64,000 nt of DNA from Prolixibacteraceae bacterium (GTDB lineage: Bacteria; Bacteroidota; Bacteroidia; Bacteroidales; Prolixibacteraceae). Position numbers and translations under genes: made by a program. Location of the stretch: positions 124,001 to 188,000 of the forward strand of contig WTWZ01000003.1 in assembly GCA_009773765.1 (NCBI GenBank), given 5' to 3'. Shown one piece after another: positions 1 to 64,000 of this stretch. The notes beneath the pieces are model-generated. The model had not been told where the DNA came from. It did no database searches and was given only the letters and a program-made list of their open reading frames with translations. Numbering within the stretch: the stretch's first letter is position 1; the number at the start of each line of letters is the position of its first letter.

Positions 1-121
1 AAGATATTAAATGTGTATGGATTGTTGTTTTCAGTTACATAGTGCTTGTTCACAAAATTTTCAGAATATAACGGTAATCAAATTCCTGATGGTTTTTTAT
101 GTGGGCCTGGCACCGGAGCAA

Positions 122-280
122 TCAACTGTCCGGGCAGTTGTTCCTTTCATATTTTTCCATTAAACCCATTAAAAGATACATCTCTTTCTCTTCTCTTTCA
201 TTTTTTGGGCCGGAGCAAATTTCCAGGAAACGTTTTAAACCTTGCTGATAATCTTCTTCTGTTTCAATTTCGTAAATCAT
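122..280 (-). CDS. Small HigA-antitoxin-like ORF (N-terminal part only)
   Basis: This 52-residue frame begins 4 bases after the polA stop codon and is read in the same direction. The pattern ETEEDYQQGLKRFLEI followed by MYLLMGLMEKYERN resembles the helical N-terminal segment of HigA-type antitoxins, which usually read TEEEY..AL.R...LF then ELELL..LIEKYE. The helix-turn-helix that should follow is absent: the frame stops right after the matching segment. It may be a truncated antitoxin, a decayed copy, or a chance frame. No partner toxin lies within the window, and bases 1-121 contain no other gene that I can support. Confidence 0.4.
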   Translation of the reverse strand: MIYEIETEEDYQQGLKRFLEICSGPKNEREEKEMYLLMGLMEKYERNNCPDS

Positions 281-283
281 AAA

Positions 284-3064
284 TTAATGTGCATCGAGCC
301 AATTTGAGGCTGCATTCATTTCAACTGTTAGCTGTACACCAATTTTAACAGCGCCCTCCATTTCAGTTTTAACGATTTGCATAACCTGCTCCAACTCGCT
401 TTTCACCACATCAAAATTCAATTCATCGTGTACCTGAAGTACCATTTTCGATTTCAGTTTCAATGTTTCAAATTGCCGGTAAATATTAATCATCGCAATT
501 TTAATAATATCGGCTGCCGAGCCCTGAATTGGAGCATTTATCGCATTTCGTTCCGCCATTCCGCGCACAACGGCGTTGGCTGAATTGATGTCGGATAAAT
601 AACGTTTTCGGCCTTTAATTGTTTGAATAAACCCCTGATTTCTTGCAAGTTCAATCTGTTTGTCCATAAATTGCCTGATTTTTGGGAAATTCCGGAAATA
701 TCCGTCAATCAACTCTTTGGCTTCTGAACGCGGAATATTTAACCGCTGCGACAGCCCAAATGCCGAAATTCCATAAATAATCCCGAAGTTGGCGGTTTTC
801 GCTTTCCGGCGCATTTCGCCACTAACTTCTTCTTCGGGAATCTGGTAAATTTTAGCTGCGGTTATCGCGTGGATGTCTTTGCCTTCGTTAAAAGCTTTCA
901 GCATTTCCTCATCTTGGCTCAGCGCCGCCATAATCCGCAACTCGATTTGCGAATAGTCGGCCGATAAAAAAGTATGGTTTTCGTCAGTCGGAATAAATGC
1001 TTTACGTATTTCGCGACCGTTTTCTGAACGAATCGGAATATTCTGAAGATTCGGGTTTACCGAACTTAACCTTCCCGTTGCTGCAATCGCCTGATTGTAT
1101 GAAGTATGAATCTTACCGGTTTTTCTATCGACCAACAACGGGAGTGCCTCAACATAAGTTGAAAGCAACTTTTTCAATCCCCTGAAATCGAGTATTTTCT
1201 GAACTATCGGGTGTTTGTGAACCAACTGAACCAAGGTTTCTTCGGCAGTTGAATACTGTTTGGTCTTTGTTTTTTTTGCGTCTGAGTCAATTTTCAGTTT
1301 TTCAAAAAGAATTATTCCGAGCTGTTGAGGAGACGAAACATTGAAAGATGTGCCTGCAAGTTCGATGATCTCTTTTTCGAGTTGAATTATTTGTTCGAGC
1401 AAAACTTTTGCAAAAAGGTTTAGCTCGTCGGAATTGATTTTTACACCGGCATTTTCCATGTGTGCAAGCACTGGAATCAAATGCATTTCCATGGTTTCAA
1501 ACAACTCGCGGACACCGGATTTTTCCAAATCAGGATCGATTTTCTGTTTTAATTGGAAAGTCAGGTCGGCATCCTCGCATGAATAATCGCGCAATTTTTC
1601 GGGCGAAACCGAACGCATGGTTATCTGGTTTTTGCCCTTTTTCCCGATTAAATCGTAGGTCGGGATTTTTTTGTAGTTGAGGTAAATATCGCACAGAAAA
1701 TCGAGGTTGTGCTTTAAATCGGGCTGAATAAGATAATGCGCAATCATTGTATCGTACAATTTGCCTTTTATTTCGATGCCGTAATTGCTCAGCATCAGCA
1801 TATCGAACTTGATGTTTTGCCCGATTTTGGTAATGTTTTCGTCGGCAAATATTTCGCGAAACTCATCGATTACTTTTTGTGCTTCCTGCTGATTTTTGGG
1901 TATTGTTACGCAATATGCCTCGTGTTTTCTGAATGCAAACGACATACAAACAATATCCGACGATTGCGTGTCAAGGCCGGTGGTTTCGGTATCGAAACAA
2001 AACTCGTCCTGCACCGACAGTTCAGCACGCAGACTTGCGCGCTGAATTTCGTTTTCAATTAAATAATACTGATGAGGAATTGTTTCAATGGTTTCCATCT
2101 TTTTCCCGATTTGTTCCATTTCGGGAGAACCCATATCAAACAAAGTTCCCTGGAAATTCATTTCCGCCTGAACCGGGGCTTCTTTTAACTTTAACCGTTG
2201 AATCAGTGTCCTGAATTCCAGTTCTTCAAAAAGCGAAATTAGCGCCTCTTTGTTAACCTCGTCGCGGGTGAGGTTTTTAGTATTGAATTCGATGGGAACA
2301 TCCAAAATGATGGTTGCCAGATGTCTTGAAAGTCTCACCTGTTTCTCAAATTCAATTAAATTATCTTTTTGCTTGCCTTTTAGCTTATCGATATTTTGGT
2401 AAATACCGTCGATGCTGCCGAAATCGGCAATCAGTTTTTCTGCGGTTTTCGGGCCAATTCCAGGGCAACCCGGAATATTATCGGCGGCGTCGCCCATCAA
2501 TCCCAGAATATCAATTACCTGGCCGGATGTTTTAATCCCGAAATTTTCCTGCACTTCCTTTAATCCCCAAACTTCGGCATCATCGCCACCTTTCCCGGGT
2601 TTGTACATAAAAATATTATCCGAAACCAGTTGCGCGTAATCTTTGTCGGGAGTCATCATATAAGTGGTAAATCCCTGTTTTTCTGCTTCTTTGGCCAGGG
2701 TGCCTATTACATCGTCGGCTTCAAAACCTGCCAATTCGATAATTGGAATATTAAATCCTTCAATAATTTTGCGGATGTACGGAATTGATTTTCTGAGATC
2801 TTCGGGCATTGCTTCGCGGTTAGCTTTATATTCCGGAAATATTTCATGTCGAAAAGTCGGCGCCGAAACATCGAAAACAACACCGATATAATCGGGTTTT
2901 TCTTTCTCCAAAACCTGTACAATTGAATTTGTAACACCCAGCATTGCCGAGGTATTTACTCCTTTCGAATTAAACCGGGGGTTTCGGATAAAGGCAAAAT
3001 AACTGCGGTAAATCAACGCGTACGCGTCAAGAAGAAAGAGTTTTTGATTATTATTTTCAGACAT
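284..3064 (-). CDS. polA: DNA polymerase I
   Basis: The 926-residue product has the full three-domain layout of Pol I, which fills gaps and removes primers during replication and repair. The 5'-nuclease domain is at the N-terminus (LFLLDAYALIYRSYFAF). The 3'-5' exonuclease domain starts near residue 350 and keeps its acidic residues: CFDTETTGLD, GQNIKFDML and the YSCED motif. Proofreading is therefore probably active, unlike in Taq-type enzymes. The polymerase domain carries motif A (ADYSQIELR from about 702), motif B (RRKAKTANFGIIYG from about 752) and motif C (VHDEL near 879). It follows queD by 12 bases and may share its transcript. Confidence 0.98.
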   Translation of the reverse strand: MSENNNQKLFLLDAYALIYRSYFAFIRNPRFNSKGVNTSAMLGVTNSIVQVLEKEKPDYIGVVFDVSAPTFRHEIFPEYKANREAMPEDLRKSIPYIRKIIEGFNIPIIELAGFEADDVIGTLAKEAEKQGFTTYMMTPDKDYAQLVSDNIFMYKPGKGGDDAEVWGLKEVQENFGIKTSGQVIDILGLMGDAADNIPGCPGIGPKTAEKLIADFGSIDGIYQNIDKLKGKQKDNLIEFEKQVRLSRHLATIILDVPIEFNTKNLTRDEVNKEALISLFEELEFRTLIQRLKLKEAPVQAEMNFQGTLFDMGSPEMEQIGKKMETIETIPHQYYLIENEIQRASLRAELSVQDEFCFDTETTGLDTQSSDIVCMSFAFRKHEAYCVTIPKNQQEAQKVIDEFREIFADENITKIGQNIKFDMLMLSNYGIEIKGKLYDTMIAHYLIQPDLKHNLDFLCDIYLNYKKIPTYDLIGKKGKNQITMRSVSPEKLRDYSCEDADLTFQLKQKIDPDLEKSGVRELFETMEMHLIPVLAHMENAGVKINSDELNLFAKVLLEQIIQLEKEIIELAGTSFNVSSPQQLGIILFEKLKIDSDAKKTKTKQYSTAEETLVQLVHKHPIVQKILDFRGLKKLLSTYVEALPLLVDRKTGKIHTSYNQAIAATGRLSSVNPNLQNIPIRSENGREIRKAFIPTDENHTFLSADYSQIELRIMAALSQDEEMLKAFNEGKDIHAITAAKIYQIPEEEVSGEMRRKAKTANFGIIYGISAFGLSQRLNIPRSEAKELIDGYFRNFPKIRQFMDKQIELARNQGFIQTIKGRKRYLSDINSANAVVRGMAERNAINAPIQGSAADIIKIAMINIYRQFETLKLKSKMVLQVHDELNFDVVKSELEQVMQIVKTEMEGAVKIGVQLTVEMNAASNWLDAH

Positions 3065-3076
3065 GATATAATTCTT

Positions 3077-3526
3077 TTACTGATTATCGGATGCAAACCA
3101 TTCTGCAAACGAAGTTTCGGTTTCGTACAATCTGATGCTAAATAAATTAACACCGGCAGGCAAATGTTGTTGAAGCATTTCGGAAATATAAATTGCAATG
3201 TTCTCAGATGTGGGCTGAAAATCAACAATGAATATACGTTCGTTTATTTGTTTGAGCAACTCAAGTTGTTGATGGGAAACCATCATGTTTACCATCAGCG
3301 CATGGTCGAAACGATTAATGATTTGTGTTTTTACAATGTTTTTGAGTTCGCTGAAATCGAGAACCATCCCGTCTTTTGGGTGGCCCGGCTCGTTTAGTGG
3401 TTCGCCGGAAATTGTAACCTCCAGATTGTAGGAATGACCGTGAATATTACGGCACAGCCCGTCGTATTCATACAATGTATGCGCCATTTCGAAATGAAAC
3501 CGTTTTGTGATCCTTATTTTTGGCAT
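3077..3526 (-). CDS. queD: 6-carboxytetrahydropterin synthase / 6-pyruvoyltetrahydropterin synthase family (QueD)
   Basis: This 149-residue protein belongs to the 6-pyruvoyltetrahydropterin synthase fold family. In bacteria this usually means QueD, which makes 6-carboxytetrahydropterin for queuosine. The zinc ligands are visible as His16 (MAH), His29 and His31 (NIHGHSYNLEV), and a Cys at position 25 is in the usual place of the catalytic thiol. The C-terminal ETETSFAEW provides the conserved Glu that grips the pterin. The length is slightly above the typical 120-145. It sits between the barrel protein (3 bases upstream) and polA, so the three probably form one transcription unit. No other queuosine gene is in the window. 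Confidence 0.9.
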   Translation of the reverse strand: MPKIRITKRFHFEMAHTLYEYDGLCRNIHGHSYNLEVTISGEPLNEPGHPKDGMVLDFSELKNIVKTQIINRFDHALMVNMMVSHQQLELLKQINERIFIVDFQPTSENIAIYISEMLQQHLPAGVNLFSIRLYETETSFAEWFASDNQ

Positions 3527-3529
3527 GAT

Positions 3530-4903
3530 TTAAAAATATATCTGAGTTTGCAAAATTACCTGCCCTTTTGAGCTTGTCCACAGTTGCTGTTCTTCAACTT
3601 CGGTGTAAATTGGCCGCGATGAGTATTGCAAAGTCCATTTCAGGTTGTGCCCGTACATCAGCCAGTTAATTCCGGCATCGAACTGAAAAGAGGCTTCATC
3701 AAGCGCTTCAAATTTTTTAAAAGTAACTGCGCCAAAAGGCTGGAACCGGTTTTTCAATCCGTTGCCTGGCAACAGGTATCCCAGTTCTGCACGAACAATG
3801 TGGCCGGTTCCAACTTCCCACTCCGCATTTCCCGGGCCCTGCGGCAATGCCTGCGCATAATCCATTTTTGAAACATTCATTTTACCCATTGAGCGGAGGT
3901 AGCTGGGGCCAAAAAAATTGTAGTAATAACCTAAATACGAAGTTATTGCGCCCTTATTTTTTGTGGGCATATCTAAAAAAACATCCATGGCAACCAAAAA
4001 AATATCGCTGATTTGAGAGGGATAATAACCGGCAAAGTTGGGAAGTAAATGCTCGTTTCCGGTTGATATGAGCCAGTCGGCAAGAAACGGGTCAACGGTT
4101 GATAAATCTTTTTCAGCCTCAACCAGCATTGCCTCGGGATGATAATAAAACCCGGCGCCTACATTCAGCATCCGGGCGCGGCCCAGGTTATTCATGGTCA
4201 TGTAGGGGAACAGTATGTTTTCCTTATCAAAAAACTGCCATTCAAAATAGCCTTTCAGCGCAAAGTTCTCGTTAATCCTTTCGGTGGTTATGGGTGAGGA
4301 AACCGAATCAATTCCATATTCAAAAGGTTTTACCACCGAAACACGGTAGTGTAGTTTATCTAAAGTACCTTTTGCATAAATTCCCAGTTGCCGCCCGTTC
4401 CTATCGAATGTTCCACCAACAGGATAAGCAAACCCGGGATTATCGACCACCAGAAATTCGGGAAGTTTATTGTTTGAATAACGTGAAATACCATTCCAGG
4501 TATTCAATCCAAAACCAAGGTGTAGCTTGTCTTTCACGAAGATAAATTCGGTTTCGGCATTGTAAAGTTGAATTGATGGGCTTTGCTTGGTTTGGTATGA
4601 AATGTTATCGGCGCCAATTTGGGTGTAAATAAAAACCCTGTCCATAAGGGAAGTATAAAAAATGAGCCTGCTGCGCCGGATACCCAAATCGATGTCGGCG
4701 TATTGCTCCACACCGTTATAATCGGGATTGTTCCAGATGTAACGGGTCCAGATTTGGTTCACCATTAACATTCCGGCATACGAACTTTTGTCATCGGATA
4801 AGTACCACCTTAGATTTGGCATTTTTACATCGTCCTGCGCAACTGCAATTAAGATGTTAATCAGTAACAGAAAAGTAACGAGAAGTTTCAGAAACCGGCG
4901 CAT
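3530..4903 (-). CDS. Putative outer-membrane porin (O/P-like beta barrel)
   Basis: The 457-residue protein starts with a clear signal peptide (hydrophobic residues about 5-20, predicted cut after AVA at about 22). Alternating amphipathic strands follow, and the sequence ends with a terminal Phe (LQTQIYF), the usual outer-membrane barrel ending. Segments such as RRSRLIFYTSLMDRVFIYTQIG and ELGYLLPGNGLKNRFQPFGAV look like strands of Bacteroidota porins related to the phosphate-selective O/P group. The substrate cannot be inferred. It is the first gene of the run leading into queD and polA. I saw no consensus TAnnTTTG element in the 147-base gap upstream. Confidence 0.65.
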   Translation of the reverse strand: MRRFLKLLVTFLLLINILIAVAQDDVKMPNLRWYLSDDKSSYAGMLMVNQIWTRYIWNNPDYNGVEQYADIDLGIRRSRLIFYTSLMDRVFIYTQIGADNISYQTKQSPSIQLYNAETEFIFVKDKLHLGFGLNTWNGISRYSNNKLPEFLVVDNPGFAYPVGGTFDRNGRQLGIYAKGTLDKLHYRVSVVKPFEYGIDSVSSPITTERINENFALKGYFEWQFFDKENILFPYMTMNNLGRARMLNVGAGFYYHPEAMLVEAEKDLSTVDPFLADWLISTGNEHLLPNFAGYYPSQISDIFLVAMDVFLDMPTKNKGAITSYLGYYYNFFGPSYLRSMGKMNVSKMDYAQALPQGPGNAEWEVGTGHIVRAELGYLLPGNGLKNRFQPFGAVTFKKFEALDEASFQFDAGINWLMYGHNLKWTLQYSSRPIYTEVEEQQLWTSSKGQVILQTQIYF

Positions 4904-5050
4904 AAACTGGATTGTCTTACAGATAAAAATATTTGCGTTGGCTAAATTAGTTTAAAAAAAATTCGGGATTGTTCTTTGCTCCCCTTTCTTGCCCTCTTTT
5001 TTTCTTCGCGATAATTTTTTTGTTTTCCTTTCATTTTAAAATGGTGTTTT

Positions 5051-6340
5051 TTAAATCTCAACCACCTTATATTTTCGCACAAATTCTGGATCTATTTCCA
5101 CGCCCAATCCAGGGCCGGTGGGCACTTTAACCATTCCGTTTTCACTTCGGAGGGGAGATGTTTTACATTCAAACTTAATATCGGTTTTAAATCCTTTAAA
5201 CTCATTATATTGGAGTGCATTTGGCAGCGCCGAAACAAAGTGCACCATGTACAAAAAACCCAAATCTCCTCCCGACATGTGTGGCGTGCATTTTTTCCCC
5301 AGTGCATTTGCCATCAGCGCCACTTTCATCGAGCGGATCATTCCCCCAAAATAGTTGGTATCGGGTTGAACGATTTCAACTCCGTCGTTGGCAATCAGCC
5401 AGCGAAATCCGTGCAAACTGTATTCCTGTTCTCCTCCGGCAACCGGAATGGTTAGTGCATCGGCCACCATTTTAGTTTCTTCATACCAGTCGAATGGAAC
5501 GGGTTCTTCAAAGAATTGAAACCGATACTCCTCCAGCAATTTTCCTACCCTGATTGCTTCTTTTACCGAATAAAAACCATTTGAATCGGCATACAAAACC
5601 ATGTCGTCACCAAAAGTTTTCCGAACCAGCGGAATGATAGTTTCTGTTCTTCCCGGAGGGCCAACTGCGTTGATATCACTGGTCATAAACATCAGTCCGC
5701 CAACTTTAATTTTCAGCGCCTTTGCGCTGTATTCAGCCACATCGCGTTTTATCAGTTCCAACGATTCCCCCACCGGTTTTTCGCGGTATTCGGTAGCCTG
5801 GTAAACCGCAACTTCACGGTGGTGAATTTCCCCAAACAGTTCTCCCATCGGTTTTCCGGCAATCTTTCCCATCATATCGAGAATGGCAAATTCAACGGAA
5901 GACAACGGAACACCCAGCGCCATCCCCGACAGCCTGAAATTAAGATTATAGATGAACACCTTTTCCATCAACACATCCAGGCCGCGTGCATCTTTACCAA
6001 TAAAAAATGGCTTTACCAGATTATTAAAAACCGGATACAGCGAACGCATTTGACCGCCATTACTTACCGCCATGCCTTCTTCGCCGTTTTTCGATCGCAC
6101 CCGGCATAAAAAACTGTTCTCATTCCGAAGCAGTTCAAGCGTTTCAATAATCACGGGCGAACTGAACAACCCTCTTTTAAATACTGGTTGCTGAAGAATT
6201 TTGTCCAGCTTTTCGTAGTTCTCCTTTACTTTTTCAGAGATTGCTGCAGATGGTTTTTGAGCGTAGGCCGAAACCGGCACTGCTGCGGCCAGACTACTGG
6301 CTAAAGCTGTTGTTATAAAATTGCGGCGATTTGTTTTCAT
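5051..6340 (-). CDS. Mandelate racemase / muconate-lactonizing (enolase superfamily) protein with Tat signal
   Basis: The first 27 residues form a twin-arginine signal (NRRNFITTALASSLAAAVPVSAYA), so the enzyme is exported folded. The remainder is an enolase-superfamily barrel: the K-x-K pair at 210/212, metal ligands Asp252 (YADSNG), Glu278/279 (FFEEP) and Glu304 (GGEQE), and the Asp327 plus His354 (TPHMSGGD) dyad typical of the mandelate racemase subgroup. Such enzymes abstract a proton alpha to a carboxylate, commonly in acid-sugar dehydration or racemisation. The substrate is not predictable here. It is transcribed alone; flanking genes are unrelated. Confidence 0.85.
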   Translation of the reverse strand: MKTNRRNFITTALASSLAAAVPVSAYAQKPSAAISEKVKENYEKLDKILQQPVFKRGLFSSPVIIETLELLRNENSFLCRVRSKNGEEGMAVSNGGQMRSLYPVFNNLVKPFFIGKDARGLDVLMEKVFIYNLNFRLSGMALGVPLSSVEFAILDMMGKIAGKPMGELFGEIHHREVAVYQATEYREKPVGESLELIKRDVAEYSAKALKIKVGGLMFMTSDINAVGPPGRTETIIPLVRKTFGDDMVLYADSNGFYSVKEAIRVGKLLEEYRFQFFEEPVPFDWYEETKMVADALTIPVAGGEQEYSLHGFRWLIANDGVEIVQPDTNYFGGMIRSMKVALMANALGKKCTPHMSGGDLGFLYMVHFVSALPNALQYNEFKGFKTDIKFECKTSPLRSENGMVKVPTGPGLGVEIDPEFVRKYKVVEI

Positions 6341-6511
6341 TAATAAAGAATTGACAGAACAGGAACAAAATTAAGAAAATAGGGAACCGATCTATTTGTT
6401 TGACAATTTATATACCATTGACTCTCTATCAGTTTAGCCTTTGGTGCATTTTTGCGGTTTAACTTGTAAATTGTGAATAATTTTCCCGTATCCTCTATAT
6501 TAATCTCTATT

Positions 6512-6546
6512 AAAAAAGGCTTAACTATTTAATAGTCAAGCCTTTT
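6512..6546 (-). terminator. Rho-independent terminator after tRNA-Leu
   Basis: On the minus strand an inverted repeat AAAAGGCTTGACTATT / AATAGTTAAGCCTTTT with a one-base centre ends in a T run. It lies 4 bases beyond the tRNA-Leu 3' end and would stop the tRNA transcript. Confidence 0.75.
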
Positions 6547-6550
6547 AAGT

Positions 6551-6633
6551 ACCCGGGGCGGGACTTGAACCCGCACGAACATAATGTTCATTGGATTTTA
6601 AGTCCAACGTGTCTACCATTCCACCACCTGGGC
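6551..6633 (-). tRNA. tRNA-Leu (anticodon TAA)
   Basis: The minus strand reads GCCCAGG at the 5' acceptor and contains the anticodon loop CTTAAAA within the stem TTGGA/TCCAA, so the anticodon is TAA. A class II variable arm (TGAACATTATGTTCG region) and a normal T-arm GCGGG-TTCAAGT-CCCGC follow. The 3' acceptor strand is CCCGGGT. Pairing it with GCCCAGG leaves an A-C mismatch at pair 5-68, which is unusual. CCA is not encoded. A second, clearly broken copy lies 110 bases upstream, so this one is presumably the functional gene. Confidence 0.85.
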
Positions 6634-6694
6634 ATCCTTAAGTTTTCAACGAACGGTAAACCCCGACACTCTGTGCCGGGACAACCCCTCTTTT

Positions 6695-6717
6695 TACTGG
6701 AGCGGGAAACGAGACTC
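6695..6717 (-). pseudogene. Fragment of tRNA-Gly 3' end
   Basis: The stretch ACTGGAGCGGGAAACGAGACTC repeats the tail of the intact tRNA-Gly gene and its downstream flank (6827-6847), with one extra G. Only the acceptor 3' strand and part of the T-arm are present; sequence beyond is unrelated. It is evidence that the Gly-Leu tRNA pair was once duplicated. Confidence 0.6.
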
Positions 6718-6742
6718 CCCTTCTGACGGGGCATCGGGGCAG

Positions 6743-6810
6743 GAAACCCGCACGAACACATTGTTCATTGGATTTTAAGTTAAACGTGCCTGCCATTTCG
6801 CCACCTGGGC
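6743..6810 (-). pseudogene. Degenerate tRNA-Leu(TAA) copy
   Basis: About 68 bases match the intact tRNA-Leu at 6551-6633, including GCCCAGGTGG at the 5' end and the TTAAAATCCAATGAAC anticodon and variable-arm region. Several substitutions disrupt it: the anticodon stem 5' side is TTTAA instead of TTGGA, so it no longer pairs with TCCAA. The 3' end is replaced by unrelated sequence, removing the T-arm 3' strand and the acceptor. It cannot fold as a tRNA and is a decayed duplicate. Confidence 0.7.
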
Positions 6811-6829
6811 ATCCTAATATTTATTTACT

Positions 6830-6903
<74 letters not shown>

Positions 6904-6955
6904 TTATTTTAAAGAACTTTTTAATATTTAGGGGAGCCTCTTTTTTTAAGTGGTG

Positions 6956-6986
6956 CAAATATATGGCTATTTTTTTATCTCACAAA
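6956..6986 (-). promoter_or_regulatory. Bacteroidota-type promoter for the tRNA-Gly/Leu unit
   Basis: On the minus strand, TTTG followed by 19 bases and TATATTTG matches the Bacteroidota primary-sigma pattern (TTTG at -33 and TAnnTTTG at -7). It ends about 52 bases before the tRNA-Gly 5' end. The same arrangement precedes the initiator tRNA at 54206-54278. Confidence 0.75.
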
Positions 6987-7010
6987 ATAAATGAAATAAA
7001 ATTGCTGCCA

Positions 7011-9629
7011 TTATCTCAACCCCGTCAATTTCCTGATTTCATTGAGTTTGTTCAACGCCTCAATCGGCGTTAGGTTGTTGATGTCCAGGCCGGCAATTTC
7101 GTCCCTGATCTGTTTCAGCACCGGGTCGTCCAACTGAAAAAAGCTGAGTTGCATCCCTTCGCGTTTTTCCCTGATTTCGCCCAATGGTTTGGCAAGACTT
7201 CCTTTTTCCCTTCCGGCTTCCAGTTTTACCAGGATTTGTTCGGCACGTTTGATTACCGATTTGGGCATTCCGGCCATTCCGGCCACATGAATCCCAAAAC
7301 TGTGATTACTGCCGCCCCGAACCAGTTTTCGGAGGAAAATGACTTTGTTCCCGACTTCTTTAATAGAAACATTAAAGTTCCTTACGCGGGGAAATGCGCC
7401 TTCCATTTCGTTTAACTCGTGGTAGTGGGTTGCAAAAAGTGTTTTTGCTTTGGCACGCGGGTGTTCATGCAAATGCTCAACCACCGACCATGCAATCGAA
7501 ATTCCGTCGTAGGTTGAAGTTCCGCGGCCAAGTTCATCGAACAAAATCAGGCTGCGGTCAGATACATTGTTTAAAATACTCGCCGCTTCATTCATTTCTA
7601 CCATAAAAGTTGACTCACCCAGCGAAATATTGTCGGAAGCGCCAACGCGAGTAAATATTTTATCGACAAAACCTATTTCAGCTTTTTCGGCCGGTACAAA
7701 CGAACCCATTTGAGCCAGCAAAACTATCAGTGCGGTTTGCCTTAATAAAGCCGATTTACCCGCCATATTCGGGCCAGTGATGATTATGATTTGTTGCTCT
7801 TCCTGGTCTAACAAAACATCGTTCGAAATATAGGACTCTCCAATAGGGAGCTGATGTTCGATTACCGGATGCCGTCCGCTTTTAATATCTATGGTGGCCG
7901 AATCGTTAATTTGGGGGCGAAAATAGCCGTAAGTGGCGGCACATTTCGAGAACGACAAAAGACAGTCGATTTGAGCCAGAATATTGGAATTGAGCTGAAT
8001 GGCTGAAATGTATTCGGAAAGGGCAAAAACCAAATCAGTAAAAATCCTGGTTTCGAGTGTTTGAATTTTCTCCTCGGCGCCAAGAATTTTAGTTTCGTAT
8101 TCTTTCAGTTCTTCGGTAATATATCGCTCGGCGCCTACCAGGGTTTGTTTCCGAATCCAACCAGGCGGAACTTTATCTTTATGCGTATTTCTTACTTCGA
8201 TATAATACCCGAAAACATTGTTAAAACTTATTTTCAGGGATGGAATTCCGCATTTGTCGCTTTCGCGTTTTTGTATTTTTGCCAGAAAATCTTTTCCTGA
8301 ATAGGCTATTTCCCTCAAATCATCCAGTTCCTGGGAGATTCCGCTGGCAATTACCCTGCCTTTATTAATCGCAGTGGGTGGGTCGGAGATAATTTCTTTT
8401 TGAATTTTTTCGCGGATCAAATCACAGGGATTTAACTGTTCCGAAAATCGGTTCAAAGCTACGTTTTCAACTGCGGCACAAGCCTGTTTAATTGGAATTA
8501 TCGCATTTAAGGCATGTTTTACCTGCTCTACTTCCCGCGGATTAATCCTGCCAACGGCAACTTTCGAAACCAGGCGTTCCAAATCGCCAATCTGTCGTAA
8601 ATATTCGTCGGTGATTTCTTTTATTTCAGGATTTTTCAGGAATAATTCCACAACGTCCAAGCGGCGGTTAATGGGCTCAATATCCTTCAGCGGCAGCGCC
8701 ATCCAGCGTTTCAGCAGCCGCGAACCCATAGGCGAAATAGTTTTGTCAACCACATCAATCAGCGATTTTCCGTTTTCCTGAATAGGTGAAAAAAGTTCAA
8801 GGTTGCGAATGGTAAACCTGTCGAGCCAAACGTAATGGTCCTCTTCAATACGGCTTAAATTATTGATGTGGCTTAGCCGGTTGTGTTGAGTAATATCGAG
8901 GTAATGCAAAATTGCGCCTGCGGCAATAATTGCCAGTTGCATTCCCTGAACCCCAAAACCTTTTAACGACGAAGTTTCAAAATGTCGTTTTAACCTGTCG
9001 GTTGCTGCATCGTCTGTGTAAACCCAGTCTTCAAGATTGAAAGTGTAATATTTCGGGCCGAATATTTCGCTGAACTCACTTCCCCGCCCTCTTTGAAACA
9101 ACACTTCCTTGGGCTGAAAAGAGCTCAGCAGTTTGTCGATGTATTCAAATTTCCCCTGGGCCGTTAAAAATTCTCCGGTTGAAATGTCGAGAAAAGCAAC
9201 GCCTGCCATTTTTTTATCGAAATGGACTGACGCCAGAAAATTGTTTTCGCGGTTTTCCAAAATATTGTCGTTGATGGAAACGCCGGGGGTGACTAATTCG
9301 GTGATGCCCCGTTTTACAATGGTTTTGGTGAGTTTGGGGTCTTCCAGTTGTTCGCAAATGGCAACCCGCTGGCCGGCACGCACCAATTTTGGCAGATAGG
9401 TGTCGAGCGCGTGGTACGGAAAACCGGCCAACTCAACGTAACTTGCCGCACCATTGGCGCGACGGGTTAAAGTAATCCCTAAAATCCCGGCGGTTTTAAC
9501 CGCATCCTCGCCAAAAGTTTCGTAAAAATCGCCTACCCTGAACAGCAAAACTGCATCAGGATGTTTCTCCTTGATGGCATAATATTGTTTCATCAAAGGA
9601 GTTTCAACATATTTTCTTGTGTCGGCCAT
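7011..9629 (-). CDS. mutS: DNA mismatch repair protein MutS
   Basis: The 872-residue protein recognises mismatches and recruits MutL. The N-terminal mismatch-reading motif F-x-E is Phe35-Tyr36-Glu37 (GDFYETF). Connector, lever and clamp domains follow. The ATPase has Walker A GPNMAGKS at 619-626, Walker B ILFDE with Asp698 and Glu699, and the signature GESTFM. The C-terminal region [10 protein letters not shown] through the last helix matches full-length MutS1 rather than MutS2. It is flanked by tRNA genes downstream and divergent ricT upstream. mutL is not in the window. Confidence 0.98.
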
Positions 9630-9755
9630 TCGCAGACAAAGATAATTTTTTGACGGTTGAAGGGAAAAATTCGGGTTGAAATAAATCCATACAGATTACG
9701 ACATTTTAATCTTTTATTTCAATATTTGCAGTTTATTATTTAAAGACGGGATGAA

Positions 9756-10868
9756 ATGAGTTGCAACGGATGTTTATTTAATAATGCAGGAAACACTTTT
9801 ATTGACAGTTACAGTTGGTTAAATGATTTGCCGGATACTTCAGATAAATCGGATATTGTTGAGGTAAAGTTTAAGACAACACGAAGGGAATATTTCTCGA
9901 ACAGCGAACAAATTGAGATAAAAAGAGGCGATAAAATAGTTGTGGCTACCTCGCCCGGTCACGATATCGGGGAGGTTACCCTCACCGGATATCTTGCCGA
10001 AAAGCAGTTTCTCAGGAAGGTTAAAAATCCGTTGGGGTATAAATTAAACACAGTTTATCGCAAAGCATCAGCCAACGATCTAAAAATTTTACAGGAAGCC
10101 CGCGGCCGCGAAAAACCCACCATGATAAGGGCAAGGCAAATTGTGAACGAATTGGGGCCCGACATGAAAATTGGCGATGTTGAATTCAGGGGCGATAACC
10201 GGAAAGCCATCTTTTACTATCTTGCTGAAGGACGGGTTGATTTCAGAGAACTGATAAAACACTACGCCCGCGAGTTTGGTATTCAGGTTGAAATGAAACA
10301 GATTGGCTCCCGCCAGGAAGCTGGAATTGTTGGTGGAATTGGATCTTGTGGCCGCGAGCTGTGTTGTTCGAGCTGGCTCACCAATTTTAAAACCATACCG
10401 TCAGGGGCGGCATTAAAACAGGGACTTTCGCCGGCTGCACTAAAAATGTCGGGGGCCTGCGGCAAACTTAAATGTTGTTTGTTGTATGAACTCGATACAT
10501 ATATTGAAGCTCAAAGCGACTTCCCGCAGGAGTTGCTCAACCTTGAGCTGGCCAAAGGCATTGCAAAACCATTTAAAACCGATTACCTGAAAAAAGAAAT
10601 CTGGTACATCCTCGAAGGAAACACGGGTACAATCTTTAGTTTAACGGTACTGCAGGTGAAAGATTTTATTCAGAAAAATAAAAGGGGAATCAGGCCCGAA
10701 CTAAATTCGGTTGCCGAAAACGGGAAGGAGGAAAACAAAATGGAGGTGAAACTGGATGGAAACATCGACAGGTTCGATAAAAACAAAAAGAACATAAACA
10801 AAAAAAGAAGGTTGAAATTTAAACCCAAACCCGCAGGTTCGGTAAAATTCGAGGTGAATAAAAACTGA
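9756..10868 (+). CDS. ricT: PSP1-domain iron-sulfur protein, RicT (YaaT) family
   Basis: The 370-residue protein carries a PSP1 domain from about residue 35 to 215. It shows the two cysteine clusters expected of RicT: CGRELCC (Cys198, 203, 204) and CGKLKCC (Cys235, 240, 241), which in Bacillus help bind iron-sulfur clusters within a RicA/F/T complex affecting RNA maturation. A lysine-rich low-complexity tail (KNKKNINKKRRLKFKPKP) follows residue 340 and may contact RNA. The start at ATG AGT TGC is preferred because an ATG five bases upstream opens a frame closed after two codons. RicA and RicF partners are not visible here. Confidence 0.85.
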   Translation: MSCNGCLFNNAGNTFIDSYSWLNDLPDTSDKSDIVEVKFKTTRREYFSNSEQIEIKRGDKIVVATSPGHDIGEVTLTGYLAEKQFLRKVKNPLGYKLNTVYRKASANDLKILQEARGREKPTMIRARQIVNELGPDMKIGDVEFRGDNRKAIFYYLAEGRVDFRELIKHYAREFGIQVEMKQIGSRQEAGIVGGIGSCGRELCCSSWLTNFKTIPSGAALKQGLSPAALKMSGACGKLKCCLLYELDTYIEAQSDFPQELLNLELAKGIAKPFKTDYLKKEIWYILEGNTGTIFSLTVLQVKDFIQKNKRGIRPELNSVAENGKEENKMEVKLDGNIDRFDKNKKNINKKRRLKFKPKPAGSVKFEVNKN

Positions 10869-10877
10869 AAATGTTTT

Positions 10878-11516
10878 TTACTTTTTTCTGATTATGGTCA
10901 TCCCGTCGCGCAGAGGCAGGATGACCTTTTCCACACGACCATCGTTTCTTACCATATCGTTAAAGCAGATAATTCCCTGGGACTGGAAATCATCTTCGGC
11001 AGGATTTTCCAGTACTTTGCCGCTCCACAACGTATTGTCGGCAATAATGTAACCACCGCTGTTTACCTTTTCGAAAACAGCATTATAATAGGCTGGGTAC
11101 TCAGGTTTGTGTGCATCAATAAAAACCAGGTCGAAAGTTTCTGTTAAAATAGGTATTATCTCCAGCGCCGGGCCAATACGTTGTTCAATTTTATGTTGAA
11201 TTCCTGCTTTTCCAAAATATTTTTTTGCAAAACCTTCAAGCTCATCATCAATTTCGATGGTAATTAGTTTTCCTCCTTTCTGAAGGCCTTTAGCAAGGCA
11301 AATTGCTGAATAACCGGTAAAAGTTCCAAGCTCAAGAATTGTTTTTGGCCGAATCATTTTAGAAAGCATGGAAAGCACCTGACCCTGCAAATGGCCTGAA
11401 ATCATCCGGGCCCCCAATACTTTCAGGTGAGTTTCCCGATTGAGTTCCTTCAATACCTCATCCTCCGGTTCAATGTGATTTAGAATGTATTTATCGATTT
11501 CCTTTAACCGGTACAT
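10878..11516 (-). CDS. Class I SAM-dependent O-methyltransferase
   Basis: The 212-residue protein fits the caffeoyl-CoA/catechol O-methyltransferase family. The SAM-binding loop is LELGTFTGYSAICLAKGL around residues 60-80, followed by acidic loop ITIEIDDE, and the metal/substrate motif LVFIDAHKPEY near 130-145. The N-terminal helix pair (IDKYILNHIEPEDEVLKEL) is typical of this family. The substrate is unknown. It is separated by only 10 bases from the upstream M16 peptidase gene, which suggests cotranscription, and converges on ricT. Confidence 0.88.
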   Translation of the reverse strand: MYRLKEIDKYILNHIEPEDEVLKELNRETHLKVLGARMISGHLQGQVLSMLSKMIRPKTILELGTFTGYSAICLAKGLQKGGKLITIEIDDELEGFAKKYFGKAGIQHKIEQRIGPALEIIPILTETFDLVFIDAHKPEYPAYYNAVFEKVNSGGYIIADNTLWSGKVLENPAEDDFQSQGIICFNDMVRNDGRVEKVILPLRDGMTIIRKK

Positions 11517-11526
11517 ACTTTGAAGT

Positions 11527-12756
11527 TTAGTGATAAACCAGAATACTCATTTTCGATTCGCCGAGAATTTCATTGGCTACTTCAAGTAAATTATCTGAAG
11601 TAATTGCCCCAATTTTTCTGAAAACTTCATTGAGTGGGTCCACACGGTTATACAAAAGATAACTTTTACCGATGGCCAGCATCAAATCATCGTGACTTTC
11701 AGTGGAAACTGCAATCTGGCCCAGCAACTGTTTTTTTGCCTTGCTCAGTTGAACATCGCCTAATTTACTGTCGCGCAACATTTTAAACTCTTTTTTAACC
11801 AACGTAAGCGCCTTTTCGTAGTTTTCCTTGTCGGTACCAAAATACACATTAAACAATCCTGTGTCGGTGTAAGCGGCGTAACCCGATTCGATGTTGTAAG
11901 CCAACCCTTTTCGTTCGCGCAGTGCAAGGTTGAGGCGCGAATTCATTGCCGGCCCCCCAATAATATTATTAAGCAAAACCAATACAATCCGGCTGGGATG
12001 TTTTACATCGTAAGCAATATTGCCCAAAACACAATGGGTTTGAAATGTGCCTTTTACTTCGGTCCTTGTTCCGGGCACATAATTTTCGAATGGTTTCCTG
12101 CCGTTGGTGCGGAGTTTTGTTTCAGCGCTGCCAAAATATTTTTCTATATATTTAACCAGTTTTTCAAACTTCATATTACCCACCGAGCTCACCACCATTT
12201 GGTCGGTATGATAGTTTTTTTCAATAAAGCCCAGAATTGAATTCCGATTAAATTTGCTAATGTTTTCGCTGGTTCCCAATATGTTACGTGCAATGGGGTG
12301 GCCATCGAAAACCAGTTCTTCAAACTCATCAAAAATCAAATCCGAAGGCGAATCCTTGTACGAGTTTATCTCTTCGGCAATCACCTCTTTTTCGCGGTTG
12401 ATTTCTTTTTGCGGATAAACGCTGTTAAACAAAATATCACTTAACAATTCGGCTGCCCGTTCATAATCCTGGCTTAAAAATGTGGAATAAAGCGTAGTTT
12501 CTTCTTTTGTGGTGTAAGCGTTAAGTTCGCCGCCAACATCTTCAATACGGCTTAAAACATGGTAAGCCCTACGTTTTTTTGTGCCTTTAAAAACCGAATG
12601 TTCGATAAAATGGGCCAACCCGTGTTCTTCCTGTGCCTCGTCGCGCGACCCGGTGTTGATTAAAACACCCAGATGGCCCACAGCAGAATCGGTTTGCTGG
12701 TGGATCAACCTGATCCCATTTTTAAGTGTATGTGTCAGAAAATCAGAACCAACCAT
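11527..12756 (-). CDS. M16-family zinc metallopeptidase (processing-peptidase/pitrilysin type)
   Basis: Read from the internal ATG at 12756, the protein is 409 residues. It has the inverted zinc motif HFIEH (His49, Glu52, His53) and a downstream acidic ligand in EKEVIAEE near 128. The C-terminal half is the inactive M16 domain with the conserved GLAYNIESGY region. A longer frame opens at 12804, but a TACTTTTG promoter element lies between the two starts (12776-12783), so the shorter start is favoured. The longer start would add a hydrophobic segment that could be misread as a signal peptide. The protein probably degrades or processes peptides in the cytoplasm. Confidence 0.9.
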   Translation of the reverse strand: MVGSDFLTHTLKNGIRLIHQQTDSAVGHLGVLINTGSRDEAQEEHGLAHFIEHSVFKGTKKRRAYHVLSRIEDVGGELNAYTTKEETTLYSTFLSQDYERAAELLSDILFNSVYPQKEINREKEVIAEEINSYKDSPSDLIFDEFEELVFDGHPIARNILGTSENISKFNRNSILGFIEKNYHTDQMVVSSVGNMKFEKLVKYIEKYFGSAETKLRTNGRKPFENYVPGTRTEVKGTFQTHCVLGNIAYDVKHPSRIVLVLLNNIIGGPAMNSRLNLALRERKGLAYNIESGYAAYTDTGLFNVYFGTDKENYEKALTLVKKEFKMLRDSKLGDVQLSKAKKQLLGQIAVSTESHDDLMLAIGKSYLLYNRVDPLNEVFRKIGAITSDNLLEVANEILGESKMSILVYH

Positions 12757-12775
12757 TGATAAAATTATAAGCGTG

Positions 12776-12783
12776 CAAAAGTA
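12776..12783 (-). promoter_or_regulatory. TAnnTTTG promoter element for the M16 peptidase gene
   Basis: Minus-strand TACTTTTG sits 19 bases before the ATG at 12756. It is identical to elements before tRNA-Phe, gpmI, the DUF177 gene and the DUF187 pseudogene, and it decides the start choice for the peptidase. Confidence 0.65.
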
Positions 12784-12861
12784 TAAAAGAAATGCAATTC
12801 TCAATCTTATTTGGAATAATTGATTTTTTTCGGGGCAAAACCGGCAGGGATTAAATTTTTT

Positions 12862-12891
12862 TTTGTGAATTTGAAAAAATGTTTACTTTTG
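12862..12891 (+). promoter_or_regulatory. Promoter of tRNA-Phe
   Basis: TTTG, an 18-base spacer and TACTTTTG end 16 bases before the tRNA-Phe gene, matching the Bacteroidota promoter pattern. Confidence 0.75.
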
Positions 12892-12907
12892 TCACACCAA
12901 AAAAAGG

Positions 12908-12980
<73 letters not shown>

Positions 12981-13061
12981 CAAAAAGCGGGGGGGTATAA
13001 CAGGCCTTTCCGCTTTTCTTTTGGTGGAGAGGGGTTTGGCGCAGTGGTGGTTGGTTCAAAA

Positions 13062-13112
13062 TCCAGTACAAAAGCAGTTTTATAGGGTAAATCAGTACAA
13101 ATTCAGTACAAA
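13062..13112 (+). repeat. Three direct repeats CAGTACAAA upstream of the integrase remnant
   Basis: The nonamer CAGTACAAA occurs three times just ahead of the truncated integrase frame (about 13064, 13093 and 13104). Short direct repeats of this kind upstream of integrase genes could be arm-type binding sites; that role is inference. Confidence 0.45.
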
Positions 13113-13118
13113 AAATCA

Positions 13119-13319
13119 ATGGCGGGCGCGAGGCTAATATTATTTGAAAACCGACTAAAAAAGGATGGTACAACGGTTGTTTATGCCCAGGTTCATATTG
13201 ACAATGAATCAATTAGGATAAATACAGGCGTTTGTGTAGCTCCGGATCGGTTTGATAAAATAAAAGGACGGGCAAAAGGTACAGGTAAACAGGATTGTGT
13301 GTTCAAATTGTATATTTAA
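13119..13319 (+). pseudogene. Truncated tyrosine integrase (arm-binding domain only)
   Basis: The 66 codons start MAGARLILFENRLKKDGTTV and include INTGVCVAPDRFDKIKGRAKGTGKQ. This closely fits the N-terminal arm-DNA-binding domain of Bacteroidota phage-type integrases, normally about 400 residues. The frame ends soon after the GTGKQ motif, so the core-binding and catalytic domains (Arg, His, Tyr nucleophile) are missing. It lies about 140 bases downstream of tRNA-Phe in the same orientation, consistent with a tRNA-targeted element that was later deleted. No second copy of the tRNA 3' end is visible in the following few hundred bases. Confidence 0.8.
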
Positions 13320-13379
13320 CGGGTTCTTTGACAACCAACTGAATGGTTCAAAATGCATTTATCCGTTGTGAAAATATTT

Positions 13380-13404
13380 AAAGCGGCCTTTGCAGGTCGC
13401 TTTT
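13380..13404. terminator. Hairpin terminator between the integrase remnant and the glycosidase gene
   Basis: The stem AAAGCGGCC / GGTCGCTTT (one G-T pair) with loop TTTGCA is followed by T residues on the plus strand and lies between convergent reading frames. Confidence 0.5.
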
Positions 13405-13453
13405 GATTTTAATGCTAAAAATATTAAATTATTTTGTTAAAAAGCTGATTTCT

Positions 13454-15199
13454 TTAAAGAATCATCAATTTCTCCAACTTCTTAAAACCAGGCATTTGCA
13501 AACAAATATAATAAATTCCCGGGTCAACATTCTCTCCAAACGAAAATTGTTGACGGCCCGATTTCAAATAACAATCGGCAATTAATTCAACCAGTTTGCC
13601 ATCGGACGAAAACAGTGAAAGATTGATTTTCTGAAATGTTGGGTTCAGAAATGAAATTTCGGCAGAAGAGTTTGCAGGATTAGGATAAACCTTGAAATCG
13701 GTTTCATTTCTTGGATTTGAATTTATTGCAGTTTTAAGTTCCGAAATCACCAAAAGCTGTGGTGTTTCAGTAAGGGTCAAATCAACGAATGAGCCGGTCA
13801 GGTTAAGTTCGGTTTTTTCTCCATCCAAATCTTTGTCTTTAAGTTGAACGGTATGCGCATATTTTGGCTGGTAGCCCATGTCGAACTTGTAATTCAGGGT
13901 TGCGCCTGAATCGGTTTTTGAGTTTTTAACCCGTGTCCAGAGTGCGTAAATTTTTTCGTGGGAATTGTTTGTAAATTCAAAACAAAAAACTTCGTTGCTG
14001 CCAGCCGGTGCGCGGTATGAAACAACGCGGTTAAAAACCGCGTCACCCAGGGAGGATTGCAGGGTGGCCAAATAGTAAAACGAGGTTTTTTTTGCAAGAC
14101 CGGAAGATTGGTCGGTGATGATTCCCGACGAACTGTATTGCAGTATGTTGTCGCTGTCAGGGTCTTTATCCATAAACAAAAAGGCTTTCTCAAACCCCAT
14201 TTTCAGCGCCACAAAATAGGAACGGATGATATAATTGGCCTGCTGTTGTGCAGGTGCATAAATATAAGAATGGTTACTGCCATTCAGAAAAGTGTCCCAG
14301 CCAAACTCGGTGAGCCAAACCGGAATTTCGGGCAGTGTTTTTTTACACCAGTCCATAAACCCGCCCATGGTTTTTTCAAAACCGTAACTTTCGTTTTCGG
14401 GCGAATAGCCGACTTTATGGTCGGTGCAATAGGCATGAATGTTAATCACATCGAAGGGGACGCGGCCATTGGAGGCAGCCAGGATTTTCTGAATGTAAAC
14501 CGGGGTTGTTGTTGCCAAACCTGCCAAAACATGCATTGCTGTTGAATCTACTGATTTGATGCCAAGCAAAGGATATTCATCTGAAGTTTCAACACCAAAT
14601 CCGTCGTGTACCGCGTTACAGTAAACGGCGTATTTTTCAGCAGGCCACAGTGGTGTTTCCCACCAGTAGTCGGGTTCGTTGTCGTCTTCGAAGTATTTAA
14701 TGTAGTTCAGTCCTGTTACTTTATCGGCGGTTTCCAGCTTTGATTTGTCGATTTTTTGTGCGCCGTACCGCGCCACTAACTGACCCATAAACTCAAGTTT
14801 GTCGAGATAATCAGATGCTTTTGTGCCATCGCCTGTTGAATAGGCGCCCCGGTGCGTTCCTGCCCAGACGGGTTTATCTAAAACATCAATTAACACATTT
14901 ATTCCGAGCCGTTTGCACTCGTCCATAAATTTATTGTGGTCTGGCCAGGAGTAACCCTGCGGAACGGTGGTGAAATTGTCCCATTTGTAATAATTATCTG
15001 CCACTTCGTAATGTCCCCACGAGTGGTATTCGCGCATCCATTTGGCACATTTGGCAAGGTCGGCCAGGTATTTATGGTCGTAAGAAGCAATATTCGAGTT
15101 GATCCCGATGAAATCCGTCATTTTAATTTTTGGCTTTTCCCGGGCGTAACTGCAGAAAATTGAAAAAGTCATTAAAACTATGGCAAATACTGATTTCAT
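13454..15199 (-). CDS. Secreted glycoside hydrolase-like protein with type IX sorting tail
   Basis: The 581-residue precursor has a signal peptide (about residues 1-19, cut after SYA). Its (beta/alpha)8-like catalytic region carries an acid/base candidate in the motif NEPD (Asn174-Glu175) and a nucleophile candidate Glu298 in LTEFGWD. These fit clan A retaining glycosidases; the family number is not clear to me. A beta-sandwich-like stretch follows (about 400-490). The last 75 residues are a type IX secretion sorting domain: VYPNPANSSAEISF, LSLFSSDGKLV and a terminal LEKLMIL. The enzyme is therefore probably surface-attached or released. No polysaccharide-utilisation (SusC/D) genes adjoin it. 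Confidence 0.8.
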   Translation of the reverse strand: MKSVFAIVLMTFSIFCSYAREKPKIKMTDFIGINSNIASYDHKYLADLAKCAKWMREYHSWGHYEVADNYYKWDNFTTVPQGYSWPDHNKFMDECKRLGINVLIDVLDKPVWAGTHRGAYSTGDGTKASDYLDKLEFMGQLVARYGAQKIDKSKLETADKVTGLNYIKYFEDDNEPDYWWETPLWPAEKYAVYCNAVHDGFGVETSDEYPLLGIKSVDSTAMHVLAGLATTTPVYIQKILAASNGRVPFDVINIHAYCTDHKVGYSPENESYGFEKTMGGFMDWCKKTLPEIPVWLTEFGWDTFLNGSNHSYIYAPAQQQANYIIRSYFVALKMGFEKAFLFMDKDPDSDNILQYSSSGIITDQSSGLAKKTSFYYLATLQSSLGDAVFNRVVSYRAPAGSNEVFCFEFTNNSHEKIYALWTRVKNSKTDSGATLNYKFDMGYQPKYAHTVQLKDKDLDGEKTELNLTGSFVDLTLTETPQLLVISELKTAINSNPRNETDFKVYPNPANSSAEISFLNPTFQKINLSLFSSDGKLVELIADCYLKSGRQQFSFGENVDPGIYYICLQMPGFKKLEKLMIL

Positions 15200-15305
15200 T
15201 GATGTTCAATTTTTGTAAAAGGTAAAACTAACAGGATGGACGGATTCTGCCAACAAAAACGATTTGAATATTTTTACTTTCTTTGGATTTCAAAAAATTC
15301 TGCCA

Positions 15306-16256
15306 ATGAAAATAGTTGTACTTGACGGATATGTTTTAAACCCGGGCGATTTGAGCTGGGACGGAATTAAAGAGCTGGGAGATTGCACCATTTACGACCG
15401 CACGCCTGCTGAACTGACCGTGGAACGGGCAAATGGCGCCGAAGCGGTTTTTACCAACAAAGTGGTTTTGAACAGAGAGATAATTTCGCAACTGCCCGAT
15501 TTGGGATTTATTGGGGTACTTGCAACCGGGTACAATGTGGTTGATACAGAAGCTGCCCGAAATGCCGGAATTGTGGTTGCCAATATTCCGGCATACAGCA
15601 CGGCTTCGGTGGCGCAAATGGTTTTTGCACACATCCTGAATTTTACGCAGAATGTTGGCGTTCACGCCCAATCGGTTTCGGCTGGGGAGTGGGCTGCCAG
15701 CGCCGATTTCGCTTTTTGGAAAACCCCGCAAACTGAACTGGCCGGAAAAACATTGGGAATTATCGGGTTTGGCCAGATTGGCCGGGCAGTGGCAAAAATC
15801 GGGATAGCTTTTGGCATGAAAGTGATTTTTACCAACCGCAGCAAAAATGAAACTGACCCCGAAGTTGTTCAGGTTGATTTGGATACTTTACTAAAAGCGA
15901 GCGATGTTGTGAGCATCAATTGTCCGCTCACTGCTGAAAATACGGGCTTCATAAATAAGGGGGCGATTGAAAAAATGAAACCAACTGCCTTTCTGGTCAA
16001 TACAGGCCGAGGGCCGCTAATTAACGAGCAGGATTTGGCCAATGCACTAAACTCGGGCAGAATTGCCGGGGCCGGGCTCGATGTTTTATCTGTTGAACCT
16101 GCCAGGCCTGAAAATCCGCTGCCAAAGGCCAGAAACTGTTTCATTACCCCACATATTGCGTGGGCAACTTTCGACGCGCGGACCCGCTTAATGGGTATTG
16201 CAACTGAAAATCTGAAATCATTTGTTAATGGGAACCCGCTGAATGTTGTGAATTAA
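15306..16256 (+). CDS. D-2-hydroxyacid dehydrogenase (glycerate dehydrogenase-like)
   Basis: Starting at ATG 15306 (MKIVVLDGYVLNPGDLSWD), the product is 316 residues. The NAD-binding Rossmann motif is GIIGFGQIGRAVAKIG. The catalytic triad of the family is present: Arg in NTGRGPLINE, Glu in DVLSVEP and His in TPHIAW. The N-terminal match to bacterial glycerate dehydrogenases (VLDGY.LNPGDLSWD) suggests hydroxypyruvate or a similar 2-ketoacid as substrate. A frame beginning 14 codons upstream is open but encodes a non-conserved leader, so the shorter start is preferred. Confidence 0.9.
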   Translation: MKIVVLDGYVLNPGDLSWDGIKELGDCTIYDRTPAELTVERANGAEAVFTNKVVLNREIISQLPDLGFIGVLATGYNVVDTEAARNAGIVVANIPAYSTASVAQMVFAHILNFTQNVGVHAQSVSAGEWAASADFAFWKTPQTELAGKTLGIIGFGQIGRAVAKIGIAFGMKVIFTNRSKNETDPEVVQVDLDTLLKASDVVSINCPLTAENTGFINKGAIEKMKPTAFLVNTGRGPLINEQDLANALNSGRIAGAGLDVLSVEPARPENPLPKARNCFITPHIAWATFDARTRLMGIATENLKSFVNGNPLNVVN

Positions 16257-16261
16257 AGCAA

Positions 16262-16269
16262 TATATTTG
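16262..16269 (+). promoter_or_regulatory. Possible TATATTTG promoter element
   Basis: TATATTTG fits TAnnTTTG and lies 15 bases before a 34-codon frame at 16285. No clear upstream TTTG at the right distance was confirmed, so this is weak. Confidence 0.3.
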
Positions 16270-16284
16270 CTGAAAACCGACTTG

Positions 16285-16389
16285 ATGACAATTAAACACG
16301 AAATGGAAAATCATGCTTCAGCCGGAATAGTTTCCCGGGGAAGGAAACTGGCAAAAAAATTAAGAGAGCAAATTTGGGTTAAAAGTTGA
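16285..16389 (+). CDS. Possible small basic protein, 34 residues
   Basis: A short frame, MTIKHEMENHASAGIVSRGR through a Lys-rich end and terminal VKS, sits between the dehydrogenase and the convergent receiver gene, overlapping the latter's last 11 bases. A TAnnTTTG-like element precedes it. I recognise no family. It may be a real small protein or chance. Confidence 0.25.
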   Translation: MTIKHEMENHASAGIVSRGRKLAKKLREQIWVKS

Positions 16390-16867
16390 AAACTATGGTG
16401 ATGAAAATAATACCCGCAATAAGTAAAAGCAACAAAACAAAGAAGCCGAAAACACCAATGGTAAAACCTTTGTTCATTTTTTCTTTTTTGGATTCCAAAA
16501 TTACCTGCTCAATTGCTTTTACCAGCCTTGCAGGTGCTTTGTCGTTTTTAACCACATAATCAGCGGCCCCAAGTTTCATAATCGAAATGGCAACTTCAAC
16601 ATCATTTTGTCCGCTCAGAAAAATAAAATCAATTTTAGGGTGTGTCAATTTAACCTTTCGCATAATTTCCAGGCCACTCATTCCCTCTCCCGAATAATCA
16701 AGAATAATAATATCCGGGTTTAAATGAAGATGTTTTATGCTTTCCTCGCCGGTTTTAAAAACCTTAATTTTATCGTACTTCTTCGAATGTAAATACCCAA
16801 TTATCAGGTCTTTATAAATAATACTCTCTTCTATAATAAAGATTAAAGGATTTTTTGTATTTTGCAT
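16379..16867 (-). CDS. Response-regulator receiver domain with C-terminal membrane anchor
   Basis: Residues 1-125 form a CheY-like receiver. Phospho-acceptor Asp57 (ILDYSG), the switch Ser85 (FLSGQND) and Lys107 (VVKND) are present, and acidic residues 13-14 complete the pocket. No DNA-binding or enzymatic output domain follows. Instead residues about 135-160 form one strongly hydrophobic helix (FFVLLLLLIAGIIFITIVF), preceded by the basic stretch ESKKEKMNKG. The protein therefore looks like a phosphorylatable receiver tethered to the inner membrane. Its kinase is unknown; a histidine kinase gene lies 3 kb away on the other strand but is not an obvious partner. Confidence 0.8.
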   Translation of the reverse strand: MQNTKNPLIFIIEESIIYKDLIIGYLHSKKYDKIKVFKTGEESIKHLHLNPDIIILDYSGEGMSGLEIMRKVKLTHPKIDFIFLSGQNDVEVAISIMKLGAADYVVKNDKAPARLVKAIEQVILESKKEKMNKGFTIGVFGFFVLLLLLIAGIIFITIVFNF

Positions 16868-17088
16868 AACATCACATTTTTGACTATATCAAACTTGTTG
16901 ATAAATTAACAAAATATTTTTCAGAATTCAAATTCAAATTTATTCAAAAATTACGGCCTTTTAGCAGTAATTCAAACCTTAAATAATTTGAAATTATTGT
17001 ATTAAGAAAATTAAATATATTGAAATTGGCACTAAGTGAATATTTATTCAACTAAGTTTGTTTCTGAAAATTAATACTTTAAAACCAC

Positions 17089-17859
17089 ATGTTACTTGCA
17101 ATAGACATTGGGAACACCAACATCGTATTTGGGGTGAACAATAACGGAGAATGGCTGAACCATTGGAGGGTTCAAACCGATCTGTTAAAAATGGCTGATG
17201 AATACCGGGTTATTTTCAGTTCGCTGCTGAGCGATGGGAAAATTTACATCGCCGATTTGAACCAGATTATTATTAGCAGTGTAGTTCCATCGCTGGTCCA
17301 TCCGTTTACCGAAATGCTTGCCAAACTATTGCCGGATGTTGGCATAATTTCCGTCGGGCCCGATATTTACCACAAACTGCCGGTAAAGGTTTTAAACCCA
17401 TATCAAATTGGGTCAGACCTTGTTTCCAACGCGGTTGCGGCGTTTAAAAAATTCGGAAAACTAACCACAATTATCGACTTTGGTACAGCGCTGACATTTA
17501 CAACCATTGGAAAAGATGCTGAAATCAGGGGGGTTGCAATCGCCCCGGGCCTTCAAACTGCGGTTAATGCGCTGGCAGGTAAAACTGCGCAATTGCCTCA
17601 AATTCATTTAACCCCGCCTCCTTCTGTTTTGGGAGAAAATACAATACACGCTATTCAATCGGGTGTTATTTTCGGGTTCAGCGGACTTGTTGATTCAATA
17701 ATTGAAAGAACTCAAAACGAACTGGAAGAGAAACTTACAGTAGTTGCAACCGGCGGTTTAAGTTCAATTATTGCGCCTTTAACTAAAAGTGTTAAAATTA
17801 TTGAACCAATGCTTACCCTGGATGGTTTATACATGATTAACTCGGAAGTAACGAAATAA
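17089..17859 (+). CDS. coaX: Type III pantothenate kinase
   Basis: The 256-residue protein is an ASKHA-fold kinase that phosphorylates pantothenate, the first step from vitamin B5 to CoA. Motifs are the N-terminal phosphate loop LAIDIGNTNIVFG, the central DFGTALTFT with its catalytic Asp, and the GLxxSI.ERT region near 205-215, followed by ATGGLSS. Its length matches the usual 240-260. Genes panC and panD for pantothenate synthesis lie about 17 kb away in this window. dxs follows after 48 bases. Confidence 0.96.
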   Translation: MLLAIDIGNTNIVFGVNNNGEWLNHWRVQTDLLKMADEYRVIFSSLLSDGKIYIADLNQIIISSVVPSLVHPFTEMLAKLLPDVGIISVGPDIYHKLPVKVLNPYQIGSDLVSNAVAAFKKFGKLTTIIDFGTALTFTTIGKDAEIRGVAIAPGLQTAVNALAGKTAQLPQIHLTPPPSVLGENTIHAIQSGVIFGFSGLVDSIIERTQNELEEKLTVVATGGLSSIIAPLTKSVKIIEPMLTLDGLYMINSEVTK

Positions 17860-17879
17860 ACACTTTTAAAGATTTGTTT

Positions 17880-17887
17880 TAACTTTG
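17880..17887 (+). promoter_or_regulatory. TAACTTTG promoter element before dxs
   Basis: TAACTTTG matches TAnnTTTG and ends 20 bases before the dxs ATG, within the 48-base gap after coaX. dxs may therefore have its own promoter. Confidence 0.5.
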
Positions 17888-17907
17888 AAAAATATTTTTT
17901 CGCAGAA

Positions 17908-19854
17908 ATGATTGATAAAAAAGGAAGCTTATTAGAAAAAATAAATAGTCCGGCCGACTTAAAAAAACTTCAACCTGAACTATTACCAGAGGTTTGCAAA
18001 GATTTAAGAAATTTTATAATTGATGAATTATCAATAAACCCAGGCCATTTTGGCGCAAGTTTGGGAGTTGTTGAATTAACGGTTGCCTTACACTATGTTT
18101 ACAACACACCATACGATCAAATCATTTGGGACGTTGGCCACCAGGCTTACGGCCATAAAATTTTAACCGGGCGCAAGGAAGTTTTTAACACCAACCGAAA
18201 ATTTAAAGGAATCAGCGGTTTTCCGAAGAGAGAAGAAAGTATTTACGATGCTTTTGGGGTTGGGCACGCATCAACTTCAATATCGGCAGCGCTTGGAATG
18301 GCTGTGGCGTCGAAATTAAAAAACGAGACCGGCAGAAAAGTAATAGCCGTGATTGGCGATGGTGCGATGACAGGGGGGATGGCATTTGAAGGACTGAACA
18401 ATGCCGGCGAAAATAATTCCGACATACTTGTCATTCTCAACGATAACAACATGGCCATAGACCCCAGTGTTGGCGGAATAAACCGGTACCTGCTCAATAT
18501 TTCAAAATCGGAAACCTACAACCGGTTTAAAAAAGATGTTTGGGAGGGACTTGGGAAACTGGATGGGTTTGGTAAAAAAGCAAGAAAACTTCTTCAAAAA
18601 AACCAACATGCACTAAAAAATCTGTTACTCAAGGAAAACAATATTTTCGAGGCTTTGGATTTCAGGTACTTTGGCCCGGTTGACGGGCATGACATTATAT
18701 ACCTGACCGAAGTTCTGAATGATTTGAAAAATTTACCGGGCCCTAAATTACTTCATATCATCACGCAAAAGGGCAAAGGTTTCAAACTCGCCGAAATCAA
18801 TCAGACCAAATATCATGCTCCGGGCCTGTTCGACAAGGAAACAGGTGAAATTTATTCGTGCGATTGTCCGATTGATAAAGCACCAAAATTTCAGAATGTT
18901 TTTGGTGAAACACTGCTTGAACTGGCCGAATTAAACGAAAAAATAGTTGGAATTACCCCTGCTATGCCAACCGGATGTTCAATGAACCTTTTATTTGCAA
19001 AAATGCCAACACGTGCTTTCGACGTTGGAATAGCAGAACAACACGCAGTTACATTTTCAGCCGGATTGGCAACCCAGGGAATGGTGCCATTTTGCAACAT
19101 ATATTCCACATTCATGCAGCGGGCTTACGATCAGGTGGTTCATGACGTTGCAATTCAGAAGCTTCCTGTTATTTTTTGTCTCGATCGCGGCGGTCTGGTT
19201 GGCGAAGATGGCCCAACACACCACGGAGTTTTTGATATTGCGTACATGAGGTCCATTCCAAATATGATAGTGTCGGCGCCAATGGACGAGGTAGAATTGC
19301 GCAACCTGATGTACACTGCTCAATTACCTGAAAATAAACTGCCTTTCTCAATCAGGTATCCGCGGGGATGCGGCATTAAACCCAACTGGAAAAAGCCATT
19401 CGAAAAAATTGAAATCGGGAAAGGCCGTAAACTTGATGACGGGAAAGATGTTGCTTTGCTGAGTATCGGGAAAGCCGGGATTTTTGCTAAACGGGCAGTA
19501 AAAAGCCTTGAAAATAAAGATGTTTCAGCAGCACACTACGATTTACGGTTTGTAAAACCCATCGATAAGGAAATGCTTACTGAAGTGTTTGAAAATTTCA
19601 AATTCATAGTTACCATTGAAGATGGAACAATACAGGGAGGATTTGGAAGCGCAGTTCTTGAATTTATGGCACAAAACAATTACTCAGCAACCATTAAACT
19701 TCTTGGTATTCCCGATAAATTTATTGAACACGGCACCCTGGACGATTTATACAGGGAATGTGGCATCGACGTGAAAGGTATTACCAGCGCTGTACTTGAG
19801 CTACTCGGAAAAACTGAAAGTATTCTGCTGAAATCGTTACACAGTCATATGTAA
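17908..19854 (+). CDS. dxs: 1-deoxy-D-xylulose-5-phosphate synthase
   Basis: The 648-residue enzyme joins pyruvate and glyceraldehyde 3-phosphate in the first step of the non-mevalonate isoprenoid pathway. The thiamine diphosphate motif is [18 protein letters not shown] with LNDNNMAID following. The transketolase pyrimidine domain is visible as [17 protein letters not shown], and the C-terminal domain ends [20 protein letters not shown]. Length is slightly above the typical 620-640. It is preceded by coaX and followed by a sensor kinase gene; no other MEP-pathway genes are in the window. Confidence 0.97.
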
Positions 19855-19983
19855 ATTTTAAGAACCATAATTTATAAGCAGCTAAAATTTCTGTTAAAAA
19901 TTATGAAATTCACAATTGAGAGGTAAAAAATAATATTATTATCTTTCTTTCGTTTTCAACATTTAAACAATAAAACTATTGCT

Positions 19984-21165
19984 TTGGATATTTATCTGAA
20001 AAGAAAGCGCGGGAAAATTCTTCTCCTTGTAATTGCAATTCTTATTGGAGTTTCATCACTGCTGTACACAAACTGGCTCACCGGTAAAATGGCACAGGAA
20101 GAGCGCAAAAGGGTGGAACTTTGGGCTGAAGCAACCAAGGAACTGATTGGTGCTTCCATCGAAGTTACGTCTCCCGAAATGGAACGGTTAAATACCAATT
20201 ATCTGAATTTCCTTAGCTTAGTTGCCACTCAAAACACCACTATTCCGATAATAATTGTTGAAAAAGATGGCACGTTTAATACTGCTGCCAATATAAAATA
20301 CAATGAAGAGCGGAAGGGAGAAGCACTGCAACGTGAACTAAAAAAAATGAAAGACCGTGTTGAACCTATTCCCATCGAATTATCGGAGGATAATACCCAA
20401 CTTCTTTATTACAGCGAATCGAGTATTTTACGTAATCTGAGATATTATCCCTTTATTCAGCTTTTTGTTATCATCGTTTTTATAGCAGTTGCCTATTTTG
20501 CCTTTTCTGCGACACAAAAAGCAGAGCAAAACCAGGTTTGGGTTGGAATGTCGAAGGAAACCGCACACCAGTTGGGCACACCCATTTCGTCGTTAATGGC
20601 CTGGATTGAAATATTAAAACTCAAGGACGTGGACGAATCGCTAATTAAAGAATTTGAAAAGGATATCGAACGGCTTGAAAGAATAACCGAACGGTTTTCT
20701 AAAATTGGCTCAAAACCAGACCTGTTTCCCACAAATTTAGTTGAAGCATTAAATTCAACGGTTAATTATTTAAAAATACGCTCCTCCAACAAAGTAATTT
20801 TTAAAACTTCTTTTTCAGAAAACGACGTGGTTGAAACACATCTGAACACTGCACTTTTTTCGTGGGTGGTTGAAAACCTGTGTAAAAATGCCATCGATGC
20901 AATGGAGAATCATGGAACAATTAAAATCGATTTGCACGAAAAAGGAAATTCGATTCTGATTGATATTACCGATACCGGAAAAGGTGTTCCAAAATCGCAG
21001 TTCAAAACCATTTTTCAACCCGGGTACTCTACTAAAAAGAGGGGTTGGGGACTGGGACTTTCACTTGCAAAACGAATAATTGAAAATTATCACAACGGAA
21101 AAATCTTTATTAAATGGTCCGAAATTGGCAAGGGCACAACATTCAGGATTATTTTAAACAAGTAA
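19984..21165 (+). CDS. Sensor histidine kinase, two-transmembrane
   Basis: The protein has transmembrane helices near residues 11-28 and 156-176 flanking a periplasmic segment of about 125 residues. The HisKA helix contains the phospho-acceptor His195 (KETAHQLGTPISSL), and the ATPase domain has an N box (VVENLCKNAIDAM), G1 (DTGKGVP) and G2 (KKRGWGLGLSLAKRI). No HAMP domain is evident. The frame has no ATG before the first membrane helix, so translation probably starts at TTG 19984 (or an ATT two codons earlier); the next ATG would delete the helix. A response-regulator partner is not adjacent. Confidence 0.88.
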   Translation: MDIYLKRKRGKILLLVIAILIGVSSLLYTNWLTGKMAQEERKRVELWAEATKELIGASIEVTSPEMERLNTNYLNFLSLVATQNTTIPIIIVEKDGTFNTAANIKYNEERKGEALQRELKKMKDRVEPIPIELSEDNTQLLYYSESSILRNLRYYPFIQLFVIIVFIAVAYFAFSATQKAEQNQVWVGMSKETAHQLGTPISSLMAWIEILKLKDVDESLIKEFEKDIERLERITERFSKIGSKPDLFPTNLVEALNSTVNYLKIRSSNKVIFKTSFSENDVVETHLNTALFSWVVENLCKNAIDAMENHGTIKIDLHEKGNSILIDITDTGKGVPKSQFKTIFQPGYSTKKRGWGLGLSLAKRIIENYHNGKIFIKWSEIGKGTTFRIILNK

Positions 21166-21264
21166 AGCAGGCTGCCAGTACAAAAAATGCACAATCTTCT
21201 TCATTCATTATGAAGCAAAACGGAATTATTTTTCTGATTTTTTCGGGTGTTGATAAAAAATTTA

Positions 21265-21272
21265 TACTTTTG
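21265..21272 (+). promoter_or_regulatory. TACTTTTG promoter element for DUF177-rpmF
   Basis: TACTTTTG lies 19 bases before a GTG and 31 before the ATG of the DUF177 gene. It matches the element used elsewhere in the window. Confidence 0.6.
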
Positions 21273-21303
21273 CATCCTCTTTTTTTGAAACGTGAGCTGG
21301 AGA

Positions 21304-21828
21304 ATGAAATATGATATTGAATTTAAAGGCCTTAAAGAAGGCCTTCACGATTTCGGGTTTGAAGCTGACAACAAGTTCTTTGCACATTTTGAAGAAAGCC
21401 TGGTTGAAAACGGTAAAATCACAGTAAAGGTAATATTTGAAAAACGCAGTTCGTTTATGAAATTGCATTTTGATATAACCGGCTGGCTCGAACTTGCCTG
21501 CGACCGTTGTCTGGATTTATACCAACAACCAATTAAGAATGAAACCGAGATTTTTGTTAAATTTGGGGAAAAAGAGTTCGACGACGGAGAAAATGTACTT
21601 TGGGTGAATCCCGAAGAACATCATATTAACCTGGCTCAGGTTATTTATGAATATGTTTCGTTAAGCATTCCTCTAAGGCATGTACACCCTAAAAACAGTG
21701 CCGGGAAAAGAGATTGCAACAGGGAAATGATTAAAAAACTGAAAAATTATAAGCACCCCGAAAGCAAATCGGATAAATTAACCGATCCGCGGTGGGAAGC
21801 ACTGAGAAGACTGGAAAATAATAATTAA
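21304..21828 (+). CDS. DUF177 / YceD family protein
   Basis: From ATG 21304 the product is 174 residues (MKYDIEFKGLKEGLHDF). A GTG four codons earlier is an alternative start. The DUF177 core shows the conserved cysteine pattern LACDRCLDLY followed by acidic loop FGEKEFDDGEN and the ending KNYKHPESKSDKLTDPRWEALRRL. This family, called YceD in E. coli, lies ahead of rpmF in most bacteria and is linked to 23S rRNA accumulation or 50S assembly. It is 12 bases upstream of rpmF, consistent with this conserved pair. Confidence 0.9.
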   Translation: MKYDIEFKGLKEGLHDFGFEADNKFFAHFEESLVENGKITVKVIFEKRSSFMKLHFDITGWLELACDRCLDLYQQPIKNETEIFVKFGEKEFDDGENVLWVNPEEHHINLAQVIYEYVSLSIPLRHVHPKNSAGKRDCNREMIKKLKNYKHPESKSDKLTDPRWEALRRLENNN

Positions 21829-21840
21829 AAACTATATATT

Positions 21841-22026
21841 ATGGCACATCCAAAGCATAGAATATCGAGTACAAGAAGGGACAAAAGGCGCACGCACTAT
21901 AAAGCAGTTGCGCCAACACTTGCTGCCTGCTCTAATTGCGGCGCTACATTTAAATATCACACGGTTTGTCCTGAGTGCGGATACTACCGCGGCAAACAGG
22001 TAGTAGTAAAAGAAATTGCAGTATAA
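21841..22026 (+). CDS. rpmF: 50S ribosomal protein L32
   Basis: The 61-residue protein begins MAHPKHRISSTRRDKRRTHY and has two zinc-type cysteine pairs, CSNCG and CPECG, so this is the zinc-binding form of L32. It is a component of the large ribosomal subunit. It directly follows the DUF177 gene and is closed by a strong hairpin terminator, separating it from fabH. Confidence 0.98.
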   Translation: MAHPKHRISSTRRDKRRTHYKAVAPTLAACSNCGATFKYHTVCPECGYYRGKQVVVKEIAV

Positions 22027-22051
22027 ACCAGGTTAACCGCCTGGTTTTTTT
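22025..22051 (+). terminator. Terminator after rpmF
   Basis: Stem AAACCAGG / CCTGGTTT with loop TTAACCG followed by a T run overlaps the rpmF stop codon. Confidence 0.85.
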
Positions 22052-22151
22052 ATCGAACCGTAAGAAAAATCAAAAAGGTTGAAACCCCGGAATTCAATTT
22101 TGAGAATTATCGGATTCAAAATGCAGATTTTTCAATAATTGTAAAAAACAA

Positions 22152-23150
22152 ATGGCAACATTAAGGGCGGCGATTACAGGAGTTGGGGCACATTTGCCCG
22201 AATACAGGTTAACAAACGAGGAAATCAGCACTATGGTTGATACATCCGACGAGTGGATAATGCAGCGCATTGGAATTAAGGAACGCCGGATATGCAAAGA
22301 CCCTGGTAAAGCGACCAGCGATTTGGGGACAAAAGCCGTCGAAAATTTACTTTCAAAAACCAACACTTCCCCTAATGAAATTGATATGCTGATTTGCGCT
22401 ACAATAACTCCTGACATGCCTTTTCCGGCTACTGCAAATATAATTGCCCAGAAAACCGGAATCCGAAATGCCTGGAGTTTCGATTTAAATGCTGCCTGTT
22501 CAGGTTTTATTTTTGCACTTTCAACGGCAGTTCAGTTTATCGAATCGGGCCGTTACAACAGGGTTATTGTGGTTGCTGCTGAAAAAATGTCGGCTATAAC
22601 CAATTACACCGATCGTACAACCTGCCCGCTTTTTGGTGATGCAGGCACTGCTATTTTACTTGAACCCACAATTGAAGATGTTGGGGTAATTGATTACTTA
22701 AACCGGGTTGACGGCCTGGGGCGCCATCACCTGCACATGAAAGCGGGCGGTTCATCGCAACCGGCATCGTATGAAACCGTTGACAGAATGGAACACTTTG
22801 TTTACCAGGAAGGCCAGGTTGTATTTAAAGCTGCCGTTTCGAACATGGCCAACGTTGCCGAAGAAATAATGAAAAAACATCATTTAAAATCTGAGGATAT
22901 TGCCTGGTTGGTCCCTCATCAGGCAAACATGCGGATTATTGATGCCATTGCCCGCCGTATGGGAGTTGGTACTGATAAAGTAATGGTTAACATTCAAAAA
23001 TACGGCAATACCACTTCTGCTACCATTCCGCTTTGTTTGTGGGATTACGAAAAAAAATTGAAAAAAGGAGATAATATTATTCTGGTTGCTTTCGGCGCTG
23101 GATTTACCTGGGGCAGCGTTTATCTGAAATGGGCATACGGCCCTGAATAG
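22152..23150 (+). CDS. fabH: 3-oxoacyl-[acyl-carrier-protein] synthase III
   Basis: The 332-residue thiolase-fold enzyme condenses acetyl-CoA with malonyl-ACP to start fatty acid synthesis. The catalytic triad is Cys116 (NAACSGF), His256 (VPHQANMR) and Asn286 (KYGNTTSA). The glycine-rich ending [19 protein letters not shown] is typical. In many bacteria plsX lies between rpmF and fabH; here it is absent and a terminator intervenes instead. Confidence 0.97.
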
Positions 23151-23218
23151 AAAATACAAAAACCTGTTGCTAAAACAGTAAAAAATAGTAATTTCAAACC
23201 CCTGTAATTCATTTATAA

Positions 23219-23629
23219 ATGTTATTCAAAAAAACTAATAAAGAGCATAAAATGGCAAAACTAACCGGAAATGGAGAGGGCGTTAACCAATCAATCAACA
23301 TTATAAGCGAAGGAACCAAAATAAAAGGCGACATTAATGCCAATGGCGATATCAGAATTGACGGTGAATTAATGGGGAATATTTTGGCCAAAGGCAAACT
23401 GGTAGTTGGCCCCAAAGGCAGGATTGAAGGCCAAATAAACTGTAACAACATCGAAATTTCAGGCTATATTAAAGGAAAAGTTACGGCCAGCGAATTGCTC
23501 ATTATGAAATCAACCTCGCAGATTACCGGCGATATTGTTGCCGGAAAACTTTCAGTTGAGCCCGGTTCACTTTTTTCGGGCTCGTGTATTATGAATGGTA
23601 CAAAACCTTTAAATGAACCAGCAAAATAA
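23219..23629 (+). CDS. Bactofilin
   Basis: The 136-residue protein has the bactofilin beta-helix core made of short repeating rungs: TKIKGDINANGDIRIDGEL, GNILAKGKLVVGPKGRIEG and so on. Short flexible ends lie on both sides. Bactofilins polymerise without nucleotides and act as scaffolds for cell-shape or surface structures. A second possible start lies at ATG 23252. The last 17 bases overlap the start of atpZ, so the gene appears translationally linked to the ATP synthase cluster, an unusual neighbour. Confidence 0.93.
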   Translation: MLFKKTNKEHKMAKLTGNGEGVNQSINIISEGTKIKGDINANGDIRIDGELMGNILAKGKLVVGPKGRIEGQINCNNIEISGYIKGKVTASELLIMKSTSQITGDIVAGKLSVEPGSLFSGSCIMNGTKPLNEPAK

Positions 23630-23837
23630 CCACAAAAATAAAATCGACAATTATATACGTTACTCCAGTCTTGCGTTCGAGATGATGGCAATTATCGGCG
23701 CTGGTACCTATGGAGGTTTCAAAATAGACCAGTGGATGAAAAATGAATTTAAAGGTTTTACACTGGGATTTATGATTCTTTCGGTTATAGCAGCGGTGTT
23801 GTATGCAACAAAAAATCTTTTAAAAAGAAAACAGTAA
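23613..23837 (+). CDS. AtpZ/AtpI-family ATP synthase-associated protein
   Basis: The 74-residue protein has two membrane helices (about 20-38 and 48-66) separated by the motif GGFKIDQWMKNEFKG, which fits AtpZ/AtpI proteins found at the head of ATP synthase operons. Such proteins are linked to c-ring assembly or Mg2+/Ca2+ transport. It overlaps the bactofilin by 17 bases and precedes another small membrane gene. Confidence 0.85.
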   Translation: MNQQNNHKNKIDNYIRYSSLAFEMMAIIGAGTYGGFKIDQWMKNEFKGFTLGFMILSVIAAVLYATKNLLKRKQ

Positions 23838-23850
23838 ACCGTAAATACGG

Positions 23851-24243
23851 ATGAAAAAATTTATAATTAAAGTAACCATAATTTCTGTTGTTTTGGCTCT
23901 GTTAGGCTGGTTTGTATTTTCGCAGTTCATACCTCAGTATTATTTGCCTGTTTTGCCATTCCTTTTGCTGTTCTTTATTATGGTATCAACTGCCGTTCAC
24001 GCATTTCAGTTGCAGCAGGCAAAAAAAGATATGGCAAAATTTGCCCGAAACAACCTGCTTATTACTTTTTTTAAACTGATTTTTTATTTAACCGTTGTTA
24101 TTACATACTTCGCAGTGGATGCCAAAAACGCAATAATTTTTGTTATTTGTTTTATGTTTCTTTACCTCATTTTTACTGTAATCGAAGTAACTTCGCTAAT
24201 AAAAGAAACTTCAGGCAACAAAAACAAAGGACAACGTTTATGA
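23851..24243 (+). CDS. Small membrane protein of the ATP synthase cluster
   Basis: The 130-residue product is nearly all hydrophobic, with about four helices (residues about 6-24, 28-48, 70-90 and 95-118). Position between atpZ and atpB suggests a subunit-I-like role, but the sequence does not match AtpI closely enough to name it. Confidence 0.75.
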   Translation: MKKFIIKVTIISVVLALLGWFVFSQFIPQYYLPVLPFLLLFFIMVSTAVHAFQLQQAKKDMAKFARNNLLITFFKLIFYLTVVITYFAVDAKNAIIFVICFMFLYLIFTVIEVTSLIKETSGNKNKGQRL

Positions 24244-24321
24244 GATGAATTTACTTCTTTGAAAATTAAATTATTAAACCATGAAAAAAAAGGTTTTTCG
24301 AAAGTCGTAAAAAAAATCTTT

Positions 24322-24329
24322 TAAATTTG
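24322..24329 (+). promoter_or_regulatory. TAAATTTG promoter element before atpB
   Basis: TAAATTTG fits TAnnTTTG and overlaps a TTG (24327) that opens the atpB frame upstream of its ATG. This implies that translation starts at ATG 24357 and that atpB onward may have a promoter separate from atpZ. Confidence 0.45.
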
Positions 24330-24356
24330 TGGGCATTAGTTAAGCACTTTAGAACA

Positions 24357-25466
24357 ATGTTAAAACTTTCGGTGAGGATATTACTGATATTCATACTTGG
24401 GTTAGCTGTTTCCTTTGAGGTTAAAGCAAGCAAGGAAAACGAACCCCTTCATTCCGATTCTCTTATTAAGGAAGAATTCAACACCGGCAGGTTTATTATC
24501 GAGCACGTAATGGATTCATACGACTGGCATGTTGTATCGCTTGGCACTACTCACATCAGCATTCCGTTACCCATTATTTTATACAGTAAAAATCCGGATT
24601 TGCATGGTGGAAAAAATTTTCATGTTTTCATGTCGAACAAGTTTAACCATGCCCACAATGATTATAGGGGTTTCAGAATTTCGCACAGCCATGAAAATGA
24701 CGGTAAAATTGTGGAACTCGACCAACACGGAAACGAAATTGGTAAACCGCTTGATTTTTCAATAACAAAAGTTGTTGCCGGGATATTTTTTTCTGCTCTT
24801 TTATTGGTTGTAATGCTTACTCATGTTGTTCGCAAATTAAACAAAAACAAGGGTAAGGCCCCTAAAGGTATTCAAAATTTACTTGAGCCTGTTGTTCTTT
24901 TTATTCGCGATCAAATAGCAAAACCGGCAATTGGCGAAAAGAAATACGAAAAGTTTATGCCATTTCTATTAACAATGTTCTTTTTTATCCTCATTAATAA
25001 TTTAATGGGATTAATTCCTTTTCCACCATTTGGCGCCAATGTAACCGGCAATATTGCAGTAACCATGGTACTCGCTTTATTTACTTTTTTTGTTACTTCA
25101 ATAAACGGAAATAAACATTACTGGAAAGAAATATATAATCCCGATGTACCCTGGTGGTTAAAATTTCCTGTTCCATTAATGCCCATAGTTGAGTTTTCGG
25201 GGGTAATTACAAAACCTTTTGTTTTAATGGTACGTTTGTTTGCCAACATGCTTGCCGGCCACATGATTGTAACGGTTTTTATTAGTTTGATATTTATTTT
25301 TGCCAGTTTGTACGGCCCTTTGGCCGGATTGGCAGTGAGTCCCGTTTCAATTCTGTTTTCGGTTTTTATTTTGCTGCTCGATGTTTTGGTTTCGTTAATA
25401 CAATCTTATGTTTTTACTCTGTTGTCGGCCATCTATTTCGGTATGGCCACCGCAGAACATCATTAA
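24357..25466 (+). CDS. atpB: F0F1 ATP synthase subunit a
   Basis: From ATG 24357 the product is 369 residues, longer than the usual 250-270 because of an N-terminal signal-like helix (LSVRILLIFILGLAVSFEVKA) and a histidine-rich periplasmic segment before the core. This extension is common in Bacteroidota. The core has the conserved proton-channel Arg in VRLFANMLAGH and the final helix VSLIQSYVFTLLSAIYFG with its Gln and Tyr. A TTG ten codons upstream is an alternative start but overlaps a promoter element. Subunit a feeds protons to the c-ring. Confidence 0.95.
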   Translation: MLKLSVRILLIFILGLAVSFEVKASKENEPLHSDSLIKEEFNTGRFIIEHVMDSYDWHVVSLGTTHISIPLPIILYSKNPDLHGGKNFHVFMSNKFNHAHNDYRGFRISHSHENDGKIVELDQHGNEIGKPLDFSITKVVAGIFFSALLLVVMLTHVVRKLNKNKGKAPKGIQNLLEPVVLFIRDQIAKPAIGEKKYEKFMPFLLTMFFFILINNLMGLIPFPPFGANVTGNIAVTMVLALFTFFVTSINGNKHYWKEIYNPDVPWWLKFPVPLMPIVEFSGVITKPFVLMVRLFANMLAGHMIVTVFISLIFIFASLYGPLAGLAVSPVSILFSVFILLLDVLVSLIQSYVFTLLSAIYFGMATAEHH

Positions 25467-25490
25467 TAATCATTATTAAATTTAAATGCT

Positions 25491-25754
25491 ATGTTATCAG
25501 TAATTTTCACAGTATTGCTTCAGGCGACAACAGGCGCTGCTATTGGAAAAGCGGGCGCTGCCCTTGGGGCTGCAATTGCAGCAATTGCAGCAGCTATGGG
25601 TATCGGTAAAATCGGAGCCGCTGCAATGGAAGCCATCGCCCGCCAACCCGAGGCAAGCGGCGACATTCGCTCTAACATGATTGTTGCAGCTGCATTAATT
25701 GAAGGTGTGGCCTTTTTTGCAGTAATCGTGTGTACGCTAGTTATTTTCATTTAG
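25491..25754 (+). CDS. atpE: F0F1 ATP synthase subunit c
   Basis: The 87-residue hairpin protein has two membrane helices joined by the polar loop AIARQPEASGDI. The proton-carrying carboxylate is Glu71 (AALIEGVAFFAV). The Gln and Glu-Ser/Thr ligands of sodium-type rings are not apparent (Glu is followed by Gly), so proton coupling is likely. A long stem-loop lies just after it in the atpE-atpF gap. Confidence 0.97.
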   Translation: MLSVIFTVLLQATTGAAIGKAGAALGAAIAAIAAAMGIGKIGAAAMEAIARQPEASGDIRSNMIVAAALIEGVAFFAVIVCTLVIFI

Positions 25755-25766
25755 TGAAAACTTTTT

Positions 25767-25803
25767 GGCAACAACCTCCGGGATTGCCGGAGGTACTGTT
25801 GCC
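25767..25803 (+). other. Long intercistronic stem-loop after atpE
   Basis: GGCAACA-ACCTCCGG / CCGGAGGT-AC-TGTTGCC pairs over 15 base pairs around a GATTG loop. No T run follows, so it is unlikely to be a terminator. It could protect the upstream atpE mRNA from 3' exonucleases and help set higher c-subunit yield; this role is inferred. Confidence 0.6.
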
Positions 25804-25827
25804 ATGAAAAACTAAAAAATTAATATT

Positions 25828-26322
25828 ATGGGTTTAGTTACACCAAATCCCGGAACAATATTCTGGATGGTCATCATTTTCGGAATTGTCCTTTTCATTC
25901 TCCGGAAATTTGCATGGAAACCAATTTTAAATGCCCTGAAAGACAGGGAAGAATCAATTGCCAGCGCGTTAAATTTAGCTGAAGAAGCTAAAAAAGAAGT
26001 TGCCGGGTTAAAAGCCGAAAACGAAAAAGTGATGGCAGATGCCCGCAGGGAAAAAGAAATTATTCTGAAAGAAGCAAGAAAAATAAAGGATAAAATTATT
26101 GCCGAAGCAAAACAAAAAGCCAATCTTGAAACACAAAAAGCCATTGAATCGGCACGGGTTCAGATTCAGAATGAAAAAACAAGCGCTGTCAACGACATAA
26201 AAAAGCAGGTGGCTGAATTATCGCTGTTGATTGCTGAAAAAGTGGTTAAAAAAGAATTAAGCAGCAAATCGGAACAGGAAAAACTGGTGGATGGTTTAAT
26301 TGACGACATTAAACTGAATTAA
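25828..26322 (+). CDS. atpF: F0F1 ATP synthase subunit b
   Basis: The 164-residue protein has one N-terminal membrane helix (IFWMVIIFGIVLFIL) and a long charged coiled-coil stalk rich in Ala, Glu and Lys. The conserved KFAWKPI junction follows the helix. It links F0 to F1 as peripheral stator and is followed within 5 bases by atpH. Confidence 0.96.
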   Translation: MGLVTPNPGTIFWMVIIFGIVLFILRKFAWKPILNALKDREESIASALNLAEEAKKEVAGLKAENEKVMADARREKEIILKEARKIKDKIIAEAKQKANLETQKAIESARVQIQNEKTSAVNDIKKQVAELSLLIAEKVVKKELSSKSEQEKLVDGLIDDIKLN

Positions 26323-26327
26323 AACTA

Positions 26328-26876
26328 ATGACTGTTAGCGCAATAAGGGTAAGATACGCCAAAGCTTTTTTCCTGCTGGCAAAAGAGAAAAAAATGCTGA
26401 ACACACTTAAAACTGATATTCAAAAAGTTTTTGATGTATGCAGCCTCTCGCCTGATTTTATAAATATGCTTGAAAGCCCTGTAATTAAAACATCTAAAAA
26501 GGTTCAATTGTTAACGGCAATATTTAAAACTGAAATTCACCTGTTAACCTTAAACTTTCTTGTATTAATCACCAAAAATAAAAGAGAAAATTACATTCCC
26601 GGAATCTGTCGTAACTTTTTGGAGATGACCAGAGAAGATCAAAATATTAAATCGGCAGTCCTGGTTACCGCAACCGAAATAAACCCTAAGGCCAACGACA
26701 AGATCAGGAATCTGCTGGAAATGGAACTAAATGCAACCGTGGAATTATATTGTAAGACAGAGCCTGAAATTATTGGCGGTCTTATACTCAGAATTGACGA
26801 CAGGCAATACGATTCAAGCGTTGCCACTCAACTCAGAAAAATAAAACAACTGTTACTAAAAACGGAAATTTATTAA
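26328..26876 (+). CDS. atpH: F0F1 ATP synthase subunit delta
   Basis: The 182-residue protein begins with the RYAKAFFLLAKEK helix typical of the N-terminal OSCP/delta domain. It ends with the conserved C-terminal strand IIGGLILRIDDRQYDSSVATQL that binds subunit b. It joins the peripheral stalk to the top of F1. Confidence 0.95.
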   Translation: MTVSAIRVRYAKAFFLLAKEKKMLNTLKTDIQKVFDVCSLSPDFINMLESPVIKTSKKVQLLTAIFKTEIHLLTLNFLVLITKNKRENYIPGICRNFLEMTREDQNIKSAVLVTATEINPKANDKIRNLLEMELNATVELYCKTEPEIIGGLILRIDDRQYDSSVATQLRKIKQLLLKTEIY

Positions 26877-26904
26877 TTGAATTCGACTCGAAAAACAATA
26901 TAAA

Positions 26905-28485
26905 ATGACTAATATAAAACCTGCAGAAATATCACAGATATTAAAGCAACAACTGGAAGGCTTTAAGTCGGAATCGGAACTTGAAGAGGTTGGTACCGTT
27001 TTACAGGTAGGCGATGGAATTGCACGCATTTACGGGCTTTCGAATGTTGAAGCCAACGAAATGATTGAATTCGACAGCGGAGTGAAAGGTATTGTCCTGA
27101 ACCTGGAAGAAGACAATGTTGGAGCTGTGCTTCTCGGACTATCATCGAAAATAAAAGAAGGCGATTCTGTTAAACGTTTGCAAAGGAATTCTTCAATTAT
27201 GGTTGGAGAACAATTACTTGGCCGCGTTATTAATACCCTTGGCGAACCCATTGACGGCAAAGGTGCATTACAGGGCAAAATGCTCGAAATGCCTTTGGAA
27301 CGAAAGGCTCCCGGGGTAATTTTCCGCCATCCGGTTAAAAAGCCCCTGCATACCGGAATAAAGGCAATTGATGCAATGATACCGATTGGCCGGGGCCAGC
27401 GCGAATTAATTATTGGCGACCGCCAGACCGGGAAAACTGCAATTGCCATCGATGCCATTATTAACCAGCGCGAGAATTTTGAAAAAGGCGATCCGGTTTA
27501 TTGTATTTATGTTGCCATTGGCAAAAAAGGATCAACGGTTGCCAATATTGCTGCCACTCTCGAAAAACACGGTGCTATGGAATATACCGTAATTGTATCG
27601 GCAACAGCCTCCGACCCGGCAGCATTACAATTTTATGCACCTTATGCAGGGGCATCAATTGGAGAGTATTTCAGGGATACAGGCAGGCACGCTTTGATTA
27701 TTTACGACGACCTTTCGAAACAAGCTGTTTCATATCGCGAAGTTTCGCTGCTGCTTCGCCGCCCGCCCGGAAGGGAAGCTTACCCCGGCGACGTATTTTA
27801 TCTTCACTCGCGTTTGCTGGAGCGGGCTGCAAAAATTATCGAAAGCGATGAAATTGCCAAAAATATGAACGACCTTCCCGACTGTTTGAAAGACAAAATA
27901 AAAGGAGGAGGATCATTAACTGCACTTCCAATTATCGAAACTCAGTCGGGCGATGTTTCAGCATACATTCCCACCAATGTAATTTCGATTACCGATGGCC
28001 AGATTTTTCTTGAACCACACCTGTTTAATGCAGGAATCAGGCCCGCAATTAACGTAGGCATTTCTGTTTCGCGAGTGGGGGGAAGCGCCCAGATTAAAGC
28101 AATGAAGAAGATTGCAGGGACATTGAAAATAGACCAGGCACAATTCCGCGAACTCGAGGCATTTTCAAAATTTGGTTCCGACCTCGATGCAGCAACTATG
28201 CGGGTACTCGACAAAGGGCGTAAAAATGTTGAGATTTTAAAGCAGGGGCAATATTCACCCTTAAGTATTGAGCAGCAGATTGCCATAATTTATTGTGGTG
28301 TTAAAGAGTTGTTGCGTTCAGTTCCTGTTAATAAAGTAAAAGAATTTGAAACCGATTTCCTTGAAATGATGCAAATACAGCATCGTTCGGTTCTTGATGA
28401 ACTAAAAGAGGGAAATCTGACAGGGAATGTTGAAGAAACCATTCGTAAAGTTGCGGCAGAAATATCAGAAAAGTATAAAAAGTAA
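26905..28485 (+). CDS. atpA: F0F1 ATP synthase subunit alpha
   Basis: The 526-residue protein has the beta-barrel N-domain ([14 protein letters not shown]), Walker [10 protein letters not shown], the Walker B region [17 protein letters not shown], and the ATP synthase signature [17 protein letters not shown]. It forms the non-catalytic nucleotide sites of F1. The catalytic beta subunit gene is not adjacent, although alpha and gamma are. Confidence 0.98.
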
Positions 28486-28493
28486 CCATATAT

Positions 28494-29372
28494 ATGGCTG
28501 GCTTAAAGGAAATAAGAATTAGGATAGCATCGGTAAAAACTACCCGTCAGGTAACAAGCGCTATGAAAATAGTATCGGCGGCAAAACTGAAAAAAGCCCA
28601 GGATGCAATTTATCAGATACGCCCGTATGCCAATAAACTGCACAATATTCTTACTGCAATCAGTTCCAGCCTCGAAAATAGTGAGGAGTCGGTTTACACC
28701 CAACAGCGTGAGCCCCAAAAGGTACTGATTGTTTTAGTTTCCTCAAACAAGGGTTTATGCGGGGGATTTAACATCAACATTTCGAAAATAGCAGCTAAAC
28801 GGGTTCGCGATAAATACAGCAAACAACACGAAAGCGGAAACGTTCAGTTTTTATGTATCGGTAAACAGGGAATGAAACAATTGAAATACCAGGGGATAAA
28901 AGTTGCCGATCAAAAAAATGAAATTTTCAACGGACTTTCGTTCGAAAACATTTCTGAAATCGCGTTAGATTTGATGAGGAAATTCGAAGAGGGAATATTC
29001 GACCGCATTGAGATTGTGTACAATCAATTTAAAAATGCAGCGGTTCAGATTCAGACTACGGAACAGTTTCTTCCGGTTGAAATAGAAAAAAACGAGTTTG
29101 AAAATGTGAATACTAATTTTATTTATGAACCTTCAAAAGAATATATCATTCAGGAATTGATTCCCAGAATACTTAAAATACAGTTCTACAAAGCCATACT
29201 TGATTCTCATGCGGCTGAACACGGCGCCCGTTTAACTGCCATGCACAATGCCACCGACAATGCCACCGAACTGCTCAATTTTCTTACGCTTCAGTACAAC
29301 AAAGCCCGTCAGGCATCTATTACCCGCGAAATTCTGGAAATAGTAAATGGATCCGAAGCATTAAGGGGATAA
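28494..29372 (+). CDS. atpG: F0F1 ATP synthase subunit gamma
   Basis: The 292-residue rotor subunit starts LKEIRIRIASVKTTRQVTSA, has the central SSNKGLCGGFN motif and ends with MHNATDNATELLN and ASITREILEIVNGSEAL, which forms the long coiled coil inside F1. It follows atpA by 8 bases. It is the last gene of the cluster: the next gene is convergent. Confidence 0.98.
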   Translation: MAGLKEIRIRIASVKTTRQVTSAMKIVSAAKLKKAQDAIYQIRPYANKLHNILTAISSSLENSEESVYTQQREPQKVLIVLVSSNKGLCGGFNINISKIAAKRVRDKYSKQHESGNVQFLCIGKQGMKQLKYQGIKVADQKNEIFNGLSFENISEIALDLMRKFEEGIFDRIEIVYNQFKNAAVQIQTTEQFLPVEIEKNEFENVNTNFIYEPSKEYIIQELIPRILKIQFYKAILDSHAAEHGARLTAMHNATDNATELLNFLTLQYNKARQASITREILEIVNGSEALRG

Positions 29373-29374
29373 AT

Positions 29375-30121
29375 TTATATCAATAATAAAAATGCTGATA
29401 AAACAGTTACAATAATAATAAAAGTACGGTAAGCTTTATCGGGTATCTTTCTCACAATCCAGATTCCCAGAAATGCACCCAGCGCAATGGCCGGCAACAT
29501 GATTAAATCAATGATAATGGTTTTCCATCCTATATTGTTCCAAACCCAAACCTGGAGCGGGAATTTAGAAAAGTTGACAATCAGGAAAAACCATGCCCCG
29601 GTTCCAATAAATGCATTTTTGGGAAGGTTCATGGCAAGCATATAAATGGCAAATATTGGGCCTGCCACATTGCCAATCATGGTGGCAAAACCACCCAAAA
29701 CGCCCATAATAGCGGCAAACCACCATGTATGGGGAAAAAAGTCGGTCCCTTTTTGTTTTTCGCGCCAAAGCATGGTTCCCACACCGGCAAAAACCAGGAA
29801 GGCTATGATGTTTTTAAACCACTCGTCATTTACAACTCTTCCTGCCCAAAGTCCGATTCCAATTCCGACAAAAGCCCAGGGCAACAGTTTAAACAGGTAT
29901 TTCCATTCAGTGTGCCGGTGATAATAAGCCACTCCGAAAATATCAGCCATCATCAGCATCGGCAAAAGAATCCCGGTTGATGGTTTTCCGCCGAAAATCA
30001 GTGCAAGCACAGGAATGTAAAACATTGAAATACCGGCAATTCCCACTTTCGACATGCCCACAAATACAGCGCAAATTACCAGCAAAACCCATTGCATCAG
30101 CGAAAAATCGAACTCAAACAT
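29375..30121 (-). CDS. TauE/SafE-family membrane transporter
   Basis: The 248-residue protein has about seven to eight membrane helices with internal duplication. Loops such as GMSKVGIAGISMFYIPVLA and GVLGGFATMIGNVAGPIFAIYML carry the glycine-rich signature of the TauE/SafE (DUF81) family, predicted exporters of sulfite or sulfonate-type anions. The substrate here is unknown. It lies 18 bases downstream of the DUF1232 gene and may be cotranscribed with it. The stop codon lies 2 bases from that of atpG. Confidence 0.88.
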   Translation of the reverse strand: MFEFDFSLMQWVLLVICAVFVGMSKVGIAGISMFYIPVLALIFGGKPSTGILLPMLMMADIFGVAYYHRHTEWKYLFKLLPWAFVGIGIGLWAGRVVNDEWFKNIIAFLVFAGVGTMLWREKQKGTDFFPHTWWFAAIMGVLGGFATMIGNVAGPIFAIYMLAMNLPKNAFIGTGAWFFLIVNFSKFPLQVWVWNNIGWKTIIIDLIMLPAIALGAFLGIWIVRKIPDKAYRTFIIIVTVLSAFLLLI

Positions 30122-30139
30122 AGTTATGAAAACGGATGG

Positions 30140-30526
30140 TTAAAATATTTTTTCCTCCAATTCCTTTAACTCCTTTTCCTCAATCCCTTCAAACCATTCT
30201 TTAATTTTAGATCTTGCTTTTTGCTGAACTTCAGGTGTTATGCATGTTGAAATCTGTTTTAATGCGAAAAGTAAAACGCCTAAATCATCAGAATATCCAA
30301 TGATTGGCGATAAATCGAAAATGGCATCGGCAGGTAAAATAAAATAACCCAAAGCAGCAGCAATGTATAGTTTTGTTTTTATACTTACATTTTTATCGGC
30401 CATCGCATAATACAAAAGCAAAACAGCATAAATTACCTTTGCGCCAGCAGCTTTCGAGAATTTTTTGATTTTTTCCCAAAGCGATTCATCGGAATAGTAT
30501 TTAGCGTATTTTCCGTTCATTATCAT
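30140..30526 (-). CDS. DUF1232 (YkvA-like) membrane-associated protein
   Basis: The 128-residue protein contains the DUF1232 core YIAAALGYFILPADAIFDLSPIIGYSDD, with the conserved P-x-D and D-x-x-P pattern, and an acidic lysine-rich C-terminal helix. The function of this family is not established. Its start overlaps the 3' end of the dusB remnant by 4 bases. Confidence 0.85.
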   Translation of the reverse strand: MIMNGKYAKYYSDESLWEKIKKFSKAAGAKVIYAVLLLYYAMADKNVSIKTKLYIAAALGYFILPADAIFDLSPIIGYSDDLGVLLFALKQISTCITPEVQQKARSKIKEWFEGIEEKELKELEEKIF

Positions 30527-31484
30527 AAACTTGCATTTAAATAATCGGGCTGATATGTTCCATAAACTTCAACAATTGTTTCCAGTATTTCGTGTACTTC
30601 ACAAGCGTTTTCAGCGAGAAGTAATTTAATTTTCAACTCCCTGAAATTGGGAAGGCCGGGAAAATATTTGGCAAAATGGCGGCGCAGCATTAAAATACCT
30701 GCAAACTCGTTTTCTTTCCATTCGAGGTTTAACCTGATTTGCTCTTTCAAAATCTCAACTACTTCGGCAACATTTGGCTGAGGCATCAGTTCCCCTGTTT
30801 CGAAGTAATGCTTTACCTCGCGAAACAACCATGGGCGGCCAATTGCCCCGCGCCCAATCATCAGTGCATCAACTCCGGTTTTATCGAGAAAATATCTGGC
30901 CTTTTGCGCGCTGATAATGTCGCCGTTTCCAATAATCGGGATTTGTATTTTTGGGTGGTTTTTTACTTCGCCAATTAAAGCCCAGTCGGCTTTGCCGGTG
31001 TACAACTGGTCGCGGGTGCGGCCATGAATGGCCAAAGCAGCTATTCCTGCATCCTGCAACCGTTGGGCAGCTTCAACGATTGGTTTATCAGATTCTGTCC
31101 AGCCCAGCCGGGTTTTTGCCGTTACCGGTATTTTTACCGCTTTTACAATTTCGGCGGCCATTTGCTGCATCTTAGGCAAATCGAGCAACAAGGCAGCTCC
31201 AGCCCCGTGGCGAACAATTTTTTTCATGGGGCAACCAAAGTTAATATCAATAAAATCGGGGTTTGATATATCTGGATTGCTGCCGGCCGGTCGAAATCGT
31301 AAAGCGCCATTTTTTCTTTGGTTTTTTTATTGTCCCGAACCAGCGCCTCCGACGAAATGAATTCAGTGTACATTACATCTGCTCCAAATTTCCTGCACAT
31401 CCACCGAAACGACTTGTAAGTTACGTCTTCCATAGGAGCTAAAAAAAGCGGGGTTCCTTTTAGTTCAAGATTACCAATCTTCAT
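30523..31484 (-). pseudogene. dusB: tRNA-dihydrouridine synthase DusB, disrupted by an internal deletion and frame change
   Basis: The first 73 codons (MKIGNLELKGTPLFLAPMED to RPAAIQIY) fit the start of DusB, an FMN enzyme that reduces uridines in tRNA. The sequence after about 31270 continues in another frame as SNPDFIDINFGCPMKKIVRHG, then NGDIISAQKA and GRGAIGRPW. About 15-18 residues that normally link these parts (after IQIFG) are missing and the frame is shifted, so this is a deletion and not a single-base error. The downstream part can be read from ATG 31227, which overlaps the stop of the upstream part (ATGA), but that product would lack the catalytic Cys in FGCP. No intact copy is in the window. 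Confidence 0.85.
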
Positions 31485-31567
31485 TATAAACCACTTTTAG
31501 TAATCATTTCAACTGGCGCCATTCTGAAAATATCCCGAATTCTGAAAAACCTGATGTGAAAATTTTA

Positions 31568-32137
31568 TCAAAACCACAAATGTTCAACAATAATTTTAAA
31601 CCCCATTACAATTAAAATTATACCTCCAATAACAATAGACTGATGGCTTCTTTTTGCCGGGACATTCTTCCCGAACAACATTCCCAGCATTGATGCTATA
31701 AAAGTAACACCTCCGATAACCACAACCGGGAAAAGTATTGGCACATCCAAAAAGCCAAAACTCAATCCAACAACCAATGCGTCGATACTTGTGGCAACCG
31801 AAAGACTAATTAAAACTTTAACATCGAACGGATTAAATTTTTTTAATATTCCTTCGGGTTTTAACCCTTCAATTATCATTTTTATGCCAATTAAAGCCAA
31901 CAATCCAAAAGCAATCCAATGATCGACAGAGGCAATTAAATGGCTGAGTTTTGTGCCTAAAATCCAGCCAATTACTGGGAAAACCGCCTGAAAAAGAGCC
32001 AGGGAGCCTGCTACAAAAATAGCTTGCCTGAACTTGATTTCCTGTTTCATCAAACCGCATGAAACCGAAACGGCAAACGAATCGAAACTCAAGCCGACCC
32101 CAATCAGCAGAAATGTTATGAATTGAGTAAATGTCAT
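31568..32137 (-). CDS. mntP: Manganese efflux pump MntP
   Basis: The 189-residue protein has six membrane helices and the two internally repeated acidic motifs of MntP: SFDSFAVSVSCGL near the start and ATSIDALVVGLSFG in the second half, each with the key Asp. It exports Mn2+. I saw no manganese riboswitch-like leader in the short upstream gap. Confidence 0.93.
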   Translation of the reverse strand: MTFTQFITFLLIGVGLSFDSFAVSVSCGLMKQEIKFRQAIFVAGSLALFQAVFPVIGWILGTKLSHLIASVDHWIAFGLLALIGIKMIIEGLKPEGILKKFNPFDVKVLISLSVATSIDALVVGLSFGFLDVPILFPVVVIGGVTFIASMLGMLFGKNVPAKRSHQSIVIGGIILIVMGFKIIVEHLWF

Positions 32138-32167
32138 TTCGATAAATGACGGTATAATTAAAACCGT

Positions 32168-33508
32168 TTATTCTGTAAATTTGGAATACGTAATAATTAA
32201 TTTAATACCTGTTTTACTGGTACTTCCTTTTAAAATTACCCGGTTCGCTTCATTATTTTTTTGCGCCGGAGTCAGGAAAAATCCATAATTTCCTGTTTTC
32301 CCGTCAATAATTTCCTGAAGATGTTGTGTTATATTGAAATGGTAGGTATAATTCTTGCGCAAACCACCGCCGTAAAACGACGGGCTAAAAACATAGTCTT
32401 TGGGCAGAATTTCCTTTCCGTTCTCATCAACCACAGTAAACAGTAATTTATTTGGTGGGGGATATTTCTTGATTTGTGAGGCAACGGTATCAATTTGAAA
32501 AATTAACTCAGCTTTGTTAATAGCAATATTTACCGAATCTTTCCACGATGAAAGCCCATCAATTATGATTCTGGATTTTAACCCACCCATAGCCTGGACA
32601 TAAATCAGCGAATCTTCTGTGGTTTCAGAATTCAGGTTATGATAAAATGGTGTTTCAGTATAATCGTGAGTAATATTATTTACCCTTGCGCTGAACGAAG
32701 AAATGATATAAGGCATCAGTAAAACTGAATCTTTATTTACGTCAAGTTTGGATTTTAACGAATCATTATGGTAATAAAGTACTACTGCTGAACCACGGAA
32801 ACTCCCGGATGCTGCGGTTTCCAGAGATAAAATTGCCCCACCCCTGGCATGTTGCTTTTCTGTTTCAATATATAATCCTTTGAAAAATTCCAGAAAAATA
32901 TCATTGTTTGTCAGCATAAGTGAGTCTGCATAAAACAGTTTCTCTGCCAAAGAAAAATCCAAAGGAATATTGATTAACTGGTAAAAAGTATCTTTTGAAG
33001 TGGTATCGAGTTTAATACGTGGCGTATATTCAATTTGTCCAAGAAGTTTATCATACGCCATCGATTTAAGATCAACATTTTGCCTGTAGCTTTCGTCAGG
33101 ATCAATTGACGATTTAAGCTCGAAAACATTAAAACGTTGTTTTGTAATTGTGTCGCCATAAATGATGCGATAATACAAATAAAGGCTAATTGAGTCGGGT
33201 TGGGGATTATTTCTTCCAAAATCGGGGAAACCGTATAACCTGAACTGTGAGGCAAAACCAATAGTTGTATTCCCAAATACCGAATCTGTGAAACTTCCCA
33301 GCAAACTATTACTGGCTTCGTCAGTGCGAATTGAATCTTCAGAAAAAGTAAACGACCTGATATTTTTCTGAATTACATTTTTTGTGGTAATTAAATCTCC
33401 GGAGGGCAGAACTTCAACCCCTATGCTGCTTTGCTTCTCGCAACTGGTTAATGCGGTTATAATCAAAACGATTGCGGCAAGAAACTGATTTTTATAATTG
33501 CTTTTCAC
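32168..33508 (-). CDS. DUF4270 family outer-membrane lipoprotein
   Basis: The 446-residue protein has a lipoprotein signal (IVLIITALTSC), with Cys23 as lipidation site. The DUF4270 features include IGVEVLPSGDLI, the SLLGSFTDSVFG segment and the C-terminal TKTGIKLIITYSKF. This family is widespread in Bacteroidota and its role is not known. It is adjacent to a starch synthase-like gene and panC, a neighbourhood that I recall from other members of the phylum. Confidence 0.88.
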   Translation of the reverse strand: MKSNYKNQFLAAIVLIITALTSCEKQSSIGVEVLPSGDLITTKNVIQKNIRSFTFSEDSIRTDEASNSLLGSFTDSVFGNTTIGFASQFRLYGFPDFGRNNPQPDSISLYLYYRIIYGDTITKQRFNVFELKSSIDPDESYRQNVDLKSMAYDKLLGQIEYTPRIKLDTTSKDTFYQLINIPLDFSLAEKLFYADSLMLTNNDIFLEFFKGLYIETEKQHARGGAILSLETAASGSFRGSAVVLYYHNDSLKSKLDVNKDSVLLMPYIISSFSARVNNITHDYTETPFYHNLNSETTEDSLIYVQAMGGLKSRIIIDGLSSWKDSVNIAINKAELIFQIDTVASQIKKYPPPNKLLFTVVDENGKEILPKDYVFSPSFYGGGLRKNYTYHFNITQHLQEIIDGKTGNYGFFLTPAQKNNEANRVILKGSTSKTGIKLIITYSKFTE

Positions 33509-33537
33509 TAATTTTCTGAATATTTAATTGATAATTT

Positions 33538-34341
33538 TTAAAATACCTTGTCGTAAAACTCATTGTATGCATCTATATAAGTCTCTTTAGGCTGGTAGTC
33601 GAGATATAACTTGCCTGTGGAAGGAATATATTCCTCAACCTCGGCGTTTATTTTTTTTGTGCCTTTAATGATGCCGTCAGAAAAATTGATGCCCAGTTTG
33701 CAGACGTTTACAAAAGTAGGATCACTAATCACGCTGACATCTTCTTTTTTAATCCCTTCGAGCAGCAGTTTTTCGCTGAAACTTGAATTCAGGGTTTTTT
33801 TGAAATCATCGTTATAAACTGAATAAACCACTTTTGAATTTCTGAAAAGAGGATTATTGTAATAATATTTTTTAATGTAAAGTGGGACCAGCGAAGTCAG
33901 CCACCCGTGACAATGAATTATATCAGGGGCCCAACGCAATTTGATTACGGTTTCAAGAACTCCCCGCGCAAAAAATACGGCTCTTTCATCGTTGTCAGAA
34001 AATTCATTTCCCTGTTCATCGGTTAAAATACATTTGCGATGGAAATAATCTTCATTATCAATAAAATAGACCTGCATCCGGGCAGTCTGGATCGAAGCAA
34101 CTTTAATTATTAAAGGGTGGTCGGTATCGTTAATAACCAGGTTCATCCCCGAAAGGCGGATTACTTCGTGCAGTTGATTGCGCCTTTCATTTACGCAGCC
34201 GTAGCGGGGCATAAACGTTCGTATTTCTCTTCCCCTTTCCTGGATACCCTGAGGTAAATACCTCGATGTCTCAGACATATCATTTTCAGGTAAATAAGGA
34301 GTAATCTCCTGTGAAATATAAAGGATCTTTTTCTTTTCCAT
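33538..34341 (-). CDS. Starch/glycogen synthase N-terminal (GT5) domain protein, half length
   Basis: The 267-residue protein matches only the N-terminal Rossmann domain of GT5 glycogen/starch synthases: LYISQEITPYLPENDMSETS, GREIRTFMPRYGCVNERR, and PDIIHCHGWLTSLVPLYIKK. Full enzymes are about 480 residues and carry the ADP-glucose site in the C-terminal domain, which is absent. Family members of this short length occur in Bacteroidota, so it is probably not a recent truncation. Catalysis is doubtful, and the role is unknown. It diverges from panC. Confidence 0.75.
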   Translation of the reverse strand: MEKKKILYISQEITPYLPENDMSETSRYLPQGIQERGREIRTFMPRYGCVNERRNQLHEVIRLSGMNLVINDTDHPLIIKVASIQTARMQVYFIDNEDYFHRKCILTDEQGNEFSDNDERAVFFARGVLETVIKLRWAPDIIHCHGWLTSLVPLYIKKYYYNNPLFRNSKVVYSVYNDDFKKTLNSSFSEKLLLEGIKKEDVSVISDPTFVNVCKLGINFSDGIIKGTKKINAEVEEYIPSTGKLYLDYQPKETYIDAYNEFYDKVF

Positions 34342-34504
34342 TCTCCGGTGAACGCAGTTTATAACAAGGTTGCAAAGGTAATAAAAATATCCTGAATATT
34401 CAATTTAAGGAAGTTATGCCAAATTAAATCAAAAATTTTGCTGCCTGTTTTTCGCCTGTTTTGCGAATTAATTTTATTTACTTTACACCGCAAATTTGAA
34501 AGGT

Positions 34505-35356
34505 ATGTTTCTGATTGAAACAATAAAAGGGTTAAAAAATAAGCTGAACGAGCTAAAGGAAACCGGAACAACCGGATTTGTTCCGACCATGGGGGCGTTG
34601 CATGACGGGCATATTTCTTTGGTTCGGCAGGCAGTTTCGGAGAACAAAACAGTTGTTGTAAGTATTTTTGTGAACCCAACCCAGTTTAACGATCCGAAAG
34701 ATTTGGAGCGGTACCCGCGAAATTTAAACGCCGATTTGGGACTACTCGAAAAAACAGGCTGTCAGATTGTTTTTGCCCCAACACCCGAAGAAATTTATCC
34801 CGGACCCGATACCCGCAGATTTAATTTTGGCGCATTGGAAACCATTATGGAAGGCAAACACCGCCCCGGCCATTTTAACGGAGTGGCGCAGATAGTTAGC
34901 AAATTCTTCGATATTGTTCAGCCCGGTAAAGCCTATTTTGGTTTGAAAGATTTCCAGCAACTGGCAATTATAAAAGAAATGGTTTCACAATTAAAACTGC
35001 CGGTGGAAATTGTTCCCTGCCCGATTGTGCGCGAAAAGAACGGTTTGGCAATGAGTTCAAGAAATGAATTACTAAGTGCAGAAGAACGCATAAATGCAGC
35101 CGTAATTTCAAAAACCCTGTTTGAAGCAAATAAACCATTTGAACAAAAATCCGTAAGAGAGCTTGCTGAATGGATATCTGAAACCATCAACAAAAACCCG
35201 TATTTAACTGTTGAATATGTTGAAATTGTTGACAACCGGCAGTTACAACCCGTTAAAAGCTGGGATGATGAAGGCGAAAAGGTTTGTTGTGTTGCCGTTT
35301 TCTGCGGAAAAGTAAGGTTGATTGACAATGTTGTTTTAACTAAAAAAACAAAGTGA
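34505..35356 (+). CDS. panC: Pantoate--beta-alanine ligase (pantothenate synthetase)
   Basis: Starting at ATG 34505 ([14 protein letters not shown]) the product is 283 residues. Nucleotide-binding motifs are [15 protein letters not shown] and the MSSRN loop, with the central [17 protein letters not shown] region. It joins pantoate and beta-alanine using ATP. A TTG three codons upstream is open but unneeded. Its stop TGA shares an A with the panD start, giving tight coupling. Confidence 0.97.
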
Positions 35357-35706
35357 TGCAAGTTGAAGTTTGTAAATCGAAAATACACAAGGTAACCGTT
35401 ACCGAGGCCAACCTGCAGTATGTGGGCAGCATTACCATCGATCAGGATTTGATGGATGCCGCCAACCTGATTGAATACGAAAAGGTGCAGGTGGTTAACA
35501 TTAACAATGGCGAACGCCTTGAAACTTATGTGATTAAAGGAGAACGCGCTTCAGGAACCATTTGCCTCAACGGGCCGGCCGCCCGTAAAGTTGCAGTTGG
35601 CGATGTGGTTATTATTATTTCGTATGCCCGGATGGATTTCGAAGAAGCCAAAACTTTTAAGCCCTGGCTGGTTTTTCCTGATACCGAAACAAACGCATTG
35701 GTTTAA
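35356..35706 (+). CDS. panD: Aspartate 1-decarboxylase
   Basis: From ATG 35356 the proenzyme is 116 residues and places the self-cleavage pair Gly24-Ser25 (YVGSITID) exactly at the canonical position, which supports this start over the GTG one codon earlier. Cleavage yields the pyruvoyl cofactor on Ser25. It makes beta-alanine for PanC. The motif NGPAARK with its conserved Asn and the YARM segment are present. Confidence 0.97.
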
Positions 35707-35822
35707 TTGGCAGAAGCCACATTTCTTGTCATTTTCATTATCACCATCAATATATTCCACGTAAACCGCCTGGATTTTTTCTAAATCAGGCAACTAAACT
35801 TTTCTAATTTAACGTTTTTTGG

Positions 35823-37313
35823 ATGCACGAAACAGTAACCATAAATCTTCAGCCCCTTGGAAAAACCGTTGAAGTAACCCGCGGAACCCCGCTTATTGAC
35901 GTTTTGCACGAGTTTAGCGTTGAGTTTCCATGTGGCGGAAAAGGTACCTGCGGAAGCTGCAAAGTAAAACTTTTGCAGGGGGAACTGGAAATTGGGCCCG
36001 TTCAGCAACAAAAACTCCACAAACTAAAACTTGGGAAAGAATGGCGGCTGGCCTGTTTTTGCAAAGCCGAACAGGATATCACACTCGAAATTTCACAATT
36101 CGATAATATTATTCTTGCCGATAGTTCAACTTTTGATTTTCGGCCCCAAAAAGGTTTCGGAATTGCTGTTGATTTGGGGACAACCACTATTGTTGCGCAA
36201 TTGGTAAATCTTGAAAACGGGCATGTTCTTGATTCGGTTTCTGATGTAAACGCACAGGCAAAATATGGCAGCGATTTAATTTCCCGGATCCAAAATTGCC
36301 TGGATGGGAATTTTGAAGAATTGAAAACCCTGGTTCACCGGAAAACCGGGGAAATGGTTCAGTCTATGCTTAAAACACGCCCGTTTAATATTTCAAAAGT
36401 CGTAGTGGTTGGCAACACGGTAATGCACCATATTTTTTCGGGACTGGAGGTTAGTTCGCTTTCGTTTTACCCATTCCGTTCGCCCTGTTTGGGAACTCAG
36501 AAATTTACTCCTTCAGAACTTAACTGGGAATTGCCGGGGAATACAGAAATTAGTTTCTTCCCGTCAATTGGCAGCTTTGTGGGCAGCGATATTCTGGCAG
36601 GAATTGCAGCAACAAAAATGTCCGGGCGCGAAGAATTCTCAGTTTTAATAGATTTGGGCACAAACGGCGAAATTGTGATTGGCAACCGCGATAAAATTGT
36701 TTGCGCCTCCACCGCGGCAGGACCGGCTTTTGAAGGGGCAAAAATCAGCCAGGGAATGAGGGCAACCACCGGGGCGATCTCTTCAGTTGATTTTGAGAAT
36801 GGCGAACTTAAAGTGCATGTTATTGGAAATGTGCAGGCCAAAGGAATTTGCGGCAGCGGATTAATCGATATTATGGCCATTTTGCTGAACAGGGAAGAAA
36901 TTGGGATGTTTGGCGAAATCAATAGTGGCGATAAAAAGGTAAAAATAACCAGGGAGGTTTCAATCAATCAGCAGGACATTCGCGAGTTTCAACTGGCAAA
37001 AGCCGCCATTGCTGCCGGGACACAGATTTTACTGAAACAGCTTAAAATTACTTACGCCGAAATTGAACATGTTTTTATTGCCGGCGGGTTTGGCAATTTT
37101 CTGAATATCGAAAACGTAATCCGCACCGGATTGATTGAATGCGAGGCCGGAAAAATTGTAAAACTGGGAAACACAGCCCTCATTGGAGCAAAAATGTTTT
37201 TGTTTGAAGACGAAAAATTTATTCAGAAAATTCTGGATAAAACCACTCACATCAACCTCGAAGGCGACCCAGATTTTCAGGATATTTATATTGAAAAGAT
37301 GATGTTGGATTGA
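35823..37313 (+). CDS. Ferredoxin-ASKHA protein (DUF4445; reductive activator of corrinoid proteins-like)
   Basis: The 496-residue protein has an N-terminal [2Fe-2S] ferredoxin domain with Cys37, Cys43, Cys46 and Cys78 (CGGKGTCGSC and ACFC). A linker and an ASKHA ATPase-like domain follow: FGIAVDLGTTTIVAQLV, FSVLIDLGTNGEIVIG, and HVFIAGGFGNFLNIEN. This architecture belongs to RACo/RamA-like proteins that reactivate cob(II)alamin in corrinoid methyl-transfer proteins by ATP-linked one-electron reduction. No corrinoid protein or methyltransferase gene is in the window, so its client is unknown. Confidence 0.85.
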   Translation: MHETVTINLQPLGKTVEVTRGTPLIDVLHEFSVEFPCGGKGTCGSCKVKLLQGELEIGPVQQQKLHKLKLGKEWRLACFCKAEQDITLEISQFDNIILADSSTFDFRPQKGFGIAVDLGTTTIVAQLVNLENGHVLDSVSDVNAQAKYGSDLISRIQNCLDGNFEELKTLVHRKTGEMVQSMLKTRPFNISKVVVVGNTVMHHIFSGLEVSSLSFYPFRSPCLGTQKFTPSELNWELPGNTEISFFPSIGSFVGSDILAGIAATKMSGREEFSVLIDLGTNGEIVIGNRDKIVCASTAAGPAFEGAKISQGMRATTGAISSVDFENGELKVHVIGNVQAKGICGSGLIDIMAILLNREEIGMFGEINSGDKKVKITREVSINQQDIREFQLAKAAIAAGTQILLKQLKITYAEIEHVFIAGGFGNFLNIENVIRTGLIECEAGKIVKLGNTALIGAKMFLFEDEKFIQKILDKTTHINLEGDPDFQDIYIEKMMLD

Positions 37314-37368
37314 AAAATAAGGAATATCGAATAAAGAATAAAAAAATCAGGTATAGTCTTTCTTTTGC

Positions 37369-37429
37369 TCCTCCCCATGGGGAGGCCGGGTGGGGCTTCC
37401 TATTATCAGGGGAGGTTGGGAGGGGCTTT
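37369..37429. repeat. GC-rich palindromic repeat (family A), one and a half units
   Basis: A unit CTCCCCATGGGGAG followed by GCCGGGTGGGGCTTCC is joined to a second partial unit ending GGGGAGGTTGGGAGGGGCTTTC. The second unit overlaps the 3' end of rlmN and encodes its last residues. Confidence 0.75.
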
Positions 37430-38443
37430 CATCAATTCTTTTGTCGATAATAACCCGCAGGCAGCATAAATATCTTGTCCTCTCGAAGCGCGAATCGTAG
37501 TTAAAATCCCTTTCTGGTTCAGTTTTTCTTTAAAATTCAGCATGGTTTTTTCATCGGGGCTTTTAAGTGGGGTACCCGGAACAGGATGAAACCGGATAAG
37601 GTTGATGCGGCATTTTAATCCATCTAAAATACGCGCCAGTTCTTTTACATGAACTGTTGTGTCGTTTAAACCTTCGAATAAAATGTACTCGAATGAAACA
37701 CGGCGCTGGCGGCCGAAATCCCAACTTTTAATTTCCCTGACCACTTCGCCGATTGGGTAAGCAACCTGCACCGGCATCAGTTTTTGCCGTTCTTCGTGAA
37801 AAGGCGTGTGCAAACTTACTGCAAGGTGAGCTTCGCTTTTTTCGAGGAAAGTAACCATGCCGGGAACTATGCCAACGGTTGAAACTGTAATCCGACGGGG
37901 GCTCATTGCAAAACCCCAGTCAGATGTAAGGATTTCGATGCTTTTCAGAACTTCTTCCAGGTTGTCGAAGGGTTCGCCCATGCCCATGTAAACAATGTTG
38001 GATACCTCGTTCGCCTCGTTTATGCTGCGGATTTGGTTCACAATTTCGCCGGCGGTTAATTGTCCCTGAAACCCTTGTTTGGCGGTAAAACAAAAAAGGC
38101 AGCCCATTTTGCAGCCCACCTGCGAACTTACACAAACCGTTTTACGATCGCCCTCAGGAATCATCGCTGTTTCAATAAATTTATTTTGAGCAGTTGGGAA
38201 CAGATACTTTTTTGTGCCATCGGCGCTAACCTGAACTTTTGTATAAGAGGTGAGCCCGAATTCAAATTTTTCGTTCAGGTTATCGCGTACTTTTTTTGAA
38301 AGATTGGTCATTTCGGCAATAGAAGACGCCGGTTTTTTGTATAGCCAGCCGGTAATTTGTGCAGCGGTAAATTTTGACAACCCCAGTTCCAGGACCAGTG
38401 ACTGTATTTCCTGTAATGTTTTTCCGAAAAGGCGCTCTTTCAT
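37406..38443 (-). CDS. rlmN: 23S rRNA (adenine2503-C2)-methyltransferase RlmN
   Basis: The 345-residue radical SAM enzyme has the cluster motif CKMGCLFC (Cys111, 115, 118) and the second catalytic Cys near the end (AACGLLS, Cys329). It methylates A2503 of 23S rRNA and A37 of some tRNAs. The final residues KAPPNLP are read from the GC-rich palindromic repeat, so the native stop codon appears to have been replaced by repeat sequence. The neighbours are convergent to the left (the corrinoid activator) and divergent to the right (gpmI). Confidence 0.96.
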   Translation of the reverse strand: MKERLFGKTLQEIQSLVLELGLSKFTAAQITGWLYKKPASSIAEMTNLSKKVRDNLNEKFEFGLTSYTKVQVSADGTKKYLFPTAQNKFIETAMIPEGDRKTVCVSSQVGCKMGCLFCFTAKQGFQGQLTAGEIVNQIRSINEANEVSNIVYMGMGEPFDNLEEVLKSIEILTSDWGFAMSPRRITVSTVGIVPGMVTFLEKSEAHLAVSLHTPFHEERQKLMPVQVAYPIGEVVREIKSWDFGRQRRVSFEYILFEGLNDTTVHVKELARILDGLKCRINLIRFHPVPGTPLKSPDEKTMLNFKEKLNQKGILTTIRASRGQDIYAACGLLSTKELMKAPPNLP

Positions 38444-38474
38444 GCTTTTTATTTTAGGCGAAGATAAAAAAGAA

Positions 38475-38626
38475 ACTTTGAGCCGGGAAACTCAGGCCCT
38501 ACCCAATCTGCCAGGACATGGACTTTCCAAAGGCCATGAATTTTCAAACTAAATCATAAACAATGAATCTTTGAGTCAGGAAACTCACAGCCCCAATTCT
38601 TTGAGTTAGGAAACTCAAAGCCCCAA
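38475..38626. repeat. Three copies of a hairpin repeat CTTTGAG...AAACTCA...GCCCC
   Basis: Copies start at about 38475, 38568 and 38599. The third reads CTTTGAGTTAGGAAACTCAA and forms a TTTGAG/CTCAAA stem; the others vary mainly in the loop and are shared in the pattern GAG..xGGAAACTCA..GCCC. Copies two and three are 31 bases apart. They lie between rlmN and gpmI. Confidence 0.65.
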
Positions 38627-38677
38627 AGCCGTACCCCTAAGTATTTGTTAAATCACTTTCAACTTTCAAAGGTTATT

Positions 38678-38707
38678 CTTGAATGAGATAAAAAAAGGAT
38701 ACTTTTG
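38678..38707 (+). promoter_or_regulatory. Promoter of gpmI
   Basis: CTTG, 18 bases and TACTTTTG fit the Bacteroidota promoter pattern, ending 56 bases before the gpmI ATG. Confidence 0.65.
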
Positions 38708-38763
38708 TCGGTTAACAGACTAAAAGACATTTAGTAACAAGTATAAAGACAAGAATAAATAAA

Positions 38764-40296
38764 ATGGCAAAAATTCAGAAAACATTATTGATGATTCTTG
38801 ACGGGTGGGGAATCGGCGACGGTTCGAAAGGTGACATTATTACAACAGCGCCAACTCCTTTCATGGACTCGGTGATTGAAAAGTACCCGCACTCGCAGTT
38901 AATGGCTTGCGGAGAAGATGTGGGTTTGCCCGAAGGCCAGATGGGAAACTCTGAAGTGGGTCACCTGAGCATTGGCGCCGGCCGGGTTTTGTATCAGGAT
39001 ATGGTGAAAATTACCAAAGCCATTCGCGATAAATCTTTGTGGAAAAATCAGCAGATTGTAAAAGCTTACGCTTATGCAAAAGAGAATAATAAAAAGGTTC
39101 ACCTGATAGGATTGATTGGCCCCGGCGGAGTTCATGCACTCAGCGCCCACATGGTTGCACTTTGCCAGATTGCCTCCGATATGGGGTTGAAAGATATTTT
39201 TGTTCACGGATTAATGGACGGCCGTGATACCGACCCGCGTTCGGGATACGGGTTCCTCGAAACCGACCTTGAAGGGATGAAAACAACAAACGCGAAATTC
39301 GCTTCCATCATTGGTCGCTACTACGGAATGGACCGCGATAAAAACTACGACCGCCTGAAACTGGCCTACGATTTATACACCCACGGCAAAGGCGAAAAAT
39401 CAACCGGTTTGTTGGCCACAATCCAGGCATTTTATGATGCCGGAATTACCGACGAATTTATGAAACCTATTGTTATGGTTGATGAAAACAGCAACCCTGT
39501 GGGAATTATAGAAGAAGGCGATGTTGTTATTTGCTATAATTTCCGCACCGACCGTTTACGCCAGACCACAATTGCCTTTACCCAAAAAGACCTGCCTGAA
39601 TTTGGTATGCACCGGATGAACCTGCAGTGGTACACCATGACCAATTACAAAGCCGATTTCAAAGGAATTAATGTGATTTTCGATAAAGACAACGTTACAA
39701 ACACCATGGGCGAAGTGGTTTCAAAAGCCGGTTTGAAACAAATCAGGATTGCCGAAACCGAAAAATATGCCCATGTTACTTTCTTCTTCAGCGGTGGCCG
39801 CGAAGACGAATTCCCGGGCGAAAGCCGCATTCTTGTTCAGTCTCCCCGGGTTCCAACCTACGATTTGCAGCCTGAAATGTCGGCGCCGGAAGTAAGAGAT
39901 GCGATAGTTCCGAAACTCAGAAACGGCGAAGCAGATTTTGTTTGCCTGAATTTTGCCAACGGCGATATGGTAGGCCACACCGGAGTTTACGAAGCCATTT
40001 ACAAAGCTGTTACTGCCGTTGACCAGTGTGCCAAAGATGTGGTTGAAGCCGCACTTGAAGGTGGTTACAACATCATGATCATTGCCGACCACGGAAATGC
40101 CGATAATGCCGTTAACGAAGATGGCTCGGAAAACACGGCGCACTCGTTGAACCCGGTCCCGTGTATTTTTATTTCCGGCAAAAAAGGAATCAGTCTTGAA
40201 AATGGTATTCTTGCCGATGTTGCCCCAACCTTGTTAAATGTTATGGGATTGGAAGTTCCGGCGGATATGACGGGGAAGAACCTGATTAAAGGATAA
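38764..40296 (+). CDS. gpmI: 2,3-bisphosphoglycerate-independent phosphoglycerate mutase
   Basis: The 510-residue Mn2+-dependent enzyme interconverts 3- and 2-phosphoglycerate in glycolysis. The phospho-acceptor is Ser63 in MGNSEVGHLSIGAGR; metal-site motifs include the N-terminal LLMILDGWG, DGRDTDPRSG, and the late IIADHGNADNA and NTAHSLNPVP. Length is normal. It has its own promoter, and a GC-rich palindromic repeat begins immediately after its stop codon. Confidence 0.98.
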   Translation: MAKIQKTLLMILDGWGIGDGSKGDIITTAPTPFMDSVIEKYPHSQLMACGEDVGLPEGQMGNSEVGHLSIGAGRVLYQDMVKITKAIRDKSLWKNQQIVKAYAYAKENNKKVHLIGLIGPGGVHALSAHMVALCQIASDMGLKDIFVHGLMDGRDTDPRSGYGFLETDLEGMKTTNAKFASIIGRYYGMDRDKNYDRLKLAYDLYTHGKGEKSTGLLATIQAFYDAGITDEFMKPIVMVDENSNPVGIIEEGDVVICYNFRTDRLRQTTIAFTQKDLPEFGMHRMNLQWYTMTNYKADFKGINVIFDKDNVTNTMGEVVSKAGLKQIRIAETEKYAHVTFFFSGGREDEFPGESRILVQSPRVPTYDLQPEMSAPEVRDAIVPKLRNGEADFVCLNFANGDMVGHTGVYEAIYKAVTAVDQCAKDVVEAALEGGYNIMIIADHGNADNAVNEDGSENTAHSLNPVPCIFISGKKGISLENGILADVAPTLLNVMGLEVPADMTGKNLIKG

Positions 40297-40335
40297 GAAA
40301 GCCCCTCCCCAACCATCCCCAAAGGAGAGGGAGGT
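40297..40335. repeat. GC-rich palindromic repeat (family A)
   Basis: GAAAGCCCCTCCCC directly follows the gpmI TAA and continues through AACCATCCCCAAAGGAGAGG. It is the reverse orientation of the units at 37369 and 40394. Confidence 0.7.
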
Positions 40336-40393
40336 GGAAAGAAGAAGAAAAATTTAATATTGAATGGCACAAAAAATAAACAATTTCTTGGTT

Positions 40394-40423
40394 TCCCCCC
40401 TCAGGGGGGAGTAAGGGGGGCTT
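40394..40423. repeat. GC-rich palindromic repeat (family A), abutting a start codon
   Basis: TCCCCCCTCAGGGGGGA then GTAAGGGGGGCTTT ends one base before the ATG of the DUF3109 gene, so its purine-rich arm could act as the ribosome binding region. With the unit at 40297 it forms an inverted pair. Confidence 0.7.
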
Positions 40424-40424
40424 T

Positions 40425-41000
40425 ATGGTAGAAATAGGTAGAACCATAATCAGCCGCGATATTTTTGAGCAGCACTTTATTTGTGATTTATTAAAATGCA
40501 AAGGGGCTTGTTGTGTTGATGGGGATTCAGGTGCACCGGTTACCAAGGAAGAAGCTGAAATTATTGAAAAGGAATACCCTGATTTTCAAAATTATCTTTC
40601 AGGAAAGCATCAGCATGAAATTGAAAAACAAGGGTATTCTGTAATCGATAAAGATGGCGATTTGGTAACACCACTGATTAACGGGCGTCAGTGTGTTTAT
40701 TCTTTCGCCGATAAAAATGGCATTTTAAAATGTGCAATTGAAAAAGCATATTTTGAGGGCAAAACCACTTTTCGCAAACCTGTTTCCTGCCATCTGTTCC
40801 CTATCAGAATAACAGAATATAAACGTTACGATGCAGTAAATTATCAGGAACTGGCTATTTGTATCGCCGGGCGCGAATGTGGAAAATCGGCAAAACTGCC
40901 GTTGTACAAATTCCTGAAAGAACCCCTCATCAGGAAATACGGCGAAGAGTGGTATAATGAAGTTGAAATGGTTGCTGAATATATGGGAAACAGTAAATAG
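40425..41000 (+). CDS. DUF3109 family cysteine-rich protein
   Basis: The 191-residue protein has an N-terminal cysteine cluster, CDLLKCKGACC (Cys20, 25, 29, 30), and later Cys residues in NGRQCVYSF, LKCAIEKA, VSCHLFPIR, ICIAGREC. This pattern suggests a metal or iron-sulfur centre and fits DUF3109, common in Bacteroidota, with unknown function. Its start is directly at the edge of a GC-rich repeat. Confidence 0.85.
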   Translation: MVEIGRTIISRDIFEQHFICDLLKCKGACCVDGDSGAPVTKEEAEIIEKEYPDFQNYLSGKHQHEIEKQGYSVIDKDGDLVTPLINGRQCVYSFADKNGILKCAIEKAYFEGKTTFRKPVSCHLFPIRITEYKRYDAVNYQELAICIAGRECGKSAKLPLYKFLKEPLIRKYGEEWYNEVEMVAEYMGNSK

Positions 41001-41135
41001 CTGAAATTATGAATGCAAGTCTGCTGCTGCCTTTTAATTTCGATTTGGCGATTAAAATTGTTGAAAAAGCAAGATGAATTGTGATTTCTGGCCATACCGG
41101 CGAACCTTGTTCAATTTTAGCCTGATTTTTTCAAA

Positions 41136-44100
41136 TTAACTACTTATAATAGCCTTTTCCTCTTCGGTTAATTTATACAGTTGATAAACCATTTCGTCAA
41201 TCTCATTATCAGTTTGGCTAATTGTATTTTGCAATAACTCTGATTTATGTTTTTGCCCGTTAAAATATTGCATCCATTCAGCTTGCTCTTGTAATGACAG
41301 TTTTATTTTTTGTTTTTCCAGTTCTTTCCTGAAATCTTCAAACGAAAGGTTGTACCATTCATCAATCTTATTTGTGATATTAAGAGTTGGCCATTTGCTT
41401 TTAATTAACAGGATAAAACTTTGCTTTATTTCCTGTAAATATTTGTTATTCAAAAGCATTGTATCGGCTTTTTCAATGAATGGTTGTTGTTCCGACAAGG
41501 GAATAATTTTGCATGGCAATTGTTCCAGATAAACTTTTTTCACTTCTGCAAAAAGCCTTCCTTTTTCTTGTGAAATAGACTGATAGATATAATTGAACAG
41601 CTTACTGTTTATCAAAGACAACAAGTAATGATTTGAAATTTCAGATTCATTTATCGAAGTGATATTGTACACATTGTTTAAGTTAACCGATAAAGAAACA
41701 TCCAAATTTCCAATCAAAGAATCTGAAGTTTGTCGAATAATGATTTTCTCTTTAAAAAAAGGAGCTATTTCACGAGGTTCTGCAAGCCATTTCCCGTAAC
41801 TTAAGTAAGATAAGTTAGTGTTTAACATTGTATATCTATTAAAATCTTTACCGACAATACAACTCTTAAAAGTATTATCAATTGGTCTATCAGATGAAAA
41901 GACCCTGCTATTTACTATTTCCCTGGTTTGTTTAGGATCACCTTTTCCAACCTGATATGGTTTTATGCCAACAATTATTTGAGCAATTTCTCCAAGTTTT
42001 TGAAATGGTTTTGTACTGAAATTTATATCGATTCTATTATCCGTAATTTTATATATCCCCTTATCATCTAATAATTTAAGTTTAGTTTCAGAATACTCAA
42101 TTTCTATATTGTTTGGGAAAGTAGAAATTCGGATAAATGTGATATATTCAGGACTAAACGACTTTTTCAATACCCAAGACACAGTATCACCAACATCAGC
42201 GTCTTCAAATACCTCATATTGATATTTACATACACTTATCAGATCATATTTATTTAGAACTTTCCTTATTTTTTTAAAGAAATGCTGGTAGGTAAAAGTT
42301 GCAGGTGTTATATAAGCTAAATATCCCTTACTTTTCAAGAGGACAATTCCCTTCTCATAGAAGAGAACGTATGAATTTACCTGGTATTCAAATGATTCAT
42401 ATATTTTTCTAAAATATTCAATATCTTTTTCCAAAAGTGTTGCTCCATAAGGAGGGTTTCCAATTACAACATCGAACCCAAACTTTTCAAAACCCTTACT
42501 TTCAGGATTTCCATAATTATAAGTCGGCTCTTCAATAAAATCTGTTTCCTTTTCTTTCTGCTTTCTGAAATTTGGAAAAACAGATGGGAAACTTGTAAAC
42601 CAGTTAAAGGCTTTGTCACCTGCAATAGTTGGGTCGTCAATTAAAGAGTTCCCGCATTTTATATTTTCCTCAAGTGCAGTAAGTTCCTTCCCTTGGTTAG
42701 CTGTTTTAAGCCAAAGAGAAAGTTTTGTAATTTCTACAGACTCGGGATTAAGGTCAACGCCAAAAATATTGTTGGTAAGAATATGTCGGTCGAGTTCAAA
42801 TACTTCACGCTGTCCTAAACGTAAAAGGCTAATCTCTTCACTTACTCTGCGGCCTTCGACAAACAAATAATCGAATGCCTGATTTAGAAATGCCCCTGAA
42901 CCACAGGCAGGGTCCAGAACTTTTATGTTAAGCAATTGCTGTTTGTATGCTTCCCAAAACTTTAGCCAGACTTCAACTTTAGCATTATATCTTAATTTAC
43001 TCCCTTTTTTGTTTTCGGGTTTAATAGTGGCAATATCATCCGATGTAAGTTCGGGAAGGTTGTAAAACCCAAGCTCCTGCTTACGGTCTTCAAGCCAACC
43101 TCCAATTGCTTCTTTTACAATATAACGGGTAATATATTCGGGTGTGTAAAAAATGCCATCTTTTTTGCGTTTTCCGTTTTTCCGAACTTCGCTTTTTTCT
43201 TCGTCGGTGAGTTCTTTGCCATTTCCAATTTGAGCCTTCAATTCTTCAATATCTGATAACGATTGCTCAAAAATATGCCCAAGAATATTCACATTCAGGT
43301 CGCTGTCGAAATCGAATTCCGAAAAAGCAATAAGTTTTAATAGAATTTCGTCCTTAATAATCAGGTTATCCAATTCATCGTCTTTTGCAAACAATCCGCC
43401 ATTAAACTTATTGATATCCAATGGTGCATTTCCAATATCAATGCTGTGAAACAGTCCTGTCAACTGTCGCCACAATTTGTTCGGGTAAAAGTCGAAAGCA
43501 TTTTTTAGAATGTCTTTTACTTTCTTGCTCGTGTATGCAGGCAAAAGATTACGGTCTTCACAAAAACAAACAAAAATAAAACGGTCGAGTAACTTTTGTG
43601 ACTTGTTTAAAAGTAAAAGTTTCTCTTTATAAGGATTATTTTGCTTTAAATGTTCAAAAAGTTCAATGCGTAGATTTTTGTACTGGTTGTAAAATAGTTT
43701 TGAAATAATTTGTTCAGTTTCCTGACGTTCCCGATATAAAATTTCAACAAATGATTCGGAATTTTTTGAAATCAACTGTTCTTTCTGAAGCAAAAAGAAA
43801 AACCTTTTAAGATTTTCTACATTTAATAATTCCTGTAAAATAAATATCTCGTAACGGCTTTGGTCGGAAGCATGATAAAACCGTATTTCTTTGAAATTAG
43901 AAACAATTACCCACTTGCATCGACCCCCTGCTTTTGAAGAATATGAAAAAGCCTGTTCAACTGGCGTCCGCCTATCAGACTGACGGTTTTGAGGCTTGTC
44001 AAGATCTGTCAAGGCATCCTTTAGTTCTACAACTGCCCTAACATCTGCTTCAATATTTTTGCCGTCCATTGCAAAGAATCCCAAAGCGCCATCAGCTTTT

Positions 44101-44369
44101 GTTCCATCGGTAACCGATTTATTTTCTTTTTCAAGATTCCAAAGTTTTGGGTCATTATAATCGTAACCTAATAAGTCCCCAAAAAACTTGTTTAGGAAGT
44201 CAGCCTGAATCGCTTCCTCTTTTGTCCTTTCTATGCGTCCACTTTCAATAGCTTTAATGTATTTCGAAATTATTTCGGTTTTGGTTTTAAGCTCAGAAAT
44301 ATCATCAATACTGAAATTAGCTAATTTCTGCCTGTAATTCTTATCTCCGAAGATCTTTTGCTGCAACAT
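41136..44369 (-). CDS. Type IIG restriction-modification enzyme (Eco57I-like)
   Basis: The 1077-residue protein combines nuclease, methyltransferase and specificity parts. A PD-(D/E)xK site is likely at Asp93 with Glu115-Leu-Lys117 (VVELKDA). The N6-adenine methyltransferase has motif I LDPACGSGAF (485-494) and motif IV NPPY (638-641). The C-terminal third (about 750-1077) resembles TaqI-like target recognition and is more divergent. Such enzymes both cut and methylate a site of their own, so no separate partner is needed, and none is present. It stands alone between DUF3109 (convergent) and plsC, suggesting an acquired defence gene. The recognition sequence cannot be read from the protein. 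Confidence 0.9.
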   Translation of the reverse strand: MLQQKIFGDKNYRQKLANFSIDDISELKTKTEIISKYIKAIESGRIERTKEEAIQADFLNKFFGDLLGYDYNDPKLWNLEKENKSVTDGTKADGALGFFAMDGKNIEADVRAVVELKDALTDLDKPQNRQSDRRTPVEQAFSYSSKAGGRCKWVIVSNFKEIRFYHASDQSRYEIFILQELLNVENLKRFFFLLQKEQLISKNSESFVEILYRERQETEQIISKLFYNQYKNLRIELFEHLKQNNPYKEKLLLLNKSQKLLDRFIFVCFCEDRNLLPAYTSKKVKDILKNAFDFYPNKLWRQLTGLFHSIDIGNAPLDINKFNGGLFAKDDELDNLIIKDEILLKLIAFSEFDFDSDLNVNILGHIFEQSLSDIEELKAQIGNGKELTDEEKSEVRKNGKRKKDGIFYTPEYITRYIVKEAIGGWLEDRKQELGFYNLPELTSDDIATIKPENKKGSKLRYNAKVEVWLKFWEAYKQQLLNIKVLDPACGSGAFLNQAFDYLFVEGRRVSEEISLLRLGQREVFELDRHILTNNIFGVDLNPESVEITKLSLWLKTANQGKELTALEENIKCGNSLIDDPTIAGDKAFNWFTSFPSVFPNFRKQKEKETDFIEEPTYNYGNPESKGFEKFGFDVVIGNPPYGATLLEKDIEYFRKIYESFEYQVNSYVLFYEKGIVLLKSKGYLAYITPATFTYQHFFKKIRKVLNKYDLISVCKYQYEVFEDADVGDTVSWVLKKSFSPEYITFIRISTFPNNIEIEYSETKLKLLDDKGIYKITDNRIDINFSTKPFQKLGEIAQIIVGIKPYQVGKGDPKQTREIVNSRVFSSDRPIDNTFKSCIVGKDFNRYTMLNTNLSYLSYGKWLAEPREIAPFFKEKIIIRQTSDSLIGNLDVSLSVNLNNVYNITSINESEISNHYLLSLINSKLFNYIYQSISQEKGRLFAEVKKVYLEQLPCKIIPLSEQQPFIEKADTMLLNNKYLQEIKQSFILLIKSKWPTLNITNKIDEWYNLSFEDFRKELEKQKIKLSLQEQAEWMQYFNGQKHKSELLQNTISQTDNEIDEMVYQLYKLTEEEKAIISS

Positions 44370-44412
44370 AATTATCTTAAAATTCTTTCCAAATGTACAA
44401 ATTTTAAAAACC

Positions 44413-45147
44413 TTAAATCTGCCCCAACTCCTTTCTAATCAAATCCTCAATATTTTGTGCCAGTTCCACGGGGTCAATTCCTCCTGGTTCAATCGGGCAG
44501 AGGGCAGTCAGTTTCAGGTGACAGCCAACTGTCATCGGGAAATAACCGTTTTTCATAATTTCAAATCCATCAATCGCTAAGGGAACAATCACTGCTGATG
44601 GAGAAGTTCTTAGGAGAGAGGCAATTCCTGCCGGCTGGAAAGTTTTAATCAATCCATTCTTTGTTCGTGTCCCTTCCGGAAAAATACAAGCAGAATAATT
44701 GTTGGCTTCAATGTGTTTCCCCAGCATCATAATATCTTTCACCGATTGTGCCCCCTTTTTACGGTCAATCAGCACAGACCCTCCATAGCGCAGATTATAA
44801 GAAACGCTCGGAATTCCCTTTCCAAGTTCAATTTTCGAGATAAATTTTGGATGATTTCTTCTGAAACCAACTACCACCGCAATAATATCGAGTAAACTCT
44901 GATGGTTGGCAACAATAATCAAAGGCCGGTTCTGTGGTATTTTTTCAAACCCGCGAAAAGTAATTTTGGTACCTAAAATCCATAGACTGTAAAGCAATCC
45001 GAAGTTTAATACATCAACAACTTTTTTCCGCACCGGGTAGCCCCAAATCCATCTGGTAAAAACCTGCAAGGGATGAAAAATAAGCAACAAAAGCGCAAAA
45101 ATCAATAGATATACTGGAGTAAGGACAACGGAGAGGATTTTTCTCAT
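44413..45147 (-). CDS. plsC: 1-acyl-sn-glycerol-3-phosphate acyltransferase (PlsC family)
   Basis: The 244-residue membrane-bound protein has an N-terminal helix (about 8-27), the catalytic NHQSLLD motif (Asn81 to Asp87, with His82) and the substrate motif FPEGTRTKNG near 160. It acylates lysophosphatidate in phospholipid synthesis. The family also includes lysophospholipid acyltransferases with other acceptors, so substrate is inferred. Confidence 0.9.
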   Translation of the reverse strand: MRKILSVVLTPVYLLIFALLLLIFHPLQVFTRWIWGYPVRKKVVDVLNFGLLYSLWILGTKITFRGFEKIPQNRPLIIVANHQSLLDIIAVVVGFRRNHPKFISKIELGKGIPSVSYNLRYGGSVLIDRKKGAQSVKDIMMLGKHIEANNYSACIFPEGTRTKNGLIKTFQPAGIASLLRTSPSAVIVPLAIDGFEIMKNGYFPMTVGCHLKLTALCPIEPGGIDPVELAQNIEDLIRKELGQI

Positions 45148-45268
45148 TTTGATTTGTTTTTTTCAGGCGTTAAAAATAGGAAAAAACGGTTTCTGAAAAT
45201 TGGCATATTTTCAATTCAAAATAAGTAATTTGGTTGCCGAAAAACTAAACCATAATTTCAAATAAAAA

Positions 45269-46642
45269 ATGACGGAAAGAAGAGATTTCATAAAAAAAAG
45301 CCTGGTTGGGACCGCAGGAATTGCCATTGGGGGTATGGGTTTCAGTGCAAAATCATACGCATCGGTAATTGGTGCAAATGAGCGGATTAATGTTGCTGTA
45401 ATAGGCATTCGCGGACAGGGAAACTCACACATCAGAAACTGGTGTGCTCTCAAAGAAAACCGAAATATTTTTTTGAAAACCCTTTGCGATGTGGATGAAG
45501 AATTTTTCCCCGAAAGGGCAAAAAAAGTTCGGGAAGTAATGGGAACTGCGCCAAAAACAGAATGGGACATGCGCAGGGTTTTCGACGATAAGGAAGTACA
45601 TGCGGTATCGTTTGCCACACCAAACCACTGGCACGCACTGGGTACCATCTGGGCATGTCAGGCCGGGAAGCATGTATATGTTGAAAAACCGGCTTCTCAT
45701 AATGTTTTCGAAGGGCGTAAAATGGTGGAAGCCGCCCGGAAATACAACGTCCGGGTTCAGGTAGGCACACAAAACCGTTCGATTGCCAATGTAAGGGAAG
45801 CCATAGAATTTCTTCATTTTGGCGGAATAGGGGATGTTTACATGGCACGCGGACTGTGCTACAAGCCCCGCGATTCGTTTGGCATTTCGCCTAACAGTAT
45901 GCCCCCCGAAACCTTACATTACGATATGTGGCTGGGCCCGGCTACCTGGCAACCGTACAACGAAACCCGCGGACATTACAACTGGCACTGGCACTGGGCC
46001 ACAGGCGGCGGCGACACAGCAAACCAGGGGCCTCACCAGTTCGACATCGCACGCTGGGGACTAAATAAAAACGAACACCCGGTGTCGGTTTATTCCACAG
46101 GGGGCCTTTTCGGAATTAATCCCAAAGAGTGTTCGCAGGAAACGCCAAATACCCAAACCTCGGTATTTACCTATGAAGACGGGAAAATTCTTGAATTCGA
46201 AACCCGCGGACGGTTTACAAATGCTGAAGCAGGACTTGAAATAAAAATCGGAAATATTTTTTACGGGACTGAAGGTTATCTCGAAATTAACGGGAGTTCA
46301 TGGCAGGCTTTCAGGCAACGCGAAAATATACCATTTGCAAAATCTTCACGCGAACCCTCCGAAACTCCAGCCGATCCATCTTTTCTGGCCGCTCCGGGAG
46401 GTACTGAACATTATGCCAATTTCATAGATGCTGTTCGTTCAGGAAACGACTACGATTTACGATGCGATATTAACGAGGGCTTTTATTCTTCAGCTTTACC
46501 GGCATTGGCCAACATTTCTTACCGGCTAAAAAGGGAACTCACTTTTGTGGGGGCTTACGAGAAATTTGCCAACGACCCTGAAGCAGATATGTTACTCACC
46601 CGAAATTACCGTAAACCCTATTTTGTGCCTGATGAGGTATAG
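45269..46642 (+). CDS. Gfo/Idh/MocA family oxidoreductase with Tat signal
   Basis: The 457-residue protein starts with a twin-arginine signal (ERRDFIKKSLVGTAGIAIGG). The Rossmann motif follows as NVAVIGIRGQGNSH, then VEKPASHNVFEGRKMVEAAR with the conserved EKP motif, and the active-site region WHWHWATGGGDTANQGPHQFD. It is probably a periplasmic NAD(P)-dependent sugar oxidoreductase; some relatives with such a signal are GH109 glycosidases. It shares the ending LLTRNYRKPY with the paralogue at 54514-55851. A terminator follows. Confidence 0.9.
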   Translation: MTERRDFIKKSLVGTAGIAIGGMGFSAKSYASVIGANERINVAVIGIRGQGNSHIRNWCALKENRNIFLKTLCDVDEEFFPERAKKVREVMGTAPKTEWDMRRVFDDKEVHAVSFATPNHWHALGTIWACQAGKHVYVEKPASHNVFEGRKMVEAARKYNVRVQVGTQNRSIANVREAIEFLHFGGIGDVYMARGLCYKPRDSFGISPNSMPPETLHYDMWLGPATWQPYNETRGHYNWHWHWATGGGDTANQGPHQFDIARWGLNKNEHPVSVYSTGGLFGINPKECSQETPNTQTSVFTYEDGKILEFETRGRFTNAEAGLEIKIGNIFYGTEGYLEINGSSWQAFRQRENIPFAKSSREPSETPADPSFLAAPGGTEHYANFIDAVRSGNDYDLRCDINEGFYSSALPALANISYRLKRELTFVGAYEKFANDPEADMLLTRNYRKPYFVPDEV

Positions 46643-46650
46643 GAAAAAAC

Positions 46651-46678
46651 AAAAGGCTGCCCAACTGACAGCCTTTTT
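46651..46678 (+). terminator. Terminator after the first Gfo/Idh/MocA gene
   Basis: AAAAGGCTG / CAGCCTTTTT hairpin with a nine-base loop lies 9 bases after the stop codon and ends in T residues. Confidence 0.8.
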
Positions 46679-46855
46679 AACCTAAACCAACTAAACCTAA
46701 TAAACCAAAAACTTACCGGAACGGTAAGTCAAATGATTTGTCTTAAATATCATAGTGTTGCATTTTATTTTATATACAACGCATGTTTCAAAAAAATTTC
46801 TGTTGCAAAGATATTATTTTTTAATAATGTTAATTGGTTTTGAATAAAGTTTAAA

Positions 46856-47677
46856 TTAAATGTTAATGTCGCCGGTTTGTTCAAGTACTTTTTGTACCGA
46901 ACCGTGCAGTAGTAACAATCTCCTTGCTTTTTCCTCGGAGAAACCAAGTTCGTCCATTATCATTAGTGTGCCTCGCTCAACCAGTTTTTGGTTGGTGAGT
47001 TGCATGTTTACCATTTTATTTCCTTTCACCCTTCCCAACTTTATCATTAAGGTTGTGGTAATCATGTTCAGAATTAGTTTCTGGGCGGTTCCCGATTTCA
47101 TTCGCGTGCTGCCCGTTACAAATTCGGGCCCCACTATGGCTTCAATGGCAATATCAACATTTTGTGCGAGTACGGTGTTTGGGTTGCTTGTTATACAGGC
47201 TGTCAGTATTCCGTTTTCACGTGCATTCTTTACTGCACCTATTACGTATGGGGTTCTGCCCGATGCCGCAATTCCAACCACCGTATCTGTTACATTGATG
47301 TTGTACTCCTTTAGTATTTCCCATGATAGTTTTTCATCGTCCTCGGCGCTTTCAACCGCTTTCCGTATTGCCTGATCCCCACCGGCAATTAACCCGGTTA
47401 CCAAACCAGGTTCAACCCCAAAAGTTGGAGGGATTTCCGATGCATCCAAAATGCCCAACCTCCCGCTTGTACCGGCTCCAATGTAAAAAAGCCGGCCCCC
47501 TTTTTTTACCCGCGGAACAATTTCAGCCACTAGTTTCTCAATTTGCGGAATTACCTTTTCAACGGCAGGCAAAACCTTTTTATCTTCGTTATGAATGCCT
47601 TCAAGTAATTCGCGGACACTCATTTTTTCGAGGTTACTGTAGTTTGAGTCCGACTCTGTAACATTTATGTTTTTCAT
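46856..47677 (-). CDS. murQ: N-acetylmuramic acid 6-phosphate etherase
   Basis: The 273-residue SIS-fold protein has FYIGAGTSGRLGILDASEIPP and ESAEDDE, with the catalytic Glu, and FVTGSTRMKSGTAQKLILNM. It splits the lactyl ether of MurNAc 6-phosphate to GlcNAc 6-phosphate during wall recycling. Its start overlaps the upstream kinase gene by 4 bases, so both are likely translated in a coupled way. Confidence 0.97.
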   Translation of the reverse strand: MKNINVTESDSNYSNLEKMSVRELLEGIHNEDKKVLPAVEKVIPQIEKLVAEIVPRVKKGGRLFYIGAGTSGRLGILDASEIPPTFGVEPGLVTGLIAGGDQAIRKAVESAEDDEKLSWEILKEYNINVTDTVVGIAASGRTPYVIGAVKNARENGILTACITSNPNTVLAQNVDIAIEAIVGPEFVTGSTRMKSGTAQKLILNMITTTLMIKLGRVKGNKMVNMQLTNQKLVERGTLMIMDELGFSEEKARRLLLLHGSVQKVLEQTGDINI

Positions 47678-48513
47678 TTTTCAGTGTGAAATTTGATTAG
47701 CCCGTTTAGCGGTTCTTTTAAAATAGCTTTAATTTGAAGGTAATTTTTCCCCAGCACATTTTTTAGTTGTTCCTGAAAATAAAATGCCACCGAGCCCACG
47801 AAACAAATGGGTAACTCATGAAAGCCGGAATAACCGGAAATATTGCGGCGAACAAATTCGCCGAATGATTTTTCAACAAGTTTCAGGCAGTATTCATCGG
47901 CGATATTTTCGTGCAAAAACGGAACGAATTGCGCCAGGAACTGGTTTGGTTTTTCTTTTTTATAAACACTGTCGAGAAAGTCGGCATAAGTTATTTGGAA
48001 TCTGGTTTTGAATTTTTCAGCAATTCTTTCAGGCATAATTCCTTTCAGAAAATCTCCGATTAATTTTCTCCCCATTACTGCCCCACTGCCTTCATCGCCC
48101 AAAATAAAACCAAGCGGAGGAACATGTTTCACAATTTCCACACCATTATAAAAGCATGAATTTGAACCGGTTCCCAAAATACAGGCAATCCCGGGTTTGT
48201 TACCCAAAGTTGCCCGGGCTGCTGCAAGTAAATCGCTTTGCACTTCAATTTCTGCTTTAGGATATAAAACCTGTAACGCGTTTCTTACAATGTTTCCTTT
48301 CTCCTGACTGATGACCCCCGCTCCGTAAAAATGGATTTCATTTATCTCACTGCCCGTTTCAGGCAGAAGTTTCATCCTGATTTCGCTGGCAATATCTTCA
48401 GTATTTCTGAAAAACGGATTCATTCCGCCGGTCGAAAAAATCTCCGGTAACCCCGGGTTACCCGTTAAACACCAATTGGTTTTTGTTGAGCCGCTGTCTG
48501 CAATTAAAATCAT
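47674..48513 (-). CDS. BadF/BadG-type amino-sugar kinase (N-acetylglucosamine/MurNAc kinase-like)
   Basis: The 279-residue ASKHA kinase has the phosphate-1 motif LIADSGSTKTNW, the central IACILGTGSNSCFYNG and the GDEGSGAVMGRKL loop. Family members phosphorylate GlcNAc or MurNAc. Coupling to murQ suggests that it provides MurNAc 6-phosphate, the MurQ substrate, in peptidoglycan sugar recycling. The exact sugar specificity is inference. Confidence 0.88.
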   Translation of the reverse strand: MILIADSGSTKTNWCLTGNPGLPEIFSTGGMNPFFRNTEDIASEIRMKLLPETGSEINEIHFYGAGVISQEKGNIVRNALQVLYPKAEIEVQSDLLAAARATLGNKPGIACILGTGSNSCFYNGVEIVKHVPPLGFILGDEGSGAVMGRKLIGDFLKGIMPERIAEKFKTRFQITYADFLDSVYKKEKPNQFLAQFVPFLHENIADEYCLKLVEKSFGEFVRRNISGYSGFHELPICFVGSVAFYFQEQLKNVLGKNYLQIKAILKEPLNGLIKFHTEK

Positions 48514-48604
48514 GTTGCAAAAATAGGAAAGAATGTTTGGCTATTAAGTTAAAAAATATATTTCGATTGTGGTTGATTCGTTTTTTCCTGAAAACCGGAT
48601 TAGT

Positions 48605-48612
48605 TACTTTTG
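48605..48612 (+). promoter_or_regulatory. TACTTTTG promoter element before the DUF187 pseudogene
   Basis: TACTTTTG lies 28 bases upstream of the ATG at 48641, the same -7 element as at tRNA-Phe and gpmI. The gene thus kept its promoter although its frame is broken. Confidence 0.55.
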
Positions 48613-48640
48613 CGAACTTAATAATTCAAATGCCATATAA

Positions 48641-50084
48641 ATGAAAAAATCTCTCTTACTGATTCCTTTTATCGTTGCACATCTTGTTCTGTTAGCCCAG
48701 CCAAAACATGAGTTCCGGGCAGTTTGGGTAGCCACCGTTAACAACATCGACTGGCCCTCGAAACCTGGGCTAACAACTGAACAGCAGCAAAAGCCAGGTT
48801 CGTCCGGCGTCAGATGCATTTTACCCGTCGGATTTGGAACCATGGTCACGCTATTTAACCGGAACTCCCGGCAAAGCGCCCGAACCTTTTTACGACCCGC
48901 TTCAGTTTTGGATTGACGAATGTCACCGGCAGGGATTGGAATTTCATGCATGGCTCAACCCGTTTCGTGTGGCGCAAAACAGCAATGAACTGCTGGGAGG
49001 TAACCACATTGCATTTCAACACCCTGAATGGATTGTAAAATATGGCAACCTGCTGTATTTTGATCCCGGCCTGCCTCAAGCCCGCGAATTTGTTACCCGC
49101 GTGGTAAAAGATATTGTTTTGCGGTATGATGTTGATGCCATTCATTTCGATGACTATTTTTATCCCTACCCGTTGGCTGCCGATTATCCGGACACAGTTT
49201 CATTTGCGTTGTATAACCGCGGATTTCGAAAGGAAGATAAGGCTGACTGGCGCCGCGAAAATGTGGATATCATTATAAAAATGTTAAACGACACCATAAA
49301 AGCAACAAAACCGTGGGTAAAATTCGGTATCAGCCCGTTTGGTGTTTGGCGCAATAAAGCCGATGACCCGCGTGGTTCCGATACCAATGCCGGCGCTACC
49401 AACTACGACCATTTGTACGCCGACGTGATTAAATGGCAACAAAATGGCTGGATTGATTATTTGCTTCCGCAGATTTACTGGCAGATTGGGCATCCGCAGG
49501 CCGATTTTAAACTGCTTGCCAACTGGTGGAAAGACCACGCATACAACCGGGGAATGTATATTGGGCACGCGGTTTACAAAATTGAGGCCGGATCAGCAAC
49601 ACCAGCATGGACAAGGCCCGGCGAAATACCAAACCAAATCAGGATGTTGCGGAAAACTCCCGGTATTGAAGGTTCTGCATTTTACAGCGCCAAACATTTT
49701 AACCGCGATTTGTTTGGATTGCAGGACAGTTTACGGAATTCACTTTACCGTAAACCGGCAATAGTACCGCCAATGAAATGGATTGACAACACACCTCCTC
49801 AACCGGTAAAGAAGATAAGCAAAAGAGGCAAAAAAGTGAAGTGGAAAACCGAAAATGCGGAGCTGGTAACGGACAAGCCCAATCTTTTTGTGGTTTACGG
49901 GAACGAATCAGGAACGTTTTTCGATGCCGGAAATAACAATTTTTTCTGGGGAATTGTAAAAGAAACCGAATTGAAATTTGCACCCTTTAACAGCAAAAAG
50001 AAAAAATATGAAGTACGGATTTCAGTACTCGACAGGCTAAATAATGAAAGCACTCCCAGCAAACCGGTGAAAGTGAAGTTGTAA
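48641..50084 (+). pseudogene. DUF187 (GH10-like) glycoside hydrolase, broken by internal deletion and frame change
   Basis: The first frame gives a signal peptide (MKKSLLLIPFIVAHLVLLAQ) and the family start HEFRAVWVATVNNIDWPS to TTEQQQK. From about 48795 the protein continues in another frame: QVRPASDAFYPSDLEPWSRY, then LEFHAWLNPFRVAQ, DAIHFDDYFYPYP, FGISPFGVWRN and DYLLPQIYWQIGHP, ending with a small C-terminal domain. About 20 residues normally found between these parts (helix and strand before QVRPA) are missing. The rest of the gene is intact, so the lesion looks recent. The intact family acts on wall or surface glycans. Confidence 0.85.
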
Positions 50085-50345
50085 CAAGTCTCCATATTAG
50101 AAAATCGATAAAATTCTCTTTAATTCATAAACATCACCTGAAATCTACTGTGATTTATCAGTGCAATGCACAATGTGGTTTCGAATTCTTTTCCGGGCAA
50201 GGGAATTATTTTCCCGTTTACTGTAAATCATGCCCCAATAAACTAAAATTTTAAATATTACAAGAAGTTGCCAACATCTATATTTGGCGCATACATCAAC
50301 AACAGGAAATTGACATGGTTGAAGAATCATATTGTAGTTTAAAGG
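50085..50345. other. Intergenic stretch with no recognised gene
   Basis: About 260 AT-rich bases separate the DUF187 pseudogene from the palindromes upstream of the ATPase gene. I see no supported coding frame or RNA gene in it. Confidence 0.6.
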
Positions 50346-50397
50346 TTTGCGGGTTAAACCGCAAATAATATACTATATTTGCGGGTTAAACCGCAAA
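50346..50397 (+). promoter_or_regulatory. Two identical 20-base palindromes overlapping the promoter of the ATPase gene
   Basis: TTTGCGGGTTAAACCGCAAA occurs at 50346-50365 and again at 50378-50397, 32 bases centre to centre, about three helical turns. The second copy contains the last bases of a TATATTTG -7 element (50374-50381) and ends 4 bases before the ATG. This looks like a double operator for repression of the ATPase gene, or alternatively a 5' RNA hairpin over the start. Confidence 0.7.
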
Positions 50398-50401
50398 AAA
50401 T

Positions 50402-51523
50402 ATGATTTTACGATTAACAGAAAAAAATATCCTGAATAAATTGGGCGGAGGGAAAGCCATAATCCTACTTGGGGCAAGGCAAACCGGAAAAACAACGCTG
50501 CTAAGGAAAATCTCGGAAAACCTTCCTGATGTTTTATGGTTGAATGCCGACGAGCCTGATGTGGCAGCTTTATTTGAAGCGCCTTCCTCATCAAGGTTTA
50601 AAGCATGGTTTGCCCCTTACAAAACGGTTGTCATTGATGAAGCACAGCGAATTGAAAACATTGGGATAAAACTGAAACTTATTACCGACCACTTGAAAGA
50701 AATTCAGCTAATTGCAACCGGTTCATCGGCATTTGAACTGGCAAATAAAATAAACGAACCATTAACCGGGCGTAAATGGGAGTTTTACCTCTTCCCGTTG
50801 TCATTTGCCGAAATGGTTGCGCATCACGGATTACTTGAAGAAAAAAGGATGATGTACCACCGGCTGGTTTACGGTTATTACCCCGACGTTATTAATTCTG
50901 CAGGCAACGAAAAAGAAGTTTTAAAACAACTGTCAGACAGTTATCTTTATAAAGATATCCTACGATGGGAGGGAATTAAAAAACCCGATAAACTGATTAA
51001 ACTTTTACAGGCGCTATCTTTTCAGGTAGGCAACCAGGTTTCGTACAAAGAACTTGGCCAAATAACAGGACTTGACAACGAAACCGTTGAAAAGTACATT
51101 CAGATAATGGAACAAACATTTATCGTATTCCGGTTAAATTCCCTCCAAAGAAATTTAAGGAATGAACTTAAAAAAGCCCGTAAAATATTTTTTTACGACA
51201 ATGGTATCAGAAATGCGCTGATTTCGAATTTTGCACCACCTGAACTGCGAAATGATACAGGCGCACTTTGGGAAAACTTCCTGATGAGTGAACGCATGAA
51301 ATTTAACCACTACAATTCAAAATGGGCGAATACTTTTTTTTGGCGAACAATCGCACAACAGGAAATCGATTACATTGAGGAGTACGATGGTAAATTTTTT
51401 GCTTATGAATTTAAATGGAACCCCAAAAAGAAGGCAAATTTCTCAAAATCCTTTATTCAGGGTTATACTCCTGATGACCATAAAACAATATCACCGCTCA
51501 ACTATGATGAGTTTCTGCTGTAA
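50402..51523 (+). CDS. AAA_14/DUF4143 family ATPase
   Basis: The 373-residue protein has Walker A GARQTGKT (24-31), Walker B VVIDEAQ (Asp79, Glu80) and a sensor-like IATGSSAFEL. The DUF4143 region follows from about 180, and the C-terminus resembles a PD-(D/E)xK-type fold (FWRTIAQQEIDYIEE then FAYEFKW). This family is frequent and variable in Bacteroidota genomes; no function is established, though mobile or toxin-antitoxin-like behaviour has been proposed by analogy. The double palindrome at its promoter suggests tight control. The next gene is convergent. Confidence 0.85.
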   Translation: MILRLTEKNILNKLGGGKAIILLGARQTGKTTLLRKISENLPDVLWLNADEPDVAALFEAPSSSRFKAWFAPYKTVVIDEAQRIENIGIKLKLITDHLKEIQLIATGSSAFELANKINEPLTGRKWEFYLFPLSFAEMVAHHGLLEEKRMMYHRLVYGYYPDVINSAGNEKEVLKQLSDSYLYKDILRWEGIKKPDKLIKLLQALSFQVGNQVSYKELGQITGLDNETVEKYIQIMEQTFIVFRLNSLQRNLRNELKKARKIFFYDNGIRNALISNFAPPELRNDTGALWENFLMSERMKFNHYNSKWANTFFWRTIAQQEIDYIEEYDGKFFAYEFKWNPKKKANFSKSFIQGYTPDDHKTISPLNYDEFLL

Positions 51524-51555
51524 TATTGTTTTCGGGCAATTAATGTGTTTCTCTT

Positions 51556-53037
51556 TCATTCAATTTTTTTAAATACCCTTTTAAAATGATAGCCATAGAT
51601 GGAATAAGTTATTGCAAGCGGGAAAAGTTTTGGTCGTTTGAATAAGGCCCAGAAGAAAAGGCGCCAGTAATGCACCCGGTTATTATCGTATATTCCGATG
51701 ACAAACATCGATTTTAACAAAGCCATGATTTTGTTAAAATTTAACCGGGTACGGTTTTTAACCTGCGGTTCGAATTCCTTTAAAAAATGGTGTACGCGAT
51801 GATAAAAAGGCTTTCCATCGTAGATTCCCTGTATGATTTTCAGGTAACCCGATTTTAATTCGGCAATATTCATTTTTGGGATAATATTCGTTGAGGAATC
51901 GGTATTGTCGCCAGTCCATGTTTCGAGAATACGGCCCTGAGAATGCAGTTTCTGATAAAGTTTCGATTTTGTGGGGGCATTCAGCATTCCAATCATGGCC
52001 GAGACGATGCCGCTTTGCTGAATAAAATCGATTTGATGCCTGAAAATGGTTGGCAAATCGCTGTCGAATCCAACAATAAAGCCGCCCATTACCTCAATCC
52101 CTGCTTTTTGAACCCTTTTTACACTTTCCAAAAGGTTCCGGTTTTTGTTTTGCACTTTGTTACATTCGGCCAGGCTTGTTTCCTGCGGGGTTTCAATACC
52201 GATAAAAACGGCGGCAAATCCGGCCCGGGTCATCAGTTTCATCAGTTCAGGATCATCGGCTAAATTTATAGATGCTTCGGTTGAAAAAGTATATGGATTG
52301 CCATGTTCCTGCATCCAGGAAATTAATTTGGGAAGCAGGTTGTTTTTTAAAACCGGTTTATTCCCGATAAAGTTGTCGTCAACAAAAAATATATTGCCCT
52401 GCCAACCCGAATGGTAAATATTATCAAGCTCGGCTAAAATTTGGTCGGTAGTTTTTATTCTCGATTTGTGCCCGAGGAGGGCGGTGATATCGCAAAAATC
52501 GCAGTTAAACGGGCAGCCACGCGAATACTGGATGCTTATGGTTGAATATTTTGACGATTTGATTAATGAATAATCGGGGACTGGTGATTTTGTGATATCG
52601 GCAAAGTCAGCCGTATGATAAATTTTCTGAGGATTTCCTGCTTCCAAATCGCTTAGAAATTGGGGCAAAGTTATTTCCGCTTCATTTAATACAAGATGAT
52701 CAACCATCTGAAATTTTTCAAAATCTTCGGTGAAAAGAGGTCCGCCTGCAACGATTTTTTTATTGTAGGATATACATCTTTTAATCACTTCCATAGCCGA
52801 TTTCATCTGTACCGACATGGCGCCGATAAATACATAATCGGCCCAAACAATATCGCGGATTTTCAGGTTTTCGATATTTAAATCAACCAGTTTTTTCTCC
52901 CAGTGCGAAGGAAGAAGGGGCGCAATGGTCAATAATCCGAGCGGTGGGTAAGCTGCTTTTTTCGACACAAATTTTAGTGCATATTTAAAACTCCAAAAAG
53001 TATCGGGGTATTCCGGGTAAACCAATAATATATTCAT
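51556..53037 (-). CDS. B12-binding radical SAM protein with DUF4070
   Basis: The 493-residue protein has an N-terminal cobalamin-binding Rossmann domain (LLVYPEYPDTFWSFKYAL, then PPLGLLTIAPLLP) and a radical SAM domain with the CPFNCDFC cluster motif (Cys175, 179, 182). The DUF4070 C-terminus follows from about 350. Related enzymes perform methylations at unactivated carbons, for example in hopanoid biosynthesis (HpnP/HpnR-like). The DxHxGGPH cobalamin motif is not obvious, so B12 may be bound loosely or not at all. Substrate unknown. Confidence 0.85.
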   Translation of the reverse strand: MNILLVYPEYPDTFWSFKYALKFVSKKAAYPPLGLLTIAPLLPSHWEKKLVDLNIENLKIRDIVWADYVFIGAMSVQMKSAMEVIKRCISYNKKIVAGGPLFTEDFEKFQMVDHLVLNEAEITLPQFLSDLEAGNPQKIYHTADFADITKSPVPDYSLIKSSKYSTISIQYSRGCPFNCDFCDITALLGHKSRIKTTDQILAELDNIYHSGWQGNIFFVDDNFIGNKPVLKNNLLPKLISWMQEHGNPYTFSTEASINLADDPELMKLMTRAGFAAVFIGIETPQETSLAECNKVQNKNRNLLESVKRVQKAGIEVMGGFIVGFDSDLPTIFRHQIDFIQQSGIVSAMIGMLNAPTKSKLYQKLHSQGRILETWTGDNTDSSTNIIPKMNIAELKSGYLKIIQGIYDGKPFYHRVHHFLKEFEPQVKNRTRLNFNKIMALLKSMFVIGIYDNNRVHYWRLFFWALFKRPKLFPLAITYSIYGYHFKRVFKKIE

Positions 53038-53207
53038 GATTGGTATTTTTTAATATTGATTTGAATGCAACAAGCTCTTAACAGAACAACATTCAAAATT
53101 ACCGGTCAATTTTTTTTATTGAAAGAAATAGGGATTGTTGCCGTGAAATAGTGATAAACAGTTGGATTTTGGGAGAGATGCCGTTTGTCAGGGATGAATT
53201 GCAATTA

Positions 53208-54062
53208 TCAATCAGCCTGTTTCAAGGCATCTTTTACCTTAAGTGCATATAGCCGCGAAACATGAATTTCCTGGGGATAATCGAAAAGGGCCAGTTTCAG
53301 GCCATCTTTCCCTTTTTCTAATTTTTTGATATAATTCTTATTCACGATACACGAGCGGTGGCAACGCACCAGGGTTGGATATTTCGAAAAGAATTCCTCG
53401 GTATTTTTAATCGTATTTCTTAACAGCCGCTTACTTATTTTATCCCCCGTTTTGTAAATAACCTCGATGTAATTATTTGCCGATTTTATGAGCATAATTT
53501 GCTCAAGGGCAAGTTTAAAATATTCCGTTTTGTTCTCAGATTCGAAAGCGATTTCAATGTCTTTCCCCTCTCCGGATTCATATTCCCGTGTGATTCCGCC
53601 CAGTTCGGTTAATTGTTTAATCTGGCTGTTCAACACCCGGAACTGATTGGCAACAATTACAAAAACCATTGCAGAAAGTGAAATTAATACAACGATAATG
53701 GCGCTGTGAAAAGTAATTTCGATTCCACCAACATACCGGGCAAAAAATGAAAAAGCCACCGAATTGAGAACCCAAAACGAGACGTTTAACAGCAATTCTT
53801 TAGTGTAAGTCCAGTTTTCTCCGGTAAAATATTTTGGGAAAACGGATGGGAGCAAAATTCGTAAAATGCACAGCAACAACAGGGTGATTACACCAAATCC
53901 GGCAATAATTAAAAGCTGGTTGTCGAAATCGGGATTTCTAATTTGAAAAGGTTGAAAAAACAGTAAGAACAAAAAAATACCAAGACTTACCCCGGCGAAT
54001 GATTGTAAATTTACTTTCAGATCATTGTTAAAGGGATACTTATTATTTAGCGTTTCTAACAT
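53208..54062 (-). CDS. Membrane-bound LytTR-family transcriptional regulator
   Basis: The 284-residue protein has four membrane helices in residues about 20-150 and a LytTR DNA-binding domain from about 185: LALEQIMLIKSANNYIEVIY, then LVRCHRSCIVNKNYIKKLEKGKDG and the final IHVSRLYALKVKDAL. There is no receiver domain, so the regulator may sense through its membrane part. No target or sensor kinase is evident nearby. Confidence 0.88.
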   Translation of the reverse strand: MLETLNNKYPFNNDLKVNLQSFAGVSLGIFLFLLFFQPFQIRNPDFDNQLLIIAGFGVITLLLLCILRILLPSVFPKYFTGENWTYTKELLLNVSFWVLNSVAFSFFARYVGGIEITFHSAIIVVLISLSAMVFVIVANQFRVLNSQIKQLTELGGITREYESGEGKDIEIAFESENKTEYFKLALEQIMLIKSANNYIEVIYKTGDKISKRLLRNTIKNTEEFFSKYPTLVRCHRSCIVNKNYIKKLEKGKDGLKLALFDYPQEIHVSRLYALKVKDALKQAD

Positions 54063-54170
54063 CGCACAAATTTCTGTTTTTTTTACTTTGAATCATCAGA
54101 ATTGGTTACATCAAAAAAAATGAGTGGTTTCAATGCTGATGATATTTTATGGTGAATTAGCCCACTCAAT

Positions 54171-54204
54171 AAAAAAAGCCTGACTTATTGTAAGTCAGGC
54201 TTTT
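54171..54204 (-). terminator. Terminator after the initiator tRNA
   Basis: AAAAGCCTGACTTA / TAAGTCAGGCTTTT with a three-base loop and a T run lies 2 bases past the tRNA 3' end on the minus strand. Confidence 0.85.
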
Positions 54205-54205
54205 G

Positions 54206-54278
54206 TAGCGGGGGCAGGACTTGAACCTACGACCTTTGGGTTATGAGCCCAACGAGCTGCCAACTGCTCCACCCCGCA
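54206..54278 (-). tRNA. tRNA-fMet (initiator, anticodon CAT)
   Basis: The minus strand reads TGCGGGGTGGAGCAGTTGGC, anticodon loop CTCATAA with three consecutive G-C pairs (GGG/CCC) in the anticodon stem, and the T-arm GTAGG-TTCAAGT-CCTGC. Bases 1 and 72 (T and T) do not pair. The GC anticodon stem and the unpaired 1-72 position mark an initiator. CCA is not encoded. Confidence 0.92.
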
Positions 54279-54319
54279 ATATATTTTTATTTCAATGAAA
54301 TTTCCTCTCCAACGGGCTG

Positions 54320-54350
54320 CAAATATAAACAGTTTTCTTTAAAATCCAAA
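54320..54350 (-). promoter_or_regulatory. Promoter of initiator tRNA
   Basis: On the minus strand TTTG, 19 bases and TATATTTG match the promoter pattern, with the same spacing and -7 sequence as at the tRNA-Gly/Leu unit. Confidence 0.75.
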
Positions 54351-54513
54351 GATTTATTTTTTCAATGTATAAGAAATTTTTCATCATTAATAAACAATTT
54401 TGTTGAAACCTATTCTCAATGATTTTTTCTAAATTTAACTCCGTTTTAAAACCAACTTAAATTTGATATATCGTTTAGATCAAAAAAACATTTAAAATTT
54501 AAATATCAATGAA

Positions 54514-55851
54514 ATGAAAAATCAGTCACGAAGGATTTTCTTAAAAAATACGGCGGCAGCTACCGCAGTAATTTCTGTCCCGGGTATTATTCCGGCACAT
54601 GCATTTGGCGCCAACGACCGCATCAATGCTGCTGTTTTGGGTGTAAACGGCCGCGGGAAAAGTCACATTTCGAGTTTAATGGTGCAGGATAATGTTGTCA
54701 TTACTCATTTATGCGATCCTGATATGAATGTTCTCAGGGAACGTCAGAAAGACTTTAAGGCTAAATACAGCAAAGATGTTGCGCTTGAGCAGGATCTTCG
54801 CCGCATTTACGATAATAAGGATATTGATGTGGTAAGTATTGCATCGCCCAACCACTGGCATGCACTGTCGGTAATTTGGGCGTGTCAGGCCGGTAAAGAT
54901 GTTTTTGTTGAAAAACCGGGTTCACACAATATTTATGAAGGCCGCAAAATGGTTGAAGCCGCCCAGAAATACGACCGCATTGTTCAGCACGGTGTTCAGT
55001 TGCGCAGTTCGCCCTCAGTGCGCGAGGCTGTGAAAATGTTGCACGAAGGTTATATTGGCCGAGTTTATATGTCGCGGGGGCTGGTTTTCCGGTGGCGGGC
55101 CGATATTGGAAACAAAGGTTTTGAACCGGTACCCGAAGGCCTGGACTATGATTTGTGGGCAGGACCGGCGGCGAAAAGGCCATTTAGCCGCAACATTGTC
55201 CACTACAACTGGCATTGGACTTTTGAGTATGGAAATGGCGATGTGGGAAACCAGGGAATTCATGAAACCGATCTCTGCATGTGGGGATTAAACGTTGGCT
55301 TTCCAACAAAAATAACTTCGATGGGTGGAAAATTCCTGTTTAACGATGCCAAGGAAACACCCGAGGTTCTTTCTTCGATTTATCATTATCCCGAAGAAGA
55401 CAAAATCATCCAGTTCGAAGTTCGTCCGTGGTGCACCAACACCGAAGAAGGAGTAACTGTAGGAAATATTTTTTATGGAGAAAAGGGGATACTGGTGGTT
55501 GACGGGTATGATAAATACCAGTTCTACATGGGGCAAAAACGTGAAAAGGATAAAGGGGGCAACGACGGTTCAATTGCCCAGACGGAGATGGCACGAGGCG
55601 ATGGAGGCACCGACGGGCATTTCAAAAACTGGATACAGGCAGTACGCGCACACGACAAAACATTATTGAACGGACCGGTTGAAACAGCGCACCTTTCATC
55701 GGGCCTGGCCCACCTGGGCAATATTGCGTACCGGATGGGCAGGGTGTTGACATTCGATCCGGCTTCGGAAAAATTTGTCAATGATCCCGATGCCGACAAA
55801 TTACTTACCCGTAATTATCGGGCGCCTTATATTGTTCCTGATATCGTTTAA
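54514..55851 (+). CDS. Gfo/Idh/MocA family oxidoreductase with Tat signal (second paralogue)
   Basis: The 445-residue protein has a twin-arginine-type signal (SRRIFLKNTAAATAVISVPG), the Rossmann motif NAAVLGVNGRGKSHI, VEKPGSHNIYEGRKMVEAAQ and the histidine-rich HYNWHWTFEYGNGDVGNQGIHE region. It is similar along its length to the gene at 45269-46642, and both end with LTRNYR.PY. It likely acts in the periplasm on a sugar-like substrate. A hairpin terminator follows, and a degraded peptidase frame on the other strand overlaps the last 47 bases. Confidence 0.9.
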   Translation: MKNQSRRIFLKNTAAATAVISVPGIIPAHAFGANDRINAAVLGVNGRGKSHISSLMVQDNVVITHLCDPDMNVLRERQKDFKAKYSKDVALEQDLRRIYDNKDIDVVSIASPNHWHALSVIWACQAGKDVFVEKPGSHNIYEGRKMVEAAQKYDRIVQHGVQLRSSPSVREAVKMLHEGYIGRVYMSRGLVFRWRADIGNKGFEPVPEGLDYDLWAGPAAKRPFSRNIVHYNWHWTFEYGNGDVGNQGIHETDLCMWGLNVGFPTKITSMGGKFLFNDAKETPEVLSSIYHYPEEDKIIQFEVRPWCTNTEEGVTVGNIFYGEKGILVVDGYDKYQFYMGQKREKDKGGNDGSIAQTEMARGDGGTDGHFKNWIQAVRAHDKTLLNGPVETAHLSSGLAHLGNIAYRMGRVLTFDPASEKFVNDPDADKLLTRNYRAPYIVPDIV

Positions 55852-56635
55852 AAAAACTGTAAACTGAAATAGCAAAAATGCTCCGGAAACGGGGCATTTT
55901 TAATTTAGGGTAACTGTAATTTTTTTCTTTTGAAAAGGCTTCCATCCGGGGAACCAAAACTTCGCGGTTTTTTAGAACTTCAATCTGAAATTCCTCAATC
56001 TTTTTACGTTGTTCAGCCGTTCCCGGAACTTTTTGTAAAAATGGCTCGTGGCGGCCGTCTTCAACTCCAAAATTCAGCGGGGCAACATAGGCCACCGTAA
56101 CATCTACATCATCAGGATAAAAAGCCCTGTGATAAACAGCGGTTTGTCCTCCTTTACTGATTCCGGTATTGATCCATTTCCCGGGGTAATATTTTTTGAA
56201 AATCTCAACAATGGCATGATGATCGGCAGCAACATTAATCACTGTCAGATAATCCCAGTTCACCGAATCGGGCCACGATTCACCGAAATAGCGGTGTTCA
56301 ACAGTAATCTGGTTCGAATTGACCATCGCCGAGAGTTCCTTAATGTAACGGGGACTTGCAGCATAATTGGCCCCGTAACCTTCAGTAATCAGTAAAACAG
56401 CATTCTCTTTGCCTTTGTCGGCAACAAAAACGCGCTGCAGAAAAAATCCTCTTGTTGTATCGGCATGATCAAGCGGTTGGCGGACCATAATTTTCCATGT
56501 TTCATTAAAAAAATCTTTTCCCGCAATTTTTTCAGCCGATTTAATTTCAGGCTGGGATTTTAAGAATTGCTCAAGTTGCGCAAATGAGACAATTGAAATG
56601 AGTTTGGAATGATTCGGGATTTTTTTAAAAACCAA
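55805..56635 (-). pseudogene. Fragment of an S37/PS-10-type (tripeptidyl aminopeptidase-like) peptidase
   Basis: Codons from about 56600 down to about 55910 match a secreted PS-10 peptidase: EQFLKSQPEIKSAEKI, LLITEGYGANYAASPRYI, HRYFGESWPDSVNWDYLT, and the GISKGGQTAVYHR segment with the Ser nucleophile. Family members are about 450 residues. Here the signal peptide is missing: the frame opens with TTG in unrelated sequence. The C-terminal half is also absent, because the frame runs into the terminator and the 3' end of the neighbouring gene. Both ends are therefore lost and the product is unlikely to be active. Confidence 0.75.
55874..55902 (+). terminator. Terminator after the second Gfo/Idh/MocA gene
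   Basis: AAAAATGCTCCG / CGGGGCATTTTT with a GAAA loop follows the stop codon by about 20 bases. The peptidase remnant on the minus strand reads through this hairpin. Confidence 0.8.
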
Positions 56636-56666
56636 TTGATAAAAAAAGGCGGGAAAAAATCCCGCC
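56636..56666 (-). terminator. Terminator after the 66-residue protein gene
   Basis: On the minus strand GGCGGGA / TCCCGCC with a T-rich loop is followed by seven T residues, 13 bases past the stop codon. Confidence 0.8.
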
Positions 56667-56678
56667 GGTTAACACTTT

Positions 56679-56879
56679 TTATGCCGCAATTCCCGAAAAT
56701 GCCTTGGAAATCACATCGGGATAAATCTCGTTAAAGTTCTCATAACACCAGGCGTAAAGTTCATCTCTCTGGTTTTCTTCCACCCATCCGATACATTTGA
56801 TTAACTCTTTTGTGAATAAGTCTTGGCTAAAACTCACTTTAGGTAAAATTACTTTTGCGTATTCTAACATGGCACTCAT
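56679..56879 (-). CDS. Small conserved-looking acidic protein, 66 residues
   Basis: The product MSAMLEYAKVILPKVSFSQD continues LFTKELIKCIGWVEENQRDE and ends AFSGIAA. It is compact, mostly helical and has the look of a structured cytoplasmic protein. A strong terminator follows directly and upstream is an AT-rich gap, so it is probably a real monocistronic gene. I do not recognise a named family. Confidence 0.65.
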   Translation of the reverse strand: MSAMLEYAKVILPKVSFSQDLFTKELIKCIGWVEENQRDELYAWCYENFNEIYPDVISKAFSGIAA

Positions 56880-57062
56880 TTTTTTGGTTTCGACAATAAT
56901 ATAACACCCTTAAATTACATTCAGTATGATTTAAAATATGGTTTAACCTTAATTAACAAAAAAACACTTTTTGGTGTTTTATACCACATTGATATTATGG
57001 CAATTACAGGCAAAATTGTTAAACATGTTAGATAACAGGATTTCTAATTGAACCAATTTGCA

Positions 57063-57845
57063 TTATCCTGTTGTCAATAAATTTTTAATAAAACCTGGAA
57101 CAGATTCTTCCAATTTTATTTCAGAGTCGATTGCCTTTACAAATGCACTGCCGATAATGGCTCCGTTGGCATATTTGCAGGCATTTTCAAAGGTTGCCCC
57201 GTCGGAAATTCCAAACCCGATGAGCCGCGGATTTTTCAGGTTCATCGACTGAATTCTTTCAAAATATCCGCGTTGAAAATCTTCCACTTTTTTACCTGCT
57301 CCGGTTGTTGATGACGAGGAAACCATGTAAATAAAAACACTACTTGCAGCATCAATTTGCCTGATGCGCGATTCGGTGGTTTGTGGCGTGATTAACAGGA
57401 TATTGTGCAGGTTGTGTTTTTCGAAAACCGGTTTGTAATACTGCTCAAATTCATCTAAGGGGAGGTCGGGCAAAATGGTGCCGTCGATTCCAATTTCGGC
57501 ACATTTTTCACAGAACCGTTCAACTCCAAACTGGTAAACCGGATTCAGGTAGCCCATTAAAATGAGCGGTATTTTTACGGTTTGCCTGATGTTTTTCAGT
57601 TGTTCGAAAAGGAGTTCGAGGCTCATACCATTTTTAAGCGAAATTTCGCTGCTGCGCTGAATAGTTGGCCCGTCGGCTGTGGGGTCTGAAAACGGCATCC
57701 CGATTTCGATGAGGTCAACCCCGTTTATTTCAAGCTGCTGAATAATTTCCACAGTGTCGTTCAGGTTCGGGAATCCTGCGGTAAAATACACCGAAAGTAT
57801 GTTTTCCTTTTTCGATTCGAATAAACTATTGATTCTGTTTTTCAT
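57063..57845 (-). CDS. trpA: Tryptophan synthase alpha subunit
   Basis: From ATG 57845 (MKNRINSLF) the protein is 260 residues. Catalytic Glu and Asp lie in LIEIGMPFSDPTADGP; phosphate-binding loops are GFGISDG and GAIIGSAFVKAI. It cleaves indole-3-glycerol phosphate and passes indole to TrpB. A frame starting 7 codons upstream uses an ATG that belongs to a palindromic repeat (CGAAATGACA), so the shorter start is preferred. It is the last gene of the operon. Confidence 0.96.
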   Translation of the reverse strand: MKNRINSLFESKKENILSVYFTAGFPNLNDTVEIIQQLEINGVDLIEIGMPFSDPTADGPTIQRSSEISLKNGMSLELLFEQLKNIRQTVKIPLILMGYLNPVYQFGVERFCEKCAEIGIDGTILPDLPLDEFEQYYKPVFEKHNLHNILLITPQTTESRIRQIDAASSVFIYMVSSSSTTGAGKKVEDFQRGYFERIQSMNLKNPRLIGFGISDGATFENACKYANGAIIGSAFVKAIDSEIKLEESVPGFIKNLLTTG

Positions 57846-57860
57846 GTTGTCTTTTTTTAT

Positions 57861-57949
57861 TGTCATTTCGACGACGTAGGAGGAGAAATCTGTTTCACAA
57901 AGGTAGAGATTTCTTCCCGATTACTCTGGATTCCTCCTTCGAATTGACA
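57861..57949. repeat. Short palindromic element (family B), trpB-trpA gap
   Basis: The 89 bp element has ends TGTCATTTCGA and TCGAATTGACA (one mismatch) and inner arms GGAGAAATCTGT and GTAGAGATTTCTTCC. It lies 15 bases upstream of the trpA ATG. Confidence 0.8.
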
Positions 57950-58000
57950 GTTTTGATGTTTCTTTTACTCAATACTAAAATTTCACTACTAACTACTTTT

Positions 58001-59182
58001 TCAATACCCAAAATATTCCAGATACGTTTCCATGTCTTTATTACCACTGCCCGAGAGATTGATAACATTCACATCACCGGGGTTCATTTTTATTTTATCG
58101 AGTGCTGCCAATGCATGTGCTGATTCCAGCGCAGGAATGATGCCTTCTTTTTGAGTTAGAAAAAGTGCAGCATAAAGCACTTCTTCATCGGTGGCGGCAA
58201 GGTATTTTGCCCGACCGGATTTAAACAAATGGGCGTGCAATGGTCCGATTCCCGGATAATCCAATCCTGCTGAAATGGAGTAGGGTTCGGTAATCTGTCC
58301 GTCGGTGTTTTGCATGAGCATGGTTTTAGCAGCGTGTAAAATTCCGGGGGAACCCACTGTTAAAGTTGCGGCGGTTTCGCTGGTATCAACGCCTTTTCCG
58401 GCGGCTTCAACACCAATCAGTTCAACCTGTTCGTCATCCAGAAAATGATAAAAAGCCCCGGCTGCGTTACTTCCGCCGCCAACACACGCCAACACGCGGG
58501 CCGGGAACTCGCTTCCGGTTTGCTCTTTTAACTGCCATTTTATTTCTTCACTGATAACCGACTGAAACCTGGCAACCATGTCGGGATAAGGATGCGGCCC
58601 CACAACCGAACCGATGATATAATGTGTGTCTTCAGGATTGTTGATCCAGTCGCGCATTGCCTCGTTGGTGGCGTCTTTCAGGGTTTTGTTACCGCTGTGG
58701 ACAGGAACTACTTCGGCGCCCAGCATTTTCATTTTCTTTACATTGGGCGACTGCCTGGCAACATCGAGCGCTCCCATATAAACTACACATTTAATGTTTT
58801 TCAGGGCGCAAACAGTAGCAGTCGCAACACCGTGCTGACCGGCCCCTGTTTCGGCAATGACGCGGGTTTTGCCCAGTTTTTGTGCCAATAAAATCTGTCC
58901 GACAGTGTTATTCAGTTTGTGCGAGCCGGTGTGGTTCAGGTCTTCGCGTTTCAAATAAATTTTCGAACCGTAATGTTCTGATAAACGGCTGGCAAAGTAC
59001 AGCGGCGATGGCCGGCCAACATAGTCTTTCAGCAAATGGTCGAACTCGTTTTTAAATTCTTCCGATTCAATGATTTTTAAATAGCGGTGTTTCAGCTCGT
59101 CGATGTTGGTGTACATCATTTCAGGAATCCATGCCCCGCCAAACTCGCCGTAATATCCTTTTTCGTTAACGATGTATTTCAT
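58001..59182 (-). CDS. trpB: Tryptophan synthase beta subunit
   Basis: The 393-residue PLP enzyme converts indole and serine to tryptophan. The cofactor lysine is in NHTGSHKLNN, the phosphate loop is CVGGGSNAAG, and AETGAGQHGVATA forms the carboxylate loop. The N-terminal GEFGGAWIPEMM marks TrpB1. It sits between trpF and trpA. Confidence 0.98.
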   Translation of the reverse strand: MKYIVNEKGYYGEFGGAWIPEMMYTNIDELKHRYLKIIESEEFKNEFDHLLKDYVGRPSPLYFASRLSEHYGSKIYLKREDLNHTGSHKLNNTVGQILLAQKLGKTRVIAETGAGQHGVATATVCALKNIKCVVYMGALDVARQSPNVKKMKMLGAEVVPVHSGNKTLKDATNEAMRDWINNPEDTHYIIGSVVGPHPYPDMVARFQSVISEEIKWQLKEQTGSEFPARVLACVGGGSNAAGAFYHFLDDEQVELIGVEAAGKGVDTSETAATLTVGSPGILHAAKTMLMQNTDGQITEPYSISAGLDYPGIGPLHAHLFKSGRAKYLAATDEEVLYAALFLTQKEGIIPALESAHALAALDKIKMNPGDVNVINLSGSGNKDMETYLEYFGY

Positions 59183-59206
59183 GCGTTTCTTATTTTTCTA
59201 TGAGTT

Positions 59207-59249
59207 CTATGTGCCTATGTGGTAAATCTTTAACCACATAGACACATAG
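59207..59249. repeat. Inverted repeat CTATGTG...CACATAG (family D)
   Basis: Left arm CTATGTGCCTATGTGGT and right arm ACCACATAGACACATAG pair with one mismatch around nine bases. It abuts the trpF stop codon in the trpF-trpB gap. Confidence 0.8.
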
Positions 59250-59879
59250 TTATTTCATTTTAATTTCAGCAATAAATTTCTTCAGTTTCTCCATATTTTT
59301 CAGTCCCGGTTCGTCTTCAAAATCACTATTTAAGTCAACTCCGGTAAGTTTTGGATGTTTAATTTCCAATATGCTATTTACATCGCCTGGGCCAATTCCT
59401 CCGCTTAGAAAAAATGGAATATGCCCGTCATATTTATCAAGCATTGCCCAGTTGAATTTTTGGCCCGATCCACCATGATTTTCTGTTTTCGTATCGAACA
59501 GAAAGTAGTTTGCCACTTTTTCGTATTGCAAAGTGGATTCAAAATTGAAGTTCTCATCAACACTAAAAGCTTTAATAATTTTCAATCCCTGCCTTTTGAG
59601 CAACTGGCAGGTTTTCGGATTTTCTTTGCCGTGCAGTTGAACCCATTCAAAACCAAGGTTTTTTGACAGGGCTAAAATTTCAAACGCATTTCCATCGACA
59701 AAAACACCCACTTTGGGTTTTTCGGAACTGAAAAGTCCGGGCTCGGGAGTTACTCCAACAAAACGTTTTGAAGGAGCATAGAAAATATACCCGAGAAAAT
59801 CGACATCCAGTTTTTCAACCTCCCTCCGGTTTTCGGCGAATTTCATCCCGCAGACTTTTATTTTGAGTTGTCGTTTCAT
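59250..59879 (-). CDS. trpF: Phosphoribosylanthranilate isomerase
   Basis: Starting at ATG 59879 (MKRQLKIKVCGMKF) the protein is 209 residues. The catalytic Cys is in IKVCGM and the general acid Asp in GVDLNSDFE; phosphate loops are FLSGGIG. The longer frame from 59924 adds codons that translate a palindromic repeat and is not conserved, so the shorter start is chosen. Confidence 0.95.
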   Translation of the reverse strand: MKRQLKIKVCGMKFAENRREVEKLDVDFLGYIFYAPSKRFVGVTPEPGLFSSEKPKVGVFVDGNAFEILALSKNLGFEWVQLHGKENPKTCQLLKRQGLKIIKAFSVDENFNFESTLQYEKVANYFLFDTKTENHGGSGQKFNWAMLDKYDGHIPFFLSGGIGPGDVNSILEIKHPKLTGVDLNSDFEDEPGLKNMEKLKKFIAEIKMK

Positions 59880-59905
59880 GAATTTAAGATTCTTTGGTAA
59901 ACATG

Positions 59906-59954
59906 CTTCGACTACGCTCAGCATGACGGTGTGTCACCCAGAGCGTAGTCGAAG
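59906..59954. repeat. Inverted repeat CTTCGACTACGCTC...GAGCGTAGTCGAAG (family C)
   Basis: Fourteen-base perfect arms flank about 21 bases (AGCATGACGG...CACCC). The element lies in the 86-base trpC-trpF gap. Confidence 0.85.
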
Positions 59955-59965
59955 GGTGAGAAGAT

Positions 59966-60760
59966 TTACAATTCATTTTTTAGTTCTTCAATCAATTTAC
60001 AGCAAGCTTCCCCAGGATTTTCAGTTTTCATAAACGTTTCGCCAATCAGAAATCCTTTGAAACCATTTTCACGCAGATAATGAATGGTTTTTGCGGTGTC
60101 AAGTCCGCTTTCCGAAATCTTTACAAATTTACCGGGAATAAGTTTCGACAAGCGTACCGAAGTTTCAATATCCATGGTAAAAGATTTAAGGTCGCGATTG
60201 TTAACACCAACAATATCAACAAAATCGTTTACTTTTTCCAGTTCTTCGGCATTGTGAACTTCCATTAAAACATCCATTCCAAGGATTTTTGCTTGTTTGG
60301 CCAAAACTTCGGCCTGTTCTTTTTCGAGGCAGGCAGCAATCAACAGAACTACATCGGCTCCGTGTGCCTTTGCTTCAAAAATCTGGTAAGTGTCAATCAT
60401 AAAATCTTTCCGCAAAATGGGAATTTCAGGATTGGTTTCACGCGCTTTCACCAGGTTTTCCAATGTTCCGCCAAAATATTCATATTCGGTTAAGACAGAA
60501 ATACCTGCAACACCGGCATTTGTATAACCTTTGGTTACATCTTCCACTTTCACCTTAATATTGATTTCTCCCTTTGAAGGCGATCTTTGTTTGAATTCGG
60601 CAATAACTCCAGAGGAACCATCTTTTAACAAACTGGTTTTTAACGAATTGCATGGTCTTGAAAAGAGAGGATATTTTTCAAGTTGTTCAATGCTGATCAG
60701 GTTTTTCTGACTGGCAACTTCCGTTTTTTTTGTTTCTATTATTTTATCGAGTATGTTCAT
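59966..60760 (-). CDS. trpC: Indole-3-glycerol-phosphate synthase
   Basis: The 264-residue barrel enzyme has the catalytic lysine in VIAEFKQRSPSKG, the LRKDFMID loop, GVNNRDL, and SESGLDTAKTI. It closes the indole ring. It is not fused to trpF, which follows after a repeat. Confidence 0.97.
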   Translation of the reverse strand: MNILDKIIETKKTEVASQKNLISIEQLEKYPLFSRPCNSLKTSLLKDGSSGVIAEFKQRSPSKGEINIKVKVEDVTKGYTNAGVAGISVLTEYEYFGGTLENLVKARETNPEIPILRKDFMIDTYQIFEAKAHGADVVLLIAACLEKEQAEVLAKQAKILGMDVLMEVHNAEELEKVNDFVDIVGVNNRDLKSFTMDIETSVRLSKLIPGKFVKISESGLDTAKTIHYLRENGFKGFLIGETFMKTENPGEACCKLIEELKNEL

Positions 60761-60773
60761 TTTTTTAGTTTTT

Positions 60774-60866
60774 TGTCATTTCGATGAGGAACGAGGAGAA
60801 ATCTGTCGCTTGTCGTCGTTATTTCAATGTTGCAGATTTCTCAGTCGTTCTTCCTTCGAAATGACA
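60774..60866. repeat. Short palindromic element (family B), upstream of trpC
   Basis: The 93 bp element has perfect terminal inverted repeats TGTCATTTCGA / TCGAAATGACA and inner arms GAGGAGAAATCTGTC and GCAGATTTCTC. It is 12 bases from the GIY-YIG-containing element. Confidence 0.85.
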
Positions 60867-60878
60867 GCTTGGATTGAT

Positions 60879-61285
60879 TGTCATTTCGACGACGCAGGAG
60901 GAGAAATCTGTAACTACAATGCTTCGTACACCACTTTGTTTAGAAATTTCCAATCGGCATTAAATTCATTAATCAAATTTTCCTTTTTCTCTCTTCTCCA
61001 TTTTTTCAATTCCTTTTCCCTTGCAATAGCATCGTCAATGTTTTGAAAATGTTCGTAATAAATCAAAAAGTGGCAATTATATTTTTTTGTAAATCCAGGT
61101 AATAATCCATTTTCATGTTCATAAGTCCTTCGCTGTAAATCGTTTGTAACACCAATGTAAAGAACAGTTTTATTCTTGTTAGTTAGAATGTAAACGAAGT
61201 AATTATGGTCTCTCATTTTTCTTTTCTGTTATATTTTTCAATTTTCGCCGAGAGATTTCTCAATCGTTCCTTCTTCGAAATGACA
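60879..61285. mobile_element. 407 bp palindrome-ended element carrying a GIY-YIG gene
   Basis: The ends TGTCATTTCGA (60879) and TCGAAATGACA (to 61285) and inner arms GGAGGAGAAATCTGT (60896-60910) and GAGATTTCTC (61252-61261) match the short family-B elements. In place of their roughly 40-base centre it holds the GIY-YIG nuclease gene, whose TAG stop lies 3 bases from the left inner arm. Linkers of exactly 12 bases (GCTTGGATTGAT and GCTTTGTTGGAT) separate it from the short elements on both sides. It has the look of an autonomous member of a repeat family. Confidence 0.65.
60914..61216 (-). CDS. Stand-alone GIY-YIG nuclease domain protein
   Basis: The 100-residue protein has the GIY-YIG signature as YFVYIL (7-11) and LYIGVT (19-24), a conserved Arg pair at 29-30 (LQRRTYEH) and the metal-binding Glu in AREKELKKW. 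These are the features of the small URI/UPF0213 nuclease group. It sits between trpD and trpC, in operon orientation, but has no link to tryptophan. It is enclosed by palindromic arms of a multicopy repeat, so it may mobilise or process that repeat. Catalytic competence is suggested by conserved residues only. Confidence 0.9.
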   Translation of the reverse strand: MRDHNYFVYILTNKNKTVLYIGVTNDLQRRTYEHENGLLPGFTKKYNCHFLIYYEHFQNIDDAIAREKELKKWRREKKENLINEFNADWKFLNKVVYEAL

Positions 61286-61297
61286 GCTTTGTTGGAT

Positions 61298-61397
61298 TGT
61301 CATTTCGACGATAGGAGAAATCTGTTGTTTCAATTGGCATTTTTCATCGTTGTTTTAAAGTTCCGGATTTCTCGGTCGTGCCTCCCTCGAAATGACA
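61298..61397. repeat. Short palindromic element (family B), at trpD 3' end
   Basis: The 100 bp element has perfect ends TGTCATTTCGA / TCGAAATGACA and inner arms ATAGGAGAAATCTGT and CCGGATTTCTC. The trpD TAG stop begins one base beyond its right end. Confidence 0.85.
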
Positions 61398-61398
61398 G

Positions 61399-62394
61399 CT
61401 ACATTGTTACTTTTTCCAGCTTCTCCAGAGCCTTTCCACTTTTCAGGGATTCTGCAGCAATTTCAATACATTCAGGCAATTCTTTTTCAGCAAAATAAAC
61501 ATTTAAACCGATGGCTGTATTGGCAATTACCGCATTGTTTTGTTCTTCAGTTCCATTTCCTTCCAAAATATCAACAAATATTTTTGCCGCTTCTTCCACT
61601 GTATTTCCTCCAAATAATTTTTCGGGCTGAATTGTCTTCATTCCAAAATCCAGCGGGGAAAGTACATATTCCTTGTGTTTTGTTGCGATTCGCGTTTCTG
61701 CAGTCAGCGAAATTTCATCGTACCCGTCGAGGCTGTTTACAATAGCGTAATTCACGTTCAGGGTTTCATACACGTTTTTGTAGTGGTTGAAATTTTCAAG
61801 GTTATTCACGCCAAGTACCTGATATTTTGGCGACGACGGATTTATCATCGGGCCAAGAATATTGAAAAAAGTCTGCACTTTCAGGGCACGACGAACCGGT
61901 GCAATGTGTTTCATGGCTGGGTGGAAAAGCGGGGCGTGCAAAAAGCAAAAATTTCCTTTTTCGAGGTCGTTTTTCAGTTTATAAATGTCGTTACTGAATT
62001 TGTATCCAAGCAATTCGAGCAAATTGGATGAGCCGCTGGTGGAGGAAACGGCGTAGTTTCCGTGTTTTGTAACATTCACACCCGCACCGGCAATTACAAA
62101 ACAAGCCAGTGTTGAGATGTTAAACGTGTTTTTTCCATCGCCGCCGGTTCCAACAACATCAATGGCATTGTATTCCGAAAGGTCGGTTCTCAGGCTGAGT
62201 TCGTCCATGGCATCGCGGAATCCGGCAAGTTCTTCCGAAGTGATTGGGCGCATCTTGAAAACGGTGAGGAAGGAGGCAAATTCGGCTTCACTGTGCAATC
62301 CTTTTCCAACTGCAAGAAGACTTTCTTTTGACTTTTCGCGGGAGAGAGTGTTGCCGGTGAAGAGATATTCTAAAATTTCTTTCATTCTAATCAA
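61399..62394 (-). CDS. trpD: Anthranilate phosphoribosyltransferase
   Basis: The 331-residue enzyme has the PRPP motif DVVGTGGDGKNTFNIST, the KHGNYAVSSTSGSSNLLE loop and the conserved FNILGPMINPSSP. It transfers phosphoribose to anthranilate. It is not fused to trpG. Its stop codon directly borders a family-B palindromic element. Confidence 0.97.
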   Translation of the reverse strand: MIRMKEILEYLFTGNTLSREKSKESLLAVGKGLHSEAEFASFLTVFKMRPITSEELAGFRDAMDELSLRTDLSEYNAIDVVGTGGDGKNTFNISTLACFVIAGAGVNVTKHGNYAVSSTSGSSNLLELLGYKFSNDIYKLKNDLEKGNFCFLHAPLFHPAMKHIAPVRRALKVQTFFNILGPMINPSSPKYQVLGVNNLENFNHYKNVYETLNVNYAIVNSLDGYDEISLTAETRIATKHKEYVLSPLDFGMKTIQPEKLFGGNTVEEAAKIFVDILEGNGTEEQNNAVIANTAIGLNVYFAEKELPECIEIAAESLKSGKALEKLEKVTM

Positions 62395-62474
62395 CTTATG
62401 TTTTGAGGTTCGTGGTAGTTCTTTGCTTTTTTAAACTTTACCGGACGAACCTTGAGTTTTTTGTTTCATTTTAT

Positions 62475-62494
62475 CCCCGGGATGAATCCCGGGG
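62475..62494. repeat. Perfect hairpin CCCCGGGA-TGAA-TCCCGGGG directly after trpG
   Basis: Eight-base perfect arms with a TGAA loop begin right at the trpG stop codon in the trpG-trpD gap. No T run follows, so it looks like another dispersed palindrome and not a strong terminator. Confidence 0.7.
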
Positions 62495-63169
62495 TTATTC
62501 AGATTCTCCCCCTGAGGGGGAGTTAGATGGGGCTTTCAGCCAATTCCTCAAAATCTCTTCACCCAGCGGCGTTAGTACCGATTCGGGGTGAAACTGAACG
62601 CCTTCCACATCAAACTCTTTGTGTTTCATACTCATAATAAAACCTTCGCTGTCGTAACTTGTAACTTCGAAACAGCCGGGCAGGTCTTCCTTATTTACAA
62701 TCCACGAATGGTAGCGGCCCACCTCAAAAGTTTCAGGCAGTCCGGTGAAAAGTTCCGTTTTATTTTCGGTGAGTTTAACCGGTGTTGCAATGCCGTGCAG
62801 CACTTTTTTCATGTTGTGCAGCGTCCCGCCAAAAGCTTCACCAATGGCTTGGTGACCAAGACAAACACCCAGCATTTTTTTACGTGGACCAAATTCCCTG
62901 ATTATATCGAGCAGCAAACCCGCTTCTTCAGGAATTCCCGGTCCGGGCGAGAGTACAATTTTGTCGTATTTTTCGATTTCTTTAAGCGAAATCTGGTCAT
63001 TTCTGAATACATCAACCGGCAGGCCGGTTATTTTTTTGATAGCGTGCACCAGGTTGTAGGTAAACGAATCGTAATTGTCGATTACTATGATGGAAGCCTC
63101 CCCCCCGCCCCTCCGAAGGAGGGGAGCTTGGGAAGCGTTCGTTTTTGTTGTGTTTTCTTGTTGTATCAT
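62495..63169 (-). CDS. trpG: Anthranilate synthase glutamine amidotransferase component
   Basis: The 224-residue protein supplies ammonia to TrpE. The class I amidotransferase triad is in GVCLGHQAIGEAFGG (Cys) and VEGVQFHPES (His, Glu). The conserved start IIVIDNYDSFTYNLVHA is preceded by about 27 extra residues and no nearer ATG. Part of that extension (QAPLLRRGGGEAS) and the last 13 residues (KAPSNSPSGGESE) are translations of GC-rich palindromic repeats at both ends. Without them the core is about 184 residues, the normal size. The extensions probably dangle without disrupting the fold. Confidence 0.95.
   Translation of the reverse strand: MIQQENTTKTNASQAPLLRRGGGEASIIVIDNYDSFTYNLVHAIKKITGLPVDVFRNDQISLKEIEKYDKIVLSPGPGIPEEAGLLLDIIREFGPRKKMLGVCLGHQAIGEAFGGTLHNMKKVLHGIATPVKLTENKTELFTGLPETFEVGRYHSWIVNKEDLPGCFEVTSYDSEGFIMSMKHKEFDVEGVQFHPESVLTPLGEEILRNWLKAPSNSPSGGESE
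62505..62536. repeat. GC-rich palindromic repeat (family A) inside the 3' end of trpG
   Basis: TCTCCCCCTGAGGGGGAG followed by TTAGATGGGGCTTTC is in the same arrangement as units near rlmN and the DUF3109 gene. It encodes the final residues of TrpG. Confidence 0.8.
63092..63134. repeat. GC-rich palindromic repeat (family A) inside the 5' end of trpG
   Basis: The outer arm GGAAGCCTCCCC, the inner palindrome CCCCTCCGAAGGAGGGG (63108-63124) and GAGCTTGGGAAG form a unit within codons upstream of the conserved TrpG start. Confidence 0.75.
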
Positions 63170-63201
63170 TTTTTATGTTTTTATTTCAATTCTTTTTTCT
63201 T

Positions 63202-63240
63202 TCTCCCTTCTCCTTTGGGGAAGGGTTGGGGATGGGGCCT
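63202..63240. repeat. GC-rich palindromic repeat (family A), trpE-trpG gap, first unit
   Basis: TCCCTTCTCCTTTGGGGA with AGGGTTGGGGATGGGGCCTT matches the family layout (palindrome then GTTGGG.TGGGGC). Confidence 0.7.
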
Positions 63241-63250
63241 TTTTTTCTTT

Positions 63251-63287
63251 TCTCCCCCTCTCCCGGAGGGGGTTGGGGGGAGGCTTC
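63251..63287. repeat. GC-rich palindromic repeat (family A), adjoining the trpE stop
   Basis: TCTCCCCCTCTCCCGGAGGG and GGTTGGGGGGAGGCTTCC end immediately before the trpE TAG stop at 63288-63290. Confidence 0.75.
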
Positions 63288-64000
63288 CTAATTAATCTCC
63301 TTTGCCATTTCAATGGCTTTTTTCAGTGCTGCCAGTTTGTTGTTTACTTCCTGCAACTCGTTTTCTTCCTGCGAGTCGGCAACAATTCCGGCTCCGGCCT
63401 GGTAAAAAAGCTTGTTGTTTTTACTCAGGAATGAGCGAATCATAATGGCATGGTTTAAAGTCCTGTCGAAACCAAGGTAGCCAATGCAACCACCGTAATA
63501 ACCGCGATTCTGGTTTTCGTATTTATCGATTAACTCCATTGCTTTGTATTTTGGCGCCCCCGATAAAGTTCCGGCAGGGAAAGTTTCGCCTAACACTTTT
63601 ATAAGGTTGGTTTCAGGAGTAATTTCTCCCGAAACCTGTGAAACCAGGTGAATTACATGCGAATAAAACTGCACTTCACGGTAAGTTTCAACAATTACAT
63701 TTTCTGCATTGCGACTCAGGTCGTTGCGGGCAAGGTCAACCAGCATCACATGTTCGGCATTTTCTTTTGGATCTTTGCTCAGCTTTTCTGCTAATTCGCG
63801 GTCCTGTTCATCGTTGCCGGTGCGTTTAAAAGTTCCGGCTATGGGGTGAATATATGCCTTGTTTTTGTTGATACGGATTTGTGCTTCGGGACTTGAACCA
63901 AAAATACGGTAATCGCCATAATCGAAAAAGAAAAGGTACGGCGACGGATTTATTGAACGCAGCGCTCTGTAAACGTTAAAATCGTCGCCCCGGTAATTTT
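63288..64000 (-). CDS. trpE: Anthranilate synthase component I, partial (5' end beyond the window)
   Basis: The frame is open from the window edge: the reading NYRGDDFNVYRALRSINPSP leads into YRIFGSSPEAQI, HPIAGTFKRTG, LVDLARNDLSR, TFPAGTLSGAPKYKAME and the ending QAGAGIVADSQEENELQEV. These are the chorismate-binding core motifs of TrpE. About 236 C-terminal residues of roughly 470 are present. Frames starting inside (63749) are only internal. It is the first gene of the operon visible here; any leader or attenuator lies outside. Confidence 0.95.
   Translation of the reverse strand, partial: NYRGDDFNVYRALRSINPSPYLFFFDYGDYRIFGSSPEAQIRINKNKAYIHPIAGTFKRTGNDEQDRELAEKLSKDPKENAEHVMLVDLARNDLSRNAENVIVETYREVQFYSHVIHLVSQVSGEITPETNLIKVLGETFPAGTLSGAPKYKAMELIDKYENQNRGYYGGCIGYLGFDRTLNHAIMIRSFLSKNNKLFYQAGAGIVADSQEENELQEVNNKLAALKKAIEMAKEIN

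Follow-up and report, generated by a model that had tools for sequence, protein, structure and literature searches.

A predicted GIY-YIG nuclease gene inside bacterial palindromic repeats, a candidate partner enzyme for a repeat class said to lack one

Introduction

Small hairpin-forming repeats (REPs) are scattered through many bacterial genomes, and in REP/RAYT systems (REPtrons, REPINs) a single Y1 transposase gene is flanked by inverted palindromes whose gene-less dimers are dispersed in the genome, with enzyme clade and repeat type matching one another. RAYTs are held to spread the GTAG REPs in this way (Di Nocera et al. 2013, PMC3733652). The same survey describes a second large superfamily, the CGTC-tagged REPs, including Neisseria dRS3 and Rickettsia RPE-4/RPE-6, with an unpaired CGTC, TGTC or CCTC tag at one end, an 8-9 bp stem beginning with complementary AT, a 4-5 nt loop, a CCA tail and a predominance of head-to-head dimers. 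These were stated to 'apparently lack a dedicated transposase', none of the RAYT or other IS200 transposase genes in species with CGTC repeats being flanked by CGTC units, and it was suggested that their REPtrons had died out.

GIY-YIG domains, on the other hand, are found in free-standing homing endonuclease genes of phages and fungal mitochondria, which are small, patchily distributed and apparently mobile, and in UPF0213/YhbQ-type proteins. In the open literature searched, which did not extend to subscription papers or preprints so that a prior report elsewhere is not excluded, no title or abstract start linked GIY-YIG genes to REPs, or UPF0213 proteins to palindromes, although some papers hold both words in passing (fungal mitogenomes, a Moraxella survey). 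PMC12306157 (2025) has no mention of a transposase, RAYT or nuclease, and PMC1564403, on GIY-YIG phylogenomics, has no hit for palindrom, UPF0213 or COG2827.

Here we analyse a 64,000-nucleotide stretch of a Prolixibacteraceae bacterium (assembly GCA_009773765.1, contig WTWZ01000003.1, positions 124,001 to 188,000), referred to as the window. A preliminary description, made from the sequence alone, had noted three palindromic elements in a row in the trp operon, of which only the middle one carries a stand-alone GIY-YIG gene, and a fourth, gene-less element 2.8 kb away, and had proposed an autonomous element with non-autonomous derivatives in the manner of REP/RAYT pairs, the mobilising role of the nuclease being inferred. 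Below, genomes are numbered G (the host is G000), contigs C and loci L.

Results

Four directed palindromic elements in the trp operon

The preliminary observation proved correct in all its parts. The elements are located at 60774-60866 (93 bp), 60879-61285 (407 bp) and 61298-61397 (100 bp, directly after the trpD stop codon), separated by two 12-base linkers at 60867-60878 and 61286-61297, whereas the fourth, at 57861-57949, measures 89 bp and has one mismatch in one arm. The triple array occupies the trpD-trpC junction and the fourth copy the trpB-trpA junction of an operon on the minus strand, with gene names taken from our reading of the open reading frames and from synteny. The 11-base end, with up to one mismatch, has 12 matches in the window against 1.87 expected, and 0 of 100 shuffles reach 12. 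All four elements have the same polarity: on the minus strand, and hence in the direction of the operon, an A arm (TGTCA[TA]TTCGA followed by a purine-rich stretch) comes first and a B arm (ending in CGTCGAAATGACA or CATCGAAATGACA) last, so that each is a directed unit rather than a simple palindrome. In the 407-bp element the A arm runs inwards from 61285 and the B arm ends at 60879, with the 100-aa GIY-YIG gene at 60914-61216 (minus strand) in between. Its product matches the Pfam GIY-YIG profile PF01541 at 1.2e-16, with no second domain recognised and no intron or intein seen, and UPF0213 proteins (PDB 1zg2 and 1ywl) are the only solved structures matched by profile, at 2e-8 and 2e-6.

Folding showed the 93-base copy to be unusually stable (z -7.2), followed by the fourth copy (z -3.6) and the 100-base copy (z -3.0), while the gene-holding 407-base copy is not (z 0.3). 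A search of 57700-61600 against Rfam returned a single chance-level match (E 0.94), outside the elements. Compared with the CGTC-class REPs, all four elements have the TGTC tag, and the stem begins with AT (ATTTC...GAAAT) in the halves, except for the left half of 57861-57949 on the minus strand, which has AATTC. However, the halves possess a 5-bp stem and a loop of roughly 10-20 nt, with the longer pairing being between the two halves, and continue in CTG, CTC or CCG after GAAAT rather than in a CCA tail. The units are therefore CGTC-like and not strict members. A further gene-less inverted repeat, of the CTGAGC type (CTTCGACTACGCTCAGCATGAC...), lies at the trpC-trpF junction of the window (59906-59954).

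Distribution in the host genome

The host genome has 34 exact ends against 1 for the reversed control. We read 32 of these, in 20 further stretches and the window, leaving out two on contigs C3 and C4. They form 14 gene-less elements whose second arm has at most 1 mismatch (reversed control 0 of 32 ends), or 18 if up to 3 mismatches are allowed (reversed control 7 of 32 ends, rendering the looser four weaker one by one), and one element with the gene, whereas 6 ends have no recognisable second arm. Paired, head-to-head elements hence predominate. Nine of the 18 (L312, L313, L315, L316, L318, L319, L323, L324 and L325) belong to one composite repeat, in which a TTTCGA palindrome whose right end departs by one to three bases is embedded in a longer conserved stretch.

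A profile search recovered six PF01541 matches in this genome. One (L001, G000:C59:8130-11348) lies among a different palindrome family (GTCATCCTGAGCGTAGTCGAAGG, GTCATCCTGAGCGTAGTCGAAGGATG), and its clade in relatives has the same kind of arms. Another, on C18, and a remnant on C115 lie beside tRNA genes. The latter arrangement points to a second GIY-YIG system, with genes directly beside tRNA genes (Val, Met, Asp, Arg, Pro, Phe), in several genomes in tandem arrays with periods of about 337-470 bp (L125, G029:C1:4090392-4093589; L121, L132, L135; L202/L206/L214 in G034; G009:C4:3732268-3734708; L003, L005). In the array that was read (L125), each unit is flanked by partial copies of the tRNA, which ARAGORN reads as tRNAs of odd anticodon, resembling genes that restore the end of the target they enter.

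Inverted repeats flank related genes and follow protein clades

A close protein is encoded in 70 of 149 genomes, the host included. We took 30 loci and 100 further regions from this search, leaving out five matches at contig ends (G115:C252, G016:C53, G005:C30, G136:C453, G021:C480) and the rows from G026:C121 on (E 1.3e-9 and worse), unless they lay in a stretch already included. Of the 144 GIY genes found in these loci, 119 were used (score 60 or more, at most one stop, both flanks at least 60 nt). Inverted repeats (IR) of score 11 or more within 150 nt on both sides are present for 72 of 119, against 5 of 119 with the downstream flank reversed but not complemented and 12 of 445 at offset positions; at score 12 the counts are 60, 0 and 5. 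The remaining 47 do not reach 11. These controls do not support a mere clustering of small genes and repeats in intergenic space. A lack of arms around genes of the window's own clade would have spoken against the proposal, but was not seen: of 24 rows at 65% identity or more to the window protein, 21 reach 11, and all 24 have a TCATTTCGA/TCGAAATGA unit in at least one flank. Of 23 loci of this clade read for arm type, 19 have both arms, with the gene A-first in 11, B-first in 5 and between two arms of the same type in 3. Two members counted in this clade (L025, L027) have mixed TCTCGA or TTCCGA arms.

The arms differ between protein clades, being of TTTCGA, TTGCGA, TTCCC, TTCCGA, CTGAAC, CTGAGC and CCCGG types. 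On a tree of 109 proteins (those without a stop, with L091 and L102 omitted as too short) the motif labels need 17 changes against 66 when shuffled, with 0 of 200 shuffles as low. The tree has few columns and many unresolved forks, and near-copies cluster by kinship, so this shows clustering and not exact history. No recognised motif is present for 32 of the 109, and whole clades, including tRNA-linked ones, lack such arms. The gene is under purifying selection where intact, with a median dN/dS of 0.08 over 38 unsaturated pairs of 17 sequences (largest 0.26), and the Arg and Glu taken to be catalytic (R29 and E67 of the first aligned sequence) are invariant in 12 diverse members.

The pattern extends to other phyla. 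The best 80 of 575 relatives in named genomes, selected by similarity to a TTGCGA-clade protein so that this motif is favoured, reach IR 11 in 53 of 80 cases (controls 3 of 80 and 9 of 296) and IR 12 in 48 (1 of 80 and 2 of 296), while 27 do not reach 11. A GTCAT-type unit is found in a flank for 70 of 80 (75 of 296 offset windows), and an exact inverted pair for 43 of 80 (1 of 296), in Bacteroidota, Bacillota, Pseudomonadota, Chloroflexota, Planctomycetota, Campylobacterota and others, although many are metagenome bins and single placements may be wrong. We also read 12 of 32 plasmid-collection records, some of which, judged by size, are chromosomes; 9 reach IR 11, whereas Rhizobium L51/94, Aeromonas and Sinorhizobium K101 do not. 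GIY genes here lie between or next to CGTC- or CCTC-tagged REPs in N. gonorrhoeae, S. meliloti, A. lipoferum, N. aromaticivorans, Sphingobium, Rhizobium CIAT894 and Shinella, the repeats being CGTC-tagged in N. gonorrhoeae, A. lipoferum, Sphingobium, Rhizobium CIAT894 and Shinella. The gonococcal unit is dRS3-like, a likeness that rests on its sequence and on the features of dRS3, as well as on the statement that dRS3 is CGTC-1 (PMC3733652). In Azospirillum lipoferum (L329, NC_016623.1) the gene and its REPs lie between sufB and sufC, just as the window's copy is inside the trp operon, and in Planktothrix agardhii (L335, NZ_LR882964.1) a GIY-YIG gene with GTCATTCTGAG-type repeats lies between an MmeI-type restriction gene and a DISARM helicase gene.

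Repeat abundance and Y1 transposase genes

Next, repeat abundance was compared in 90 genomes of the host's family, with clade A set at 65% identity (G031 by a remnant) and clade B by its place on the tree. TGTCATTTCGA has a median count of 37 in the 22 genomes with a clade A gene and 4 in the 68 without (p 2e-7), while clade B makes no difference (p 0.78). Conversely, GTCATTGCGAG has a median of 12.5 in the 16 genomes with clade B and 1 in the 74 without (p 2e-6), while clade A makes no difference (p 0.54). Kinship is not corrected for in these values, and within the genus p is only 0.015 (A) and 0.003 (B). The repeats are therefore not equally abundant overall without the cognate genes, but exceptions exist: many TTTCGA ends and no clade A gene are found in G007 (123), G001 (73), G016 (65), G012 (42), G034 (40), G009 (33), G035 (29), G083 (24) and G022 (22) within the family and in G139 (26) outside it, and many TTGCGA ends and no clade B gene in G007 (28), G012 (26) and G034 (18). 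Apart from G007, which is considered below, the clade A exceptions stand, some being incomplete bins. A count of near matches, intended as a measure of decay, gave a high reversed control.

Y1 transposase genes occur in all eight genomes tested, with 54 matches. Of 30 loci analysed, 28 were usable (the ends of L365 and L368 were misplaced), and none of these has a TCATTTCGA unit in its 150-nt flanks; the one GTCAT-type hit is in L365. Inverted repeats of other sequence reach score 12 in 16 of the 30.

Occupied and empty states at orthologous sites

Exact palindrome ends are carried by 5 of 29 readable trpD-trpC junctions (30 loci; of the 24 others 13 are 20 bases or less), by 13 of 30 trpC-trpF junctions and by 5 of 30 trpB-trpA junctions. 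Gene-bearing cases are the window (trpD-trpC), G011 (trpC-trpF), and G032 (L196) and G033 (L026) at trpB-trpA, where the window has its fourth, gene-less element, with a decayed gene in G031 at trpC-trpF. Some junctions scored as lacking ends hold degenerate arms (L146, L150), and some scored positive hold only one end (for example L142, L185). In G012 the trpC-trpF junction (L140) measures 790 bases. In Sphingobium, for which four of seven full-length records were included, the site between fnrL and a response regulator gene has palindrome-GIY-palindrome in four of the plasmids read (one with a one-base deletion in the gene), one palindrome made of the outer halves in two, and none in two. 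No target-site duplication or clean single insertion was visible in the Sphingobium and S. meliloti alignments, though flanks are diverged and the S. meliloti comparison holds no empty site, since M103, for which the sequence search had suggested a gap, also has the gene.

INTERMEDIATE

G007 has 123 ends and no clade A gene. Its C18 element (L391) has the arms and the two ends of the gene, with residues 1-10 running straight into 76-100, and precedes the same open reading frame (QKEFRQIFRNKTMLP) that follows the intact gene of L015. Most of its repeats that were read (among L377-L388 and L395) are nearly identical 78-79-bp palindromes with nearly the same flanking bases, and thus amplified within a larger repeat. 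Together with the deleted gene, this means that G007 is not a clean counter-example to the abundance pattern. L391 is the only clear deletion intermediate found; two long arm pairs in G139 and G137 (L397, L398) gave no convincing GIY remnant.

Discussion

The interpretation offered in the preliminary description is partly supported by our analysis: the idea of an autonomous palindrome with a GIY-YIG gene and gene-less derivatives is well supported by the flanking tests, clade-motif matching, copy-number association, occupied and empty sites and an internal-deletion intermediate, whereas mobilisation of the repeats by the nuclease is still inference. We favour, with moderate confidence, the view that the 407-bp unit is an autonomous mobile palindrome, with two inverted REP-like units (GTCAT...ATGAC) around the gene of a small GIY-YIG nuclease specific for that palindrome sequence, and that the 89-100-bp units are non-autonomous derivatives that arose by internal deletion and keep both arms in their original polarity. 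In this view the nuclease most likely binds the cognate palindrome, as duplex or as extruded hairpin, and nicks or cuts it, with copies spreading to intergenic sites when the break is repaired or replicated, and different clades would pair with different palindrome families (TTTCGA, TTGCGA, TTCCC, CTGAAC, CTGAGC and CCCGG types), including CGTC-class REPs of Alphaproteobacteria and dRS3 of Neisseria. The sequences show the linkage, the matching of clade and motif, the copy-number association, presence and absence at orthologous sites and one intermediate between gene and deleted gene, while binding, cutting, the route of copying, mobilisation by the nuclease and the origin of the window's own gene-less units by deletion are inferred, in the absence of biochemical data. 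The arrangement resembles a REPtron and a MITE with an autonomous parent, sharing terminal inverted repeats with a gene-bearing copy, but the enzyme is a GIY-YIG protein and not a Y1 transposase. As compared to free-standing homing endonuclease genes, the gene lies inside a repeat family rather than in an allele of one host gene.

The main alternative, which we consider possible but less likely, is a homing parasite of REPs, where the nuclease does not spread the palindromes but cuts uninterrupted ones and is copied into them, so that each palindrome is a homing site, whereas gene-less palindromes spread by other means. The single palindrome at the Sphingobium site, for which the direction of change is not resolved, and the differing gene orientations relative to the arms fit this as well, the GIY-YIG domain is shared with homing enzymes (a weak argument), and clade-motif matching and copy-number association fit equally; the latter could also mean that the gene invades genomes already rich in palindromes. 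However, the host genome has one gene copy against 14 to 18 gene-less ones, while a homing gene would be expected to fill many palindromes, the G007 intermediate runs from gene to gene-less, and no other enzyme has been tied to the TTTCGA palindromes. Spread by Y1 (RAYT/IS200-type) transposases in trans, with a secondary GIY-YIG link, appears very unlikely: such genes are present in all eight genomes tested and RAYTs are held to act on GTAG REPs, but the Y1 loci have their own, different repeats, in line with the survey of CGTC species (PMC3733652). Equally doubtful is a host-serving role, with a structure-specific enzyme processing hairpins and kept beside the palindromes because both are tolerated in the same intergenic places. 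Purifying selection and the UPF0213 matches are compatible with this, yet the patchy distribution, variable sites, decay and deletion, and sharing of gene and motif across phyla look like mobile DNA, and the offset controls speak against mere intergenic clustering.

A more far-reaching possibility, which we regard as tentative and slightly less likely than not, is that GIY-YIG nucleases of about 100 aa are the sole enzymes of a new class of palindrome-ended mobile elements found in many phyla, each clade with its own palindrome code, and the missing mobiliser of the CGTC superfamily (dRS3, RPE-4/6 and the alphaproteobacterial REPs). For one of the two large REP superfamilies, described as lacking a dedicated enzyme, the present data offer a specific candidate, with a recognisable match between enzyme clade and repeat sequence, and make the question testable by a simple cleavage assay. 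It would also show that enzymes other than Y1 transposases can drive families of bacterial palindromes, account for common unexplained repeats (GTCATTGCGAG, GTCATTTCGA and GTCATTCCCGC types), and provide a natural series of small nucleases with different palindrome specificities.
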